From: a bacterium
GTDB lineage: Bacteria > Hinthialibacterota > Hinthialibacteria > Hinthialibacterales > Hinthialibacteraceae
DNA: 64,000 nt
Direction: 5' to 3'
Assembly (NCBI GenBank): GCA_016125385.1
Contig: WGLV01000011.1
Span: 124,001-188,000 of the forward strand
The notes below the pieces were generated by a model. It searched no databases. It was not told the DNA's origin and was given only the letters and a program-made list of their open reading frames with translations. The translations under genes were made by a program, and so were the position numbers. This document shows positions 1 through 64,000 of the stretch, in pieces; positions within the stretch are counted from its first letter, which is position 1; every line of letters begins with the position of its first letter.

Positions 1-459
1 GTGGTGTTGGGGCATGAGGCGGAGGCGATTCGCGCCGCCGTCGATCCCGCTTTTCCCGTCGTCGTCAATGACGATGTCGAACGAGGCCGCACGGGCAGCG
101 TGCAATGTGGTCTGGGCGCCTTGCCCGAGGTGAGCGGGGCGTTCATCTGGCCGGTCGATTGCCCCTCCGTGTCTGAAAAGGTTCTTACCGGTCTCGCCGA
201 TGCGTTCGTGGATGAACGCTCGATCTGCATCCCGAGTCACAAGCATCGGCGTGGACATCCTCCATTGATCGGCGCCGCGTATTTTGCTGAAATCATGAAG
301 ATGGCGCCCGATCAGCCATTACGCGATCTGTATCAAGGGGCCGGCGGCCATATCATTCACGTGGAGACCGATGACGAATCGGTTTTATGGAATATCAATA
401 CGCCGGAAGACTACCGGCTGCTGATCGAACGCTGGCGCCGGAAAGAGATGGAGTCATGA
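1..459 (+). CDS. MocA/MobA-like nucleotidyltransferase, C-terminal part
   Basis: The C-terminal 152 residues of a MobA-like NTP transferase, the fold used by molybdenum cofactor cytidylyl- and guanylyltransferases. The N-terminal glycine-rich LAAGxSxRxG nucleotide-binding loop is missing, so the gene starts before the window and the GTG at base 1 is probably an internal valine. Visible family features are the RGRTGSVQCGL segment, which aligns with the usual G(M/R)xxSxxxGL block, and the IWPVDCPSVS strand, which aligns with the metal-binding aspartate region. The stop overlaps the start of the XdhC gene (ATGA). This pairing is typical of MocA, which prepares the cytosine-dinucleotide cofactor that XdhC-type chaperones deliver to molybdenum hydroxylases. 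The exact nucleotide specificity cannot be told from this fragment. Confidence 0.8.
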   Translation: MVLGHEAEAIRAAVDPAFPVVVNDDVERGRTGSVQCGLGALPEVSGAFIWPVDCPSVSEKVLTGLADAFVDERSICIPSHKHRRGHPPLIGAAYFAEIMKMAPDQPLRDLYQGAGGHIIHVETDDESVLWNINTPEDYRLLIERWRRKEMES

Positions 460-1247
460 AAGGAATATTCGGGTTGGCGCAACAGGCCATCGACGCGGGA
501 CGCGCCGCCGTGATGGCGGTGGTGGTGGAGTCGAAAGGCTCGACGCCGCGCAAGGCGGGCGCCCGCATGTTGATATACGCGGACGGGGACATTGAGGGTT
601 CGATCGGCGGCGGACGCATGGAAAAACTGGTGATCGAAGCCGCCATGCCGCTATTTGAATCAGGCGGATGTCAGTTATTACGTTTCGATCTCGATTACGA
701 GTCGTCGCACGGCGCGGCGGCTTGCGGCGGCGCCACGCTGGTCTTTATTGAACGCATCGGCTCGCCCGCCCGCTTGCTGATATTCGGCGCCGGGCACGTA
801 GGCCGCGCGCTGGCGCGATTCGCTTGTGAAATGGAGTTTCAGGTGATTGTGTATGACGATCGGGTGGAATACGCCGATTCAAAATACTTTCCTGATTCCG
901 TTCAGGTGATACATGGCGCGATGGAGGAGGGAATCGCGTCATTAAAACCCGCCGGGCGGGATTGCGTCGCCATCATGACCTATGACTATCGCCACGATCA
1001 GAAATTGCTGGAGGCGGCGATGCAAACGCCCGCGCGCTACATTGGCATGATCGGCAGCCGCTCCAAAAGCAAGGTGATCCGTCAGAATCTGCTAGCCGCT
1101 GGTGTATCGCAGGAAAGCCTTGAACGGATACATGCGCCCATCGGCCTCGACATCGGCGCGCACACCCCAGCCGAGATCGCGGTCAGCGTTCTGGCGGAGA
1201 TCATTCAACACACCCAAGCGCAACCGCCGGAAGATTCAGACGGATAG
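456..1247 (+). CDS. xdhC: XdhC/CoxI family molybdenum-enzyme maturation protein
   Basis: A 263-residue protein beginning MKGIFGLAQQ. The start at 456 is chosen because it overlaps the upstream stop as ATGA; the longer frame from 387 would run inside that gene. The N-terminal XdhC_CoxI domain shows ESKGSTPRKAGARM and GSIGGGRMEK. The C-terminal XdhC_C Rossmann domain shows GAGHVGRAL at about residues 127-135 and the AIMTYDYRHD and GMIGSRSK motifs. XdhC proteins bind molybdenum cofactor, help sulfurate it and insert it into xanthine-dehydrogenase-family hydroxylases in the cytoplasm. No hydroxylase is visible downstream, because the next gene is convergent, so the client enzyme is probably before the window. 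Family assignment is firm; the client is unknown. Confidence 0.9.
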   Translation: MKGIFGLAQQAIDAGRAAVMAVVVESKGSTPRKAGARMLIYADGDIEGSIGGGRMEKLVIEAAMPLFESGGCQLLRFDLDYESSHGAAACGGATLVFIERIGSPARLLIFGAGHVGRALARFACEMEFQVIVYDDRVEYADSKYFPDSVQVIHGAMEEGIASLKPAGRDCVAIMTYDYRHDQKLLEAAMQTPARYIGMIGSRSKSKVIRQNLLAAGVSQESLERIHAPIGLDIGAHTPAEIAVSVLAEIIQHTQAQPPEDSDG

Positions 1248-1255
1248 GCGGCGCG

Positions 1256-2206
1256 TCAGATCACCCCGATGCAGTGCTTAAGCAGATTCTGATCGAGTAT
1301 GGGGTCAGGCGGATCGTTCAGAAACTCGTTCAGGCGTTCAGGTTCGATCGGTTCGGTCGCGCCCGATTGCGTCGCCACCAGCGCGCCCAGCGCGTTGCCT
1401 TTGCGGCAGCATTCCGCAAGCGGTTGTCCGTTCAGCCATGCGTCCAGAAACGCGGCGGTGAACGCGTCGCCCGACCCGCAGGGATCGTTCATCTCGACCT
1501 TGTAGCCAGGTTGATACGCGCGATCGCCCGAGGCGCAAACCGCGAAGGCGCCCCGGTCGCCCAGCGTCACCACGCAGGCTTTCAGGCCCCATCGCTCAAC
1601 CAGCGCGTTGGCGGTTTCGATCAGCCCCGGCGAATGCAAGGTAAACATCTCGTTCAGCTCGCCCGCTTCGTCTTCATTCAGCTTTACCAACCCCGCGCGC
1701 TGCATCGATGCCTGGATAATCTCTCTGGTATAGCAATTCTTGCGAAGGTTGATGTCGTACAACTTCAGGGCGTTCGGCGCCGCGTTCAACAGGCGGTTCA
1801 ACGCGGAACGTGAAGCCGCCGAGCGTTGACCGAGCGTCCCGTAACAGATGCATTCCATCCGGGAGGCTTCCTGAAGCGTTTCTTCACCGCATTCGATGAA
1901 GTCGTACGCGACGTCTGGATTGATGGTATAGTCAGGCTGCCCGTTGTTATCCAGTTTGACGTCGACGGTTCCGGTGGGGCGTTGTGGATCGCGTTCGATA
2001 AGGCGATCGTCCATCCCCAGTTCGTTCGCTTTGCGCCGGGCTTCATCGCCCAGTTCATCTTCGCCGAGACGGCTGACCATCAAGCCCCGATGGCCGAGAG
2101 TTTTTGTGCGGTAAACGAAATTAAACGGTGCGCCGCCCAGTTGTTTTCCCGAAGGGAGCCGGTCCCACAAGATCTCACCAAACGCCATGATGTTTTTTTG
2201 AGTCAT
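1256..2206 (-). CDS. PfkB-family carbohydrate kinase (fructokinase-like)
   Basis: A 316-residue ribokinase/PfkB-fold kinase. The N-terminal signature is QLGGAPFNF, and the C-terminal ATP-site signature is NDPCGSGDAF, in which the catalytic Asp sits in the GSGD loop. The start is supported by AAGGAGAG eight to ten bases upstream of the ATG. The family phosphorylates sugars or nucleosides using ATP. The MAFGEILWDRLPSGKQLGG opening is what bacterial fructokinases show, so fructokinase is the best guess, but substrate assignment inside PfkB is unreliable. It is a single gene, convergent with xdhC (8-base gap). A TACAAT minus-strand -10-like box lies at 2247-2252, with no good -35. Confidence 0.85.
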   Translation of the reverse strand: MTQKNIMAFGEILWDRLPSGKQLGGAPFNFVYRTKTLGHRGLMVSRLGEDELGDEARRKANELGMDDRLIERDPQRPTGTVDVKLDNNGQPDYTINPDVAYDFIECGEETLQEASRMECICYGTLGQRSAASRSALNRLLNAAPNALKLYDINLRKNCYTREIIQASMQRAGLVKLNEDEAGELNEMFTLHSPGLIETANALVERWGLKACVVTLGDRGAFAVCASGDRAYQPGYKVEMNDPCGSGDAFTAAFLDAWLNGQPLAECCRKGNALGALVATQSGATEPIEPERLNEFLNDPPDPILDQNLLKHCIGVI

Positions 2207-2801
2207 GCGCTCTCCTTTTTCGCCTGATGGTTTTTGTTCATCTTCTATTGTAGCGGAAACCGCGCGTTGAATTATGATGCGCGTTCTGGAAGAGCCGGTT
2301 TTCTCTGTGATTCAGCCTGTTCACGTGAATTTTGATGGTTGCGATGGGAAAAAACAATTAAGATCAAGTTATCCGGGTTTACATTTTCCGGTTGAACCCG
2401 GATCATGTCACGAATTGATTTTATACTAACGGATAATACAACTTAACGCTTTTTTTCTATCTTCGATTCAGTTTGGAAAAGCCAGTCGAAAGTCGATTCA
2501 GATCCTTTCATGCGGAATGTTTTTATGTTAACTTGCTATTGATCTATTGTGCTATCTTGCATTTGAATGAATTGACGCGTGACAATGGTTTAACAGTGCT
2601 CTATTTCTGGCTCGGGCGATTCAGCCTGAATTACCATCTCGCGCTTACCGGGTGGTTATCGTCTTATCGTTCAAGTTGAATTCAGCGGCGGTAAGGAAAG
2701 CCGTGTTTTGATGCATTCGACATGAATGGTTTGATGATGGCCGCCGCAAAGAAACCTGGTGATGATGGCGCTGGCCGCGTGATGACGCATGGATCCTCTT
2801 C
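2207..2801. other. Divergent intergenic region, 595 bp
   Basis: This spacer separates the divergent PfkB and TPR-methyltransferase genes and is visibly more AT-rich between about 2330 and 2600 than the genes around it. A TACAAT box at 2247-2252 on the minus strand could be the -10 of the kinase gene. A 68-codon open frame at 2473-2679 has no ribosome binding site or recognisable sequence and is not called. GCGGCGG at 2685-2691 is complementary to CCGCCGC at 2741-2747, which would make a long-loop stem in the leader of the downstream gene. I see nothing else of note. Confidence 0.5.
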
Positions 2802-4817
2802 ATGAATACACCCTGGTTTGACGAAGTACAGAATCGCTTTCAGCAGCAGGACTGGCGCGGAACCGAAGACATATTACTCAACGCCATACAAAATGAGCCG
2901 GATAACGTGCATCCCCGTTATCATCTGGCGAATCTCTACCTGTTTCTCAACCAACCCGCTCAGGCGGTCGCGGTTCTCGAACCGCTTGAAGACGAACCCT
3001 CCACGCCGGGCGAATATCACTGGTTGCTCTTTCACAGCCGCATCGAAGCGGGTGAACTGACCGCCGCCTTTCTGGCGTTGAACAAAGCAGCCGTTGAAGA
3101 CAATTTTACTCCACCCCGTTTGCGCTTGCTGTTGGGCAGCGCGCGCCAGGCGGGCGGGCTGGTTCTCGCCCGGCGGCTCGCCCGCGTCGCGGGGGCTTCG
3201 CGCGCCGAAACGGAAATCCGCTGGTCATTGCGTCTCAATCGCGTGTTGCGGCTATTGCCGCGCTCCATGGCGCGCGGTCTGATTTCGCGGGCGTCATCGG
3301 TCATGATTCGCCAGGGCCGCTGGCGGTATACCCGGGTTTTGCTGGAGGCGATCTGGCCGATCGACTTCTCAAATCCCGAATGGCCCCGCCGATTCGTCCA
3401 ACTGGAACAGTCGAGTCTCGATCCCTACGATCCCCAGTGGCGCTGGTTGCGCAACTGGCTATTGATTGCGCTCGAACGCGATCCCGATCAGCCTGAACTG
3501 AAGCGCCTCCTGCTAGAGACGCTATTCGATATGGAACGCTGGCATGAACTGGTGGACCGAGTCGGCCCGGATGAGCAAGACACTGGAGTTTTGCTGTTGC
3601 GCGCCGCCGCGCTGGCCAACCTGGGCGAAACCCGTGAGGCGGAATCGGCGTATCGAGAGCTGGCGCCGCTTCGGCCCGCTCAATGCGCAATGTCGCTCGG
3701 TCTGGCGAATCTTCAGCATGAAAACTGGAGTGAGGCGGAATCTCATTTCACGGATGCGTCTACCCACGCGCGAGAAAATCAGGACGAGAGTTTTGCGTTT
3801 CTGGCCGAATTCTTTCGCCTCGCCGCGCGTCGTTTGGCGGCGCATCCTGATTTTCGAGATGGGCAATCGCTGCTGGATGAACTCTGTGGTTTTCCGCAGG
3901 AGATCGACCCGCGTGAATTGCGCGGCGCCGTCGACCGGACGGAAGGATGCCCATTATGCGGCCTCATGGAAGATGGAGACGAGTTATGGACCGATACCAA
4001 CACGGGCTGGACGCGCGTTCGTTGTTCTCATTGCGGTATGATCGCCGTCAGCCCCATGCCTTCGCAGGATGAAATCCTCAAAATCTATACCCGGGACGAT
4101 CGAGGGGAACAGTCGGTCGTTCGGGGATATCGAGATCAGTTGCTCGACGTGCTCAACGCTTCGCTTGAAACCTGCCGTCAGATCCCCGCTTATATCGAAG
4201 TGACCGACTGGGGCGCTGATTTTGACTGGCGGGCGTTTGAAGAACGCCTGGGGGAAGACAAATGCTGCGTTGACGTCGGCTGTTCAGCCGGGCGTACGGT
4301 CGCGATCTTTTCACGATTCGGCTGGAACGCGGAAGGCGTCGATTTCGATCAGGAAGCAGTCGCATTCGCGCAAGCGCACGGTGTGAACGCGCGAGTCGGC
4401 TCCATTGACGATCTGATCAAGCAGGGGCCGCGTTATCACCTCGTCACGCTGGTCGACGTGATCGAACACGTCAGCGACCCGCGCCGTTTTTTACGGAAAG
4501 CCTACGATCTACTGCTGCCGGGCGGCTTGCTCTATATCAAAACGCCCGCCGCCGACAGCCTGCCTCACCTTTTTGTTGGAGACCGGTGGCTTGAATCGGT
4601 TGAACACCTGCTGTTCTTCAGCCGCCGCACCCTGATCGCCCTCGCTCTGATGGAAGGCTTCGATGTCGTCTCTATGCAACGATTGATGGAACCCGCGACT
4701 CATGTGCTTCATTACGAACAATGGCAACGCCGCCGCCTGCCCGGATGGTTCAGGCATTGGATCATGCGTCTCCAGGCGGGCGACTCAATGCGCCTCCTGG
4801 TACGCAAGCCGGAGTAG
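2802..4817 (+). CDS. TPR-repeat protein fused to zinc-ribbon SAM methyltransferase
   Basis: A 671-residue cytoplasmic protein with two parts. Residues 1 to about 350 are helical tetratricopeptide-type repeats (for example HPRYHLANLYLFLNQPAQAV and ALANLGETREAESAYREL). Around residue 385 is a four-cysteine zinc ribbon, CPLCG and CSHCG, separated by about 28 residues. It is followed by a class I methyltransferase with motif I VDVGCSAGRTVAIF, the acidic motif EGVDFD, and LVDVIEHVSDP. A zinc ribbon ahead of a Methyltransf_23 domain is common in enzymes acting on polysaccharides, lipids or small metabolites. The TPR half is probably a partner- or substrate-binding scaffold. There is no signal peptide. 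Substrate unknown. It is convergent with the fucosidase gene, 18 bases away. Confidence 0.8.
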   Translation: MNTPWFDEVQNRFQQQDWRGTEDILLNAIQNEPDNVHPRYHLANLYLFLNQPAQAVAVLEPLEDEPSTPGEYHWLLFHSRIEAGELTAAFLALNKAAVEDNFTPPRLRLLLGSARQAGGLVLARRLARVAGASRAETEIRWSLRLNRVLRLLPRSMARGLISRASSVMIRQGRWRYTRVLLEAIWPIDFSNPEWPRRFVQLEQSSLDPYDPQWRWLRNWLLIALERDPDQPELKRLLLETLFDMERWHELVDRVGPDEQDTGVLLLRAAALANLGETREAESAYRELAPLRPAQCAMSLGLANLQHENWSEAESHFTDASTHARENQDESFAFLAEFFRLAARRLAAHPDFRDGQSLLDELCGFPQEIDPRELRGAVDRTEGCPLCGLMEDGDELWTDTNTGWTRVRCSHCGMIAVSPMPSQDEILKIYTRDDRGEQSVVRGYRDQLLDVLNASLETCRQIPAYIEVTDWGADFDWRAFEERLGEDKCCVDVGCSAGRTVAIFSRFGWNAEGVDFDQEAVAFAQAHGVNARVGSIDDLIKQGPRYHLVTLVDVIEHVSDPRRFLRKAYDLLLPGGLLYIKTPAADSLPHLFVGDRWLESVEHLLFFSRRTLIALALMEGFDVVSMQRLMEPATHVLHYEQWQRRRLPGWFRHWIMRLQAGDSMRLLVRKPE

Positions 4818-4835
4818 ACCTTCTCGCGGCGCCGG

Positions 4836-7172
4836 TTAATCAACCACGCTCAGGCTGTATGTTTGACCCGCCTGCGTATCGAAAACGATTGCGCCGTCAT
4901 CGGTGTGTTCGGCGTTTATAGCGTTTCTTCCCTTCACCGAGAGCGGTTTGGCGTACACCACCCGGCAGGGTTGGCCCGCGCCGGAGCGGACGCTGGCGCT
5001 GGTTAGAACGCCGTCTTTCCATTCCATATCGACCTCGAATCCGCCGCGCGCGCGAAGCCCGTGTACGGAACCGGCCGCCCATGCGGAAGGAAGCGCGGGG
5101 AGAAACTGAATTTCGCCGTTCTGGCTTTGCAGCAGCATCTCCATGACGCCCGCCGATCCGCCGAAGTTGCCGTCAATCTGAAAAGGCGGATGCGTATCGA
5201 ACAGGTTTTTCAACGTGGAAAGTCTCAGTAGGGCGAGCACGTTTTCATACGCGGTTTCGCCTTCATGCAGCCGCGCCCAGAAGTTGATGATCCACGCCCG
5301 GCTCCAGCCTGTGTGTCCACCGCCGTGCGAGAGGCGGTATTCGAGCGACTTACGCGCCGCCTCGGCGTATTCGGGCGTTCCGCGCAGCGTGAATTGCGAT
5401 CCGGGATGGAGCGCGAACAGGTGAGAGACGTGGCGATGTCCGGGTTCCGGTTCGCCGAACTCTTTCGGCCACTCCATCAGGCGTCCGTCTGAAGCGATGC
5501 CCGGCAGCGCCAGCCGGCTCAGCATATCGGCGGTTTTGCGGGTGAAATCGTCGTCAATGTTCAGCGCTTTGGCGGCGGCGAGGCAATTGGTGAACAGGTC
5601 CCAGATGACTTCCTGGTCCATCGAGCCGCCCATGGTCAATCGCGCCGTCTGGCCATCCGGCGCGGTGAAGGCGTTTTCGGGAGAAGTGGACGGTCCGGAG
5701 ACCAATTCGCCGGTTTCGGGATTTTCAGTGAGAAAATCATGGAAGAACAACGCGGCTTCTTTCATGATGGGGTAGGCGCGCTCGCGCAGAAAATTCTCAT
5801 CCAGCGTAAAAAGATAGTGATCCCACAATTGATGGCAGCACCACGCGGCGCCCAGCGGCCACATGCCGTAGCCGACGTCGCCGATGGCCGATGTCCACCA
5901 CCAGGCGTCGGTGGTGTGATGGGCCACGAATCCGCCGCAGTTATAGACGTCGCGCGCGGTTTTGCGGCCCTTTTCGCGCAGGTTGTCAACCAGGTCGAAA
6001 AACGGCTCGTGACATTCGGAGAGATTGCCCACTTCAGAGGGCCAGTAGTTCATCTGGATATTGATGTTGATGTGGTAGTCGGCGTTCCACGGCGCGTCGA
6101 TTCCTTCGCTCCAGATGCCCTGCAGGTTAGCGGGCAGGTCGCCAGGTCTTGAACTGCCAATCAGGAGGTAGCGTCCGTATTGGACGTACAACTCAACCAG
6201 ATCGGGATCGACGCCGCCGTCTTTCACCGCCTTCAGGCGGTCGTCGGTGGGGATGTCATCCATGTCCGAATCGCCCAGGTCGATCGATACGCGTTCAAAC
6301 AGCCGCCGGTGTTCGGCAACGTGATTTTCGCGCAACTCGCTATAGGGTTTGTCCGCCGCGCTCATCCACGTCTTGCACGCCGCGAGCGGATCGTCATGGT
6401 TATACGTGGTCGCGGTGGTCAGCAGAAGGGTGACTTCGTTGGCGCCGCGAATTTTCAACACGCCGTCATTGGTCGAGGTTTCGCCGCCTTTCGTGACGGC
6501 TTTCAACAGGGCGTTAAACTTCACGCCCTCCGTCTTTTCTCCTTTGTCAGCCTGTCCGCTCATGACGAGCGAGCCGGCGCCATCCGCTGAAATCACGGCG
6601 TTTTCAGAACGCGTCAGGCTTGCGTCGAAAGAGATCGAGCCCGAGAGGCCGGCGCTGAGATGCACCACGAGTACCTGATCGGCCGGACTTGAAAAATACT
6701 CTCGCGTATACGTCGTGTTTCCGGCTTTGTACTGAACGCTCGCGATGGCGTCGCCGAGGCTGAGCTCGCGTCTGTATTCGCTGATTTCACCTTCGTGTTG
6801 AAAGTGAAGGTTGAGTTCGCCCAGCGTCTGATAACTCATCGGCGCGACGCGCGGCCCCATAAACTCGCGCTGCATGAGCTGGTCGCATTCCTTGTACTTG
6901 CCATCGAAGTAGAGCTGGCGCGCTTCATCGAGATGCTTCCAGGCGCCCACGCGGTCGCGGTTTTCGATCGGGCCCGCCCATAACGATTCTTCGTTCAGCT
7001 GTACGCGTTCGTCCGGCGCGCCGCCGTAGACCATGCCGCCCAGCCGGCCATTGCCGATGGGCAACGCTTCGAGCCATTCGCCGGCGGGTTCGTCATACCA
7101 CAATTTCAGTTCATGGGTGGAGCCGCTGAGTGAAATCAGTACGATCGCGATCGAAGTCAGTATGGTTTTCAT
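4836..7172 (-). CDS. Glycoside hydrolase family 95 alpha-L-fucosidase
   Basis: A 778-residue exported enzyme. The start at 7172 gives [20 protein letters not shown], a signal peptide, preceded by CTGGAGAA at good spacing; the longer frame from 7229 would bury the signal. The mature N-terminus [27 protein letters not shown] is the GH95 opening. [14 protein letters not shown] (about residues 370-383) carries the asparagines that activate the catalytic water, and [16 protein letters not shown] (about residue 665) carries the aspartate base. [13 protein letters not shown] is also family-typical. Full length for the family. GH95 enzymes invert alpha-1,2-fucosyl linkages; some members act on galactosides. 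It is divergent from an FG-GAP protein, with a sulfatase nearby, which suggests breakdown of fucose-containing, possibly sulfated, glycans. Confidence 0.93.
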
Positions 7173-7387
7173 GAATCGTTCTCCAGAAATATAGAGCGCC
7201 GGACGGCGCGCAATGATCGATTCAACCATACCATGAATCGGGTTCTGAACGGCAGGTCAGAGCCATATTGAACGCCGCCGGAGGGACGAAGAGATTGCAT
7301 TTTGATGGTTGGGAGGAGCATAATCGATTGATTCATTATTTGTTTACTGATTGTTATAACGATGATCTCATCCGGGAGGATTCCATC
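7173..7387. other. Divergent fucosidase/FG-GAP promoter region
   Basis: A 215-base spacer between two divergent exported-protein genes. A TATAAC -10-like box at 7355-7360 on the plus strand precedes the FG-GAP gene by 28 bases, but no convincing -35 lies 16-18 bases upstream. Both genes could be co-regulated from here. No operator repeat was seen. Confidence 0.3.
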
Positions 7388-9802
7388 ATGAAGCGATTGT
7401 TGACGTGCGGTGGAAGCGTGATCTGTCTGCTTCTCGCCTGCTCATCACTGACCTGGTCACTGGACGGCGGCGCCAACGGCCGCTTTGTCAACATGTACTG
7501 GTATGAACAAGGCGCCGAGTACGGTAACCCCAAATTCAATACCCGCTTTCGCGTAAACAGCCCGGAAGCTTCGCTGGATGAATCGTTCGGCCAGCGGGTT
7601 GAAGCCCGAGCCAACGGGATGATGCAGATTCTCATGGAAGAAGACCTGCGTTACCTCGACAGCGCCGAACTCTACCTCGAACTGTGGGGAGGCCATCCAG
7701 GAACCGCGCGCAAACGCCTGACCATCAACGGACGCTCCACCATCATGTTGCCCGAGGTTGGAACCGAATCGAACAACTGCACTCACCAATATCCTTACGT
7801 TCCGCTGAAGATCAGCGATCTTGTGAACGGGTATAACGCCATCCAGTTCGCCTGCGACCGGGGGAGCAGTTTCTGGGGACACTTCATCGTTGACAACGCC
7901 TGCATTTTCACCGTGTATAAAGACGATCATCCCCTGCTGAAACAGGAAGGTCTCGCCGGGGCCGCCGCACACGTGAAGTCCACTCTCCTGCCGGGCGGTG
8001 AATCGTATCGCCTCAGCGCCGAGATTCCCGATGCGTGGAAAGACCGCGTACGCGGGGTGATGTATCAGACGCAATACTTCGGCTATGACGAAAACGGAGA
8101 TGGAAACGCCGCGGGCTGGCATGGTTTCAGTAAAGGCCGCCGTCCCGTCGCCTTTGCGGGATTCTCGGCTGAAGGGCCGGATTACGGGGCGGTGTGGGAT
8201 GCATCGATGCTGCCCGATCAGACCAATATGAAAGTTCGTGCGTACGTCATGTTCGATTCGCCGTCCGGCGTATCGTTCATAACGCCCTCCGCTGCCTTGC
8301 CGCCGCTGGTGCGCGAGCGGGTCCAGGTCGAATTCATTCAGCCGGTCGAACTGCCGCGCCCATTCTGGTCGCGTGCGAATCAGAAAAAATCCTGCGTGAT
8401 CGAACTCGACGCCGACCCGGCTCAAATCACTCGCGCCCAACTGCATATCGCCGTGTGGGACGGCGGGCATGGAAACGTCGCCGATTACTTTACGCTCAAC
8501 GGTCATCCGCTGGCGATCGCGGGCGACGGCCGGCATGATGTGATTTACAGCACGATCGACGTAAATCCCTCGTGGCTGAAAACGGGCGAAAACCGATTTG
8601 AACTGTTGTCAGACACCGAACATCACGGCATCGAAATTCTGCTGCCCGGTCCCATGCTCGTTATTCGCACGGAGGATAAATCCGCATCCAGCGTATTGCC
8701 GATCGACCGCTGGCATTACGTTCAACTCGACGATTCGCGTGGCAAGTGGGGAGATGAGGCTCAACCCGACTGGTTACGCTATTTTGGCATCGACATGGGA
8801 GACGCGGACGGCGACGGCGATCTCGACGTGGTATCAGGACGTTATTTTTACCGAAATCCCGGTGGAGATATGACCGCGCCCTGGCCGCGAGCCGATCTGG
8901 GGCTGAACGCCGACGCGATTTTTCTGACCGACGTCGATGGCGATGATTACGCCGACGTCATCGCACAAGCCCTGCCCAAGGTCTACTGGCTGGAAGCGGA
9001 AAATAACGATTGTACGCAATGGTCGGCGGAGGCCGTCGCCGAGTTGCCACCCACCGATCACATCAATAGTCAGGGATTCGAGAAAGCCCAGATCATTCCC
9101 GGCGGGCGGCCTGAATTACTGATCGCTTCAGGAGACGGTATTTACTGTCTGGAGATCCCCGCCGATCCACATTCATCCTGGCCCAAAGTCAAACTGACGT
9201 CCAACACCTCCAGCGAGGGGATCGGCGTGGGAGACATCGACGGCGACGGCGACGTTGATATCGCCGCATCGCCCGAGACGCAGGATTACGTCGCGTGGTG
9301 GGAGAACCCTGGACCGGGCGCGGGCGGCTGGCTTGAACATCGCTTTGGCGCAACCGACCATGACGCCGACCGGATCGAGGTTTTCGACATGAACGGCGAT
9401 GGCCGGCTCGACGTCGTCATCTCAGAAGAGCGGTATCCCGGCAAGGAACCCGACGCCATGCTCGTCTGGTTCGAGCAGCCCGCCGATGCAAAGAACGCGG
9501 ACTGGCCGCGTCATGACATCGTGACGGAATATTCGCTCAACAATCTCGATGTGGCCGACCTCGATCGCGACGGCGATATGGATATCGTCACCAACGAACA
9601 CAAGGGGCCGGATTTACGGGTGCAGGTTTGGGAAAACGACGGCGCGGGCCGCTTTGCGATGCACGAAATCGACCGGGGGCATGAGAGCCATCTCGGTTCT
9701 CAACTCGCGGATCTCGACGGTGACGGCGATCTCGATATGGTCAGTCCCGCGTGGGATAACTGGCGATACCTCCACCTCTGGCGCAACGACGCGGTGAAGT
9801 AA
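7388..9802 (+). CDS. Secreted FG-GAP/VCBS repeat protein
   Basis: An 804-residue exported protein. The start at 7388 is chosen because GGGAGG lies just upstream and the product then begins MKRLLTCGGSVICLLLACSS, a signal peptide; LLAC might be an imperfect lipobox. Residues about 25-430 look like one or two beta-rich domains without a recognised motif. From about residue 470 there are five or six calcium-loop repeats of the DxDGDGDxD type (GDADGDGDLDVV, DVDGDDYADVI, GDIDGDGDVDIA, DMNGDGRLDVV, DLDRDGDMDIV, DLDGDGDLDMV), which form an FG-GAP beta-propeller as in integrins and bacterial surface proteins. Probably a surface or periplasmic binding protein that partners the divergent GH95 enzyme. 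No catalytic site recognised. Confidence 0.85.
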   Translation: MKRLLTCGGSVICLLLACSSLTWSLDGGANGRFVNMYWYEQGAEYGNPKFNTRFRVNSPEASLDESFGQRVEARANGMMQILMEEDLRYLDSAELYLELWGGHPGTARKRLTINGRSTIMLPEVGTESNNCTHQYPYVPLKISDLVNGYNAIQFACDRGSSFWGHFIVDNACIFTVYKDDHPLLKQEGLAGAAAHVKSTLLPGGESYRLSAEIPDAWKDRVRGVMYQTQYFGYDENGDGNAAGWHGFSKGRRPVAFAGFSAEGPDYGAVWDASMLPDQTNMKVRAYVMFDSPSGVSFITPSAALPPLVRERVQVEFIQPVELPRPFWSRANQKKSCVIELDADPAQITRAQLHIAVWDGGHGNVADYFTLNGHPLAIAGDGRHDVIYSTIDVNPSWLKTGENRFELLSDTEHHGIEILLPGPMLVIRTEDKSASSVLPIDRWHYVQLDDSRGKWGDEAQPDWLRYFGIDMGDADGDGDLDVVSGRYFYRNPGGDMTAPWPRADLGLNADAIFLTDVDGDDYADVIAQALPKVYWLEAENNDCTQWSAEAVAELPPTDHINSQGFEKAQIIPGGRPELLIASGDGIYCLEIPADPHSSWPKVKLTSNTSSEGIGVGDIDGDGDVDIAASPETQDYVAWWENPGPGAGGWLEHRFGATDHDADRIEVFDMNGDGRLDVVISEERYPGKEPDAMLVWFEQPADAKNADWPRHDIVTEYSLNNLDVADLDRDGDMDIVTNEHKGPDLRVQVWENDGAGRFAMHEIDRGHESHLGSQLADLDGDGDLDMVSPAWDNWRYLHLWRNDAVK

Positions 9803-9814
9803 AGAACGATTCAG

Positions 9815-12034
9815 TTATTCATGTGACGCGGGGCGGAGCAGCATGAACTGATCCGCCAGGATGTGGCCCCACGATCCGGATGCGTCGTCGAAAATTTCCA
9901 GCCGCAGGCTCCGCCCGCTGTACGGCGTAAGGTCGAACAGCACCGGCGAGAGGTGTTCCTGATAATCGCCGTTCCACGTTTGAATGACGCCGCTTTCGTC
10001 CATGAGCCGCACGCCGGTTTCCGCTGAGCCGCCCCCGCCGATCAGAAACAGCAGGCGTTGTCCCTTTTCGGCGGTAAACTCGGGGGAGCGCGCGGCGCCG
10101 TGAGGATCGTCGCCCGCGATCGCGTCGTACGTATTGATCAACCCTTCACCCAGCCAGCCGCTGACGGGCAGCTGCGGACCGTCAGCGCCGCGTTTGGGCT
10201 GATTTGCCATCGCGCCGCCTTCATACGTCCATCCGTCACCACCCGCGTCGAACGAACCCAGGCTGGAGACAAAATGGTAATTTTTTTCGTAAATCGTCAA
10301 CACGTACCCTTCATAGAGTAATTCAAACGAATCGACGCGGGCGATCTTTAAGCCGCCGCGCTCGTCGAAAGGAATCTCTTTCAACACTTCGTGCCGAAGA
10401 CCGCCGGGACTCAACATTCCGTCGATGTCGACGTCGATATAGTAGTGCAGACAGGCGCCGCGCGCGTAATCGAGAATGGAACGTTTTTCTTTCACGGCGT
10501 TATAAGCCGCGTCGTTGGCGAGGCCGTCGAGATTCACCACCTGTCCCGGTAGAAAAAAGCCCAACAATCCCGCGTTATAGGAACCTATTTTCGCCGCGCG
10601 TGAGAGTCTCAATTCATCATGAACGGCGATCGCGGCGGCGGCGATTTTGTGGCTCCATTGATTGAGATCAAGTTTGAGTTCGGTATACGGCGTGAATGGC
10701 GTATACGTTGCGATGGCGAAAACGGCGGCGAGTGAAGCGGCGATCCATGAGAGAACGCGTCCGCGTCGTTCTTCGATGCGCGAGATGCCGGGAGCGGCGA
10801 ATCGCATCGCTTCACCGGCGAAAAAAGCAAGAGTTATGGGAACCAGTAACGGAAAGTCGAAGAGATACCATGTGAAATAATATGCTTCGCTCTTGATGAG
10901 CAGCGGAGTGAATAACGCGCCCAGCGCCGAGGCGGACAACAGCGTTACGAGAAGCCCGACTCGTGGCCTCTCGCGGCGACGGATGAACGCAATCACATTG
11001 AAGACGAGCGCCAATACGCCCACGCCTGCCGTCAGACAAAGCAGAATGAAATGCGGCCCCACTGTGGCGGGCGCTCCGTGGTCAAGCCAGCCCTCTCGCT
11101 GCAGGATGTAATGAAACGGCGTGGGCAAGCCCAAGGCAAACCGGATGGATTGATCGAGATAACCAAAGATCAGCGCCAGCGTGCCGGGCAGATGAACGAT
11201 GTTTTTAGTCACATTTTCCCACGAGTAAATCGCCGCCTTTACCGATCCGGACGTCGGCAGCAGACGGCCAAACGCGAAATACGCATAGCTGAACCAGGCG
11301 GCGAGAGGCAAAGCGAACGCGGGCAGTGCGGCGCGGAGATCGAGCGCTTTTTTTCGGATCAGGTAAATCGAGAGGAAGAAAACCAGCAGAAAACTGCTGG
11401 GCAGAATGCGGCACAAGATCAGCCCCGCCGACAATAAACCGATCGCCGCCGACGTAAACGCTTGAGGCTGCCCGCGCATGAGCGCGCGTTGCGAAAGCAG
11501 GATCAGCGCCGCGAGAATCAGGCACGCCAGCGCGTTTTCTTTCGCGGTGGTGAAAGCCAGAAACGCGGGGACGTTGAGCATGAACAGCAAAAAAGCGCAT
11601 AACCCGGCGGATTCTTTCACTCGCGTTTCCGCCCGATCGAAATGCTCCCGTGCGATGTGGTACGCAATCCAGCCCGTCGCGCAAAACAGAGAGGCGTTAA
11701 AGAACAGCGCTCCTCTCAAGAAGCCGTGCAGGTTGTTAAACAGAAAAGCCAAAGCCGCCAGCGCCAGCATATAAAGCGGTTGAAAGCCATACGCCGGATT
11801 ATAACCGTCGAAAGTGAAGATGTGCTTCGTTTTCAGTTGAAACGCGGGAACGATGTAATAAAACGAATCGTCGGTGATCGACAGCGCGAGCATGTGAATT
11901 TCACTCTGCATAAAACGCTGCCAGCCGATCGTCAGGATGACCAGACACGCCGCCGCGATCGCCCATCCTCCGTGGAAGGCGGAGCGCGACAGGGGCGGCG
12001 TTTGATGATGGTTTATTTCTTCGTCTCTGGTCAT
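9815..12034 (-). CDS. GT-C-type multipass membrane protein
   Basis: A 739-residue inner-membrane protein. After a short cytoplasmic tail it has about ten to twelve hydrophobic segments (residues about 25-450) and then a soluble, probably periplasmic, domain of about 280 residues. In the first extracytoplasmic loop, SITDDSFYYIVPAF has the acidic pair followed by aromatics that is typical of GT-C glycosyltransferases using lipid-linked sugars. This supports a glycosyltransferase role but does not prove it. The C-terminal region has the look of a beta-sandwich binding module (GEGLINTYDAIAGDD, LRLEIFDDASGSWGHILADQF). It lies 9 bases downstream of the sulfatase gene on the same strand, so the two are probably co-transcribed. 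Acceptor and sugar are unknown. Confidence 0.65.
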   Translation of the reverse strand: MTRDEEINHHQTPPLSRSAFHGGWAIAAACLVILTIGWQRFMQSEIHMLALSITDDSFYYIVPAFQLKTKHIFTFDGYNPAYGFQPLYMLALAALAFLFNNLHGFLRGALFFNASLFCATGWIAYHIAREHFDRAETRVKESAGLCAFLLFMLNVPAFLAFTTAKENALACLILAALILLSQRALMRGQPQAFTSAAIGLLSAGLILCRILPSSFLLVFFLSIYLIRKKALDLRAALPAFALPLAAWFSYAYFAFGRLLPTSGSVKAAIYSWENVTKNIVHLPGTLALIFGYLDQSIRFALGLPTPFHYILQREGWLDHGAPATVGPHFILLCLTAGVGVLALVFNVIAFIRRRERPRVGLLVTLLSASALGALFTPLLIKSEAYYFTWYLFDFPLLVPITLAFFAGEAMRFAAPGISRIEERRGRVLSWIAASLAAVFAIATYTPFTPYTELKLDLNQWSHKIAAAAIAVHDELRLSRAAKIGSYNAGLLGFFLPGQVVNLDGLANDAAYNAVKEKRSILDYARGACLHYYIDVDIDGMLSPGGLRHEVLKEIPFDERGGLKIARVDSFELLYEGYVLTIYEKNYHFVSSLGSFDAGGDGWTYEGGAMANQPKRGADGPQLPVSGWLGEGLINTYDAIAGDDPHGAARSPEFTAEKGQRLLFLIGGGGSAETGVRLMDESGVIQTWNGDYQEHLSPVLFDLTPYSGRSLRLEIFDDASGSWGHILADQFMLLRPASHE

Positions 12035-12043
12035 GGCTTCTGT

Positions 12044-13453
12044 TTATCGCCGGGTTGAGCCGGGCGGCGTGATCGCCTCGATCCATTCCGCCCGCCGGCC
12101 GCGCATTGATTCCATACGGTTTTGCTGACCGGCGTCGCCGGCGAGATTGTTGATCTCGTATGGATCGTTGCGCAGGTCGAACAGCTGTTCGTAGTGTTCG
12201 TCAGGGTAGTTGACGTATTTCCAGTCACGCGTGCGAACCCCGTCCGAATAGGCGATTCGGCCGTCCGCCGTGAAGGGGTGATCGTAAAACCAGTCCCGCC
12301 GCCAGTCACGCGCTTCGCCGTCCAGCAGGGGCAGCATCGAGCGTCCCTGCATTCTCCGGGGAGTCTCCACGCCCGCCAGATCGAGCAGCGTGGGCGCAAC
12401 GTCGATATTTAACGTCATCTCATCAATGCGCTTGCCATTTAACGAGCGCCGGGGATCAAAGACGATCAGCGGCGTGCGGATCGATTCCTCATACATCAGC
12501 CACTTGCCGGCCAGGCCGTGCTCACCGAGAAAGAATCCGTTGTCGGAGGTGAATATCACCACGGTGTTATCGGCCAGCCCGCCTTCGTCGAGCGTTTTCA
12601 TGACTCGCGCCAGCATCCGATCGACGCCGGTGATCAACCGAAAATAGCCTTTGACGGAATGCTGATACAACTCGGGAGTTGAGAAACGATCAACCCATCG
12701 TTTCACTCCTTCGGTTTTGGGATCGCGCAGAAAATCGGGCAGCGCTTCAAAATATTCCGGCGCCGCCGTCTTTGGTTTTTCAATCTCCACGTTTTTGTAC
12801 AGATCGGCGAGCGCGGGGTCGAATCGAAATGGATTGGGCTGGCCATCGAGCACATGCGGCGCCTTGGTGCTGATCGCCAGACAGAAGGGTTGGTTTTTCG
12901 ATGTCCCATCAAGAAACTTCAGCGCGCCGTCGCCCATCATCGAAGTCAGGTGCCGTGCTTCTCCATCGACTTCATGCTCGTAAAATCCCTGTCCTGAAAA
13001 ACCGTCGAAAAAGTCGTATTCATCTTTTGGCAATTCGCCGCCCAGTCCCCATTTTCCGATAAACCCGGTCCGGTATCCGGCCCCGCGCAGCAGGGCGGGG
13101 TAGGTAAATTGAAATTGCTCGGCGGACAGTGGTTGCGCGAACGAATCGATTCCATGCGCGCGGGTGTGCTGCCCCGTCAGGATCGATGCGCGGCTGGTCA
13201 TGCAGATCGAGGTCGAGCAGAAATTTTGGGTGAACAGGGCGCCGCGCCGCGCCAGGTCATCCATGACAGGCGTCTGCAGAACGGGATGTCCCATGCAGCC
13301 CATCGCGTCCCAGCGCTGGTCGTCAGTCAAAACCAGCAGCAGATTTGGTCGCGGTTTAGAATCGGGCGCGGCGAAAACGTGCGGCGCGCCGGCGGCGGCC
13401 GTTATGGCGGCGCCTTGTTGAATGAAGCGTCGCCTGGTGATGGTTTGAGTCAT
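12044..13453 (-). CDS. Tat-exported type I sulfatase
   Basis: A 469-residue arylsulfatase-family enzyme. The start at 13453 follows GGGGGAG at ideal spacing; the ATG six codons upstream overlaps that Shine-Dalgarno sequence and is unlikely. The N-terminus carries a twin-arginine signal (TRRRFIQQG, ending near VFAA). [10 protein letters not shown] provides the metal-binding aspartates. The formylglycine motif is [11 protein letters not shown] with the modifiable Cys at about residue 84; Thr stands where Pro or Ala is usual. [18 protein letters not shown] is the second sulfatase signature. Such enzymes hydrolyse sulfate esters on glycans in the periplasm after a formylglycine-generating enzyme converts the Cys. 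The proximity of a fucosidase suggests sulfated fucan-like substrates. Confidence 0.93.
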
Positions 13454-13826
13454 TTTGTTCTCCCCCTTCAAAGCGATTGATGTCAGGCGAAGAAATACGC
13501 CAAAAAGCTTGCTTTCAAAATTCGTATTTATGTTGAATTATACGGATTTGTTAAGTAAATGCTTGATTTAATACGACATTGTGGTGAATGAGAGATAGAT
13601 GTTTTTTTATCGATCAAAATTACACAAAAAGTCAAGCGCCACGCTTCCCTCATGGGTAAGGCTTCCTCATAATAGACGATGTTGCGTCCACGCGCTCTTT
13701 GTTTATCACTGCAGCGCCCGGATGTACACGCTACGCGAACGCTCTGGTTGCGTTTCAGCCATCCGATAGCGCAACGCGGTATGAAGACAACTTTCGCGCA
13801 CTCGCGCGAACAGGGGGTGCATCGTA
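13454..13826. other. Divergent sulfatase/pntAA intergenic region
   Basis: 373 bases without a gene. The part from about 13500 to 13640 is AT-rich and probably holds promoters for both divergent operons, but no box pair is convincing. A perfect 7-bp stem (TTCGCGC/GCGCGAA, 4-base loop) occupies 13793-13810, just before the ribosome binding site (AGGGGGT) of pntAA, and could affect its translation. Confidence 0.4.
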
Positions 13827-15029
13827 ATGAATGACGAAAAACGCGCCGTAACCGTCGGGGTCCCCAAAGAGACGTTTCCCGGTGAGCGGCGGGTCGCGAT
13901 TACGCCGGACGTCGTTCCCTCCTTACTGAAAAAAGGGATTCACGTTCTGATCGAATCGGGCGCGGGTGTTTCCGCCGGGTTCCCCGATGAGGAATACCGC
14001 GAGAAAGAGGCGGCGATCGCCGGCTCGCGCGCCGAAGTTTTTGAAAAAGCCGAAATCATCGCTCAGGTTCGCGGTCTTGGCGCCAACCTTGAAGCGGGCC
14101 GGGCCGATCTGGAGCTCATTCAGAGCCGCCACTCGTTGATCGCCTCTATCGATCCGCTGGGCGAGCCCGGCGCGGCGAGCGATCTGGCGAAGAGCGGAGC
14201 CACCGCCTTTTCGCTGGAGCTCATGCCGCGCATCACCCGCGCGCAGAGCATGGATATTCTCTCCTCCATGGCGACCGTTTCCGGATACAAGGCGGTGTTG
14301 CTCGCCGCCAATCATCTGCCCAAGATGTTTCCCATGATGATGACCGCCGCCGGTACGGTGACGCCCGCCAAGGTGTTTATCATCGGCGCCGGCGTGGCGG
14401 GGCTGCAAGCCATCGCCACCGCCAGAAAACTGGGCTCGGTGGTCGAGGCCTACGACGTTCGCCCCGCCGTGAAAGAACAGATCGAGAGCCTTGGCGCCGC
14501 GTTCGTTCAGTTTGATCTTGAAACCGAAGGCGCGGAAGACAAGGGCGGCTACGCGAAAGAACAAAGCGCTGAATTCATCAAAAAACAACAGGCGATGATG
14601 AAAGACGTCATCGCCCGAAACGACGTCGTCATCACCACCGCGCTCATCCCGGGTAAAAAGGCGCCCATTCTCGTCACTCGAGAAATGGTTGAAGCGATGA
14701 GGCCGGGTTCGGTGATCGTCGATCTCGCCGCCGAGCGCGGCGGCAACTGTGAAGCGACCGTCTCCGGCGAAGTGGTGGAGGATCACGGCGTCACCGTGAT
14801 TGGTCTGCTGAATCTGCCGTCCACCATTCCCTATCACGCCAGCCGCATGTTCGCCAAAAACGTGACGACGTACCTGCTTCATCTCGTCAAGGACGGCGCG
14901 CTGCGAATCGACCTCAATGATGAAATCACTCGCGAGACCCTGGTGGCGCGCGGCGGAGACGTGGTTCACGCCCGCCTGCGCGGATTACTCGGGCTGCCGG
15001 TTGAAAACCAGGAAGGGGGCCAGTCCTGA
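13827..15029 (+). CDS. pntAA: NAD(P) transhydrogenase subunit alpha part 1
   Basis: A 400-residue soluble NAD(H)-binding component (domain I) of the proton-translocating transhydrogenase. The opening VGVPKETFPGERRVAITPD is the alanine-dehydrogenase/PNT N-terminal signature. The Rossmann motif GAGVAGLQAIATARKLG lies near residue 190, followed by the YDVRP segment typical of domain I. AGGGGGT precedes the ATG. In this split form, as in Rhodospirillum, domain I is a separate polypeptide. The gene overlaps pntAB by one base (TGATG). With PntAB and PntB it uses the proton gradient to drive hydride transfer from NADH to NADP+. Confidence 0.95.
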   Translation: MNDEKRAVTVGVPKETFPGERRVAITPDVVPSLLKKGIHVLIESGAGVSAGFPDEEYREKEAAIAGSRAEVFEKAEIIAQVRGLGANLEAGRADLELIQSRHSLIASIDPLGEPGAASDLAKSGATAFSLELMPRITRAQSMDILSSMATVSGYKAVLLAANHLPKMFPMMMTAAGTVTPAKVFIIGAGVAGLQAIATARKLGSVVEAYDVRPAVKEQIESLGAAFVQFDLETEGAEDKGGYAKEQSAEFIKKQQAMMKDVIARNDVVITTALIPGKKAPILVTREMVEAMRPGSVIVDLAAERGGNCEATVSGEVVEDHGVTVIGLLNLPSTIPYHASRMFAKNVTTYLLHLVKDGALRIDLNDEITRETLVARGGDVVHARLRGLLGLPVENQEGGQS

Positions 15030-15310
15030 TGGATACGTTCGTCGCCGCTTTAACGATTTTCGTATTGGCTATCTACGTCGGATTCGAAATCATCACCAAG
15101 GTGCCGCCCACGCTGCACACGCCCTTGATGTCGGGTTCGAACGCCATTTCGGGCATCACCCTGATCGGCGCGATTCTCTCGGCCGGCGTCAAGATGAACT
15201 GGCTCACCACCACGCTGGGCTTCATCGCCGTGGTGTTCGCCATGATCAACGTGGTCGGCGGATTCTTCGTCACCCACCGCATGCTTGAGATGTTCAAGCG
15301 TAAAGACTGA
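15029..15310 (+). CDS. pntAB: NAD(P) transhydrogenase subunit alpha part 2
   Basis: A 93-residue membrane subunit with three hydrophobic segments (residues about 4-24, 38-58, 63-85). KVPPTLHTPLMSGSNAISGITLIGA is the diagnostic sequence of the PntAB part of domain II, which with the PntB membrane half forms the proton channel. Translationally coupled to pntAA through TGATG; 73 bases separate it from pntB. Confidence 0.95.
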   Translation: MDTFVAALTIFVLAIYVGFEIITKVPPTLHTPLMSGSNAISGITLIGAILSAGVKMNWLTTTLGFIAVVFAMINVVGGFFVTHRMLEMFKRKD

Positions 15311-15383
15311 CGCCGCCGCGGCCGCGCCGCGGTGAAATCAGGGAGCGAAACGTTCAACACAGACCACGGATCGGGAATCCATT

Positions 15384-16763
15384 ATGATAAGTCAATCATT
15401 CATTAACCTCGCCTATCTGGCGGCTTCCATCCTGTTCATTCAAGGCCTCATTGGCCTTTGCCATCCACGTACCGCCGTGCGCGGAAACCTGCTCGGCGCG
15501 CTGGGCATGCTCATCGCCATCGTGGTGACCATGCTCGATCAGAAGATCATCAGTTACGACGTAATCATCGCCGGTATGATTGTGGGGTCCATCATCGGGT
15601 GGATTCTCGCGGTCAAGATTCAGATGACCGCCATGCCTCAACTGGTCGCTCTGTTTAACGGCTTTGGCGGCGGCGCGTCCATTCTGGTCGCGGGCGCCGC
15701 GCTGATCGAGGAGCCATCTCCCGATCTGCAGATGACCATCGCCACCGCCCTGTCGGGTTTCATTGGCGCCATCACCTTCTGGGGCAGCCTGATCGCCTTC
15801 GCCAAGCTGCAGGAGTTGATCAAAGGCGCGCCAATCCGCTTCCCCGGCATGCAGACGCTGAACGCGCTGCTCGCGATCGCCTGCATCGTGTTGTGCGCGC
15901 TGGTCGCCGTTTATCCCGACCAGATGATTTATTACTGGCTGTTGTCGCTGCTCGCCTCGATACTCGGCGTGACCGCGGTCATCCCCATCGGCGGCGCCGA
16001 CATGCCGGTGGTTATCTCGTTTTTGAACGCCTGTTCGGGCCTGGCCGCTGCGGCCACCGGCTTCGTGCTCAATAACAACGTGCTGATCATTTCCGGTTCG
16101 CTGGTCGGCGCTTCGGGCGTGATTCTCTCGGTTATTATGTGCAAGGCGATGAACCGCTCGATTCTCAACGTCTTCTTCGTCGGCATGGGCGACTCGGCGC
16201 CGGCGCTGGGGCGCGACGAATTTTACGAAGGTAAGGTCAAGGCGACTTCCGCTGAAGAAATCGCCATGCTGATGGACGGCGTTCGCCGCGTGGTCATCGT
16301 CCCCGGTTACGGTCTGGCTGTGGCGCAGGCTCAACACGCCGTGCGCGATCTGACCAACCTGCTTGAAGCGCATGGCGCCGAGGTTGAATTCGCCATTCAC
16401 CCGGTCGCGGGGCGCATGCCCGGTCACATGAACGTTTTGCTGGCTGAAGCCGACATCCCTTACGACAAACTCAAGGAGATGGACGAGATCAACCCCAGCT
16501 TCGCCAACACCGATATCACGCTGGTGATCGGCGCTAACGACGTCGTCAACCCGCTGGCCCGCACCGATCCGAACAGCCCGATCGCCGGCATGCCGATTCT
16601 CGACGTGGATAAGTCGAAGACGGTGATCGTGGTTAAACGCAGCCTGAGCCCCGGCTTCGCGGGCCTGCATAACCCGCTCTTCAAACTCGACAATACGCTG
16701 ATGTATTTCGCCGACGGCAAGAAGGCGATACTCGATCTGGTCGCCGCGTATAAGGAACTGTAA
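15384..16763 (+). CDS. pntB: NAD(P) transhydrogenase subunit beta
   Basis: A 459-residue subunit. The N-terminal half (to about residue 260) has eight or nine membrane helices of domain II, including the VALFNGFGGGAS loop. The C-terminal half is the NADP(H)-binding domain III, with VIVPGYGLAVAQAQ, HPVAGRMPGHMNVLL and GANDVVNPLARTDP, all standard family signatures. It completes the three-gene operon and is followed directly by a strong terminator. The enzyme sits in the inner membrane and supplies NADPH for biosynthesis and redox defence. Confidence 0.96.
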   Translation: MISQSFINLAYLAASILFIQGLIGLCHPRTAVRGNLLGALGMLIAIVVTMLDQKIISYDVIIAGMIVGSIIGWILAVKIQMTAMPQLVALFNGFGGGASILVAGAALIEEPSPDLQMTIATALSGFIGAITFWGSLIAFAKLQELIKGAPIRFPGMQTLNALLAIACIVLCALVAVYPDQMIYYWLLSLLASILGVTAVIPIGGADMPVVISFLNACSGLAAAATGFVLNNNVLIISGSLVGASGVILSVIMCKAMNRSILNVFFVGMGDSAPALGRDEFYEGKVKATSAEEIAMLMDGVRRVVIVPGYGLAVAQAQHAVRDLTNLLEAHGAEVEFAIHPVAGRMPGHMNVLLAEADIPYDKLKEMDEINPSFANTDITLVIGANDVVNPLARTDPNSPIAGMPILDVDKSKTVIVVKRSLSPGFAGLHNPLFKLDNTLMYFADGKKAILDLVAAYKEL

Positions 16764-16786
16764 GCGATCGTCTCTTGTGTATGACG

Positions 16787-16823
16787 AAACGCTCCGCTGG
16801 ATTCACCCGGCGGGGCGTTTTTT
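16787..16823 (+). terminator. Rho-independent terminator of the pnt operon
   Basis: A 14-bp stem (two G-T wobbles) from 16787-16800 pairs with 16807-16820 around a 6-base loop, followed by six Ts. It begins 23 bases after the pntB stop. The arms are AAACGCTCCGCTGG and CCGGCGGGGCGTTT. Confidence 0.9.
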
Positions 16824-16945
16824 ATTATGACGCTCATGTGTAAGAAATCTGAAAACAGTTACGACGAATCAAACAGGTTTATCATCGCGGGATGGAATAC
16901 GATACAATAATTCAAACGGAGCGAATTTTTCGATCGGGAGCCAGA

Positions 16946-17911
16946 ATGAATTCATTTGACGCGAAAGTCATGGAAATCGCCGGCGAGCCCCTGCACGGCG
17001 ACGGCATCTCCACCTTTCAGGTGAACGTGGGCCTGAAATGCAACCTGGCCTGTCTGCATTGCCACGTGAAATCCTCACCGCGCCGCAAGGAAATGATGAC
17101 GTGGGAAACGATGCGTCTGGTGATCGGCGCCGCCCGGCGCTCCGGCGCCAGATTAGTCGATATCACCGGCGGCGCGCCTGAAATGCACCCCCGTCTGCGT
17201 GACTTCATCGTTGAATTGCGCGGGCATGGTTTCGACGTCATGGTGCGCACCAATCTGACCATCCTGCTGGAAGAAGGCTACGATGATTTCCCCGCGTTTT
17301 TCCGCGCGCACCAGGTAAAACTGGTCGCCTCCATGCCCTGTTATCTGAAGGAAAACGTTGACGGTCAACGCGGCGCCGGCGTGTATGACGCCAGCGTGGA
17401 AGCGCTGCGCCATCTCAATAAAGAAGGCTATGGCGTCGATGAAGCGTTGCCGCTCGATCTGGTTTACAACCCCGGCGGGCCCAGCCTGCCCCCCGCGCAA
17501 CAGGCGCTTGAGGCCGATTACCAGCGTGAACTGAATAACCGATTCGGGATCTTTTTTACCCGTCTGCTTACCATTACCAATATGCCGATCGGCCGTTTTC
17601 AGATGGACCTGAGAAAACAGGGGCGGGACGGCGAATACATGGACCGGCTGACCGGCGCGTTCAATCCATCCACGCTGGATGGCCTGATGTGCCGCCGCCA
17701 GGTCAACGTTGATTGGGACGGGGTGATCTATGATTGCGACTTCAACCTCGCATTACGCCTGCCGGTCGATCATGGCGCGCCCTGTCATATTCGCGATTTT
17801 GATCCCGCTGCGCTGGCGCGCCGCAGAATCGTCACCGGGAGGCATTGTTTCGGTTGTACCGCCGGCGCCGGATCATCGTGTGGCGGAGCGCTGATCAAGC
17901 CCGGCGACTGA
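16946..17911 (+). CDS. arsS: ArsS-like radical SAM protein with Cys-rich DUF3641 tail
   Basis: A 321-residue protein. The start at 16946 follows GGGAGCC; the frame could extend to 16892 but without a ribosome site. Residues about 25-40 contain the radical SAM cluster motif CNLACLHCH, followed by DITGGAPEMHP, the GGxP-like SAM-binding strand. The C-terminal domain carries CRRQVNVDWDGVIYDCDFN and CFGCTAGAGSSCGGAL. This architecture is that of ArsS, the radical SAM enzyme implicated in arsenosugar synthesis; some relatives carry selenocysteine in the Cys-rich tail, but here all those positions read as cysteine. No ArsM methyltransferase is adjacent. It heads a four-gene unit with DUF547, TVP38 and flavoprotein genes. 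The family is clear; the arsenic role is inferred. Confidence 0.8.
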   Translation: MNSFDAKVMEIAGEPLHGDGISTFQVNVGLKCNLACLHCHVKSSPRRKEMMTWETMRLVIGAARRSGARLVDITGGAPEMHPRLRDFIVELRGHGFDVMVRTNLTILLEEGYDDFPAFFRAHQVKLVASMPCYLKENVDGQRGAGVYDASVEALRHLNKEGYGVDEALPLDLVYNPGGPSLPPAQQALEADYQRELNNRFGIFFTRLLTITNMPIGRFQMDLRKQGRDGEYMDRLTGAFNPSTLDGLMCRRQVNVDWDGVIYDCDFNLALRLPVDHGAPCHIRDFDPAALARRRIVTGRHCFGCTAGAGSSCGGALIKPGD

Positions 17912-17942
17912 TCGATTTTTTATCTCATTTCAGGAGTGTTGA

Positions 17943-18779
17943 ATGAAACTGAATTTGACGCCGATTCTGTATGGAGCCGCGATTCTTCTCATGGCGGCGA
18001 CGGTGAGCGCGGAGGAAAGTTCTCCGTCATTTTCGTATCGGCCCTACGCGCGCGTACTCGAACGTTTCGTTGACGATCACGGGCTGGTCGACTATGCGGC
18101 GCTCGCCAAAGACCCCGCCGATCTCGATGCGTTTCTGAAAGACGTGGCCGATCTGAAAAAGAAAACTTTCGACGCCGTGGCCGAAAAAGACCGGATCGCA
18201 TTCTGGATCAACGTGTATAACGCGTACACGTTGAAGACGGTGGTGAAACATTACCCCATCAAATCGACGCTGGTGGGTGGATTGATTCACCCCGGCGGCA
18301 GTATCCGCCAGATTTCCGGCGTGTGGGACAAACTCAAACATTCCGTCATGGGAAGAGAAATGACGCTCGACCAGATCGAACATGGAACCCTGCGCGCCGA
18401 ATATCACGAGCCGCGCATCCACTTCGCCATCAACTGCGCCAGCATGGGGTGTCCCAAACTGTTCGCGAAGCCGTACGTTGGAGATGAACTCGATCGCCAG
18501 CTTGACGAGCAGGTTCGCCGCTTTCTTCACACTCCCGAACAGTTCCAGTTCGATCGTGAGAACCGCACGCTGTCACTTTCCATGCTGCTCAAGTGGTACG
18601 CCGGCGATTTCGCCTCGTCTACTGATACCGGCCACTTTGATTACCTCGACGATCAGACGCGCGGCGTAATGAATTTTTTGTATCCTTACCTGAATGATGA
18701 ACAACAGGCCTTTCTGAAAAGCGTCCATGTGAAGGTCCGGTATCTCGATTATGACTGGTCGTTGAACGAACAATCATGA
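17943..18779 (+). CDS. Exported DUF547 protein
   Basis: A 278-residue protein with a signal peptide (MKLNLTPILYGAAILLMAATVSA). CAGGAGTG precedes the ATG. The DUF547 core is evident: DRIAFWINVYNAYTLKTVVKHYP, IRQISGVWDKLKHSVMG, MTLDQIEHGTLR, and FAINCASMGCPKL, whose two cysteines are conserved in the family. DUF547 has no established reaction; the His, Asn and Cys residues in these motifs suggest an enzyme or a thiol/metal-binding role in the periplasm. It lies 31 bases after the ArsS-like gene and overlaps the TVP38 gene by ATGA, which implies coupled translation and a shared function. Confidence 0.88.
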   Translation: MKLNLTPILYGAAILLMAATVSAEESSPSFSYRPYARVLERFVDDHGLVDYAALAKDPADLDAFLKDVADLKKKTFDAVAEKDRIAFWINVYNAYTLKTVVKHYPIKSTLVGGLIHPGGSIRQISGVWDKLKHSVMGREMTLDQIEHGTLRAEYHEPRIHFAINCASMGCPKLFAKPYVGDELDRQLDEQVRRFLHTPEQFQFDRENRTLSLSMLLKWYAGDFASSTDTGHFDYLDDQTRGVMNFLYPYLNDEQQAFLKSVHVKVRYLDYDWSLNEQS

Positions 18780-19486
18780 GTATTGAAAAGGGCCGCGCCG
18801 GGTTGATCAAACCGGTTCTGTTGATCGCCGGCGTCATCAGCCTGTTACTGCTGGCGCGGTTCAGCGGCGCGGGCGCCTGGCTAAGCGGTTTTCAGGATCG
18901 CATCCAGTCGCTGGGCCCGCTCGCCCCGGCGGCGTTCGTCGCGCTGTACGTCATCGCAACCGTCGCTTGCGTTCCCGGTACGGTGTTGACGCTGATGGCG
19001 GGAGCGTTGTTCGGCGCGGTGTGGGGCGTGGTCTGGGTCAGCGTGGGCTCGACGCTGGGCGCCGCAGCCTGTTTTTTAATCGCACGATACGCCGCGCGCG
19101 ATTCGGTCCACCGCTGGCTGGAGACCAATGATAAATTCGCCGCGCTGGACCGCATCACAGAGCGGGAGGGCGCCGTGATGGTGATCATTACGCGGCTTGT
19201 CCCCTTGTTTCCATTTAACCTGCTCAATTACGGTTTCGGCCTGACGCGCGTTTCGTTCGCGCCGTATCTCGGCTGGTCGTGGCTCTGTATGCTGCCCGGT
19301 ACGGTGATGTACGTCGCGGGCGCCGATGCGCTGACGCGTGGGCTTGCCGAAGGGCGGGCGCCCTGGCCGCTGATCGTGGTGATCGCGGCGCTGTTCGTGA
19401 TTCTGATGTATATCGGCGTCAGGGCGCGGCGCTATCTTATGTCTCGTGCGGCGGATTCCGCCGAGATCGATCCCCTATCCATGTGA
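18776..19486 (+). CDS. TVP38/TMEM64 (DedA-like) membrane protein
   Basis: A 236-residue inner-membrane protein with about six hydrophobic segments. CVPGTVLTLMAGALFGAVWGVVWVSVGSTLGA is the family core (SNARE-associated/VTT domain), and RLVPLFPFNLLNYGFGLTRVSFAPY is the second conserved block. VTT proteins are transporters or lipid scramblases of the DedA superfamily; several are encoded next to mercuric-reductase-like genes. Coupled to the DUF547 gene by ATGA and followed 16 bases later by the flavoprotein gene. Confidence 0.9.
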   Translation: MSIEKGRAGLIKPVLLIAGVISLLLLARFSGAGAWLSGFQDRIQSLGPLAPAAFVALYVIATVACVPGTVLTLMAGALFGAVWGVVWVSVGSTLGAAACFLIARYAARDSVHRWLETNDKFAALDRITEREGAVMVIITRLVPLFPFNLLNYGFGLTRVSFAPYLGWSWLCMLPGTVMYVAGADALTRGLAEGRAPWPLIVVIAALFVILMYIGVRARRYLMSRAADSAEIDPLSM

Positions 19487-19502
19487 TAAGAGAGGCGCCG
19501 GC

Positions 19503-21029
19503 GTGAATCTGAATCGCATCAACCCTCCCGATGATGAATACAACCGGCGCTGGCTCGGCGAGACCCGCCCGCCCGGCTGGGTGAATCCCGCGCCCGCGCC
19601 GCGTTATAACCTCGTGGTGATCGGCGCCGGCACGGCGGGGCTGGTTACGGCGGCGGCCGCCGCAGGGTTGGGCGCCAAGGTTGCGCTGGTCGAAAAGAAC
19701 CTCATGGGGGGCGATTGCCTCAACGTGGGGTGCGTACCTTCCAAGACGCTGCTTCATGAGGCCCACACCGCCTCGCTCATCCGTGAAGCATTTCGATTAT
19801 CCCGCGCCGAGGGCGATCCGCCGCAAGCCGATTTCGCTGAAGTGATGCGCAGGGTTCGCCGGGTGCGCGCTGAAATCAGCCCCCATGATTCCGCGCGCCG
19901 TTTTCGTGAATTGGGCGTCGACGTATTTTTCGGTGAAGCCTCGTTCAGCGGGCCCGATCGCGTCCGCACCGGCGAAGTGGAACTGTGTTTCCGTAAGGCG
20001 GTGATCGCGACCGGCGCGCGCGCGTTCGTCCCAGATATCGAAGGGCTGGATCAGACTGGTTATCTGACCAACGAAACCGTTTTCAACTTGACTGAACCGC
20101 CCGCTCGCCTGCTGATCGCGGGCGGCGGCCCCATCGGCTGCGAACTGGCGCAGGCGTTTCAACGCCTGGGTTCGAGCGTAACGCTGGTGGAATCTGGCGA
20201 CCGGTTATTGCCGCGTGATGATGCAGACGCCGCGCGGGCCGTGATGGACGCCCTGATGCACGATGGCGTCGATTTACGATGCCGGGCCGCTCTTCAGCGC
20301 GTCGGAATTTCCGACGGCCAATCAGTCGCTGAAATATTGGGTGACGGGGTTATCGATCGGCTCCAGTTCGACAGGCTGCTGCTGGCTGTGGGCAGGCGGC
20401 CCAATATTGAAGGGCTCAATCTGGAGCCGATGGGAATCGAAACCAATTCGCGCGGCGTCGTCGTCGACGAAACGCTGCGCACCACCAACCCTCGCGTCTA
20501 TGCGGCGGGCGACGTCTGCCTGCCGTATCAGTTCACTCACACCGCCGATTTTTGCGCGCGGCTGGTGATTCGTAACGCGTTGTTTTCGTTTTTGCCGATC
20601 AGGGCGCGCTGGACGGATTGGGTCATCCCCTGGTGTACCTACACCAGCCCTGAAGCCGCGCATGCCGGTCTGAACGAAGATGAAGCCCGCCGCCGGTCTA
20701 TCGAGTTCGACGTGTACAGGAGGGATTTCGCCGAGGTCGACCGCGCGCGCACCGAAGGCGACGTACGGGGGTTCGTGAAGATTCTGACCCGCAAGGGAAG
20801 CGATCGCATCATCGGCGCGTCGATCGTCTCGCCCCACGCCGGCGATATGATCGGCGAGATCGCGCTGGCGATGACGAATCGCATTGGCCTTGGCGCGCTC
20901 TCCTCCGTGATTCATCCTTATCCGACTCGCGCGGAGGCCATTCGTCAATGCGCCGACGCGTACAACAGAACCCGCCTCACTCCCTCGAAAAAGAAACTCC
21001 TCACACGCATCTGGAAATGGATGCGATAG
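19503..21029 (+). CDS. Mercuric-reductase-like FAD/NAD(P)-disulfide oxidoreductase
   Basis: A 508-residue flavoprotein. The GTG at 19503 is taken as the start: AGAGGCG precedes it, and the frame upstream overlaps the TVP38 gene. The FAD-binding GAGTAGLVTAAAAAG lies near residue 42, the redox-active disulfide is GGDCLNVGCVPSK near residue 75, the NAD(P) fold is IAGGGPIGCELAQAF, and the dimer-interface active-site motif is IHPYPTRAEA. There is no N-terminal HMA metal-binding domain and no C-terminal CC pair as in true MerA, so it probably does not reduce mercury. An N-terminal extension of about 35 residues precedes the FAD fold. Likely a disulfide reductase working with the upstream ArsS/DUF547/TVP38 set. 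Confidence 0.85.
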   Translation: MNLNRINPPDDEYNRRWLGETRPPGWVNPAPAPRYNLVVIGAGTAGLVTAAAAAGLGAKVALVEKNLMGGDCLNVGCVPSKTLLHEAHTASLIREAFRLSRAEGDPPQADFAEVMRRVRRVRAEISPHDSARRFRELGVDVFFGEASFSGPDRVRTGEVELCFRKAVIATGARAFVPDIEGLDQTGYLTNETVFNLTEPPARLLIAGGGPIGCELAQAFQRLGSSVTLVESGDRLLPRDDADAARAVMDALMHDGVDLRCRAALQRVGISDGQSVAEILGDGVIDRLQFDRLLLAVGRRPNIEGLNLEPMGIETNSRGVVVDETLRTTNPRVYAAGDVCLPYQFTHTADFCARLVIRNALFSFLPIRARWTDWVIPWCTYTSPEAAHAGLNEDEARRRSIEFDVYRRDFAEVDRARTEGDVRGFVKILTRKGSDRIIGASIVSPHAGDMIGEIALAMTNRIGLGALSSVIHPYPTRAEAIRQCADAYNRTRLTPSKKKLLTRIWKWMR

Positions 21030-21449
21030 GCTTTGCGCAATCATTCACCCATCAGTTGGATCTATTCTTTTGCGCATCCAGATGATTCTGATTCTGACAA
21101 AATTCATGTCACTCACCTCAATCCGTTCGTCTCGGCAACCAACGGGAGCGCTTGGTTTGCACAAACCCAATACCTGGCTCCGGCCCTGCTGGCCGGACAA
21201 AAAAAGGGCCCTCTCTTTCGAGAGGGCGTGGGAAAAACTGTATGGGATGGAAAGGAGAGGTCCGAGGCGTTGCGCCCGGGCTCCTTCTTCTGGTTTCAGA
21301 TGAAAAACGTCACGGTCCGGAACCGCCGGACCCCGCCCCACCCGCGCGTGGCGCGGATGGGGCGTTCTGGCTACACCTGCAAGAAATCAATAAGAAAACC
21401 TCGTCCAATCATGAAGCCGCAAACCGGCGCGGCGTGACAACGGATTGAT
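21030..21449. other. Convergent intergenic region after ftsZ
   Basis: 420 bases between the convergent flavoprotein and ftsZ genes. Several overlapping open frames here have no ribosome site and no recognisable product, so none is called. The region holds a strong minus-strand terminator at 21199-21227. A second, weaker GC hairpin (CGCCCCA at about 21334 with TGGGGCG at about 21359) has no T-run. Confidence 0.6.
21199..21227 (-). terminator. Rho-independent terminator downstream of ftsZ
   Basis: Read on the minus strand: GCCCTCTC, GAAA tetraloop, GAGAGGGC, then CC and seven Ts. The 8-bp perfect stem spans 21208-21227 and the T-run is 21199-21205. It lies about 220 bases past the ftsZ stop, so it is the likely end of the dcw operon transcript. 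Confidence 0.85.
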
Positions 21450-22763
21450 TTATTTTTTCAGGTTGCTGAACAACGATTTCGACATGGGCGGAAGCTGCTT
21501 GCCCTTGTCGCCGCGCGAGGCGCTCGCGTACGCCGACGAGCCGCCTTTTTCCGCGAAGACGAGGTCGTTCAGTTCATCGGGATCGCCTTCCACCGTTTCC
21601 GACAGGCCTTTCTTTTCCACGTAAGGCAGTGGCGCCTTCAGCGGGTTGGAGCGATGTTCGGGCATCGTCGAGCGTTCTTCCGCGCGGCTGGATTTGGAAA
21701 AGTCGCGGCGTTCGATCTGATTGCCGGTGGCGAGGATGGTGACCTTCATCTCTTCGTTCATCTCGTTGTCGATCACCACGCCGAAGATGACGTTGGCGTC
21801 GCCGTCGGCTTTTTCACGGATGTGCTTGGTAATCGCCTTGTCGATTTCAAGCAGCTTGACGTCTGGACCGCAGGTGATGTTGATCAGGATTCCCTTGGCG
21901 CCCTCGATGACCTGTTCTTCCATCAGCGGGCTGCTGGAGGCCTGTTTGAAGGCTTCTTCCGCGCGGTTGGGGCCGTGGCCGTAGCCTACGCCCATGACGG
22001 TTGAGCCGGCGGTGTCCATAATCGATTTGATGTCGGCGAAATCGAGGTTGATCAGGCCGGGGCGCGTGATCAGGTCAGAGATCGACTGTACACACTGTTT
22101 GAGCACGTTGTCGGCGACCTTGAAGGCGTCGAGCAGCGTGGTTGATTCATCGACGACGTTGATCAGCCGCTGGTTGGGCACGGTGATGAGCGTGTCGACT
22201 TTTTTGCGCAGAATCTGCTGGCCCTTCTCGGCGTGCTGGCGGCGGATCGAGCCTTCAAACTCGAACGGTTTGGTGGTGATCGCCACCGAGAGCGCTCCCA
22301 TTTCCTTCGCGATGTCGGCGACCACCGACGAAGCGCCGGTGCCGGTGCCGCCGCCCAGGCAGGCGGTGATGAACACCAGGTCGGCGCCTTCAAGCTCGCG
22401 GCGGATCATCTCGCGGTCTTCATTGGCGGCCTGTTCGCCGAGCACCGGGTTGGCGCCGGTACCGAGGCCCTTGGTGATGCTTTTGCCGATGTGAATCTTG
22501 CGCGGGGTCTTGGCGCGTTGCAGCGCCTGGGCGTCAGTGTTGATGACGACGAACTCGACGCCGTCAAGATGGCCGTCGCCCATGGCGTCGACCGCGTTGC
22601 TGCCGCCGCCGCCGATGCCCACCACGGTGATTTTAGGGCCGTTGCCGTTCAACAGTTCTTCCGACATGTCGTTAGCGAGTTCGATGCGGGCGCGGTGCCG
22701 TTCGAGACCGCCGTCGTCGTCCTGCCGTCCGTAATTCTGGGAATTCGCGAATTCGATATTCAT
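21450..22763 (-). CDS. ftsZ: Cell division GTPase FtsZ
   Basis: A 437-residue tubulin homologue that polymerises into the Z ring. AGGAGG precedes the ATG at ideal distance. VVGIGGGGSNAVDAM, the tubulin signature GGGTGTGAS (about residue 138), TVPNQRL, and the T7-loop NLDFADIKSIM are all present. Two oddities: about 30 extra residues precede the GTPase core, and the C-terminus ends MSKSLFSNLKK without a recognisable (D/E)IPxFLR-type peptide, although FtsA, its usual partner, is encoded upstream. Last gene of the dcw cluster, 179 bases after ftsA, with its own strong ribosome site. Confidence 0.97.
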   Translation of the reverse strand: MNIEFANSQNYGRQDDDGGLERHRARIELANDMSEELLNGNGPKITVVGIGGGGSNAVDAMGDGHLDGVEFVVINTDAQALQRAKTPRKIHIGKSITKGLGTGANPVLGEQAANEDREMIRRELEGADLVFITACLGGGTGTGASSVVADIAKEMGALSVAITTKPFEFEGSIRRQHAEKGQQILRKKVDTLITVPNQRLINVVDESTTLLDAFKVADNVLKQCVQSISDLITRPGLINLDFADIKSIMDTAGSTVMGVGYGHGPNRAEEAFKQASSSPLMEEQVIEGAKGILINITCGPDVKLLEIDKAITKHIREKADGDANVIFGVVIDNEMNEEMKVTILATGNQIERRDFSKSSRAEERSTMPEHRSNPLKAPLPYVEKKGLSETVEGDPDELNDLVFAEKGGSSAYASASRGDKGKQLPPMSKSLFSNLKK

Positions 22764-22942
22764 GGGTCCGTCCTCCTATTTTTGAATCTTTATGGATTTC
22801 ATATTGGTAAGCCGCGAGACGGGCCCGCGAGGGCTGCCCCGGACGGCGCTTTCTCCCCGTTTGATCGTTTCATGCCGTGTTCCGTACTCACTCATTCCGT
22901 TCAACTGGCCATCCTTCATCCATCCGCCGCGAGGGCGAGAGA

Positions 22943-24181
22943 TTAAAAGGCTTCGTGCATCCACTTCATCACCCGTTTCACCACGCGCCTCATCCCGGCG
23001 CCATAGTAGGCTTCGTCTTCATCGCGTTTTTCAAAGCCCAGGTGCAACAGGCCGATCGCGGTGGAATAACTCGGGCTGGTGATGATCTCTTCATAACCGA
23101 CCACGCCATTGGGGTAGCCGATGTGCGTTTCTTTCTTGATGAGCGACTGCGCTTTTTCACGCAGCCCTTCGAGCATCGAACTGCCGCCGGTGAGGACGAT
23201 TCCGCCAAACAACACGCCGAGCAGGTCGCGCGCGCGCAACGTGCGGATGACCTCTTCGATCAGGTATTCGACGCGCGCTTCGATGATCTCGCACAACCGG
23301 CGCTTCTTGACGATGATGGTGCGGCGGTTTTTGAACCGCACCACTTCGAGCCGCTCTTCGGGGTCGATGCTCTCCGCTGTGGCGGAGCCGGAATATTTCT
23401 TGAGGTTTTCGGCGTTTTCGTACGGCGTTTGAAAGTAGTGATTGATGTCGCGGGTGATATCTTCACCGCCGACCTGAAGCGTCTCGCTGTGTTCGATGCC
23501 GCCTTCGTAATACACCACCACGGAGGTGGTTTCGCCGCCGATGTCGACCAGCGCCACGCCGGTCATCTTTTCTTCATCCGACAGCGTCGAATAGCTGGAG
23601 GCGATGGGCTGAAAGACGAAACGCTCCACCTGGAAACCCGCCCGCTGGACGCAACGCCGCAGGTTTTTCAGAATCGAATGGCGTCCCGTGATCAGATGGA
23701 CGTCGGCCTGCAGTACGCTGCCCTCCATTCCCAGCGGGTCGCGGATGTGCTGGGTTTCGTCGAGCCGGTACCAGCGCGGAATGGCGTGAAGAACCTCGTA
23801 ATCTTTTGAAGTCGATTTCTGAATCGCCGACTGGATGCAGTTTTCGATGTCGTCGGCGGTGACGGTTCGGCCATGTTTTGAGAGCACGACCGAACCCGAA
23901 CAGTTCTGGCTCTGGATGAACGCGCCCGATACGCCCACCACCGCGCGCTGAACGTCCATGCCGGGCGCCTGGTTGAGCGCCTTGGCGCAGGCGTTTGAGA
24001 TCGAGGAGACGATGGTCTCCAGGTTCACGATGCCCTGCGCCGACAGCCCGTCGCAGGGGTGGACGCCCAGCCCCTGCACCTCAATCGCGCGGCGGTCGTT
24101 GCGCCGCGCCGCCACGGCGCACACCTTGGTGGCGCCGATATCGATGGCCAATAACTGATCCCGGTCGTTTTTGCGGCTCAT
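22943..24181 (-). CDS. ftsA: Cell division actin-like protein FtsA
   Basis: A 412-residue actin-fold ATPase that tethers FtsZ to the membrane. The start at 24181 is chosen because it overlaps the ftsQ stop as ATGA. LLAIDIGATKVCAVAAR is phosphate loop 1, VALVDIGGETTSVVVY is phosphate loop 2 and GIVLTGGSSMLEGL is the adenosine motif. The C-terminal MRRVVKRVMKWMHEAF is a basic amphipathic helix, as expected for the membrane-targeting sequence. Coupled to ftsQ. Confidence 0.95.
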   Translation of the reverse strand: MSRKNDRDQLLAIDIGATKVCAVAARRNDRRAIEVQGLGVHPCDGLSAQGIVNLETIVSSISNACAKALNQAPGMDVQRAVVGVSGAFIQSQNCSGSVVLSKHGRTVTADDIENCIQSAIQKSTSKDYEVLHAIPRWYRLDETQHIRDPLGMEGSVLQADVHLITGRHSILKNLRRCVQRAGFQVERFVFQPIASSYSTLSDEEKMTGVALVDIGGETTSVVVYYEGGIEHSETLQVGGEDITRDINHYFQTPYENAENLKKYSGSATAESIDPEERLEVVRFKNRRTIIVKKRRLCEIIEARVEYLIEEVIRTLRARDLLGVLFGGIVLTGGSSMLEGLREKAQSLIKKETHIGYPNGVVGYEEIITSPSYSTAIGLLHLGFEKRDEDEAYYGAGMRRVVKRVMKWMHEAF

Positions 24182-25086
24182 GATTTCATCGCGTTCGAGT
24201 GCGCCAGCGGCCCCTCGTTCCTGTACAGTTTTTTCCACGTCGCTCCATTTCGTTCGTCCCAGCGGACGGCGAAGCCATGAATGGGAAAACGGGCGTCCAC
24301 GTAGATCGCCCGCAGGTCTTCTTTTTCAAGCGTGTTCCAGAAGGCGTTCAGCTTGATCGCCAGGTTGTCGTCATTGAGGTCGCGTAACACAATCAGTCCC
24401 ACCCGGCGCTTCAGATGCAGCGCCAGATCGCCGTTCTCACGAAATTCGAATTCCGAGGTCTCGGCGGTAAAGCCCGGCGCGCTCTCCGCCAGCGTCTGAG
24501 CCAGCTCAAGCCCGGCGAGGACGCGCTCGTCGGTAACGCGCGTTCCGGGTTCGCAGGGAACGTCGATGGCTCCGGTCAACAGTGGACGCGATTGCGCCAG
24601 CGCCAGCGTTTCTTTCTGTTCGCCCGCGTCGCGCCGGTCGAACGAATCGTCGACGATGGGCGGCAATACCACGCCTTCGCGGTCGAGTCCGTACATGGCT
24701 CCATCGGTGACGCATAACACGAACGCCGCCGGCGCGCGTTCTTCCACCACGATATGAATCTGATGCGGGGGAATCCGTTGGATGCCGGTGCGGTGGATGG
24801 CGGGGTGAGCCTCGATGCGCTGAGCCAGCGAGTTGAGGTCGATCAGCCAGATATTGGCGCCGGGGGCCAGGCCCGCACGGGTGAGGATCTCGTCCTGGCT
24901 GACGCGTTCGTTACCGTCAATGGTGATCTCCTGCACGGAAAAATCAGATGAATTGAACAGATAGCGGAACATGTCGACGCTGATCAGGATGACGCCCGCC
25001 AGAGTGGCGCCCATCAGGAACACCCGGCACAGATACCGGAACAGACCGGTCAAACGATCCACGAACGCGTCGGCCCAACCGCTCAT
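24178..25086 (-). CDS. ftsQ: Cell division protein FtsQ/DivIB
   Basis: A 302-residue bitopic division protein. The start at 25086 overlaps the murC stop as ATGA. There is a cytoplasmic N-terminus, one membrane helix (residues about 18-40, YLCRVFLMGATLAGVILISV) and a POTRA domain opening FSVQEITIDGNERVSQDEILTRAGL, then HPAIHRTGIQRIPPHQIHIVVEERAPAAF. The order and fold are those of FtsQ, which scaffolds FtsL/FtsB and FtsW/FtsI at the septum. The sequence is otherwise poorly conserved, as is normal for this family. Confidence 0.9.
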   Translation of the reverse strand: MSGWADAFVDRLTGLFRYLCRVFLMGATLAGVILISVDMFRYLFNSSDFSVQEITIDGNERVSQDEILTRAGLAPGANIWLIDLNSLAQRIEAHPAIHRTGIQRIPPHQIHIVVEERAPAAFVLCVTDGAMYGLDREGVVLPPIVDDSFDRRDAGEQKETLALAQSRPLLTGAIDVPCEPGTRVTDERVLAGLELAQTLAESAPGFTAETSEFEFRENGDLALHLKRRVGLIVLRDLNDDNLAIKLNAFWNTLEKEDLRAIYVDARFPIHGFAVRWDERNGATWKKLYRNEGPLAHSNAMKS

Positions 25087-26477
25087 CGCGCCGCCTCCTT
25101 GCCGCTCAACCGTTCGAGCAGGTTCATCCCCAGCTTCCATACGTCGCCCGCGCCGAATGTCACCACCACGTCGCCTTCATGCGCCTGCCCGGTGAGAAAC
25201 TCGGCGGCTTCATCGAGCCGGGGAATGTACATCGCGTTCGCGCCGTTGCGGCGCGCGGGGCCCAGCAGAATTTCACCGCTTACGCCGTCAACCGGCGCCT
25301 CGCGCGCGGCGTAAATGCCGGTGATCACCAGCAGATCGAGTCCGTTGAACGCCGCGCCGAATTCATCGCGCAGTTTCATCGTGCGTGAATAGAGATGCGG
25401 CTGAAACACGCCGATCAGCCGGCCCGTGTAGCGGTCTCTCAGACCCTGGATGGCGGCTTTGATTTCGTTGGGATGATGGGCGTAATCGTCGACCACAGTG
25501 ACGCCCGCCGCGCGTCCTTTTTCTTCCATACGCCGCTGTACTCCGTCAAAACGGCCTAACGCGGCGGCGGCTCGATCGAAGGGAAGCCCAATCGTTTCGC
25601 TGACCGCGATCGCGCCCAGCGCATTGTGCGTGTTATGGCGTCCGCTGACGCGAAGCGTCAAAAGCCCTCGCGTTTCGCCGCCGATCGTGACGAGGCATCG
25701 GCATCCGCCGCCCTCGGCTTCATAGCCACTGCCGCGAACGTCCGCCGATTCGTTGAATCCATACGTCAGTCGCCGGCGCCCGGCGGGGATGATCAGATCC
25801 CGCGTCAACTCGCAATCGGCCGAGCAGAGAATGGTTCCGTTTTCGCGGACGCCCTGCAGGAAGCCTTCAAACGCCTTCACGATGGCGTAGATGTCGGGGT
25901 AATGATCGAGGTGATCGGCGTCGATGTTGTTGATCAGCGCGATCTCGGGCTTGAGCCAGGTGAACGAGCCGTCGCTTTCATCGCCTTCGGCGATGGCCCA
26001 TTCGCCACCGCCGGTTCGCACGTTGCCGCCGATGGCGCGTAACTCGCCGCCCACGTAAGCGCTCGGATCGAGATCGAGGTCAATGAGGAGTTGAGTCAGC
26101 ATGGCGGTGAGCGTGGTTTTGCCGTGAGCGCCGGTAACCACGATGGGACGCTTTTCGTTCACCAGCGCGCCCAGCATGCGCGCGCGCGGCCAGACGGGGA
26201 TCCCGCGCGTTTCCGCCCCGCGCCGTTCCGGATGATCCGGTCTGGCGGCGGAGGTGGCCACGACGAGATCGGCGCCTTCCACGTTTTCCGGCTTGTGTTC
26301 GTGCATGATGCGCACGCCGAGCGCTTCAAGGCGTTCGGTGGCCTCGTTGCGCGCGGGATCAGAGCCGGTCACATGGACGCCGCGCTGGATCAGCGGGGGG
26401 GCGAGCGCGCTAACGCCGACGCCCCCCACGCCAATCAGGTGGACGTGTCGTACTCCCGACAGGGAGTCCTGGTCCAT
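25083..26477 (-). CDS. murC: UDP-N-acetylmuramate--L-alanine ligase MurC
   Basis: A 464-residue Mur ligase that adds L-alanine to UDP-MurNAc. GAGGG precedes tandem ATGATG codons; the second (26477) has the better spacing, the first is 26480, and an upstream ATG at 26498 is also possible. The N-terminal HLIGVGGVGVSALA binds the UDP substrate, VVTGAHGKTTLTAML is the ATP loop (GAHGKTT instead of GTHGKTT), and DDYAHHPNEIKAA is a MurC signature. Length is normal for MurC alone: MurB and Ddl are neither fused nor adjacent, although they often follow murC in this cluster. Confidence 0.96.
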   Translation of the reverse strand: MDQDSLSGVRHVHLIGVGGVGVSALAPPLIQRGVHVTGSDPARNEATERLEALGVRIMHEHKPENVEGADLVVATSAARPDHPERRGAETRGIPVWPRARMLGALVNEKRPIVVTGAHGKTTLTAMLTQLLIDLDLDPSAYVGGELRAIGGNVRTGGGEWAIAEGDESDGSFTWLKPEIALINNIDADHLDHYPDIYAIVKAFEGFLQGVRENGTILCSADCELTRDLIIPAGRRRLTYGFNESADVRGSGYEAEGGGCRCLVTIGGETRGLLTLRVSGRHNTHNALGAIAVSETIGLPFDRAAAALGRFDGVQRRMEEKGRAAGVTVVDDYAHHPNEIKAAIQGLRDRYTGRLIGVFQPHLYSRTMKLRDEFGAAFNGLDLLVITGIYAAREAPVDGVSGEILLGPARRNGANAMYIPRLDEAAEFLTGQAHEGDVVVTFGAGDVWKLGMNLLERLSGKEAAR

Positions 26478-26555
26478 CATGTCCCTCAAACCCTTCATTC
26501 AGTGCATTCGCCGGGCGGCCATCGCCCCCGCGGCGTGAAAACTCGTTTTGGTCCG

Positions 26556-27659
26556 TCAGGCCTCGATGAGGCCGAGCAGGTCGCGCGCGATGCGGTCCGC
26601 CGCGTCGCCGCGTCCCAGCACACTGGCGTTGCGGCTCATTTCGCCGCGCCGTTGCGGGTCATCCATCAAACCGCACAACGCGCCGGCCAGCGCTTCGGCC
26701 CGTAAGTCTTTTTCTTCCATCACCAGCGCCGCGCCCGCCTCCGCGAATGCGTTCGCGTTGGCGCTCTGGTGGTTCTCGCTGGCGAACGGGTAGGGAACCA
26801 GCACGCTGGGCAGGCCCCACAGCGCGATCTCGGACAGCGAACCCGATCCCGCCCGGCTTACAACGGCGTTAGCGCGTTGATAGGCCGACGCCATGTCGTC
26901 GATGAAGGGCGTCAGTGTTACGCACGCCGGGCGTGGTAGGCTCATCGCCCAGTCCAGGTTGCGCTCGCCGGTCTGCACCAGCGCTTCGAAGGCGCGGCCT
27001 TGCGCGCTCATCCGTTCAAAGGCTTGCAGGCAGGCTTCGGTCAGGCGTTTCGCGCCCTGGCTTCCACCGATGACGAGAATCGTAAAAGGCCGCTCGTGAC
27101 CGGCCGTTTGCGATTCGCGCCGCTGTTTCAGCATTTCTTCGCGAAGAGGGAACCCGAACGCCTTGCACTCCACGCCCGGGATGTACTTCCGCGTCTCTTC
27201 ATAAGTCACGTATACCGCGTCGCAGCGCGGCGCCATCATACGGTTTACCAGGCCGGGCACGGCGTTCTGTTCGTGCAGCGCCGTCTTCCATCCCAATAAC
27301 TTGCCCGCCGCCATCGCGGGGGCCGAGACGTACCCGCCCACGCCGAACACCACGCCTTTCGGCATCCGTTTCATCGCGCTCAGACAGCGGGCCACGCCCG
27401 AAAACGCCAGCCACACCGCCTTCAGGTTCGCCAGCGTGAGTTTGCGTTTGAGCCCTTGCAGATTCAGGCCGAAAAACGGCAGCCCGCGCCCTTCCGCTTC
27501 GCGCCGGTCGCGTTCGGCTTCGCGCCCCACGAACAACATGGGCGCGTTCGGCGCCAGCGCGCGCAGAGCCTCCGCCACCGACAGGGCGGGGTAGAGATGG
27601 CCGCCCGTTCCGCCGCCGGTGACGACGATCGAACCGGTATGCCGCGCCGTTTCCGTCAA
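26556..27659 (-). CDS. murG: Lipid II synthase MurG
   Basis: A 367-residue GT-B glycosyltransferase that adds GlcNAc to lipid I on the inner membrane. I place the start at a TTG (27659) because AAGGAG sits seven bases upstream of it and the gene then begins just after the ftsW stop; the longer ATG frame from 27698 would overlap ftsW. Signatures: VVTGGGTGGHLYPALSVAE, LHEQNAVPGLVNR, GGSQGAKRL and the donor-site SRAGSGSLSEIALWGLPSVLVPYPF. Confidence 0.94.
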   Translation of the reverse strand: MTETARHTGSIVVTGGGTGGHLYPALSVAEALRALAPNAPMLFVGREAERDRREAEGRGLPFFGLNLQGLKRKLTLANLKAVWLAFSGVARCLSAMKRMPKGVVFGVGGYVSAPAMAAGKLLGWKTALHEQNAVPGLVNRMMAPRCDAVYVTYEETRKYIPGVECKAFGFPLREEMLKQRRESQTAGHERPFTILVIGGSQGAKRLTEACLQAFERMSAQGRAFEALVQTGERNLDWAMSLPRPACVTLTPFIDDMASAYQRANAVVSRAGSGSLSEIALWGLPSVLVPYPFASENHQSANANAFAEAGAALVMEEKDLRAEALAGALCGLMDDPQRRGEMSRNASVLGRGDAADRIARDLLGLIEA

Positions 27660-27675
27660 AATCCTTCTCCTTGCG

Positions 27676-28812
27676 TTACGCGCGCCGTCTGCCGCCACGC
27701 CGCGATTCGGGCGCGATGGGCGGCGCGTCGAACGTTTCTCGCGCCACGCTGATCAAAAGGCCCACCATGATCATGTTGATAATCAGCGCCGAGCCGCCGT
27801 ATGAGATGAACGGCAGCGAGATCCCCGTGGTGGGGATGCTGCCGGTGACCACCGCGATATTCAGCGCCGCCTGAAAGCCGATCGCCGTCGAGCAACCCAC
27901 CGCTACCAGCGAGCCGAACGGGTTTTCACAGCGCAATGCGACCCAGTAACCCAGCAGCACCATCAGCATGTACGCGATCACCACCGCCGCGCAGTTCATA
28001 AACCCGAGCTCTTCGCCCATGATCGAAAAGATCATGTCGGTGTGCGATTCAGGGGTGAAACCGAGCTGCTGTACGCCCTCACCCAGCCCGACGCCCCACA
28101 CGCCGCCGTGCGCGAAGCCGATTTTCGCCTGCACGATCTGATAGCCTTTTGAATCCATGTACAGCTCCGGGTGCATGAACGCGTTGATGCGTTCCCACAG
28201 CACCGGTTTGGTGTAGATGCCGATGACCACCGCCGCGATAAACACCGCCGCCACCGGGAGCAGGTGGGTCAGGCGTCCGCCCGCCGCGAACCAGATCGCG
28301 AAACACACCACGCCGATGAAAAACACCGTGCCGTGGTCGGGTTGTTTGAGAATCAGAGCGAGCGGGATGCTGACGAACAGCGCGGGAAACAAGACGCCCT
28401 TGAAGAACGAGCCCAGTTGTTCGCGCCGTTCGGCCCACACCGACGACAGATAAAAGATCACCGCCAGCTTCGTCATGTCGGAAGGCTGGAAGCCCATGAT
28501 CCAGCGCCGGGAACCCTTGATTTCGCGCCCGATAAACAACACCAGCACCAGCAGAACGATGTTGAGAATCATCATGGGCCGCGCCCATTTCTCCCAGCGG
28601 TTGTAATCGAGTCCCGCGAAGAAGAACAGACAGGCCAGCCCGATGCTGAACCGCATCAGCTGGCGTCCCATGTACTGGTAGACGTTGTTGTCGGTCCCTT
28701 TGGTCAGCAGAAACTGGCTTGAACTGAGCACCATCACCACGCCAAGCAACACCAGCGCCAGCGTGAGCGCCAACAGGGTGCCGTTGATGAGTGAATGCGA
28801 GCGGATTTTCAT
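27676..28812 (-). CDS. ftsW: Septal peptidoglycan polymerase FtsW
   Basis: A 378-residue SEDS-family protein with about ten membrane helices. GSRRWIMGFQPSDMTKLAVIFYL is the conserved SEDS block. GFAHGGVWGVGLGEGVQQLGFTPESHTDMIFSIMGEELGF and the C-terminal TGISLPFISYGGSALI are diagnostic. FtsW polymerises lipid II together with the transpeptidase FtsI. Coupled to murD by ATGA. The usual RodA/FtsW ambiguity is resolved by location in the dcw cluster. Confidence 0.95.
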   Translation of the reverse strand: MKIRSHSLINGTLLALTLALVLLGVVMVLSSSQFLLTKGTDNNVYQYMGRQLMRFSIGLACLFFFAGLDYNRWEKWARPMMILNIVLLVLVLFIGREIKGSRRWIMGFQPSDMTKLAVIFYLSSVWAERREQLGSFFKGVLFPALFVSIPLALILKQPDHGTVFFIGVVCFAIWFAAGGRLTHLLPVAAVFIAAVVIGIYTKPVLWERINAFMHPELYMDSKGYQIVQAKIGFAHGGVWGVGLGEGVQQLGFTPESHTDMIFSIMGEELGFMNCAAVVIAYMLMVLLGYWVALRCENPFGSLVAVGCSTAIGFQAALNIAVVTGSIPTTGISLPFISYGGSALIINMIMVGLLISVARETFDAPPIAPESRRGGRRRA

Positions 28813-30203
28813 CGGTATTCTTTCACCGCCTTCATGAAGCGTTCGCCTCGCTCTTCGTAACTGCTGAACATGTCCCAGCTCGCGCAGGCGGGCGAGAGTA
28901 ACAGGGTTTCACCCGCTTCGGCGTCGTCGAGCGCCTGTTTTACGGCGTCTTCGAGCGTCTGGCATCGTTTGATCTCGACCGCGGCGCTCCATGCGTCTTC
29001 GAGCAGGGCGGCGTCGCGACCGATGAGATAGGCGCACCGCGCTTTTGTTTTCAGAAGATCATTCAGCGAAGCGAGGTCGTCGCCTTTCGCCTGGCCGCCC
29101 GCAATCAGCCGGATCGGCCCCGGCAACGCCTCCAGCGCGGCCTGAACGGCGTGGACGCTGGTGGCTTTCGAATCGTTGTAACATCGCACGCCTTTGACCA
29201 CGCCGGCGAACTGCTGGCGGTGAGGCAATGGCGAGAACGAGGCCAGCGCCTCCACCGCCTTGCGCAGCGGCGCTCCATACGAGACCGCCGCGCCCATCGA
29301 GGCCAGCGCGTTCAAGCGCATGACGCTCGTCCATGAGTTCAACTCCGGCGCCGGCGCGCATTCTTCCGTCGCGCCGTCGCGGAGCCGTAGGGTTCCGTCG
29401 AGAAAGTACAAACCGTCAGGGCCCGCGGCATCAATCGCAAATGTTCGCTTTCTCGACGAAACCCACTCCGGACAATAACCCTCAACCCCGGGGCCCATCC
29501 AAAGCGCCTCCATTGGCGTCTGGTTCTTCACAATGTTGAATTTCGTTTTGTAATACGTTTCCACCGAGTCGTACCGGCTGAGATGATCGGGCGCCAGATT
29601 GGTGATGACGCCTACCCGGGCGTGGAACTCCTCGAAGGTCTCGCATTGATAACTGCTCACCTCGATCACCATCGGGCGCCGGCTGATGCGCGGCTGCGAC
29701 ACCGCCGCATCGCACACCGGCAAGCCCACATTGCCGCCCATCAGCGCATCGAAACCGCAGTATTTCAGCACGTGCGCGGTCAGGTGGGTTACCGTGGTCT
29801 TGCCGTCGGTGCCGGTAATGGCGATCAAGGGCCGCTGTAGAAAACGGCAGCCAAACTCCACTTCGCCCGTGATATACACGCCCGCGCGCCGGAGCATTTC
29901 GATCAGCGGCGCGTTGGGGGGAAAGCCGGGGCTCAGTACGCAGTAATCGATGCCGTCAACGCACTTCAGCTCGCCGGTCAGTACTTTCACGCCGCGCGGA
30001 GTCCACTCTCGCCGCAGCGCCTCGGCTTTGGCGGCGTCGCTTTCATACGCGATTACCTGGCCGCCCTCATGAAGAATGAGGCGAGACGCCGACTGGCCCG
30101 ACAGACCCATGCCGGCAACCAGGGCGCACAGCCCGGTCGCCTGGGGCAGCGGCCCGCTCAGCAACTCTTTCGCCTCGTTCTTCATCAGTCCGGCCAGCAT
30201 CAT
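28809..30203 (-). CDS. murD: UDP-MurNAc-L-alanine--D-glutamate ligase MurD
   Basis: A 464-residue cytoplasmic Mur ligase that adds D-glutamate. The N-terminal VAGMGLSGQSASRL binds the uracil nucleotide. The ATP loop is ITGTDGKTTVTHL, with Asp where most MurD proteins have Asn. VEVSSYQCETFEEF matches the MurD ExSSxQ motif, and CYNDSKATSVHAV the C-terminal NDSKATN block with Ser in place of the final Asn. Overlaps ftsW by ATGA and follows mraY by 20 bases. Confidence 0.95.
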   Translation of the reverse strand: MMLAGLMKNEAKELLSGPLPQATGLCALVAGMGLSGQSASRLILHEGGQVIAYESDAAKAEALRREWTPRGVKVLTGELKCVDGIDYCVLSPGFPPNAPLIEMLRRAGVYITGEVEFGCRFLQRPLIAITGTDGKTTVTHLTAHVLKYCGFDALMGGNVGLPVCDAAVSQPRISRRPMVIEVSSYQCETFEEFHARVGVITNLAPDHLSRYDSVETYYKTKFNIVKNQTPMEALWMGPGVEGYCPEWVSSRKRTFAIDAAGPDGLYFLDGTLRLRDGATEECAPAPELNSWTSVMRLNALASMGAAVSYGAPLRKAVEALASFSPLPHRQQFAGVVKGVRCYNDSKATSVHAVQAALEALPGPIRLIAGGQAKGDDLASLNDLLKTKARCAYLIGRDAALLEDAWSAAVEIKRCQTLEDAVKQALDDAEAGETLLLSPACASWDMFSSYEERGERFMKAVKEYR

Positions 30204-30223
30204 CGATTCGTTCCCGCGCCCGT

Positions 30224-31336
30224 TCAGCGCATCTTCAGCGTCGCCAGTCCCAGAAAGGCGAAAATCGCCGCCATGATCCAGAACCGCACCACGATCGTCG
30301 TCTCGGGCCAGCCCATCATCTCGAAATGATGATGGATCGGCGCCATTTTAAACACGCGCTTGCCACGCAGTTTGAATGAGTAAACCTGAATCATCACCGA
30401 CAGCGATTCCATCACGAACACACCGCCGATGATAAACAGCAGAATCTCCTGTTTGATTAAAACCGCCACAGCGCCCAGGGCGCCGCCCAGCGCGAGAGAT
30501 CCGGTATCGCCCATAAAGACGTCGGCAGGGTGAGCGTTATACCAGAGAAACGCGGCCGTCGCGCCCACCAGCGCCATCATGAAGACCGTCAGTTCGCCGG
30601 AGTGGGGAATGTAGAGCAGGTCGAGATACTCGCTCGCGTCTACACGGCCGATGACGTAACACAGCGCCGCGAAGGCCAGCCCCACGATGGCAAAACATCC
30701 ACTCGCCAGACCGTCGAGGCCGTCGGTGAGGTTGACGGCGTTCGAGGTCCCCGTCACCACACAGGCGACGAAGGGGATGTACAGAATCCCCAGCGGGATG
30801 AACGTATGTTTGATGAAGGGCAGCGACAGCCCGTATGGCTGTTCGGGTGACAGGGGATGCAGGAAATACAGCATCGCGCCCAGCCCCAGCCCCACGCCAA
30901 ACTGGACGAACAACTTCTGTCTGGCGCGCACGCCCTTGTATTCTTTCTTTTTCAACTTGGTGTAGTCGTCGATGAATCCGAGCAGCCCCAGCGCCATCGT
31001 CACCGTCATCGCGGTGAGCACCAGCTGATTGTGCAGGTTGCCCCAGATCAGAATCGACAGCGCCACCGAGGCGAGAATCAGCGTGCCGCCCATGGTGGGC
31101 GTGCCCGCTTTGTCTTTATGTTTTTCATACAGATCTTTCACGCCTTCGCCGCGGATGGTCTGGCCGATCTTCATGTGGATGAGCCACTGGATGAACCACG
31201 GCCCCAGCGCTACGCCCAGCACCATCGCGGTCGACGCCGCCATCGCCGCGCGGAAGGTGATGTACTGAAACACGTTGAACATTCCGAACGTGCCGGGATA
31301 CATCACCGAAAGCGGGAAAAGATATTCGTAAACCAT
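30224..31336 (-). CDS. mraY: Phospho-MurNAc-pentapeptide transferase MraY
   Basis: A 370-residue polytopic enzyme that makes lipid I from UDP-MurNAc-pentapeptide and undecaprenyl phosphate. Catalytic signatures: FIDDYTKLKKKEYKGVRARQK (Asp pair), NAVNLTDGLDGLASG, VFMGDTGSLALGG and the terminal PIHHHFEMMGWPET with its His cluster. The ATG overlaps the murE stop by one base (TGATG), so murF, which normally lies between murE and mraY, is absent from this junction. Confidence 0.97.
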   Translation of the reverse strand: MVYEYLFPLSVMYPGTFGMFNVFQYITFRAAMAASTAMVLGVALGPWFIQWLIHMKIGQTIRGEGVKDLYEKHKDKAGTPTMGGTLILASVALSILIWGNLHNQLVLTAMTVTMALGLLGFIDDYTKLKKKEYKGVRARQKLFVQFGVGLGLGAMLYFLHPLSPEQPYGLSLPFIKHTFIPLGILYIPFVACVVTGTSNAVNLTDGLDGLASGCFAIVGLAFAALCYVIGRVDASEYLDLLYIPHSGELTVFMMALVGATAAFLWYNAHPADVFMGDTGSLALGGALGAVAVLIKQEILLFIIGGVFVMESLSVMIQVYSFKLRGKRVFKMAPIHHHFEMMGWPETTIVVRFWIMAAIFAFLGLATLKMR

Positions 31337-32811
31337 CAGTTCGCCGCTCCCTTTCCCGCCGCGATCAGATAATCGCCGGCGATTTCCCGGTCGTCGAAAT
31401 GAATCTTCTCCCGGCCCAGAATCTGGTATGTTTCGTGACCTTTGCCCGCCAGCAGCAGGATGTCGCCTTCGCCGAGTTGTTCCACCGCCGCTCGGATCGC
31501 CTGTTTGCGGTCGGCGATGACGTCGAATTTCGCTTCGCCGCCTTTCATCCCTTCGACGATATCATTCAGGATGCCTTCGGGATTTTCCGTACGCGGATTG
31601 TCGGAGGTGACGAACGCGTGATCGCTCAGGCGCAGCGCGATGGCGCCCATCAGCGGGCGTTTGCCCCGATCGCGGTCGCCGCCGCAGCCGAATACCGTAT
31701 ACAGGCGGCGGTGAGGAATCGCGTTGAGCGTTTCGAGACATTTCTCCAGCGCGTCGGGCGTGTGGCAATAATCGACCACCACCAGCGCTCCGATTCCGTT
31801 TTTTACCTGTTCGAGCCGGCCCGGCGCGGCGTGGAACCGTTCCACCGCCGCCGCCATGCCGTCCATGGCGAGGCCGCATGAAAGACCCGCCGCCAGCGCG
31901 CCAAGAATGTTGTATACGTTGTGGCGGCCCTGAAGCGGCGTCATCAGGTTGAAGGCTCCCTCGGGCGTATCCAGTTGAAAGCGGCATCCCTCCAGCGTCA
32001 TTTCCAGCCGGGAGGCGCGTAACTCGGCGTCCCGGTCGATCGCGAAATTCAGTTGCCGGAGATCGTTCAGTTCAGCCTGAAATCGCCGTCCGGTTTCATC
32101 GTCGAGGTTAAACGAGGCGGTTCCGCCGGATTTCAAATGGCGCGTGAACAGTAACTTCTTCGCCTCGCGGTAGTCGTCCATGGTTTTATGAAAGTCAAGA
32201 TGATCCTGGCTCAGATTCGTGAACACCGCCGTGTCGAAGGTCATGCCGTCGACCCGATGCAACACCAGGCCGTGCGATGAAACCTCCATCGCGGCGCGGC
32301 GGGCGCCCCGGCCGGCGACCTCGCACAGAATGCGCTGCATTTCATGCGGAAGCGGCGTGGTGGTTTCAGCCGTTTCATGAAAATCGCCGAAGCGGTATTC
32401 GATGGTGCCCAGGACGGCGATCGATTCACCGGCGGCCTGAAACAATTGTTCGAGCAAATAGGTGGTCGTCGTCTTGCCGTTCGAACCGGTGACGCCGATC
32501 AGGGACAGGGATTGAGCGGGGTGGCGGTAAAAATTGGCCGCCAGCGCGGGAAGCGCGGCCAGCGTGTCGCTCACGCGCGCCTGTGGCAGCACGGCGTCGC
32601 TGAATTCCTCCACCACCGCCAGAACCGCGCCTTGTTCGGCTGCGGCCCGCAGGTAGAGGTGTCCATCGGCGGATTGTCCGCGCAGTGCCACGAACGCGTC
32701 GCCCGGCTTCACACGCCGGCTGTCGGCCGTCAGTCCGCTGACTGACGCCGGCATGGCGCCGTGAAACGCGAGAACGTTCACGCCCTCAAGTAGCAATCGC
32801 CCTTCAATCAT
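31336..32811 (-). CDS. murE: UDP-MurNAc-tripeptide synthetase MurE (DAP-adding)
   Basis: A 491-residue Mur ligase. The start at 32811 is the first ATG; the 14 codons upstream would need a TTG. The ATP loop is GVTGSNGKTTTTYLLEQL, the MurE block is VDYCHTPDALEKCL (Cys where Ala is usual), and GCGGDRDRGKRPLMG follows. DNPRTENP supplies the DNPR motif that selects meso-diaminopimelate over lysine, so the organism probably has DAP-type peptidoglycan. One-base overlap with mraY; 155 bases of non-coding sequence separate it from ftsI. Confidence 0.96.
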   Translation of the reverse strand: MIEGRLLLEGVNVLAFHGAMPASVSGLTADSRRVKPGDAFVALRGQSADGHLYLRAAAEQGAVLAVVEEFSDAVLPQARVSDTLAALPALAANFYRHPAQSLSLIGVTGSNGKTTTTYLLEQLFQAAGESIAVLGTIEYRFGDFHETAETTTPLPHEMQRILCEVAGRGARRAAMEVSSHGLVLHRVDGMTFDTAVFTNLSQDHLDFHKTMDDYREAKKLLFTRHLKSGGTASFNLDDETGRRFQAELNDLRQLNFAIDRDAELRASRLEMTLEGCRFQLDTPEGAFNLMTPLQGRHNVYNILGALAAGLSCGLAMDGMAAAVERFHAAPGRLEQVKNGIGALVVVDYCHTPDALEKCLETLNAIPHRRLYTVFGCGGDRDRGKRPLMGAIALRLSDHAFVTSDNPRTENPEGILNDIVEGMKGGEAKFDVIADRKQAIRAAVEQLGEGDILLLAGKGHETYQILGREKIHFDDREIAGDYLIAAGKGAAN

Positions 32812-32966
32812 CCCTCGTTTTGCCCTTGGAACCCAAACCGGTTCCGAACCCAAATAAAAAGAAAAAAAATACGATGAGTTTGTTCGCCGGTTGGCGGAAA
32901 ACCACCGCGCGGCTCTTGCCGTTTTTTCAGCGCCGGACCGTTTTTACAGGCTCCGGCGTATTCGTT

Positions 32967-35060
32967 TCAGTTCGCCGCCTGCGCCACCCAGGGCGCGGGC
33001 TCCTGTAGAGTCGGGTCGATCAACACCGGCTCGCATTGAATCGAGGCTTCGCGGCTGGCGGCCGCGATCGCCGCCCCGGCGATGGGCTCCTGCGAGACCA
33101 CTTTGCCCGAACCTTCCACCTCGACGCCGAGCCCGAGCCGCCGCAGTTGAATGTACGCGTCGCGCAGCGGCAGGCCGGTCAGATCGGGCATGACCGCCGC
33201 GTTCGCGTCGAAAGCGAAGGCGGGTGCGGGCAGTACGCGCTTGATGCCGAAGGCGGATTCTTCTTTTTCGTTCCGTTCCGCTTCGGCCTGGGCTAGTTCT
33301 TTCGCCTGTTCGGCCAGCAGGGGGTCGTCATGAACCGTCGGGGCCATGCCCCAGTACGCGACGATCTCTTCGGCGATCGCTTTCCATACCGGCCCAGCCA
33401 GCGCGCCGCCGTACTTGCCGTGACGCGGCTGGTCGACCACAACCGAGATGGTTACTCTCGGCTTTTCAGCGGGGAAGAATCCACAGAACGAAGCGATCCG
33501 CATGCCGCGCCCGTAAGTGCCCGTCTCCGGATCGTATTTCTGAGCCGTTCCGGTCTTGCCCGCGATGTGGAAGCCCGGAATGCGAACCTTATCGCCTGTA
33601 CCTTCGGGATCCTCGGTCACATCGACCATCATGCGGATGACCTGTTCGGCCACGCCGGCGTCGGCCACGCGATAGGGCGTCTCCGGTTCGCGTTCGAGAA
33701 AGACTCCGTCCTTGCCCTGAAAGCCCATCACGATTCGCGCCGGGCGGAACACGCCGCGATTGGCGAGCGCGTTATACGCGGTGGTCAGAATCAGCGTGTT
33801 GGTCGACATCTCCTGCCCGTAGGGAACCGCGCCGATCGAAGCGGGCTGCCAGTCTGACGGCTTACGCAATACGCCGCCCTGTTCGCCGGGCAGGTCATAG
33901 GTGCTCTTTTCGTAATTCTTGAATCCGAACGCGCGTAGATACTTGTACAGAATCTCCGCCTGACCGCGCCAGTCGGACGAATCGGTGGTCAGTGACTGCG
34001 CGATCTTCACCGTGCCGATGTTGCTCGACCGAACCAGAATGTCATGCACGGTCAGGTTGCCGAAACTGTGAATGTCATCGCGAATGGTGCGGCCTTTGAA
34101 ATAAAACCGGCCGTTTTCACAGAAAAACACCGTGTCGGGCGTGACCCGTCCTTCGCTCAACGCGGCCAGGACGGTAAACGGTTTGATCACCGAGCCCGGC
34201 TCGAACATATTGGCGATCAGCCGGTTTTTTCTGACCAGCTGGGGGTAATCTTCGTAATGGTTCGGGTCCATGCGCGGCGCGTTCGCCAGCGCCAGCACGT
34301 CGCCGGTCTCCGCGTCCATCACCACCGCGTTGACCTGATTCGCTTCCGTCTCGGCGAGTACTTTTTCCAACTCTCGCTCGACGATGTATTGAATGTATCC
34401 GTCGATGGTGAGAATCGCGTCCGGCCCCTGGGTGTTGAATTTGGTGTAGTCTTCGCTCGCCAGAAGTTTGCGGCGGGGGTCTTTTTCAGCGATAATCTCT
34501 TTCGCCGCGCCTTCCAGCCATTCATTCAGGCTCAGCTCAAGCCCTTCCAGTCCGCGGTTGTCGCGGCCGGTGTATCCCAGCATCTGCCCGGCGAGCGGAC
34601 CTTCCGGGTAGAAGCGGGTGTCGGTCTGATCGAAGAAGATGCCGGGCAACTGCATCGCCTCCAGTTTCGATTTCATTTTTTCAGAGACGCCGTGCGCCAG
34701 AACGCGGCCCCGGACGCCGATCGTCGACTCGACGTGCCGGTCGATGTCTTCCTGAGTCAGGCCCAGAACCTCACCCGCCTTCGCGATGACGCTGGCCGGG
34801 TCGTCCATGCGTTCTTTGTCAGCCATGACGGTGTACTTCCACTCGTTCTGTGCGAGTACGCGGCCGTTGCGATCGAGAATGTCGCCCCGGACCGGCGGCA
34901 GTTCTTTGGTATAGACGCGAGCCCGCTCGCTGTTGGCGCGCGTCTCATCGGCGTGGATTACCTGTAGAAAATAGAGGCGTCCCACCAGGCCGCTGAACAC
35001 CGCGCCCGCCGTGAGCATCAAAGCCGCCACGCGTATTACCGTCATGCGCCGGGTCGTCAT
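32967..35060 (-). CDS. ftsI: Septal transpeptidase FtsI/PBP with PASTA domain
   Basis: A 697-residue class B penicillin-binding protein. One N-terminal membrane anchor (residues about 8-30) is followed by the PBP dimerisation domain. The transpeptidase domain has the nucleophile motif SVIK (about residue 292), the SSN motif (about 343) and KTGT (about 501). A single C-terminal PASTA domain begins VMPDLTGLPLRDAYIQLRRLGL (about residue 622). PASTA domains are usual in Gram-positive and some deep-branching PBPs and less usual in DAP-type diderms. It cross-links septal peptidoglycan with FtsW. The gene follows the FtsL-like gene by 11 bases. Confidence 0.95.
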   Translation of the reverse strand: MTTRRMTVIRVAALMLTAGAVFSGLVGRLYFLQVIHADETRANSERARVYTKELPPVRGDILDRNGRVLAQNEWKYTVMADKERMDDPASVIAKAGEVLGLTQEDIDRHVESTIGVRGRVLAHGVSEKMKSKLEAMQLPGIFFDQTDTRFYPEGPLAGQMLGYTGRDNRGLEGLELSLNEWLEGAAKEIIAEKDPRRKLLASEDYTKFNTQGPDAILTIDGYIQYIVERELEKVLAETEANQVNAVVMDAETGDVLALANAPRMDPNHYEDYPQLVRKNRLIANMFEPGSVIKPFTVLAALSEGRVTPDTVFFCENGRFYFKGRTIRDDIHSFGNLTVHDILVRSSNIGTVKIAQSLTTDSSDWRGQAEILYKYLRAFGFKNYEKSTYDLPGEQGGVLRKPSDWQPASIGAVPYGQEMSTNTLILTTAYNALANRGVFRPARIVMGFQGKDGVFLEREPETPYRVADAGVAEQVIRMMVDVTEDPEGTGDKVRIPGFHIAGKTGTAQKYDPETGTYGRGMRIASFCGFFPAEKPRVTISVVVDQPRHGKYGGALAGPVWKAIAEEIVAYWGMAPTVHDDPLLAEQAKELAQAEAERNEKEESAFGIKRVLPAPAFAFDANAAVMPDLTGLPLRDAYIQLRRLGLGVEVEGSGKVVSQEPIAGAAIAAASREASIQCEPVLIDPTLQEPAPWVAQAAN

Positions 35061-35071
35061 TCCGCGTTTCC

Positions 35072-35518
35072 TTAATCAAGCAGGGCGTTTAACCACCCTC
35101 GAACCGAGTGGAAGGTCTCCACCCAGCGGTTTCTCATACGAATAATCCAGCTCGTTTCCGCTTCCGGCAGCCGCGCCGGCGTGTGGCCGATGCGTTGCGT
35201 CGTTAATCCGGGGACTCCAATTTCAATCGCCGGATGACGCGGCGGTCCGAGTTCGGGGAACTCCGTTTCGATCTTTTCCGCGATGCGTTCGTATCGCTCC
35301 AGCTCGTTGATCTCGATATTCAGTTTTCGCAGGTCGTCGAGCAGCGCGGTCTTCTGGTAATACTTATCGGTCATGCGGTAGTGGGTGCGCTTTACTTCGA
35401 TCGACGCCTGCACCGTCAGCAGAATCGAGCCGAACAGCACCACGATCCACAGATAACCCAGCGTCAGGCGAACCATGGCGATGGCTTGATCGTCGCGTTG
35501 TTCTTTTTTCCGGCCCAT
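35072..35518 (-). CDS. ftsL: FtsL-like bitopic division protein
   Basis: A 148-residue protein with a charged cytoplasmic tail, one membrane helix (residues about 17-38, LTLGYLWIVVLFGSILLTV) and then a heptad-like coiled coil (YQKTALLDDLRKLNIEINELERYERIAEKIETEF). FtsL sequences diverge greatly; this assignment rests on topology, size and position between rsmH and ftsI. It would act with FtsQ and FtsB to activate FtsW/FtsI. The proline-rich C-terminal 50 residues are an addition to the usual FtsL length of about 100-120. Confidence 0.75.
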   Translation of the reverse strand: MGRKKEQRDDQAIAMVRLTLGYLWIVVLFGSILLTVQASIEVKRTHYRMTDKYYQKTALLDDLRKLNIEINELERYERIAEKIETEFPELGPPRHPAIEIGVPGLTTQRIGHTPARLPEAETSWIIRMRNRWVETFHSVRGWLNALLD

Positions 35519-35530
35519 TCCGCTCTCCGA

Positions 35531-36484
35531 TCAGGGCGTTCGTTCAACCACGCGCAATTGAGCGCTGCGGCTTCGCGGGTTGCGGTTTTTTTCAGCCGCG
35601 CAGGGCGCGACGCCTTTTCGCGTCAGCATCCGCCCGCGTCCCGGTTCGGGTTCCGCCAGCTGGGCGGGGCCGGGTACGATCCCGCCCGCGCCGCAATAGC
35701 GCCTGAACAGCTCTTTCACGATGCGGTGTTCGAGCGAGTGATAACTCAACACCGCCATGCGCCCTCCCGGCGCCAGCCGTTCGAGACCGCCTTCAATTCC
35801 GCGTCGTAACTGCGTCAACTCATCGTTAACCGCGATTCGTAACGCCTGAAAAACCCGCGTCGCGGGATGAATGCCTTCTTCTCGCCGGTTCGCCGCTGGA
35901 ATCGCCTGCAGAACGACGTCGGCGAGTTCCTGCGTTGTGGCGATCTCGCTTTCCTGCCGCCGCCTGACGATGGCGCGGGCGATGCGCCGGCTGAAGCGTT
36001 CGTCGCCATAATTCTTAAATGCTTCGGCCAGTTCGCGGTCGTCCCATGAAGCGATGATGTCCGCCGCGGTCAGCGGCTGGCTCCGGTCCATTCTCATGTC
36101 GAGTGGGCCTTCTTTCTGAAAACTGAAGCCCCGGTCCGCCCGGTCGACCTGCAGCGAAGAAAACCCGCAGTCGATCAGGATGTATGTCGCTTCGGGCGCG
36201 TTCGCCTCGTTGAGAACCGCTTCGATCTCGCTGAAGGCCCGGCGTACGAGCGTGACTTCGAAAGCCGCATCGGCGAATCGAGATCGGCAGAACGCGATCG
36301 CTTCTTCATCGCGGTCGACGCCGATCAACCGTTCGCCGGGTTTAAAATCCCGCGTCAGCGAAGCGGCGTGTCCGCCGTAACCGATGGTGCAATCGACGAC
36401 GACGCGCGGGCCGTTCGCCCTGGGCGCGTAGTCCGCGACTTCGCTTTCCATAACCGGAACATGCGGCGCGGATTCATCCGGCAT
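35531..36484 (-). CDS. rsmH: 16S rRNA m4C1402 methyltransferase RsmH
   Basis: A 317-residue SAM-dependent enzyme (formerly MraW) that methylates N4 of C1402 in 16S rRNA. The start at 36484 is the first ATG, with GGGAC upstream; the frame extends only to TTG codons before it. HVPVMESEV is the family opening, DCTIGYGGHAASL is the SAM motif, and RIAVNDELTQLRRGIEGGLERLAPGGRMAVLSYHSLEHRIVKE is highly conserved. It lies 12 bases after mraZ. Confidence 0.96.
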   Translation of the reverse strand: MPDESAPHVPVMESEVADYAPRANGPRVVVDCTIGYGGHAASLTRDFKPGERLIGVDRDEEAIAFCRSRFADAAFEVTLVRRAFSEIEAVLNEANAPEATYILIDCGFSSLQVDRADRGFSFQKEGPLDMRMDRSQPLTAADIIASWDDRELAEAFKNYGDERFSRRIARAIVRRRQESEIATTQELADVVLQAIPAANRREEGIHPATRVFQALRIAVNDELTQLRRGIEGGLERLAPGGRMAVLSYHSLEHRIVKELFRRYCGAGGIVPGPAQLAEPEPGRGRMLTRKGVAPCAAEKNRNPRSRSAQLRVVERTP

Positions 36485-36496
36485 CAATCGTCCCAA

Positions 36497-37057
36497 CTAA
36501 CCTTTCAGTTCGGCTTCAAAACTCTCCAGCGATTTCTGCCCCTTGGCGAGTTGCATCACCGAGGGGAAGCGCTGCGTCATGGTCACTTCGTCTTCCGCCA
36601 GTTCATCGCGGTAATACACCGACGAGCAGACCAGAATCTTGTCCCAGTCGCCCATCATCATGATTTTGCCATCCAGCCGCCCGTAATCGGCCATGTCGTT
36701 CGGTACCACGATGCGGCCTTCTTTGTCCATGCTGACTTCTTTGGCGTGCGAAAAAATCTGCCGGCGCACGGTCAGGCCGATTTCGGTGTAGTAGTCGAGC
36801 CGGGCGATGGCTTCCGCGATGGGCAGCCAGTTGCATTCCGGAAAAATGGCTATACTACGGTTGAGCCAACGCACCATGATCAACGGGTGGTCGGCCAGTT
36901 TGTCCCGGAACGGTTGAGGGAGTCCAATGCGTGACTTGTTGTCGATGTTCTTTTCGTACGATCCGATCAGTTTGGTGACGAGCGGCTGCGAGACCGGCGC
37001 CGAATCTTCGGACGTGGCCGCGTTGAGTACTGCGCCGCTGGAGCCCTCGCTGATCAT
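36497..37057 (-). CDS. mraZ: Transcriptional regulator MraZ
   Basis: A 186-residue AbrB-fold protein with two SpoVT-AbrB-like repeats: IGSYEKNIDNKSRIGLPQPFRDKL and HAKEVSMDKEGRIVVPNDMADYG. The usual length is about 150; here about 30 extra residues precede the first repeat. MraZ is the DNA-binding autorepressor of the dcw cluster in E. coli and acts as a ring-shaped multimer on tandem repeats. Just upstream lies an array of phased TGGG repeats overlapping a promoter, which fits autoregulation. Confidence 0.95.
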   Translation of the reverse strand: MISEGSSGAVLNAATSEDSAPVSQPLVTKLIGSYEKNIDNKSRIGLPQPFRDKLADHPLIMVRWLNRSIAIFPECNWLPIAEAIARLDYYTEIGLTVRRQIFSHAKEVSMDKEGRIVVPNDMADYGRLDGKIMMMGDWDKILVCSSVYYRDELAEDEVTMTQRFPSVMQLAKGQKSLESFEAELKG

Positions 37058-37073
37058 GGTTCAGCCCTGCCTC

Positions 37074-37158
37074 GGGGTGATCTTGGGATGAACTGGGTAA
37101 AATCGACCTCAACCTGGGAAAAACATGGAATATTTGGGATACTAGCATAGGGTGTGGG
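37074..37158 (-). promoter_or_regulatory. Candidate MraZ operator: phased TGGG repeat array
   Basis: On the plus strand, TGGG occurs at 37084, 37094, 37115, 37135 and 37155, with GGGG at 37074 and TGGA at 37126. Spacings are 10, 10, 21, 20 and 20 bases, so all sites lie on one face of the helix. E. coli MraZ binds TGGGN repeats spaced 10 bases apart. Relative to mraZ the sites read CCCA. They cover the promoter spacer, the -10 end and the leader. Confidence 0.7.
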
Positions 37159-37167
37159 TCTCTGCAA
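37139..37167 (-). promoter_or_regulatory. Candidate dcw (mraZ) promoter
   Basis: Minus strand: an extended -10 TGCTAGTAT (TAGTAT at 37139-37144) and a -35 TTGCAG (37162-37167) separated by 17 bases. The predicted transcript start near 37132 gives a leader of about 75 bases before mraZ. The boxes are imperfect, but position, spacing and the extended -10 fit a sigma-70-type promoter. Confidence 0.5.
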
Positions 37168-37252
37168 GACGAAATTTACATAATTTTCTCGATAAAACTT
37201 TTATTTTTACTGCACTTATGTATAGGTTTCGCGTGTGGTTTGAAGCATCAGC

Positions 37253-37282
37253 CCACATAGTTTAAATGTGGAGAAATATAAT
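37253..37282 (+). promoter_or_regulatory. Dyad and TATAAT box upstream of the DUF1499 gene
   Basis: A perfect inverted repeat CCACAT (37253-37258) / ATGTGG (37266-37271) lies immediately before TATAAT (37277-37282) on the plus strand. The dyad sits where a -35 would be, and no normal -35 is present, so a regulator may bind here to activate or repress transcription. Confidence 0.4.
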
Positions 37283-37343
37283 ATGATACTTGCTAAGGTG
37301 AATTGATTTAGATAAATGGAGTAAAGTTAATCAACGTGGAAAA

Positions 37344-37400
37344 GGGCGGACGCCCGGCTGGTGAATTTTGATTTCACCCGCTGATCCACTGCGGGATCAG
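37344..37400 (+). promoter_or_regulatory. Structured leader with ribosome-site hairpin
   Basis: Successive short stems precede the DUF1499 start: GGTGAA/TTCACC at 37360-37378 and a perfect 7-bp CTGATCC/GGATCAG stem at 37381-37400. The last stem ends two bases before the ATG (37403) and contains the only purine-rich stretch that could be the ribosome binding site (GGGAT). A GGGCG/CGCCC pairing at about 37344-37355 is also possible but its loop would be too short. Confidence 0.4.
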
Positions 37401-37402
37401 AG

Positions 37403-37894
37403 ATGAAATTATTTCAGAAACGTGGAGCCATGATCGCGGGATTCTCTTTCATTTTATTATTGTCTGTTCCAGTTATCCTGACTCTGGGCGGCATATTGCT
37501 CAACAATCCCGGCTTGTTCAGCCCGCCCGGCCCTCTGAAGAGACTGTCGATCTATCTCACAACCAATATAGCCGAGACCAGCGACGAGCCGGTGTTTCCC
37601 GAACTCAAAACGCCCGCATTCTCGCGCCCGGCCAGTGAACTTTTTGAGGATGTAAAAACGGCTCTTGGACGCCTGGGTTGGGAGGCGAGCGAGGTTAATC
37701 CAGATGAAATGACGATCCACGCGGTGATCACAACGGCGTTGTGGCGCTTTCAAGACGATGTAACGATTCGTGTCACTGAATCTTCGAGAGGTTCTTCTCT
37801 TTACGTCCGATCATCTTCACGAGTGGGGAAAGGCGACCTGGGCGCGAACCGGGCGCATATATTACACTTAATTGAATTGTTAGAGCGAGGTTAG
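37403..37894 (+). CDS. DUF1499 family membrane-anchored protein
   Basis: A 163-residue protein with an N-terminal membrane segment (residues about 8-33, GAMIAGFSFILLLSVPVIL) and a DUF1499 domain: VKTALGRLGWEASEVNPDEMTIHAV, WRFQDDVTIRVTES and the C-terminal RSSSRVGKGDLGANRAHILHLIELL, the family's SxSRxGxxDxGxN motif. The function is unknown; relatives occur in many bacteria and in plastids. It is a single gene, divergent from mraZ, with a hairpin over its probable ribosome site. Confidence 0.8.
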   Translation: MKLFQKRGAMIAGFSFILLLSVPVILTLGGILLNNPGLFSPPGPLKRLSIYLTTNIAETSDEPVFPELKTPAFSRPASELFEDVKTALGRLGWEASEVNPDEMTIHAVITTALWRFQDDVTIRVTESSRGSSLYVRSSSRVGKGDLGANRAHILHLIELLERG

Positions 37895-38038
37895 CAAATC
37901 GTGTAATTACATACAGTTTAAAAATATTGTTTTTTTAAGACAAATCTCTTGGCGTTTTTAATAAAGTTTGCTAATATTACCTTCAGATGGAGCCAATTTA
38001 TTGTTGTAAGACATTATGAGTGCTTGTGAGGTTGAGCC

Positions 38039-38113
38039 ATGTTAGCATTTGCTTTTGTTACCCTTGGTATTGCTTGCGGTATGGGTTTGATTGTCTACGG
38101 GATCGTAAAATAA
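38039..38113 (+). CDS. Possible 24-residue membrane peptide
   Basis: A short frame encoding MLAFAFVTLGIACGMGLIVYGIVK. It is almost entirely one hydrophobic helix with a C-terminal lysine. GAGG lies nine bases upstream of the ATG, and AT-rich sequence suitable for a promoter precedes it (37905-37985). It lies between the DUF1499 and acetyltransferase genes, in what would otherwise be a 369-base gap. Single-helix peptides of this size often modulate membrane complexes. Chance occurrence cannot be excluded. Confidence 0.4.
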   Translation: MLAFAFVTLGIACGMGLIVYGIVK

Positions 38114-38202
38114 CGTTATAGCATTTTCCCGTAGTATAATCCGTCATCACGATTTGGACTTGCGCCCTGATGACGCCCTGAAACTGATTACTGGCGATAT
38201 TC

Positions 38203-38240
38203 CGCCCGTCATCGCTGGATGAACGGGCGTTTGTATTTTT
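38203..38240 (+). terminator. Hairpin with T-rich tail, possible terminator
   Basis: CGCCCGTCAT pairs with ATGAACGGGCG (one bulge) across 38203-38229 with a six-base loop, followed by TTTGTATTTTT. It could end a transcript from the 24-codon frame. A TATAAT box at 38135-38140 lies upstream, so this could also be an attenuator in the leader of the acetyltransferase gene. Confidence 0.5.
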
Positions 38241-38263
38241 CAGCGTTTTTTCGGGAGCCGCGA

Positions 38264-38758
38264 ATGTCATCTTCCAACCCGCTTCTTATCCGGTCCGCCG
38301 GACCAGCCGACGTCCCCGCGATTTACGCCATGATTCGTGAACTGGCGGAATACGAAAAACTTCTCCATATCGTTGAAGCGACCGAGGATAGCATTCATCG
38401 CGCCCTGTTCGGCGAAAAGCCAGCCGCCGAAGCGCTGATCGCGCTTGAGATGGATGTTCCGGTTGGTTTCGCTCTTTATTTCACCAACTTTTCGACTTTC
38501 GTGGGCAAGCCGGGGCTCTATCTTGAAGACCTGTACGTCAAGCCGAAGTTTCGCGGCAAAGGGTACGGCAAGGCGCTGCTGGTTCGGCTCGCCAACATCG
38601 CGGTGGAGCGGGATTATGGCCGTATGGAATGGTCGGTGTTGGATTGGAACACGCCTTCGATCGAGTTTTATAAAAGCCTGGGCGCCGTTCCGATGGATGA
38701 ATGGACGGTGTTTCGCCTGAATCGTGAGGCCATCGCCTCCGTCGCGTCATCCGGATGA
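38264..38758 (+). CDS. GNAT acetyltransferase, diamine/thialysine type
   Basis: A 164-residue GNAT protein. The start at 38264 has GGGAG at good spacing; the upstream frame includes the hairpin and is rejected. IRSAGPADVPAIYAMIRELAEYEK is the opening of spermidine/spermine-type acetyltransferases, and LEDLYVKPKFRGKGYGKALL is the acetyl-CoA pyrophosphate-binding motif (RxxGxG). MEWSVLDWNTPSIEFYKSLGA is the conserved C-terminal block. The probable substrates are small polyamines or amino-acid analogues, using acetyl-CoA. The 3' end overlaps the convergent HAD gene by 12 bases. Confidence 0.88.
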   Translation: MSSSNPLLIRSAGPADVPAIYAMIRELAEYEKLLHIVEATEDSIHRALFGEKPAAEALIALEMDVPVGFALYFTNFSTFVGKPGLYLEDLYVKPKFRGKGYGKALLVRLANIAVERDYGRMEWSVLDWNTPSIEFYKSLGAVPMDEWTVFRLNREAIASVASSG

Positions 38759-39445
38759 TGACTGATCCCGCGCGGCGAATCGGCGGAGGTACGCCTCCGC
38801 GCTGAATTCCGCCAGATCGTTCAGCACCCAGTCGGCGCGTTCGATCGCCTGGCGGGGCCGGCCGGGACGCGACAACGCCACGCAGTGCATCCCCGCGTCT
38901 TTCGCCGATTGAACCCCCGCCGCTGAATCTTCAAACACAAGACAGGCGTTCGGCTTTACGTCTAACCGCTCCGCCGCCATCAGATACCCCGCCGGGTCCG
39001 GCTTGCCAGGCCAGTAATGCTCGCCCGCCAGATAAAACCGCAGCATCTCTCCGATGCCCATCGTCTCGATTCCTTCTTTCACGAATCGATCGTCCGAACC
39101 CGAGACAATGCACACCGGGTATTCCTCCGCCAGCCGGATCAGCAGCTCAATTGATGAAAGAATGCGGATATCGCGTGTTTTGCGCAGCCGGATGAAATGG
39201 CGCGCGATCAGCGCCGACATCTCTTCCTTGCTGTGCGTGAGCTGTGGGTATCGCCGCGTGATTTCAAGATAGATGCCATGCCAGGGAATTCCGTAGGCCA
39301 GGGCGAGCACGTCGTCGTGCGAGAGTAAAATCTCACGCTCGTCGAGAAAACACTGAATCGCATCCAGCCACAACGTTTCCGTATCGAGCAGGGTTCCATC
39401 CAGATCGAAAAGGTAGGCTTGAATCATGCGATCGGTTCGACTCAT
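38747..39445 (-). CDS. HAD-family sugar phosphatase / phosphoglucomutase-like
   Basis: A 232-residue HAD hydrolase of the beta-phosphoglucomutase/2-deoxyglucose-6-phosphatase subfamily. FDLDGTLLDTE (Asp14 nucleophile, Asp16 acid/base), CIVSGSDDRFVKEGIE (motif II), KPDPAGYLMAAERL (Lys) and VFEDSAAGVQSAKDAGM (motif IV) are intact. The ATG overlaps the stop of the oxidoreductase gene as ATGA, which favours this start over the internal Met at residue 7. It may act on a sugar phosphate linked to the oxidoreductase's pathway. Phosphatase versus mutase cannot be told. Confidence 0.88.
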   Translation of the reverse strand: MSRTDRMIQAYLFDLDGTLLDTETLWLDAIQCFLDEREILLSHDDVLALAYGIPWHGIYLEITRRYPQLTHSKEEMSALIARHFIRLRKTRDIRILSSIELLIRLAEEYPVCIVSGSDDRFVKEGIETMGIGEMLRFYLAGEHYWPGKPDPAGYLMAAERLDVKPNACLVFEDSAAGVQSAKDAGMHCVALSRPGRPRQAIERADWVLNDLAEFSAEAYLRRFAARDQSSSG

Positions 39446-40722
39446 GCCTTGTACGGATGCTCATACCCCGCGCGGTATTCGCGTTTGAGCAGGGCATGGG
39501 CGGCCTCTCCGCTGGTGATCGATTCCTTTTCCGCGTCCCAGTCGACGCGCTCGCGGGTTTCGTACGCGATCGTGCCCAGTTGCACCGTTCCGGTCGACTG
39601 AAACGCGATTTCAGGAGAGCAGGGCGCGGGCTTGCCTTCACGTACCGCAGCGAGAAATTCGGCCATGTGCGCTTCGCCCAAGTTGCCTTGTTCGGGTTTT
39701 AACACGGTTCGTTCGGCGTCTTTCACGTTGGGAATGATCTCGACGCTGTTGTCGTTGACGAACAGGGTTTCCTTTTCACACAAAAAGGTGACGCCGATGT
39801 TGGTGGAAGGCGTATACTCCGCCGAACCCCAGATGCGATGACGCCACGTGACGGGCAGCCGTCCGAAATGGAAATCGACGGTCAACGTATCGGGCGTGGT
39901 AATCTTGTCAACGTAATCGGGATGAAACAGCCCGCCTGACGCGAACACGCTGGTAGGCATGCCCAGACCAAGAGTCATGCGGATCGCATCAATGTAGTGG
40001 ATGCCCCAGTCGACCAGGTGGCCGTGGCCGGTCGTCTTTTCAAGCCGCCAGTTGAAATGGCCGATGTTCGGACAATAGGGCAGCAGTGGCGCCGGACCGC
40101 ACCACTGATCCCAGTCGAGAGTTTTGGGCGATTCCTGAACGGTTGTGTCTTTCAGGCCGGCTTTATAGTGAATGTTGGCGTCGGCCTGGATGACTTCGCC
40201 GCACGCGCCCGACTCGATACGCTTTTTCGCTTCGGCGAACGCTTGACTCTGCCGGCGCTGAAAGCCGATCTGAACGATGTTACCCGCTTTCTTGTGCGCG
40301 TTCGCCATGGCGCGCCCTTCGCGAACGTCATACGCCAGAGGCTTTTCACAATAGATGGGGAAGCCCTTTTCACACGCGGCGATAAAGGGCAGGGCATGCC
40401 AGTGAGGCGGCGTGGCGATGATGATGAAATCGAGATCCGGCGAATCGAGCAACTCCTGATAATCGCTGAACGTCTTCGGGCGTGAGTTCTGCTCTTTCTC
40501 AACCGCGTCGGCGGTTTGTTTCAGGTGTTCCGTGTCTACGTCGCAGATCGCGGCGACCTTCACGCCGCCGCTGGCGAACGCGCTGCGGATGTCAACATTG
40601 CCGTACCATCCGCAGCCGATCAAGCCCGCGTTCAATGTCTTCGCGTCCGCCGCGCGCACGGTCCGCGACAGCGCCGCCGCGCTCACCGCCCCGATGAAAT
40701 TTCTTCGTGAAAGCGTTCCCAT
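39442..40722 (-). CDS. Tat-signal Gfo/Idh/MocA family oxidoreductase
   Basis: A 426-residue NAD(P)-dependent dehydrogenase of the glucose-fructose oxidoreductase/inositol dehydrogenase family. The start at 40722 follows GGAG at eight bases; the 28 codons upstream are discarded. A twin-arginine signal (SRRNFIGAVSAAALS) precedes LNAGLIGCGWYGNVDI, the dinucleotide fold. EKPLAYDV is the conserved EKP motif with the active-site Lys. Exported members are abundant in Planctomycetes-like genomes and probably oxidise sugars or cyclitols in the periplasm with bound cofactor. Coupled to the downstream HAD gene. Confidence 0.9.
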   Translation of the reverse strand: MGTLSRRNFIGAVSAAALSRTVRAADAKTLNAGLIGCGWYGNVDIRSAFASGGVKVAAICDVDTEHLKQTADAVEKEQNSRPKTFSDYQELLDSPDLDFIIIATPPHWHALPFIAACEKGFPIYCEKPLAYDVREGRAMANAHKKAGNIVQIGFQRRQSQAFAEAKKRIESGACGEVIQADANIHYKAGLKDTTVQESPKTLDWDQWCGPAPLLPYCPNIGHFNWRLEKTTGHGHLVDWGIHYIDAIRMTLGLGMPTSVFASGGLFHPDYVDKITTPDTLTVDFHFGRLPVTWRHRIWGSAEYTPSTNIGVTFLCEKETLFVNDNSVEIIPNVKDAERTVLKPEQGNLGEAHMAEFLAAVREGKPAPCSPEIAFQSTGTVQLGTIAYETRERVDWDAEKESITSGEAAHALLKREYRAGYEHPYKA

Positions 40723-40984
40723 CGTTTTGCTCCATTCCCCGGATTCATTGAAATGATGAAACTGCGTAGTACGGACAGTCTGATTCAAACCAAACGGGTT
40801 CGTCAAGCATGAAATGCGGACTGCCGCAAGAAAACGCCGGTTTGCATTTTTGTAAACAGCAATCTGAACCCAGTTTTAACACAAACCAATTAAAAATCGT
40901 GTTTTTTGGATGAAATCCAAGTTCTTAATCATTCTTTAATAATCAAAAGGCACAGTGCTCATAACTCCGGTTTGGCGCGGCGCG

Positions 40985-41132
40985 CGTTAAAAAACGTAGC
41001 GTCTTCCGTGTTTCCGGATTTTTTGAACGGAAATAACTCTGAGATGCAATGTCTCAGAGAGCGCGCGGGTTCTTTTTGAACTCGCGCCTCCCCTACACTC
41101 CCCCGAGGATTTTATGCCTCGGGGTTTTTTTT
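40985..41132 (+). ncRNA. Candidate structured small RNA
   Basis: In a 415-base gene-free region (40723-41137) between two minus-strand genes, the plus strand carries three stem-loops ending at a strong terminator. They are TTTCCG/CGGAAA (41011-41033), CTCTGAGA/TCTCAGAG (41037-41059, 7-base loop) and a 10-bp GCGCGGGTTC/GAACTCGCGC (41063-41087, T5 loop). No plus-strand gene needs this terminator, and the nearest plus gene starts at 41990. The 5' end is unknown; the AT-rich sequence 40860-40950 could hold the promoter. It does not match the SRP RNA, tmRNA or RNase P RNA motifs I know. Confidence 0.5.
41101..41132 (+). terminator. Strong Rho-independent terminator, plus strand
   Basis: CCCCGAGG (41101-41108), an 8-base loop, CCTCGGGG (41117-41124) and eight Ts (41125-41132). 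Read on the minus strand it has no T-run, so it does not serve the endonuclease V gene that ends at 41138. It implies a plus-strand transcript coming from 40723-41100. Confidence 0.88.
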
Positions 41133-41137
41133 CGGGA

Positions 41138-41800
41138 TCAGGACGCGTCTGATTTGCGCAGCCAGTTGACGTAATTGTGTGCGGCGCGGATGGGCTCTGG
41201 CAAGCGGAATTTGCACATCGAAAGCACCAGGTCGGCGGCGAAGTCGATATCCATCTTGTGGCCGGGGCTGATGAACAGCGGCTTGACGCGCGACCGGCTG
41301 CGCAACACCACGCCGATCCGTTCATTCTTGTCGTAGAGTTCGCTTCGTTCTCCCCGGTCATCCAGAAGGGCGTGATATTCGCCGATCAGGCGCGACTTGG
41401 CGCAGCCCACCGTGGGCAGGTCTTCACTGACGCCGATGTGACACGCGAGGCCGGCGCGGCGAGGATGCGCCAGGCCCTGTCCGTCGCAGATCAATACGTC
41501 GGGCCGCGCTTTGATCTTCTTCAGGCATTCATGAATCAGCGGCCCCTCGCGGAACGAGAGATAACCGGGAATGTAAGGGATATCAAGTTCACGCTTGACG
41601 CCGGCTTCTTCGATCCGTTTGAGAGACGGGTATGAATAGACGACCACCGCCGCGTAACCGATGCGTGAAAACATGTCGCAGGAGACGTCGGCGCCCGCCA
41701 CGGTTTTAATCTCGTGCAGCGATGAAAACGCGCACGTCAGATCGACCTGCGCCGCGACTTTGTATTGCAGGTCTCGCATGGTCGCCACGTCGATGGCCAT
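41138..41800 (-). CDS. nfi: Endonuclease V
   Basis: A 220-residue repair nuclease that cuts near deoxyinosine in DNA. AAGGAAG precedes the ATG. VAGADVSCD (metal-binding Asp38), YIPGYLSFREGP (Glu near residue 84), DGQGLAHPRRAGLACHIG (Asp near residue 105) and GCAKSRLIGEY are the full set of family motifs. It is divergent from mfd, 189 bases away, so two repair genes share a promoter region. Confidence 0.95.
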   Translation of the reverse strand: MAIDVATMRDLQYKVAAQVDLTCAFSSLHEIKTVAGADVSCDMFSRIGYAAVVVYSYPSLKRIEEAGVKRELDIPYIPGYLSFREGPLIHECLKKIKARPDVLICDGQGLAHPRRAGLACHIGVSEDLPTVGCAKSRLIGEYHALLDDRGERSELYDKNERIGVVLRSRSRVKPLFISPGHKMDIDFAADLVLSMCKFRLPEPIRAAHNYVNWLRKSDAS

Positions 41801-41989
41801 GTTTGGGCTTCCTTTTCATGATTTCAACTATCGACCGGCGGGCGTTGTTTCGGCGCCCGGTGAAGATATGCTATTCTGTTGGATTGTAGCGCGCATCGCG
41901 CCCGATCGTCCCCCGTCTCAATGTGAGCCGGGGGGTACTGCTGTTTTTCACGAATAGAACAAGCCGCGACGCCCGGCGGATGTATTCCG

Positions 41990-44900
41990 ATGAAATCACC
42001 CATCATCCTGTCCACCGAATTGATCGACTCGCTGTGCGCGGGCCTGATTGAAAGCGAACCCTGGCGCTCGATGCGGGAACGGATCGATCGCCAGTACCTG
42101 ACATGCGCGGGTCAGCTGGCGGGTTCGTCGAAAGGGATGCTGATCGCGCGTCTGGCGCACGAGCTGCGGCGCCCCATCATGGCGGTCGCCGCCGAGCAGA
42201 GCCAGGCGTACATCCTGCTCGACGACGTTCAGTTTTTCTTGCGGCAATGGGGCGATGAAACGCCCGTCTTTGTTTACCCTCATCTTGAAATTCTGCCTTA
42301 CGAGGCTCAGGCGCCCGAACTCACCATTCGCATGGAGCGTCTCGCGCCGGTGCAGTACCTGCTCGAACACCGTGCGCGGGGCGGTAAGGGCGCGCCGCCG
42401 ATGGTGGTGGCGGCGCCGGCCTCCGCCGCGCTCAAACTCGTTCCTCCGACGTCCGTGTATGAAGAAGAGTCGTTGCGGTGCCGCGTGAGCGGCGAGCTCA
42501 ACCGTGACGCCGCCGCCGAATGGCTGGTGCATCAGGGGTATGAATACCGGGACCTGGTGGCGCAGCGCGGCGATTTCTCCATCCGCGGCGACATTATTGA
42601 TATCTACTCGTTCTCTTACCCCGATCCGGTGCGCATTGAATTGTGGGGAGATGAGATCGACTCCATTCGCCGCTTCAACGTTTCCGATCAGCGTTCCATC
42701 GATCGGTTGGATGAGGCGGTGTTCTATCCCGGCGCGGAAGACCCGCTGTTGCGCAAGGCGCTTGAACGGGGCGAATCGCTCCAGCCGTTGCCCTGTCTGT
42801 TCGACAATGCGTTGACCGTTCTGCTGGAGCCGGAAGAGATCGAGCGCGAGGCCGATTCGCTGACCCGCCTCGTCGACAAGCGCTATCGCGATGAAACCGC
42901 CGGCGAGCGCGAAGACCACGAGGTTCATCTCGGCGACGAGGAATTTCACAAACGGCAGGACGTATTGCTCGAACCGCCCGAGCGCCTGTATTGCTGGTTC
43001 GCCCGGCTGGAGGATGAAGCCGAAGTCAACGGCGGAATCCGCATGACGGAGTTTTCGCTCGAGCCCGGTGAAGAGAATATCAATTTCAATTTCGGCCCGC
43101 CTGAAATTATTGGAGAAGAACGCAAGGAACGCATCGAAAATCTGATCAATCTGGGCGAGGCTGGAGGCCGTACGCTGATCGTCTGCGACAATGAAGGCCA
43201 GCAGAGCCGCCTCGCCGAAATTCTCGAACAACACGCGAGAGAACATCCGCGCCCCGCGTCCGCGTTGCCTCAACTTTGCGTGGGCGCGTTGCATCGCGGC
43301 TTCGTCTGGCGGGCCGATCATACTCTGATCTGCACCGACCGCGAAATCTTCGGCCGCTACCGCCGCTTCCGTACGCCCATGCGCGAGGGCATCGCCCTGC
43401 CGGTGACCGAGCTGCTCGATCTCAAGCCGGGCGACTACGTCGTTCACATCGATCACGGCATCGGGCGATTCGTGCGCCTGACCCGCATGGAGCTGGAGGG
43501 CCGTGAAGGCGAGTTTCTCGAGCTCGAATACGCCGACGGCGCCAAACTTTTCACGCCCATCGAACAGATCGACCGCGTGGGGCGCTACGTCGGCGGAGAA
43601 AACGCCCAGCCCACGCTCGCCAAACTCGGCACCCGCGCCTGGGACCGCACCAAGGCGAAGGCCAAGCAGGCCATCGAAGACATGGCGGATGAATTGCTCG
43701 AGCTCTACGCGGCGCGACAGGTCAATAAAGGCCACGCCTTCGGCAAGGACACCCCGTGGCAGCACGAGTTCGAAGCCTCGTTTCTGTATGAGGAAACTCC
43801 CGACCAGTGGCGCGCCATCGAAGAGGTCAAGCGCGATATGGAACACGACGAGCCGATGGACCGGCTCATCTGCGGCGACGTGGGCTTCGGCAAAACCGAG
43901 GTCGCCATCCGCGCCGCCTTCAAGGCGCTGATGGACGGCAAACAGGTCGCCGTGCTGGCGCCGACCACCATCCTCTGCCAGCAGCATTACCTTAACTTTC
44001 GCGAGCGCCTCGCCGATTACCCGGTGCGCGTTGAATCGCTCTCGCGCTTCACCACCGCCGGCGAGCAGAAAGCGGTGATCGACGCCACCAAAGCGGGCGA
44101 GGTCGATCTCGTGATCGGAACGCACCGGCTGTTATCGAAAGACGTGTCGTTTAAGGAACTGGGGCTGGTCATCATCGACGAAGAACAGCGCTTTGGCGTC
44201 AAACACAAAGAACGGCTGCGCCAAATGCGCAAGCTGGTCGATACCCTGACGCTTACCGCCACGCCTATTCCGCGCACGCTGTACATGTCGATGTCGGGCA
44301 TCCGCAACATGAGCCTGATGAGCACGCCGCCCAAAAACCGCCTGCCCATCGAAACCTACATCATGGAGTGGTCGCAGGAGGTGGTTGAAAACGCCGTCCT
44401 GCGCGAGCTCTCGCGCGACGGGCAGGTCTACTTCGTTCACAATCGCATCGAGTCGATCTACCACCTCGCCAACAAGATTCAGGAATGGGTTCCGCAGGCG
44501 CGCGTCTGCGTGGGGCACGGCCAGATGCACGAGCACGAACTCGAAGACGTGATGACCGGCTTCATCCGCCATGAGTACGACGTGCTGGCGGCGACCACCA
44601 TCATTGAAAACGGCATCGACATCCCCAACGTCAACACCATCATCATCAACGACGCCGATCACTTCGGCCTGTCACAGCTCTACCAGCTGCGCGGGCGCGT
44701 GGGCCGCGACCGTCACCGCGCTTACTGTTATCTGCTGGTCCCAAGCAAGAAGGGGCTCTCCACCATTGCCCGCCGCCGCCTGCTGGCCCTGCAGGAGCAC
44801 AACCAGCTGGGCTCCGGCTTTCATCTCGCCATGCGCGATATGGAACTGCGCGGCATCGGCAACATTCTCGGGCGCGAGCAGCACGGTCACATGGCCGCCA

Positions 44901-45535
44901 TCGGCTTCGACCTCTACAGCAAACTGCTCGCCGACACCGTCGCCATCATGCGCGGCAAGAAGGGGATGACCGCCGACTGGGAGACCAGCCTCGAAATCTC
45001 GCCCAAGGGCGCCATCCCGCCCGCCTACATCGAGAGCAGCAAACAGCGCATGTCGCTGCATCAGCGCATCGCCAAGATCAAGACGCGCGACGAGATCGAA
45101 ACCCTGCGCGACGAGCTCACCGACATCTACGGCAAGCCGCCCGAGCCGGTCGAGCGCCTGATTCAGAACCTGTACATCCGCGTGCGCGCGCACGAGGCCG
45201 GCATGGACGTGGTGCAGGCGTTCCGCAACCGCGCCTTTTTGCGCTATCACCGCAGCCAGGCCGAGCGCTTCGACCCGTTGCGCGTGCTGCATCTCGACGG
45301 CTGGGAAGGCTGGAAACTGACCGTTTCGACCCGCGAAGACAACGTGGGCATCGAGATCAACGACCCGCACAAACGCGGCGTGGTGTCGGAGAAGATCGTC
45401 GCATTTATCGATGCGCTCACCGCCGAGGAACCCCCGGTCTTCACTCCGCCGCCTCCGCCTCCCGACGCACCCAAACCCGCCCCCGCGCCCAAACCGAGAC
45501 TCAAGAAGGTTAAAGTGCAACGCCGCTTCCGTTGA
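41990..45535 (+). CDS. mfd: Transcription-repair coupling factor Mfd
   Basis: A 1181-residue SF2 translocase that dislodges stalled RNA polymerase and recruits UvrA. The N-terminal UvrB-like module spans residues about 20-330. The RNA-polymerase-interacting CarD-like domain is at about 475-540 (LKPGDYVVHIDHGIGRFVRL). The Walker A is GDVGFGKTEVA (about residue 630), the DEEQ box is IIDEEQRFGVKHKERL (about 730), and the second RecA lobe has RGRVGRDRHRAYCYLL. The C-terminal TRCF domain follows. A proline-rich, basic tail of about 40 residues (PPPPPPDAPKPAPAPKPR) is unusual. The stop lies inside an 11-bp inverted repeat. Confidence 0.96.
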   Translation: MKSPIILSTELIDSLCAGLIESEPWRSMRERIDRQYLTCAGQLAGSSKGMLIARLAHELRRPIMAVAAEQSQAYILLDDVQFFLRQWGDETPVFVYPHLEILPYEAQAPELTIRMERLAPVQYLLEHRARGGKGAPPMVVAAPASAALKLVPPTSVYEEESLRCRVSGELNRDAAAEWLVHQGYEYRDLVAQRGDFSIRGDIIDIYSFSYPDPVRIELWGDEIDSIRRFNVSDQRSIDRLDEAVFYPGAEDPLLRKALERGESLQPLPCLFDNALTVLLEPEEIEREADSLTRLVDKRYRDETAGEREDHEVHLGDEEFHKRQDVLLEPPERLYCWFARLEDEAEVNGGIRMTEFSLEPGEENINFNFGPPEIIGEERKERIENLINLGEAGGRTLIVCDNEGQQSRLAEILEQHAREHPRPASALPQLCVGALHRGFVWRADHTLICTDREIFGRYRRFRTPMREGIALPVTELLDLKPGDYVVHIDHGIGRFVRLTRMELEGREGEFLELEYADGAKLFTPIEQIDRVGRYVGGENAQPTLAKLGTRAWDRTKAKAKQAIEDMADELLELYAARQVNKGHAFGKDTPWQHEFEASFLYEETPDQWRAIEEVKRDMEHDEPMDRLICGDVGFGKTEVAIRAAFKALMDGKQVAVLAPTTILCQQHYLNFRERLADYPVRVESLSRFTTAGEQKAVIDATKAGEVDLVIGTHRLLSKDVSFKELGLVIIDEEQRFGVKHKERLRQMRKLVDTLTLTATPIPRTLYMSMSGIRNMSLMSTPPKNRLPIETYIMEWSQEVVENAVLRELSRDGQVYFVHNRIESIYHLANKIQEWVPQARVCVGHGQMHEHELEDVMTGFIRHEYDVLAATTIIENGIDIPNVNTIIINDADHFGLSQLYQLRGRVGRDRHRAYCYLLVPSKKGLSTIARRRLLALQEHNQLGSGFHLAMRDMELRGIGNILGREQHGHMAAIGFDLYSKLLADTVAIMRGKKGMTADWETSLEISPKGAIPPAYIESSKQRMSLHQRIAKIKTRDEIETLRDELTDIYGKPPEPVERLIQNLYIRVRAHEAGMDVVQAFRNRAFLRYHRSQAERFDPLRVLHLDGWEGWKLTVSTREDNVGIEINDPHKRGVVSEKIVAFIDALTAEEPPVFTPPPPPPDAPKPAPAPKPRLKKVKVQRRFR

Positions 45536-45550
45536 GCGAAAGCGGCGTTG
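45518..45550. repeat. Inverted repeat over the mfd stop codon
   Basis: CAACGCCGCTT (45518-45528) and AAGCGGCGTTG (45540-45550) form a perfect 11-bp stem with an 11-base loop that contains the mfd stop codon. No T-run follows on either strand, so it is probably an mRNA 3'-end stabiliser or a Rho-assisted stop rather than an intrinsic terminator. Confidence 0.6.
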
Positions 45551-45627
45551 CGAAGTCCTGCTTTTGGGTGATGCCTGAATTCGATGGAATTAGCATTTCA
45601 TCTATGCACCGGTGAACACGATTTCGC

Positions 45628-46188
45628 TTACGCCTCAACTTTCGACAGGCGCAGGATGCGCAGCACCGCGCCGAGGATGTCGCGTTCGATGAATTCAGGC
45701 TGGCGTTGAGAGTTCCGTAGCTTTTCAATCGTCTTGAAGGGTTTTCCGCTGCGGACGAGGGCGTTTTTGCATCCCGCCGCCCAGCCCGCCTCCAGGCAAT
45801 CCCAGCGGTCGCTGATGAACCACGTCTGAGAGAGGTCGAACTTGTGTTTGGCCGCGGCGATCTGCAGGAGGCCGGGTTTGGGGAACGCGCATTTCTCCCA
45901 CGGCGCGAGCGCGCTGGGGCATACCATCACGTCGTGAACCAGCCCGCCTTCTTCGACGATCGAAGTTTTCATATTTTCAACGATCGCCTTGTGGTCTTCG
46001 GGGCTGAGACTCTTGTCGTTCAAGCCTTCTTCATTGACGAGAACGACGGGCTTGAAGCCCTGGCGCTCCATTTCAAAAAAGGCTTCCAGCGCGAACGGTA
46101 AAAACACGAACTGATCGGGGCTTGATATCGGGGCGTCCTGGCGGACGTTCACGACGCCGTCACGATGCAGCAGGATGTATTGATCCAT
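45628..46188 (-). CDS. GmhB-like HAD protein lacking the catalytic Asp
   Basis: A 186-residue protein of the HAD-IIIA histidinol/heptose-bisphosphate phosphatase group. TTGAGGTG precedes the ATG. The normal LDRDGVIN motif reads LLHRDGVVN, so the nucleophilic Asp is His while the second Asp remains. The motif II VTN(Q/S) Thr is Val (VVLVNEEG). The zinc loop keeps two cysteines (CPSALAPWEKC) but loses the His and one Cys. The Lys region (FPKPG) and motif IV (ISDRWDCLEAGWAAGCKNALV) are retained. It is therefore likely not a classic phosphatase; a binding or regulatory role is possible. It overlaps the end of recF by 29 bases. Confidence 0.8.
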   Translation of the reverse strand: MDQYILLHRDGVVNVRQDAPISSPDQFVFLPFALEAFFEMERQGFKPVVLVNEEGLNDKSLSPEDHKAIVENMKTSIVEEGGLVHDVMVCPSALAPWEKCAFPKPGLLQIAAAKHKFDLSQTWFISDRWDCLEAGWAAGCKNALVRSGKPFKTIEKLRNSQRQPEFIERDILGAVLRILRLSKVEA

Positions 46189-47266
46189 GATTCACCTCAA
46201 AGATTTGCGCGGGTTCGATGCGCGCGCCGAGATGGCCGAGGTCGGCGGCGGTGACGATCAACTGACCGGTGCGGTCGACGCTGTCCCAGAAGCGGGCCCT
46301 GCGCGTATTATCCATTTCATACACCACGTCGTCAATTAACAGCAGCGGCGTCTCGCCCACCGCGTCGCGCGCGGCGCGGGCTTCGGCCAGCCTGAGCGAC
46401 AGCGCGGCGGCGCGCCGCTGGCCCTGCGAGCCGAACTGGGCGAGGCTCTTGCCCGCCAGCGTACAGGGCATGTCGTCGCGATGGGGGCCGATCAGCGTAT
46501 TGCCGCGTTCGGCTTCCGTCCCGCGCGAGCGCTCCAGCCGTTCCGCCAGCCGCGCGCGGATGTCTTCGGCGGTCTCCGGCTCGGCGGCGGGGTAATGGAT
46601 CACGCAGGGGCCGTCGTCCGCCAGCCGCCCGTAGTATTCCGTCACCAGCGGGGCCAGCGCTCGGACGTAACGCCCCCGCCGTTCGGTGACCTTCGCCGCC
46701 GCGTCGAGAAAGGGCGCGTCCCACACCGCGAGTTCTTTTTGCGCTGAATTATCGGATCGAAGCTGCATTCTCTTGAGCAGTTGATTGCGTTGTTTGACCA
46801 GCCGCCGGTATTGTTGAAGCAGCCCGATGTACGAGGGATCGATCTGGGCGATGGCCATGTCGACGTAGCGCCGCCGTTCAGCCGGGCCGCCCGCCGCCAC
46901 CGCCATGTCTTCCGGCGCGAACAGCACGGTGCGCAGGCGGCCGTACAGGTCGCCGACGCGGGGCAGGGCGACGTCGTCGGCTTTGATCGACTTGCGTTTT
47001 TTCTCCAGACCGCAGGCGAGGGTTTCTTCGCCGTCCAGGCGTTCGACGCGGCCGCGCAGGTAGGCGGTCTCTTCGCCCCACTGGATGAGTTCCTCTTCTT
47101 TGTGCGTGCGGTGCGATGTCGAAGTCGAAAGGAAGACGATCGCCTCGATCAGGCTGGTTTTGCCCTGTGCGTTCAGGCCGAGAAACAACTGCATGCCGGA
47201 GCCCAGTTCAAGGCTGGCCTCGCCGATCAGGCGAAAGTGGCGGATCAGCAGCGAAGCGAGCCGCAT
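46160..47266 (-). CDS. recF: DNA recombination/repair ATPase RecF
   Basis: A 368-residue SMC-like ABC ATPase that loads RecA at gaps with RecO and RecR. The start at 47266 lies two bases after the sixA stop; the 32 codons upstream are inside sixA. Walker A is LGLNAQGKTSLIEAI (about residue 30; AQGKT in place of the usual GxGKT), the signature region is FGSQGQRRAAALSLRLAEA, and Walker B is LLLIDDVVYEMD. Unusually, the gene is not next to dnaA, dnaN or gyrB but in a coupled operon with a phosphohistidine phosphatase, an unknown coiled-coil protein and a degenerate HAD protein. Confidence 0.93.
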   Translation of the reverse strand: MRLASLLIRHFRLIGEASLELGSGMQLFLGLNAQGKTSLIEAIVFLSTSTSHRTHKEEELIQWGEETAYLRGRVERLDGEETLACGLEKKRKSIKADDVALPRVGDLYGRLRTVLFAPEDMAVAAGGPAERRRYVDMAIAQIDPSYIGLLQQYRRLVKQRNQLLKRMQLRSDNSAQKELAVWDAPFLDAAAKVTERRGRYVRALAPLVTEYYGRLADDGPCVIHYPAAEPETAEDIRARLAERLERSRGTEAERGNTLIGPHRDDMPCTLAGKSLAQFGSQGQRRAAALSLRLAEARAARDAVGETPLLLIDDVVYEMDNTRRARFWDSVDRTGQLIVTAADLGHLGARIEPAQIFEVNHGSIHPAAS

Positions 47267-47268
47267 GG

Positions 47269-47775
47269 CTAGCGCGCGATGGTTCGCAGCTCTTTGGGCT
47301 GCAACAGCCAGACCAGCGTGCCCTGACCGGGGCGGATGGGGCCGGAGAAATCGACGCGGCACACCGCGCCTTTTTTCAGCTGGATGCTGGGATTGGTTGA
47401 ATCGGCGATCGCCAGCGCGATGGTTTCGCTGAGGTGAGGTTCATGACCCACCAGCGCGACCCGGCCGTTGGGATCGTAGGGTTCGATGAGCGGCGGCAAT
47501 TCATCGAAGGTGCCGTCCGGTTCGAGCGCGGCGGTTTCTTCGATCAATATGGGCTCGCGGAACTGCCCCGCCACGATTTCGGCGGTTTCTTTCGCGCGGC
47601 GGTAGGGGCTGGTGTACATGCAATCGAACGTCTGGATCAGCCGGTTAAGCCCCCGGGCGTTTTTGATCATTTTCTGGATGCCGTTTTCGGTCAGCCATCG
47701 TTCCGATTCGCCGGGCGCGTCGGGCGCGTCCCGGTCGATGGCGATCGCGTGCCGTATAAAGTAGAGTTCCATCAT
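47269..47775 (-). CDS. sixA: SixA-type phosphohistidine phosphatase
   Basis: A 168-residue histidine phosphatase. YFIRHAIA gives the RH catalytic pair near the N-terminus (Arg-His, His nucleophile), TSPYRRAKETAEIV the second Arg, and ALVGHEPHLSETIA the second catalytic His. The short form without an insert is typical of SixA, which dephosphorylates phosphohistidine on phosphorelay or PTS-like proteins. The start codons (ATGATG) contain the stop of the upstream gene, and recF follows two bases after its own stop, so the three are tightly coupled. Confidence 0.88.
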   Translation of the reverse strand: MMELYFIRHAIAIDRDAPDAPGESERWLTENGIQKMIKNARGLNRLIQTFDCMYTSPYRRAKETAEIVAGQFREPILIEETAALEPDGTFDELPPLIEPYDPNGRVALVGHEPHLSETIALAIADSTNPSIQLKKGAVCRVDFSGPIRPGQGTLVWLLQPKELRTIAR

Positions 47776-49439
47776 CCCGCTCCGGCTTTGCGCTTGGCCT
47801 TGCGCGCTTCGCGTTCGGCCTTCATCCGCTCGATTTCCTTCTGTTCTTCTTCTTCGCGTTTTTTCTTGGCGTCTTCCAGTTCGATCATGCGGGCGAACAC
47901 GCCGCCGCCCTTCAGGGTCTGTTTGACCTTATCGCTGAACGGACAGTTCTGATAGAGAAATTCGCGGAACCGTTTCTCCAGTTTGGGGATGCGGCGCGAT
48001 TCGTACAATACCCATAGCTGATAACAATCGACGAACACCTGTTTGAGATCTTTGCGCTGTTCTTTTTTATTGAACAACGCCAGCCATTTTCCGGTCAGCC
48101 CTTCGCTGAGCCAGTAGTGCATGGCGTCGGCCTTGGCCCATTCCCAGCGGTAATCGGCGACGCCCATCAACAGCGTCTTCATGCTGTTGCGCGGCGGAAA
48201 CGCGCAGATGCACAATCGCGGACCGGTCGTCCCTTTTTTGCCGGGGCTCCACGGCTCCCAGCAGCCTGAGCGTTGCCCGTAGCCGGGCAGAACGATGAAG
48301 AGCGGCTGCACCACGGTGTCTTCGCCTTTGTATTTGCGGTTGAACATGATGTGGTCGCAGTTGAGAATCTTCTCCATCGCCTCTTTCATCCAGGCGCGCG
48401 TCACGACGGGGTTGTCGCGGCTGGGCGAACAATACTCCTGCATCATGATGGTGACCTGGTTAGCGCGCGCCCCCACGCAAATGCGCTGCATCTGGGGGAT
48501 GTTGATCATTTCGTATCCCAGCGCGGTGGCGCCGCGCGCGTTGGGGTCGGGTTTGCGGCCGTCCAGAGCCATCTCGTCGATTTCGCTGTAGCGCAGGTTT
48601 CCGCGCGAGATCTCCTCCAGCCATTCGTCCATGTAATACACGCCGGAATCTTCCGGGCGGCTTTTATCGAGATAGAGCTGCTCCCACACGTCCATGCGAT
48701 CGGCCATCAGTTTGTCGTCCAGCATGCCGTAGCGCATAAAGAGCCGTTTTTCCCACGGCAGGTTTTCATGGGCGAGGCGCTTGCCCATCTTGTCGATCAT
48801 TCGCCAGTAGAGCCCGGTCATCGAGTTCAGTACGTTCCGTTTCTGATCGGGTTCGCAGCCCGGCAGTTTTTCAAGCATGCCGAGCATTTCGTCTTTTTCT
48901 TCTTCGCCTTCCAGCACCGCACTGAGAAATTCGCCGGCTTCAAAATTAACGGATGGGGTGAATACGGTCGGCGCGGACGGTTCAGAGGGAGATTCGTCGT
49001 CATCGTTGAGCGCGTTGAAGTCGGTTTCCTGATCTTCATCCGAGTCCGGGTCAATATCGGGGCTCGTGGCGGGTGATTTGGCCTCGGCGTTTTCTTCTTT
49101 GGCGCGGATCGCTTCCTTGACGCGTTCGGTCGCGCCGGGGGCGGCTTTCTTTACGAAGGTATCGGAGCGTTCTTCCAGTTCAGGCGCCTTGGGGGCGGGT
49201 TTTTTGATGGCCTGTTTGACCATGCTGGCGGATTTGGCTTCTTCAGGCGCGGCCTCGGCCGTGTCTGGTTCCCGCGATGCGGTCGCCTCGCCGTTGGGCG
49301 ATTTCACCAGTTTGACCAGCTTGGTTTTCAGCGCGTGAATCTGCAGGTCGCGCTTCTTCAGCAGCACCTGGTATTGTTTGACCTTGGTCTCCAGGCGTTT
49401 GATATATTCAACGATTTGCTCCCGGTTGGGCGCGGCCAT
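47772..49439 (-). CDS. Unrecognised 555-residue coiled-coil protein
   Basis: I do not recognise this family. Residues 1-45 form a basic coiled coil (IVEYIKRLETKVKQYQVLLKK). Residues about 50-160 are low-complexity and charged, rich in Ala, Pro, Lys, Glu and then Asp/Ser. Residues about 165-510 look like a folded globular domain rich in Trp, Met, Tyr and Cys (NVLNSMTGLYWRMIDKMGKRL, YGQRSGCWEPWSPGKKG, LLMGVADYRWEWAKADAMHYW). Residues 515-555 are a highly charged helix of Glu/Lys/Arg repeats. No signal peptide or membrane helix. It is the first gene of an operon with sixA and recF and has a perfect TATAAT box upstream (49627-49632). Expression and codon use look normal. A DNA- or nucleoprotein-associated role is only a guess from context. 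Confidence 0.75.
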   Translation of the reverse strand: MAAPNREQIVEYIKRLETKVKQYQVLLKKRDLQIHALKTKLVKLVKSPNGEATASREPDTAEAAPEEAKSASMVKQAIKKPAPKAPELEERSDTFVKKAAPGATERVKEAIRAKEENAEAKSPATSPDIDPDSDEDQETDFNALNDDDESPSEPSAPTVFTPSVNFEAGEFLSAVLEGEEEKDEMLGMLEKLPGCEPDQKRNVLNSMTGLYWRMIDKMGKRLAHENLPWEKRLFMRYGMLDDKLMADRMDVWEQLYLDKSRPEDSGVYYMDEWLEEISRGNLRYSEIDEMALDGRKPDPNARGATALGYEMINIPQMQRICVGARANQVTIMMQEYCSPSRDNPVVTRAWMKEAMEKILNCDHIMFNRKYKGEDTVVQPLFIVLPGYGQRSGCWEPWSPGKKGTTGPRLCICAFPPRNSMKTLLMGVADYRWEWAKADAMHYWLSEGLTGKWLALFNKKEQRKDLKQVFVDCYQLWVLYESRRIPKLEKRFREFLYQNCPFSDKVKQTLKGGGVFARMIELEDAKKKREEEEQKEIERMKAEREARKAKRKAGAG

Positions 49440-49567
49440 AAATAAATCCCCTGAAGCGGATAGTGTGGGCGGCGACGGAACTGCTCCCCGTGCTCAATGC
49501 GTTTCAAGACGGGCTGGCGCGAAAAACGCGATTCCCGTCCAAAATCACAAGATCATCCCAACGTTGC

Positions 49568-49632
49568 ATGGGTCAAATCCGATTGGTGGACTGACCATTC
49601 ATAGCAAGCGTAATAAAACGTGACCCATTATA
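49568..49632 (-). promoter_or_regulatory. Promoter with inverted-repeat operator for the recF operon
   Basis: Minus-strand TATAAT at 49627-49632. A perfect 8-bp inverted repeat, ATGGGTCA (49568-49575) and TGACCCAT (49621-49628), has one arm touching the -10 box and the other in the leader 45 bases away. No good -35 is seen. The leader before 49439 is about 185 bases long and contains a nested hairpin (GACGGG/CCCGTC, 49508-49539). Confidence 0.4.
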
Positions 49633-49724
49633 ACATTAAAGTATCGTGGGTGAAACATGAGATTTTGATTGGTGGATCGTAAATATAAGAGCGGGCAGGG
49701 TCAGGAGCGGATTGCCGCCAGATG

Positions 49725-50426
49725 TCACTTCGACCGGGCGGAGGCATGGTCTTCACGCCATGAGTTCATCATTTCATTGAGCCGGATGAATTCGCCCGCG
49801 GGGTCGCCGCCGTCGAAAATCGCCGCGCCGGAGACGATTTCTTCCGCCCCCGCGTCATGGACGAAACGCAAGGTTTCCCGGTTGATGCCGCCGTCGACCT
49901 GGATGGTGAAGTCGTACCCGCTCCGTTCGCGAATCGCGGCCAGTTCCTCGATTTTGGGGAGGGTTTCTTTCAAAAACGCCTGGCCTGCGAAGCCGGGGTA
50001 AACCGTCATCACCAGCACCTGATCGACGATGGGAAGAATCGGCTCCAGTTTGGCCAGCGTGGTTGGCGGGCTGATCGCCGCACCCGCGCGTTTCCCGTGG
50101 TCTTTCAGCCATTGCAGGTCTTTTTTCATGTCGCCCGACGAGGTTTCGACATGAAGGGTCACGCTGCGCACGCGCGGTTTGTTGAACCATTTCATCTGAG
50201 TGGATGGGTTGGTCACCATCAGGTGGGCGTCGAACTCGCAATTGACGCTGTCACCCAGGCTATCGATGATCAACGGCCCGATGGTGATGTTCGGCACGAA
50301 GTGCCCGTCCATCACGTCATAGTGAAACACGTGCGCGCCCGCCTGCTCCATCGAGCGGATGGTTTCACCAAGCCGGTCGAACGGCGCGGATAACAGCGAG
50401 GGCAATAGAATCGGGCGTTTTGTCAT
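49725..50426 (-). CDS. rpe: Ribulose-phosphate 3-epimerase
   Basis: A 233-residue TIM-barrel enzyme interconverting ribulose-5-phosphate and xylulose-5-phosphate in the pentose phosphate pathway. LLPSLLSAPF, HYDVMDGHFVPNITIGP (metal-binding His and catalytic Asp), FDAHLMVTNP, MTVYPGFAGQAF (phosphate loop, Ala where Gly is usual) and QVDGGINRET (second catalytic Asp) are present. It is the last gene of the ftsH-folP-cdaA-ybbR-pdxJ set, 38 bases after pdxJ. Confidence 0.93.
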   Translation of the reverse strand: MTKRPILLPSLLSAPFDRLGETIRSMEQAGAHVFHYDVMDGHFVPNITIGPLIIDSLGDSVNCEFDAHLMVTNPSTQMKWFNKPRVRSVTLHVETSSGDMKKDLQWLKDHGKRAGAAISPPTTLAKLEPILPIVDQVLVMTVYPGFAGQAFLKETLPKIEELAAIRERSGYDFTIQVDGGINRETLRFVHDAGAEEIVSGAAIFDGGDPAGEFIRLNEMMNSWREDHASARSK

Positions 50427-50464
50427 TCGTTCTGCTTCGTAGTGCGGTGAGATTCCGGCGCCGG

Positions 50465-51196
50465 TCAGGCGGCGCGTCCGGCTTCATTCAACAGGGTTTT
50501 CATCTCGCGGACGGCTCGCTCCATCCCCACCATGACGGCCATGCCGATGATGCTGTGTCCGGTATGGAGCCAGCCGATCGCCGGCAGCGCGGCCACACGG
50601 GTGGTGTTGGTGTAATGCAGCCCGTGCCCGGCGTTGACTTTCAACCCGAGGCCGCGGGCATGTTCGGCGGCGTTGACCACGATCTGGAACTCGTGGTCTT
50701 CGGCTTCGCGCGTTTTCGCGTTCGAATACGGCCCTGTGTGGATTTCGACCGTCTGCGCGCCCAGGCTGTGAGCGGCGGTGATCTGATCGGCTTCGGCGTC
50801 GATGAAGATGCTGACGTCGATGCCGGCGTCGAGCAGCGGGTCGATCAAGGGTTGAAGTTTGGCTTCACGCCCGGCGACGGCCAGCCCGCTTTCCGTGGTG
50901 CGTTCTTCGCGCAATTCGGGGACCAGCGTGCAACACTCGGGTTTGACGTCCAGCGCGAGTTTGACCATCTCGGGCGTCAGCGCCATTTCCAGCGTGAAGG
51001 GAATCCGTAGTACCTGCTTGAGCAGATACACGTCGCGGTCCTGAATGTGGCGGCGGTCTTCACGGGGATGGACGGTGATGCCGTCGGCGCCGCCCAGTTG
51101 AGCGAGAATGGCCGCTTCAACCGGGTCGGGATACGCCGTGTCTCTGGATTGCCGCAGTGTGGCGATGTGATCGATATTGACGGACAGTTTCGCCAT
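50465..51196 (-). CDS. pdxJ: Pyridoxine 5'-phosphate synthase PdxJ
   Basis: A 243-residue TIM-barrel enzyme that condenses 1-deoxyxylulose-5-phosphate with 3-amino-2-oxopropyl phosphate, the last step of DXP-dependent vitamin B6 synthesis. LSVNIDHIATLRQSR, GADGITVHPREDRRHIQDRDV, FTLEMALTPEMVKLALDVKPECCTLVPE, and the C-terminal NAGHGLHYTN are all family signatures. It starts seven bases after the ybbR stop. The position downstream of cdaA and ybbR is where glmM is often found. Confidence 0.96.
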   Translation of the reverse strand: MAKLSVNIDHIATLRQSRDTAYPDPVEAAILAQLGGADGITVHPREDRRHIQDRDVYLLKQVLRIPFTLEMALTPEMVKLALDVKPECCTLVPELREERTTESGLAVAGREAKLQPLIDPLLDAGIDVSIFIDAEADQITAAHSLGAQTVEIHTGPYSNAKTREAEDHEFQIVVNAAEHARGLGLKVNAGHGLHYTNTTRVAALPAIGWLHTGHSIIGMAVMVGMERAVREMKTLLNEAGRAA

Positions 51197-51203
51197 GAAA
51201 TCG

Positions 51204-51962
51204 CTACTTTCGCTCTGAATAGGTCAATGTGACGGTGACGCCATGAACGTTGGAGTCAGCGGGATGTATATCATACGGCCCCGAGGGAATATCCAAAGGC
51301 AGATAGATCGGCGGCGTATCGGGTGGAATCAGATCGAGAATCAGCGCCTGGGTTGAAACCGATTCGATCCGGTCGAGCGCGTCGCGGGGGCCGGTGAGCC
51401 GGATCGAGGGAGGACTCACCGACAGCGACTTGAGCACGAAACGCTCGGGCGGCGTCCCCTGAGTCGGCGTCACGATTTTGACCACTTTTTCAATACGATA
51501 TAACGGAATCAGAATCTGGTTGGAGTCGGAGTTTTCAGGCGGCGATTGCGGCGCCGTCATTTCCCACGGCTGGACTTGAATCTTCACCTGTCTTGGACGG
51601 ATCGAATCCTCAACCACCGAAATCCGGCTGCGGTCGCCCGGTTCAAGCGGCGTACGGAACATCTCGTTACCCAGCAGCAGAACCACCGGGTCTCCGTTCT
51701 CTGAAAAATGGACGCTCGACAGGTCGACGCGGAAGCTGGACTGATCGGACCGCACCAGTTCAATCGTGTTGCGCGGCCCCTGAATGGCGAGCGAAGCCCG
51801 CGCGGGCGTCCAGTTCTCCGGCAGCGTCCAGTTGGGTGGGACGTGCTCGATGGTGACCGGGATGTTGGTCAGGGTACGCCGCTGAATGCGCTCCTGACCC
51901 TTGATGTACACCAGCCCGATCGCCAGCATCAGGGAAAGAATTAATATCGTCCGGTTTGACAT
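51204..51962 (-). CDS. YbbR-domain protein (CdaR-like)
   Basis: A 252-residue membrane-anchored protein with one N-terminal helix (MSNRTILILSLMLAIGLVYI) and extracytoplasmic YbbR-type beta repeats (LTNIPVTIEHVPPNWTLPENWTPARASLAIQGP and ERFVLKSLSVSPPSIRLTGPRDALDRIESV). YbbR/CdaR proteins bind and regulate the diadenylate cyclase CdaA across the membrane. The gene directly follows cdaA (66-base gap), which supports that role. Confidence 0.85.
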   Translation of the reverse strand: MSNRTILILSLMLAIGLVYIKGQERIQRRTLTNIPVTIEHVPPNWTLPENWTPARASLAIQGPRNTIELVRSDQSSFRVDLSSVHFSENGDPVVLLLGNEMFRTPLEPGDRSRISVVEDSIRPRQVKIQVQPWEMTAPQSPPENSDSNQILIPLYRIEKVVKIVTPTQGTPPERFVLKSLSVSPPSIRLTGPRDALDRIESVSTQALILDLIPPDTPPIYLPLDIPSGPYDIHPADSNVHGVTVTLTYSERK

Positions 51963-52028
51963 ATCGTTTGCGTCCGTCCTGTCAGAAACTACGGTTCCGG
52001 CGCCGCTTCGGTATAAAGCCGGATGAGA

Positions 52029-52802
52029 TTACGAACTCGCTCCCTTGTTAATGACATTGGTTAGAATCGACTGAATCTTGGAATGGTCGATGTCGCGCGT
52101 GATGCGTCCATTGATCGCCAGTGAGATGGCGCCGGTTTCTTCCGAGACGATGACCGTGACTGAATCGGTCTCTTCAGCCAGCCCCAGCGCCGCGCGGTGG
52201 CGCGTGCCCAGGCTGCTTTCGATCTCTTCGCGTTCACTCAGCGGCAACAGGCACGCCGCCGCCGCCAGCCGGCCCTCCCGGATAATCACCGCGCCGTCGT
52301 GCAGGGGCGTCAGGGGTGAAAAGATCGACACCAGCAGTTCAGACGAGACCAGACTGTCGAGTTTGATTCCGGTGTCGATGAAGCCCTGCAGGCTGGCGCC
52401 GCGCTCGAACACGATCAGGCAGCCGATATGACGCCGCGACAACACCTGAACCGCCTGAGCGGCTTCGGCGGATACCGGATCGTGAAGGTTCCGCGTCTTT
52501 CGGAGAAGCCTCATCTGCATCAGCCGAGCGACCGACCGGCGCATCTCCGGAGCGTAAATGATGACCAGCCCGACGAAGATCGGCATCTGGGCGGTGGTGA
52601 GAAACCAGTTTACGGTGTACAGATCGAGCAGTTTGGAGAGGTAAACGCCCGCCATCAGCAGCACGAGAAACTGGAATACGTGCATGGCGCGGGTTCCGCG
52701 AATCGCTTTCAGCACGACGTAAAAAATCATCCACAGGATGACGATCTCCGCCGCCGCCCTTACGCCGTCAACGCCGAAAGATTTGATCCAGAACGATTCG
52801 AT
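52029..52802 (-). CDS. cdaA: Diadenylate cyclase CdaA, non-canonical start likely
   Basis: A membrane-bound cyclase making c-di-AMP from two ATP. The DAC domain has LTPLHDGAVII (DGA) and SLGTRHRAALG (RHR), the catalytic motifs. The first ATG (52730) would cut the first membrane helix in half: upstream in-frame codons encode EIVILW, which joins MIFYVVL to complete it, then IRGTRA as usual. No ATG, GTG or TTG lies in frame between the folP region stop and 52730. A strong AGGAG sits eight bases before an ATC at 52802, so I place the start there (257 residues). Alternatives are the shorter ATG or a sequence error. Two further helices precede the cyclase domain. Confidence 0.85.
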   Translation of the reverse strand: MESFWIKSFGVDGVRAAAEIVILWMIFYVVLKAIRGTRAMHVFQFLVLLMAGVYLSKLLDLYTVNWFLTTAQMPIFVGLVIIYAPEMRRSVARLMQMRLLRKTRNLHDPVSAEAAQAVQVLSRRHIGCLIVFERGASLQGFIDTGIKLDSLVSSELLVSIFSPLTPLHDGAVIIREGRLAAAACLLPLSEREEIESSLGTRHRAALGLAEETDSVTVIVSEETGAISLAINGRITRDIDHSKIQSILTNVINKGASS

Positions 52803-52823
52803 GGTTCTCGCTCCTCTCCACAG

Positions 52824-53690
52824 TTACTCGGTGATGAATCGCTCGCGTACAATCGCGTCCGCCACGACAACCGCGTCGCGGATCGCCTTGACGTGATGAA
52901 CGCGGATCACGTTCGCGCCGCGTAATACGCCCGCCGCGCAGGCGCCCGCCGTACCCCAGTCGCGATCGAGCGGTTCGCGGCCCGTCGCCCGTCCGATAAA
53001 TGACTTGCGCGAGACGCCCAAAACCAGCGGGCGCCCGGCGAGCCGTAACTCACCGAGCCGGTTAATCAGCGTCAGGTTTTGTTCGGCGGTTTTGCTGAAT
53101 CCGATTCCCGGATCGAAAGCGAGTTGCGCGGGTGAAACGCCCGCCTCGAGAGCGATCTGTTGCTGGCGCTCGAAAAACGCCCTGATCTCACCGATCGGGT
53201 CGTCGTATTCAGTGAACGATTGCATGGTGCGCGGGGTTCCGCGCATGTGCATTACGATCAGCCCCGCGCCGCTTTGCGCCGAGAGCTCGGCCAGGCGCGG
53301 CTCCTGCTGCAGCCCGCTGATGTCGTTGATTACAGCGGCGCCCGCTTCAAGGGCGCGAGCCGCCACCTCGTATTTCACGGTATCGATGGAAAGGGGAAAC
53401 CCCTGGCGTCCGGCGATTTCTTCGACGACCGGCTTGACCCGGCGCCATTCTTCATCCGCGGATGCGGGAGCCGCCCCGGGCCGGGACGATTCGCCCCCCG
53501 CGTCAATGAGATGCGCGCCCTCATGGATCAACCGCTCCGCTTGCCGGATGGCGTCCGTTGCGTTGAAAAACCGTCCTCCATCGCTGAAGGAATCGGGCGT
53601 CGCGTTCACGACGCCCATCATCAGCGCGCCGTCTCCCCAATTCAATACGTGGCGTCCACAGCGCCACCTTCCGTCATTCGATGCGTCCAC
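52824..53690 (-). CDS. folP: Dihydropteroate synthase
   Basis: A 288-residue TIM-barrel enzyme joining p-aminobenzoate to dihydropterin pyrophosphate in folate synthesis; the target of sulfonamides. MMGVVNATPDSFSDGGRF is the first DHPS signature, GAHLIDAGGESSRPGA the second, and SIDTVKYEVA, INDISGL and DPGIGFSKT follow. The start is a GTG at 53690 with only a weak ribosome site; the frame has no closer ATG that keeps the N-terminus. It lies between ftsH (62-base gap) and cdaA, a common order. Confidence 0.95.
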   Translation of the reverse strand: MDASNDGRWRCGRHVLNWGDGALMMGVVNATPDSFSDGGRFFNATDAIRQAERLIHEGAHLIDAGGESSRPGAAPASADEEWRRVKPVVEEIAGRQGFPLSIDTVKYEVAARALEAGAAVINDISGLQQEPRLAELSAQSGAGLIVMHMRGTPRTMQSFTEYDDPIGEIRAFFERQQQIALEAGVSPAQLAFDPGIGFSKTAEQNLTLINRLGELRLAGRPLVLGVSRKSFIGRATGREPLDRDWGTAGACAAGVLRGANVIRVHHVKAIRDAVVVADAIVRERFITE

Positions 53691-53752
53691 GATGGCGTAC
53701 CGGTTTCCATGACCGGCTTTGCGCCGGCGCCGCCCGCGAGGGGGCGGATCGT

Positions 53753-55741
<1,989 letters not shown>

Positions 55742-56081
55742 GATCGCTAACCCTCTTTAAAACGGTCCTTTGATGGTCGCCGAAAACGACGGACGTGTGT
55801 ATGTCATGGTTGATTCGACTTGTGTTACGGGCGTTGGTCGCCGGTCCCGTATTCGCCAGGCGAGACCCGCTCGGGGCGGGACGAAAAAGCCGTGATCGAA
55901 CACGGCGCCTGTGATGGATTACAGTATACCTTCTTTCGCCTGAGAAACTGGAGTTTTCGGCTGATTTTTTCCTGAAAAATGAGTGAATAAGTCTACGTCC
56001 ATTTCGCGGCATGTCAAGCGATTGCTTGGCAAAGGTCATGCCATAATCGCCATGTTTGCCGCCGGACGATTGTAAACTGGA
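55742..56081. other. Intergenic region upstream of ftsH
   Basis: 340 bases without a gene. A minus-strand TATACT -10-like box at 55923-55928 may belong to ftsH, but the -35 position is poor. A CCCGC/GCGGG stem lies at about 55865-55880. The rest shows nothing I can interpret. Confidence 0.35.
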
Positions 56082-57803
56082 TCATTTCATTTCAGAATTC
56101 TCTACTTCCGTGATGAAAAGGGGCAATTGAATCGCTTCTGCGTTCCATGCCTGCGCGAGCGCCTCCAATGCGGGAATCGGTTCGTCACTGAAATAAACGA
56201 TCACGGATGGCTTCATTAACGCTTCCGATAGCCGCCCTGTCCGGATTTCCTCGATCCGCTGTGCGCTGACCGGCTCGCCCCGCGACGCCCGATCCAGATC
56301 GGCGATGTCGTTAAACTCGCTGAGATAACTTGATCTATAGGCGCTCAGTCTGGAAAATTCGGTCACGTAGACCGGTTGATGATGCCGCGTCTGATGATAG
56401 AGCTGTAAACCGCTGAGCGCCGTTGGTTGAATCGGAAGCTCCAGCACGGGGCCGTCCGCATCCAATTCCAATCCGGCTTCTTCAACATGCGCTACGCGAG
56501 GAGGCCGCCAGCCCGTCTCCAGCAGAATCACCGCTGCCAGCAGAATCACCGCCGCCATGCGTCCCCAGGCGGAGAGTCGTTGTGAGGCGTCTTTCCATCC
56601 AATCGCCGCAATCAGAGCCCATGCGCAAAAACCGAGGTAGGCGAACCGTGTGAACACCCTCATGGAATTCAGCATGGGCGTGACCCGATACAACGCGGCG
56701 GGTGAATAGACGGGAAAACCCAGCACGGAGAGCGGCGCACCATTCAGCTTGATGACCGGACCCAGCGAAATCAGAAAATAGACCGCGCTGACCAGCATCA
56801 GGAATCGGATGGAGCTGTTTTTTCGCCCAAGCCAGGCGCCCCAGGCGCCCAGCGTCAGCAGAACGAAACCGGGATGCAGCCTGAACTCCGGCTCATCCGG
56901 CGCATGGATGCCAAGCCGAGGCAGAAGTGGAGCGGGCAGGGCGAGATGAGCCAGATCGAGCGACCAGTACGCCGCTATCGGGATCGGCGTCGAGGCGCCG
57001 CGCGGCTGGGGAATCGTTTTGTTGAAAGGATAAAAATAGACGAACAGCGCCGCCGCCGCGATCAACAACGCGCTTGAGGCGTGGCGTATTAACCGGACGC
57101 GTTCGCTGGAAGCGGATTGACGCAGCGCCCACCCCTCGCGTAGAACCCAGTAAATCCCCGCGAACACGCCAAAATACCAGCAGCTGAACGCAGTCCATAT
57201 CCACGCCGCACCCAGAGCGGCGCCGCGCCGCGCCGAAGGCGCTTCATACAGCCGGTCGCACAGCCACAGGCTGAGAAACAGCGTTTGCGTTGAAAACAGG
57301 TTGAGATGAATAAGATGGTTGTAGCGGAACGGTCCGAACCCGGCGACGAATCCAACCAGCGCCGCGCCCCAGAAGCCCGCGCCCCAGCCCCGCGCCCATA
57401 GCGCCGCGAACACGCCGGTCAGCGCCGTCCAGATCACAAACAACAGGTTGTAAGCCAGCGAGGGGCCGCCCAGCGCGGTGACCGGCGCCGCCAGCAGTCC
57501 ATTCGCCAGCGAGAGGGTATGCGACCGCAGCCCGCACCCCCACGGATAAAATACCAGATCGCAATCCAGGGGTGAGACATGCCGCACGAATACGGCATAA
57601 TAGACCCACCACAGATTCCAGAGATTGGTCCCCTTGTCGCCCAGCGGCGTCTCCGCCAGATGGCCGCCGGGCGAGACCAGCAGCGGATAATTCAACGCGA
57701 TGGCGCAGATCGAAAACAACAGCATCCAGCCCGCCGGACCATTCAGCCGGGCCGCGCGCGCCGCCGGCGCCGCGCTGGCGGTGGTTTCGCTGGCCGTGTT
57801 CAT
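56082..57803 (-). CDS. Multipass membrane protein, GT-C/YfhO-like
   Basis: A 573-residue membrane protein with about eleven hydrophobic segments and a C-terminal soluble domain of about 120 residues. GTNLWNLWWVYYAVFVRHVSPLDCDLVFYPWGCGL is a pattern common in GT-C-like and YfhO-like membrane proteins of bacterial surface-glycan loci. No catalytic residues can be assigned. AGGG precedes the ATG at 57803; an alternative ATG at 57725 would begin inside the first membrane helix. Either choice overlaps the 5' end of the divergent DUF2723 gene (starting at 57700), by 104 or 26 bases. Confidence 0.7.
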   Translation of the reverse strand: MNTASETTASAAPAARAARLNGPAGWMLLFSICAIALNYPLLVSPGGHLAETPLGDKGTNLWNLWWVYYAVFVRHVSPLDCDLVFYPWGCGLRSHTLSLANGLLAAPVTALGGPSLAYNLLFVIWTALTGVFAALWARGWGAGFWGAALVGFVAGFGPFRYNHLIHLNLFSTQTLFLSLWLCDRLYEAPSARRGAALGAAWIWTAFSCWYFGVFAGIYWVLREGWALRQSASSERVRLIRHASSALLIAAAALFVYFYPFNKTIPQPRGASTPIPIAAYWSLDLAHLALPAPLLPRLGIHAPDEPEFRLHPGFVLLTLGAWGAWLGRKNSSIRFLMLVSAVYFLISLGPVIKLNGAPLSVLGFPVYSPAALYRVTPMLNSMRVFTRFAYLGFCAWALIAAIGWKDASQRLSAWGRMAAVILLAAVILLETGWRPPRVAHVEEAGLELDADGPVLELPIQPTALSGLQLYHQTRHHQPVYVTEFSRLSAYRSSYLSEFNDIADLDRASRGEPVSAQRIEEIRTGRLSEALMKPSVIVYFSDEPIPALEALAQAWNAEAIQLPLFITEVENSEMK

Positions 57804-59496
57804 CGCCGCCCTGCCTCAGGATCTGGTATGGGGCGATGGCCCCGAACTCGCCGCCGCCGCCTGGTCGCTGGGCATTCCCCATCCGACCGGCTATTCGCTT
57901 TACGTGTTGCTGCTGCATGCCTTTTCATGGCTTCCCCTGGGGACCGCCGTGTTTCGCGGCCACCTGTTTTCCGCCGTCTGTATGGCGCTGGCGGCGTGGG
58001 CGATGTTCGAGTTGCTGCGCGGCGCCTTGGCTCGCGCGTATGGTGAATCGTTCTGGCTCAGCGGCTTGCCCGCGATGTGGGCGGCCGCTGCGTTTCTCTG
58101 CACGCCGGTGGCGTGGGACGCCGCCGTCCAGATCGAAGTATACGCTCTTTTCGTCTTGCTTTACGCGCTGAATCTCAACGCGCTCGCCCGGTTCGTTCAG
58201 CGTCCCGGCCGTCTCGGCTGGCTGTGCTTTCTGATCGGGCTGCAAGCCGTTCACCATCGTTTGGCGGTATTCGTCATCGCCGCGTCATTCGTCGTGTTTG
58301 TCGCGCGTCTCGCCGCGCCAGACTGGAGCGGATGGCGGCTAGATGATCGCGCCGAGCCGCTCCCCACGTGTGAAGATTACTGGCTCAACCTGCCGGTGTT
58401 GCTGGCGCCGCTGATGTTGTGGCTGTATTTTCCCATCCGCGCCATGTGGAATCCACCGTTGAACTGGTATGACCCCGATGATTTGTCGAGTTTTTTCGCC
58501 CTGATCTCAGGCAGTTTGTATTCCGGCATACTGGCGCAGGGGCTTCAGCTCTGGACGCAGAGTTTCAGCTGGGAGCGCCTCGTCTTTCTTATTGCGCTGC
58601 CGCTGCTTTCTTACGGCGCGTTTTCTTTGATTATCGTTGGCGGTTTCATCGCGGCGATTCAAAAAACGCCCTGGCTGGGCTGGACCGCGCTCGCGTTGTG
58701 CGCGGCGCACGCCGGCTTCGTCATGGTGTATCCCGTCGGCGACTGGACGGTGTTCGAATTGCCCGCGCTGCTGATGATGACCGTCCCGCTGGCGTTCGGT
58801 CTGGCCGCGATTCTTGAGTGGATCACGGCGCGGCAGGCTCGCCGGTCCGTTCTGGTTCTGTTGGCGGCGTGTCTCACGATGCTGTCCGTGATGCCGCTTT
58901 TTCTGCGATGGGATGAAGAAAAAGGGCTCTTGAGCGGCGCTATCGCGTCGAATCCGTTCCCCGTTTCATGGAGCGCGGGATTGCATCGATTTTCGCAGGC
59001 GCGCGAGAGTTCAGCCGTTCGGTACGCGGATCGCGTCTGGCGCGCCACGCCCGAGGGCGCTCCGGTGTTGACCGGGCTGAACGAATCCACCGCCGATAAC
59101 GAGCTCTACCCGTTGTGGTATCAGCGTATCGTCGAACGCCGTGCGCCACATTCTCCCACCGCCGGCATGGGATTTCTGTTTCTTGACTGGTATCGCGATC
59201 AGCTGAACGAATCGCTCGGGCTGGGGCTGCCAGTCAATCGCGACCGCCGCGCCCCGAGCCGCGAGGCGTGGATCGCGGACGTGTGGGACTCGGTTCTGCA
59301 TCCGTTGCTGCTGCGCGGGCCGGTGGTTACGCCTTCCTATCCGTTGCCGCCGGAATGGTATCAGCGAGTAAAGGTGGAAATGGTGGAGCGTGAACCGCTC
59401 GACCGGAGCGTAGCGCCGTTGTCGTATCAACCCTTTATCCCTAAAGGATTCATCGCGCGGTTGACGCTGAAGCCGCTGGATGAGGCAGCCCCATGA
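57700..59496 (+). CDS. DUF2723 (TMEM260-like) membrane protein
   Basis: A 598-residue polytopic protein with about ten membrane helices and a soluble C-terminal domain. The N-terminal block VWGDGPELAAAAWSLGIPHPTGYSLYVLLLHAFSWLPLG is the DUF2723 signature: an acidic residue in the first loop and the HPTGY motif. The eukaryotic relative TMEM260 is a protein O-mannosyltransferase, so a GT-C glycosyltransferase role is plausible. No in-frame start lies between 57700 and the first helix, so the overlap with the divergent gene seems real. The O-antigen-ligase-like gene overlaps its stop by ATGA. Confidence 0.8.
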   Translation: MAQIENNSIQPAGPFSRAARAAGAALAVVSLAVFIAALPQDLVWGDGPELAAAAWSLGIPHPTGYSLYVLLLHAFSWLPLGTAVFRGHLFSAVCMALAAWAMFELLRGALARAYGESFWLSGLPAMWAAAAFLCTPVAWDAAVQIEVYALFVLLYALNLNALARFVQRPGRLGWLCFLIGLQAVHHRLAVFVIAASFVVFVARLAAPDWSGWRLDDRAEPLPTCEDYWLNLPVLLAPLMLWLYFPIRAMWNPPLNWYDPDDLSSFFALISGSLYSGILAQGLQLWTQSFSWERLVFLIALPLLSYGAFSLIIVGGFIAAIQKTPWLGWTALALCAAHAGFVMVYPVGDWTVFELPALLMMTVPLAFGLAAILEWITARQARRSVLVLLAACLTMLSVMPLFLRWDEEKGLLSGAIASNPFPVSWSAGLHRFSQARESSAVRYADRVWRATPEGAPVLTGLNESTADNELYPLWYQRIVERRAPHSPTAGMGFLFLDWYRDQLNESLGLGLPVNRDRRAPSREAWIADVWDSVLHPLLLRGPVVTPSYPLPPEWYQRVKVEMVEREPLDRSVAPLSYQPFIPKGFIARLTLKPLDEAAP

Positions 59497-61277
59497 ACGA
59501 ACCGTCCCGCGTCCTGCTTCAGCGTTGGGAACGCCGTCTCGCGTTATTCATTCTCGCGACGACGCCCTTCATCATTACACCCGACACTGAAGATTCGTTT
59601 CTGCTGGGCAAGTACGTCTGGCTGATGGCGTTTGGTACGTTGTGGCTGCTGCTCATCGCGTTGCAGAGCGCGCCGCGCTGGTTTCAACCCTGTGAGATCG
59701 ACTGGCCTGCCGGGGCGGTATTGGCGGCGTATGGTTTTTCGATGGCTGTTCATTACCGTACGCCCAATCAACTGTCCGCCTTGATGACGCTGCTGTTGTT
59801 TATCGGGCTGTTTTACGCGTTTCGCCGTTATTGGAGCCTGGGCGGTTCGCCGCGCGTGGTCGCCTGGACGCTGGTTCTGACCGCCGCGCTGCTGGCGTTG
59901 TACGGCGTCGCACAGGATGCGGGGTACGACCTCTTCTCTTCCAGCGGCGGGGTGCGCGACTGGCGCGCCCGGGTCATCGCCACGCTCGGCAACCCCAATT
60001 TTCTCGGAGGCTATATCGCGTATTGCATCCCCGTCGCCGCCGCGCTTGGCCTGCGCGCCCGCGCTCCGTTCTGGGAACGCGCCGCCGCCGGGCTGGCGTT
60101 GTTCTGTATCGTGCTGGGGCTGGCGTTGACCTTCTGCGTCGGCGCCACCATCGGGCTGCTCGCCCTGCTCGCCGTGATTCCTCTTGCGTTGTGGCGAATC
60201 AGTCCGCGCGTCCAATTGCCGTTGTTGTGGGCGGCTTTATACCTCGTGCTCGCCGCGTCGGCGGTGGGCTGGTGGGTGCTCCCCAATCCATACAATACCC
60301 ATGGGCGCTCGCTCTACCAGGAAGCGAAAAGCTCGCCGCAGTGGGCCACCGGGCTTGGCGCGCGCCGGTTTAACTGGGTTACGACGAAAATCATGATGAC
60401 CGAACACCCCCTGTCGGGGATCGGTTTTCATAACTACCTGACCGTTCATATTCACTATCAGGGGTTGAACTATCAGCGTTATGGCGCGCCTCATGACCGG
60501 AATTACGTCATCCCCGTCGATCAGCCGCATTTTCAGTTGATGGAGAGCGCCGCCGAGGCGGGCCCTCTGGGCGCCTTCGCGGTTTCATGGCTGGCGATGG
60601 CCTGGCTGTGCGCCGCCGCGCGCCGGTTGCGGACGGCTGAACACAAATGGTTCGCCTGGGGCGCGTACCTGGGCGTGTGGATTCTCTTCGTCCATTCCTT
60701 CTCCAGTTTTCCGTTTCACCTGCCCGCCAGTTCGCTTTTGTGCGTGGCGTTAGCCTCATATTTGGTCACGCCGGCGGGGCGGGAAGACGGCGAACCGGGC
60801 TTCGCCTTGCGTGCCGCCGCCTTGATCGCCGCCGGGTTGGTTATCGTGTATTCATTTACCTGGATCGCCGCCGAGCGCGATCTGCGCCGAGGCCGCTTCA
60901 GCCAGGGCCTCGCCGCTATCGCGTATCTGGAGGACGCGCGTTTCTGGAGCCCCTTCAATTACACCACTCACTTTCTGCTGGGCGTTCAGTACGACGAGCG
61001 CGGCTGGACGCAAAACGCCATCCAGTCGTTCGAGCGCGCCTTGCGGTATCAGGAAAGCCACGCCGTTCATTATTACCTCGCCGGGTTGTATACCCGCCAG
61101 GGCGATCTCGATCGCGCCATCGCCGAACAGCGCCGCGTGATCGAGCTGAACCCCGTCTTCCCGGGGCACTACCGCGAACTGGCCGATCTGCTCGACCGCG
61201 CGGGAAAATCGGACGAAGCCGCCGCCATGCGCGCGGAAGCCGATGAACTCGACGCCCGCCTGCGCCTGAAAAAGTAA
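59493..61277 (+). CDS. O-antigen ligase-like protein with C-terminal TPRs
   Basis: A 594-residue inner-membrane protein with about ten helices (to about residue 460) and a Wzy_C/WaaL-like region: HPLSGIGFHNYLTVHIHYQG and VDQPHFQLMESAAEAGPLGAFAVSW, with the His and Glu typical of polymerases/ligases using lipid-linked glycans. Residues about 490-590 are two or three TPR motifs (AIQSFERALRYQESHAVHYYLAGLYTRQGDLDRAIAEQ). This architecture occurs in many O-antigen ligase/pilin glycosylation proteins. Coupled to the DUF2723 gene by ATGA, implying a joint role in surface glycan assembly. Confidence 0.8.
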   Translation: MNEPSRVLLQRWERRLALFILATTPFIITPDTEDSFLLGKYVWLMAFGTLWLLLIALQSAPRWFQPCEIDWPAGAVLAAYGFSMAVHYRTPNQLSALMTLLLFIGLFYAFRRYWSLGGSPRVVAWTLVLTAALLALYGVAQDAGYDLFSSSGGVRDWRARVIATLGNPNFLGGYIAYCIPVAAALGLRARAPFWERAAAGLALFCIVLGLALTFCVGATIGLLALLAVIPLALWRISPRVQLPLLWAALYLVLAASAVGWWVLPNPYNTHGRSLYQEAKSSPQWATGLGARRFNWVTTKIMMTEHPLSGIGFHNYLTVHIHYQGLNYQRYGAPHDRNYVIPVDQPHFQLMESAAEAGPLGAFAVSWLAMAWLCAAARRLRTAEHKWFAWGAYLGVWILFVHSFSSFPFHLPASSLLCVALASYLVTPAGREDGEPGFALRAAALIAAGLVIVYSFTWIAAERDLRRGRFSQGLAAIAYLEDARFWSPFNYTTHFLLGVQYDERGWTQNAIQSFERALRYQESHAVHYYLAGLYTRQGDLDRAIAEQRRVIELNPVFPGHYRELADLLDRAGKSDEAAAMRAEADELDARLRLKK

Positions 61278-61396
61278 AACGAACCCCTCCGCCGCCAGCG
61301 CAGGAGCCGCACATGCGCTTTGGATTTCCATTTTTCCCCATCCGGTTATAAGCTGAAAAAAGAAAACAAAATGCACAAAATGGAAAGGAGACGTAT

Positions 61397-62449
61397 ATGA
61401 CGTCGAAACCGCAGGAACTGCTTGGCAAAGACGCGGAGCCGCTGCTCTCTCACGTCTGCGAAGGAATCCCCAAAGATCAGTTGCATCTCCCCGGCCCCGA
61501 TTTCATCGATCGGATCTACGCCCCCAGCGACCGCAACAACCGCGTACTGAACAATCTGGGCTGGATCTTCAACACCGGCCGTCTGGCGGGAACCGGGTAT
61601 GTTTCGATTCTGCCGGTCGATCAGGGCATCGAGCACAGCGCCGGCGCCTCGTTCGCGCCCAACCCGGCCTACTTCGATCCCGAAAACATCGTCAAACTCG
61701 CCGTCGAAGGCGGCTGTAACGCGGTGGCTTCAACCTTCGGCGTACTTGGCGCCGTATCACGCAAATACGCCCACAAGATTCCCTTCATCGTCAAGATCAA
61801 CCACAATGAACTGTTGACCTATCCGAATAACTTCGATCAGCGCATGTTTGGAACCGTCGAACAGGCCTATGACATGGGCGCGGCGGCGGTGGGCGCGACC
61901 ATCTACTTCGGTTCGGAAGAATCCACCCGCCAGATCGAGGAAGTGTCGCAGGCGTTCGCCACCGCGCACGAACTCGGCATGGCGACCATTTTGTGGTGTT
62001 ACCTGCGCAACAGCGCGTTCAAGAAAGACGGCGTCGATTATCACACCGCCGCCGATCTGACCGGGCAGGCCAATCACCTTGGCGTTACCATTCAGGCCGA
62101 CATCATCAAGCAGAAGCTGCCCGACTGCAACGGCGGTTTCAACGCGCTCAAGTTCGGCAAGACCCACCCCGCCGTGTACGACAAACTCACCACCGATCAC
62201 CCCATCGATCTGACCCGGTACCAGGTGGCGAACTGTTACATGGGCCGCATGGGGCTGATCAATTCAGGCGGCGCCTCGGGCAAGGACGATTTTCGCGAGG
62301 CGGCGACGACGGCGATCATCAACAAGCGCGCGGGCGGAACCGGACTCATCTCGGGCCGCAAGGCGTTTCAGCGCCCCATGAGCGAGGGCGTCGAACTGCT
62401 CAACCTGATTCAGGACGTCTACCTCGACGACTCGATTACCGTCGCGTAA
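61397..62449 (+). CDS. fbaB: Class I fructose-bisphosphate aldolase, DhnA type
   Basis: A 350-residue Schiff-base aldolase of glycolysis and gluconeogenesis, equal in length to E. coli FbaB and matching it closely in known blocks: [75 protein letters not shown] and [21 protein letters not shown]. The Schiff-base Lys is in the KQK/NALKF region. AAAGGAG lies eight bases before the ATG. A single gene followed by a strong terminator. Confidence 0.96.
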
Positions 62450-62474
62450 TCACGCGCGCGTACAGTTGCAACAA

Positions 62475-62504
62475 AAAAGGCGAGCCATCTCCGGCTCGCC
62501 TTTT
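62475..62504. terminator. Bidirectional terminator
   Basis: AAAAGGCGAGCC (62475-62486), a 6-base loop and GGCTCGCCTTTT (62493-62504) form a 12-bp stem, with A-rich and T-rich ends that allow it to work on both strands. It separates fbaB (plus) from the convergent methyltransferase gene (minus). Confidence 0.92.
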
Positions 62505-62527
62505 CGTTTGAATCGGGGGGGGTGAAA

Positions 62528-63301
62528 TTATGCTTTTTCCGCGCAGATGACGTGCGAGAGGCCGCAGGGCGGGCCGGTGAGGTCTTCAATCGCCATGAAG
62601 GCCGGAACCAACGCGTTGTACAGGTTGAGCTGACCCGAGGGCAACAGATTGCGCTTCAACACCTTGCCGTTGAGCCACCAGCCCAGGATGCCGAACATAT
62701 TCAGATAGCGGTGGCTGGCGACATTGAAGCCGTGCGACTTCATCAGGCCGAGCAGCTCGCGCTTGCCGTATCGCCGGAAGTGAGACAGCCCCTTGTCGAG
62801 CGTGCCGTACAGCGATGGATACGCCGGAACCAGCAGCACCAGCCGTCCGCCCGGCGTCAGCACCTCGCGAAAGTGGTCAAGCGTGCTTTCGTGATCGTCG
62901 ACGTGTTCGAGCACGTTCAGGCAGACGATGGTGTCGATGTTTTTCTCAGCCAGCTGGCGCATCCGGGGGTCTTGCAGGTCGCTCTGAAACGTATCGAGAT
63001 TCTCCGGCGAGCCGAGACGGGTTTTGAGGTCTTCGAGATGGCGGGCGTTCATGTCGACGCCGCAGACGTACTCCCGTTCGAGCAGAAAGGCGGTCATGTT
63101 GCCGGTTCCGCAACCCGCCTCCATCACGCGCTGGCCCACGAAGGGATCGATGCGCGACCACATCCAGCGGTTCAGGTTGTTGAGCTTGTAAATGCGGCGC
63201 AGGGTTTCCGCCCCGATGGGGTCGTCGTTTTCAGCCGCTTCAGCCGAAAGGCCTTCGGCGGTGAGCCGCGCGCGCAATTCGTCGGTTTCCATCGTGTTCA
63301 T
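62528..63301 (-). CDS. Class I SAM-dependent methyltransferase
   Basis: A 257-residue cytoplasmic methyltransferase. VMEAGCGTGNMTAFLL is motif I, CGVDMN the acidic motif, IVCLNVLEHVDDHE and LTPGGRLVLLVPAYPSLYGTLD the later motifs. The conserved HFRRYGKRELLGLMKSHGF block is common in methyltransferases of polysaccharide or lipid gene sets. GAGG precedes the ATG at 63301 by nine bases; the ATG at 63310 directly abuts the GAGG and is less likely. Substrate unknown. The final hydrophobic stretch (MFGILGWWLNGKVL) may bind membrane. Confidence 0.85.
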   Translation of the reverse strand: MNTMETDELRARLTAEGLSAEAAENDDPIGAETLRRIYKLNNLNRWMWSRIDPFVGQRVMEAGCGTGNMTAFLLEREYVCGVDMNARHLEDLKTRLGSPENLDTFQSDLQDPRMRQLAEKNIDTIVCLNVLEHVDDHESTLDHFREVLTPGGRLVLLVPAYPSLYGTLDKGLSHFRRYGKRELLGLMKSHGFNVASHRYLNMFGILGWWLNGKVLKRNLLPSGQLNLYNALVPAFMAIEDLTGPPCGLSHVICAEKA

Positions 63302-63460
63302 AAACGCCATCCTCGTAGGGTTCCGTTCACGGCGCCGGTGGTTCGCGGGGAAGTCGTTGCAGATAGGTTGCGCGGCGATGACGGGTTGCGCATCATTCTA
63401 ACCGCCATTCCCGTTGATGGAATACCCGGCGGGGGCGTGGATGGGGCGACGCCGCATCGG

Positions 63461-64000
63461 CTATTGCAGGTCCGCCAGCCGCCATTTCCACAGATCGCCG
63501 TTTTCATTGCTGACGTAGAGGTCGCCGTCTTTGATGCACAGCCCTTCGCACTGACCGAGATCGGCTTTGGCGATGGTGCGCGGCGGCATGTGCAGATCGC
63601 TTTCGCGCTCGACATGAAACAGGGCGATGTGCGAATAGGTCAGAATCGCCAGCGTGTGGGTTCGCGCGTCATAAAAGGCGTCGGTGACGGTGCCGCGCGC
63701 GTCGAGCGCTCCCCTCGCTCTGGCGACGTTCATGCGGTCTTCCCGCAGGCCGTCCAACACGAAGATCGGCGAGGGCGGGGCGTACACGTTTTCTTCTTTG
63801 ATGAACAGAAATATCTTGCCGCCGATCCACGCCATCGCCTCGCAGTTATGCGCCAGACCGTCTGAATATTCAAAACGGTAACGCGTGTAGGTCTTCGTCT
63901 TTTTGACGTCCGCGCCGGGTTCGTTCAGTTTGATGATGACGCACTCCTCGCGGTTGCGGTCGTTGTCGCCGAATCCGCCGATGTACAGGGCGCCGCGCGG
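63461..64000 (-). CDS. Beta-propeller-like protein, C-terminal part
   Basis: An open frame entering from the right edge, 179 residues to the stop; the N-terminus is outside the window. The visible start LYIGGFGDNDRNREECVIIKLNEPG, then RFEYSDGLAHNCEAMAWIGGKIFLFIKEE, matches a widespread propeller family with a GDNxxxR motif followed by YxDGxxxNxEA. Later strands read ILTYSHIALFHV, QCEGLCIKDGDLYVSNENGD and WKWRLADLQ. The function is unknown; relatives are usually exported. It is upstream of the methyltransferase on the same strand with a 159-base gap. Confidence 0.7.
   Translation of the reverse strand, partial: PRGALYIGGFGDNDRNREECVIIKLNEPGADVKKTKTYTRYRFEYSDGLAHNCEAMAWIGGKIFLFIKEENVYAPPSPIFVLDGLREDRMNVARARGALDARGTVTDAFYDARTHTLAILTYSHIALFHVERESDLHMPPRTIAKADLGQCEGLCIKDGDLYVSNENGDLWKWRLADLQ

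Follow-up and report, generated by a model that had tools for sequence, protein, structure and literature searches.

Among the closest described systems to the locus studied here is the ArsM-ArsS system of arsenosugar biosynthesis, in which the radical SAM enzyme ArsS adenosylates arsenic on the way to oxo-arsenosugars (Cheng et al. 2021, as cited in PMC12159101). ArsS, ArsM and two glycosyltransferase families, TIGR04282 and TIGR04283, are already known; TIGR04283 bears the NCBI name "arsenosugar biosynthesis glycosyltransferase", and the word "arsenosugar" in both family names is an NCBI inference and not proof. To our knowledge, nothing beyond ArsM and ArsS has been described for the completion and movement of arsenosugars and arsenolipids. 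The 64,000-nucleotide stretch of bacterial DNA that we analysed (the window) encodes an ArsS of the same NCBI equivalog, and ArsM and the two glycosyltransferases are found in many of the loci that carry ArsS. Unlike the described system, the window's unit adjoins neither ArsM nor the glycosyltransferases, and it contains in addition a DUF547 protein, a TVP38 protein and a flavoprotein. The pairing of a membrane protein with a MerA-fold flavoprotein resembles MerT/MerA, but TVP38 and MerT belong to different membrane protein families, and the window's flavoprotein has neither the NmerA domain nor the C-terminal Cys pair and carries a His-Glu pair of the lipoamide dehydrogenase kind. Also comparable are the COG0398 DedA proteins fused to pyridine-nucleotide-disulfide oxidoreductase domains (PMC10127716), which have the same two domains that are neighbouring genes in the window; that survey makes no link to arsenic, whereas the window's pair lies in an ArsS operon together with DUF547. 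Within the open-access literature searched, we found no earlier account tying DUF547 or TVP38 to ArsS, no text in which DUF547, TVP38 and a radical SAM protein occur together, and no functional work on bacterial DUF547, while DUF3641, the C-terminal domain of ArsS, was mentioned only in passing.

Table 1. Features of the arsS operon and its upstream region (positions in the window)
Feature	Position	Strand	Description
terminator-like hairpin	16786..16821	+	between pntB and arsS; 15-bp stem, T-rich tail
sigma-70-like promoter, weak consensus match	16879..16908	+	TTATCA-18-TACAAT, 9/12; about 2 such sites expected by chance in the region
arsS	16946..17911	+	ATG start; 321 aa; ArsS-family radical SAM protein, C-terminal DUF3641
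DUF547 gene	17943..18779	+	278 aa; N-terminus signal-peptide-like; PF04784
TVP38/VTT gene	18776..19486	+	236 aa; TVP38/TMEM64-type (DedA superfamily) membrane protein; PF09335
flavoprotein gene	19503..21029	+	GTG start; 508 aa; class I pyridine-nucleotide-disulfide family; NF004991

A preliminary description of this locus had proposed a unit of four genes with no ArsM adjacent, encoding an ArsS-like radical SAM protein with a Cys-rich tail, an exported DUF547 protein, a TVP38/TMEM64-like protein and a mercuric-reductase-like flavoprotein without mercury-binding Cys pairs. Our coordinates (Table 1) agree with it to the base, with gaps of 31 bases between arsS and the DUF547 gene, -4 (an overlap of 4) between the DUF547 and TVP38 genes and 16 between the TVP38 and flavoprotein genes; we likewise find no ArsM next to arsS, and the four protein assignments are borne out by the profile scores and motifs given below. 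The unit upstream is a transhydrogenase (pntB) that is closed off by the hairpin, a strong one, and the promoter-like site is found 37 bases 5' of the arsS start; because these signals cut the genes off from pntB and precede arsS, the four genes are probably a single transcription unit of their own. As the start of arsS we prefer the ATG at 16946, which is preceded at about 5 nt by a GGAG ribosome site, to the ATG of a longer alternative at 16892 that overlaps the promoter-like site. In two further genera of the family (G001, locus L035, and G003, locus L036) the quartet occurs in identical order and likewise behind pnt genes.

The window's ArsS scores 416.3 bits against TIGR04167, a curated NCBI equivalog model with a cut-off of 300, and 177 bits against PF12345 (DUF3641). 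An alignment of 24 sequences shows the CX3CX2C radical SAM motif and five further invariant Cys (C17, C21, C24, C234, C249, C286, C289 and C297 in alignment numbering), and the Cys of the Cys-rich tail, HCFGCTAGAGSSC, are invariant across the 24 homologues, so that all are kept in the window's protein. The PDB folds that best match the predicted structure (pLDDT 91.5) are those of SPASM/twitch radical SAM enzymes, SkfB and EpeE among them. In a tree of 109 rows, which did not include the biochemically studied ArsS, the window's protein falls inside the 104 ArsS rows, which are separated from five long-branched outgroup rows with an SH-aLRT of 89; both the score and the tree thus place it within the ArsS clade, on which the preliminary description had staked its proposal.

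The flavoprotein scores 718 bits against NF004991 ("FAD-containing oxidoreductase"; cut-off 620) and only 373 bits against the MerA model TIGR02053, below the cut-off of 454. It keeps an intact CxxxxC redox disulfide (GGDCLNVGC), and its C-terminal HPYPTRAE, which contains the His-Glu pair, aligns with HPHPTLSE of a lipoamide dehydrogenase, whereas MerA has PYLTMVE without the His at the matching segment. Its sequence lacks both an NmerA domain at the N-terminus and a pair of Cys at the C-terminus. We rejected a role as a mercuric reductase or in mercury resistance on the score below the MerA cut-off and the absent ligands, and judging from its motifs the protein should be a disulfide reductase and no mercury enzyme. 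The two remaining proteins are well above their Pfam gathering scores, the DUF547 protein with 91 bits against PF04784 (gathering score 27) and the TVP38 protein with 98.9 bits against PF09335 (VTT; gathering score 33.9). The DUF547 protein conserves a YNA motif, H160, C165, C170-P171 and W/D residues, and its signal-peptide-like start, as read from the sequence, suggests that it is exported. Its structure is predicted with confidence (pLDDT 90); comparison of the fold with the PDB gave no match at E<=0.001, and a sequence search of solved structures gave none either.

We then compared 105 ArsS loci from whole genomes and GTDB genomes, annotated with profiles built here, counting as neighbours those genes on the same strand within 6.5 kb of ArsS. 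The flavoprotein and TVP38 were each found near ArsS in 21/105 loci, both together in 17/105, DUF547 in 15/105 and all three partners, as a same-strand quartet with ArsS, in 9/105, but since the GTDB share of the loci was picked by similarity to the window's ArsS these counts are not global frequencies. The families therefore do recur as neighbours, as the preliminary description had supposed, and they do so in several phyla, with bearers that include Planctomycetota, Poribacteria and Gammaproteobacteria; one culturable species with an ArsS-TVP38-flavoprotein locus is Neptunomonas marina (L114). In three of these loci ArsM precedes ArsS directly, in the orders ArsM-ArsS-DUF547-TVP38-FAD (L040), ArsM-ArsS-TVP38-DUF547-FAD (L060) and ArsM-ArsS-TVP38-FAD (L062). 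Elsewhere, DUF547 stands first, without ArsS, in a succession of DUF547, ArsM and aquaglyceroporin genes that are 21 and 18 bases apart (G093, L185), and in G042 a protein of 844 aa, in which a radical SAM/SPASM domain is fused to an ArsM-like methyltransferase, is encoded between a DUF547 gene and a flavoprotein gene. In four loci ArsS lies next to genes of a phosphate ABC transporter, which would fit arsenate/phosphate handling.

On the ArsS tree, the window sits in a set of 25 rows dominated by the partner genes; in a second large set an AhpD-like gene takes their place. The presence of the flavoprotein switches 12 times along the tree, so the link between ArsS and the flavoprotein is recurrent, having been gained or lost repeatedly, and does not go back to a single inherited event. 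The ArsS-AhpD loci are similar to the window's in that a small redox-type partner accompanies ArsS, but none of the 26/105 loci with an AhpD-like gene has the flavoprotein (0 overlaps versus 5.2 expected, p 0.0015). Independent-pair counts on the tree lend no support to this exclusion and, because the AhpD loci form one part of the tree, mutual exclusion or replacement is only suggested, as a lead.

A less biased sample was provided by 145 genomes, mostly one per family, in which ArsS was scored by the TIGR04167 cut-off and the flavoprotein at E<=1e-90. ArsS was present in 23/145 and the flavoprotein in 24/145 of these; the two occurred together in 13/145, versus 3.8 expected (p 1e-6, or p 1e-5 minus the window's class), where all such counts are of genomes and not of independent evolutionary events. 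An ArsM-like gene was found in 19/23 ArsS genomes (p 2e-5) and a DUF547 of the window's type in 16/23 (4.8 expected), and TIGR04283 in 20/24 flavoprotein genomes (4.8 expected). The most telling figure comes from the flavoprotein genomes that have no ArsS, 9/11 of which carry TIGR04283, versus 1.2 expected (p 3e-9).

The preliminary description had left the compound open between an organo-arsenic, a selenium and a thiol compound, and had raised the presence of arsM or selD elsewhere in the genome as a check. Arsenic is favoured by the ArsM genes directly upstream of ArsS in three loci and by the ArsM-aquaglyceroporin operon headed by DUF547. Selenium is weakened, selenophosphate chemistry being unlikely since selD was not found in the window's genome (best hit 47 bits, cut-off 125); with no in-frame UGA seen in the compared ArsS regions either, we rejected selenium as the main reading. 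ArsM is present, but the sole copy above the cut-off lies on contig C11, upstream of a second ArsS. At one end C11 carries PstSCAB, this ArsS and the beginning of a DUF547 gene; at its opposite end are the last part of another flavoprotein gene, TIGR04282/TIGR04283 and a fatty acid hydroxylase gene. The tetranucleotide profile of C11 has a mean correlation with the genome of 0.41-0.48, versus 0.73-0.76 for typical contigs, which makes C11 either a mobile element or a wrongly binned contig, and no ArsM above the cut-off was found on the contigs of native composition. A 327-aa HTH-methyltransferase on C49 was considered as an ArsM and rejected, as it has an ArsR-type HTH and only one Cys and lies by metK/ahcY-like genes. 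TIGR04282 exceeds its cut-off on C11 and C76; TIGR04283 does so in the window's family only on C11, the hits in G001 and G003 being sub-threshold. The window's own genome is thus the weak point of an arsenosugar reading. ArsM was found in the relatives G001, G003, G005 and G012, and since G001 and G003, which share both the operon and its position, have a canonical ArsM elsewhere, in or beside ars genes, it is plausible that an ArsM acts in trans to the window's ArsS.

Taken together, we think it likely that the quartet is an operon of the arsenosugar (organoarsenical) type, in which the three partners make up an accessory module for thiol redox, membrane and envelope functions that is linked to this pathway. 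What we show is the families of the proteins, the operon layout, intact active-site motifs, and repeated co-localisation and genome co-occurrence with ArsS, ArsM and the glycosyltransferases annotated as arsenosugar enzymes; how the partners act, which way transport runs and what is finally made are inferred. ArsS would place a 5'-deoxyadenosyl group onto methylated As(III) supplied by an ArsM encoded elsewhere. A possible role for the flavoprotein could be the NAD(P)H-driven reduction of a dithiol partner or of the arsenical's thiol carrier, by which arsenic would be kept trivalent for ArsS, while TVP38 may carry the product or a lipid-linked form over the inner membrane and the exported DUF547 protein could take up or modify the product in the periplasm. 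We would put forward only tentatively, and consider somewhat unlikely, the more specific proposal that the late steps still missing from bacterial arsenosugar metabolism are carried out by DUF547, TVP38 and the NF004991 flavoprotein, as a membrane system coupled to a disulfide reductase that would deliver an arsenosugar, or a lipid form of it, to the periplasm, where DUF547 would finish or anchor it. Likewise tentative and somewhat unlikely is a more restricted form of the arsenosugar reading, in which TVP38 flips an arsenosugar phospholipid (arsenolipid) and the operon makes arsenic-containing membrane lipids instead of exporting a soluble sugar. Certain members of the DedA superfamily act as lipid scramblases or flippases (PMC10127716), cyanobacteria contain arsenolipids (reference cited in PMC12159101), and a gene of the fatty-acid hydroxylase family (PF04116), with weak similarity to the ornithine lipid hydroxylase OlsE, lies near ArsS in 11/105 loci, 5 of them with the flavoprotein, but the window's operon has no acyltransferase, phospholipid gene or fatty-acid hydroxylase.

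The arsenosugar reading has observations running against it, namely an ArsM only on the foreign, possibly mis-binned C11, the scarcity of TIGR04283 in the family and the existence of TVP38-FAD pairs without ArsS. Such pairs or fusions without ArsS beside them were seen in G018, G046 (fused), G108, G111 and G096, and the DedA survey describes COG0398 proteins fused to these flavoprotein domains and ties them to aerobic metabolism and not to arsenic (PMC10127716), as would be expected if TVP38 and the flavoprotein were a general membrane-redox module for envelope or lipid redox homeostasis that is often a neighbour of ArsS without acting on arsenic. This is unlikely, as ArsS and the flavoprotein are within 6.5 kb of each other in 10/13 genomes with both, which is far from random, and most of the bearers without ArsS have an ArsM-like gene (8/11) as well as TIGR04283, far over expectation. 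Because the chromosome proper is without ArsM, it could also be argued that the window's ArsS has changed its substrate and now acts on a selenium, tellurium or thiol compound, and that the second ArsS, downstream of ArsM on C11, is in keeping with this. We regard such a shift as very unlikely given the canonical ArsM in or beside the ars genes of G001 and G003, the intact invariant residues of the window's ArsS and the absence of selD.

If the quartet is indeed of the arsenosugar type, the three partners are good candidates for the missing steps in the making and movement of arsenic sugars by microbes, because they accompany ArsS across distant bacteria. They provide three concrete gene families to test, and their recurrence gives a first biological context for the uncharacterised bacterial DUF547 and for one branch of TVP38. 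It also suggests that many uncultured phyla carry out arsenosugar chemistry.

An AhpD-like gene adjoins the radical SAM gene arsS in 26 loci (for example L041, L066 and L118), and none of these 26 also carries the flavoprotein gene. The AhpD-like protein and the flavoprotein are suggestive of alternative redox partners, though the AhpD-bearing loci all fall within a single part of the tree. In four loci (L034, L064, L078 and L096), arsS is next to genes of a phosphate ABC transporter (Pst). DUF3179 proteins recur beside ArsM/ArsS or TVP38 and the flavoprotein.

Locus L034, together with L138 and L139, lies on C11, a 29.9 kb contig of the window's own genome that starts within a second flavoprotein gene and ends within a DUF547 gene. 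Joining the ends would give the order ArsM-PstSCAB-ArsS-DUF547-(TVP38 missing)-flavoprotein...TIGR04282/TIGR04283-fatty acid hydroxylase; the only TVP38 gene found in this assembly is the window's copy. The contig may represent a circular element with a length of about 31.5 kb; alternatively, it may be mis-binned. On contig C49 of the same genome, SAM-cycle-like genes adjoin an HTH-methyltransferase that has an orthologue in the related genome G001 (L159) and matches of similar length in genomes G004 and G005.

Coordinates of features in the collected loci
Feature	Locus	Coordinates	Genome
Radical SAM/SPASM + ArsM-like methyltransferase fusion, 844 aa	L147	6781-9315	G042
ArsS + ArsM-like methyltransferase fusion, single 661-aa protein	L046	7819-9801	
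HTH (ArsR-type)-methyltransferase	L158	4663-5646	G000 (C49)
DUF547-ArsM-aquaglyceroporin operon, without ArsS	L185	2932-5613	G093
DUF3179 protein	L034	9482-10591	G000 (C11)
DUF3179 protein	L058	6850-7926	
DUF3179 protein	L146	604-1689	

The 844-aa fusion is flanked by DUF547 and the flavoprotein, and a similar fusion is found in genome G081 (contig C39). It is possible that the 844-aa protein is an alternative C-As bond-forming enzyme.
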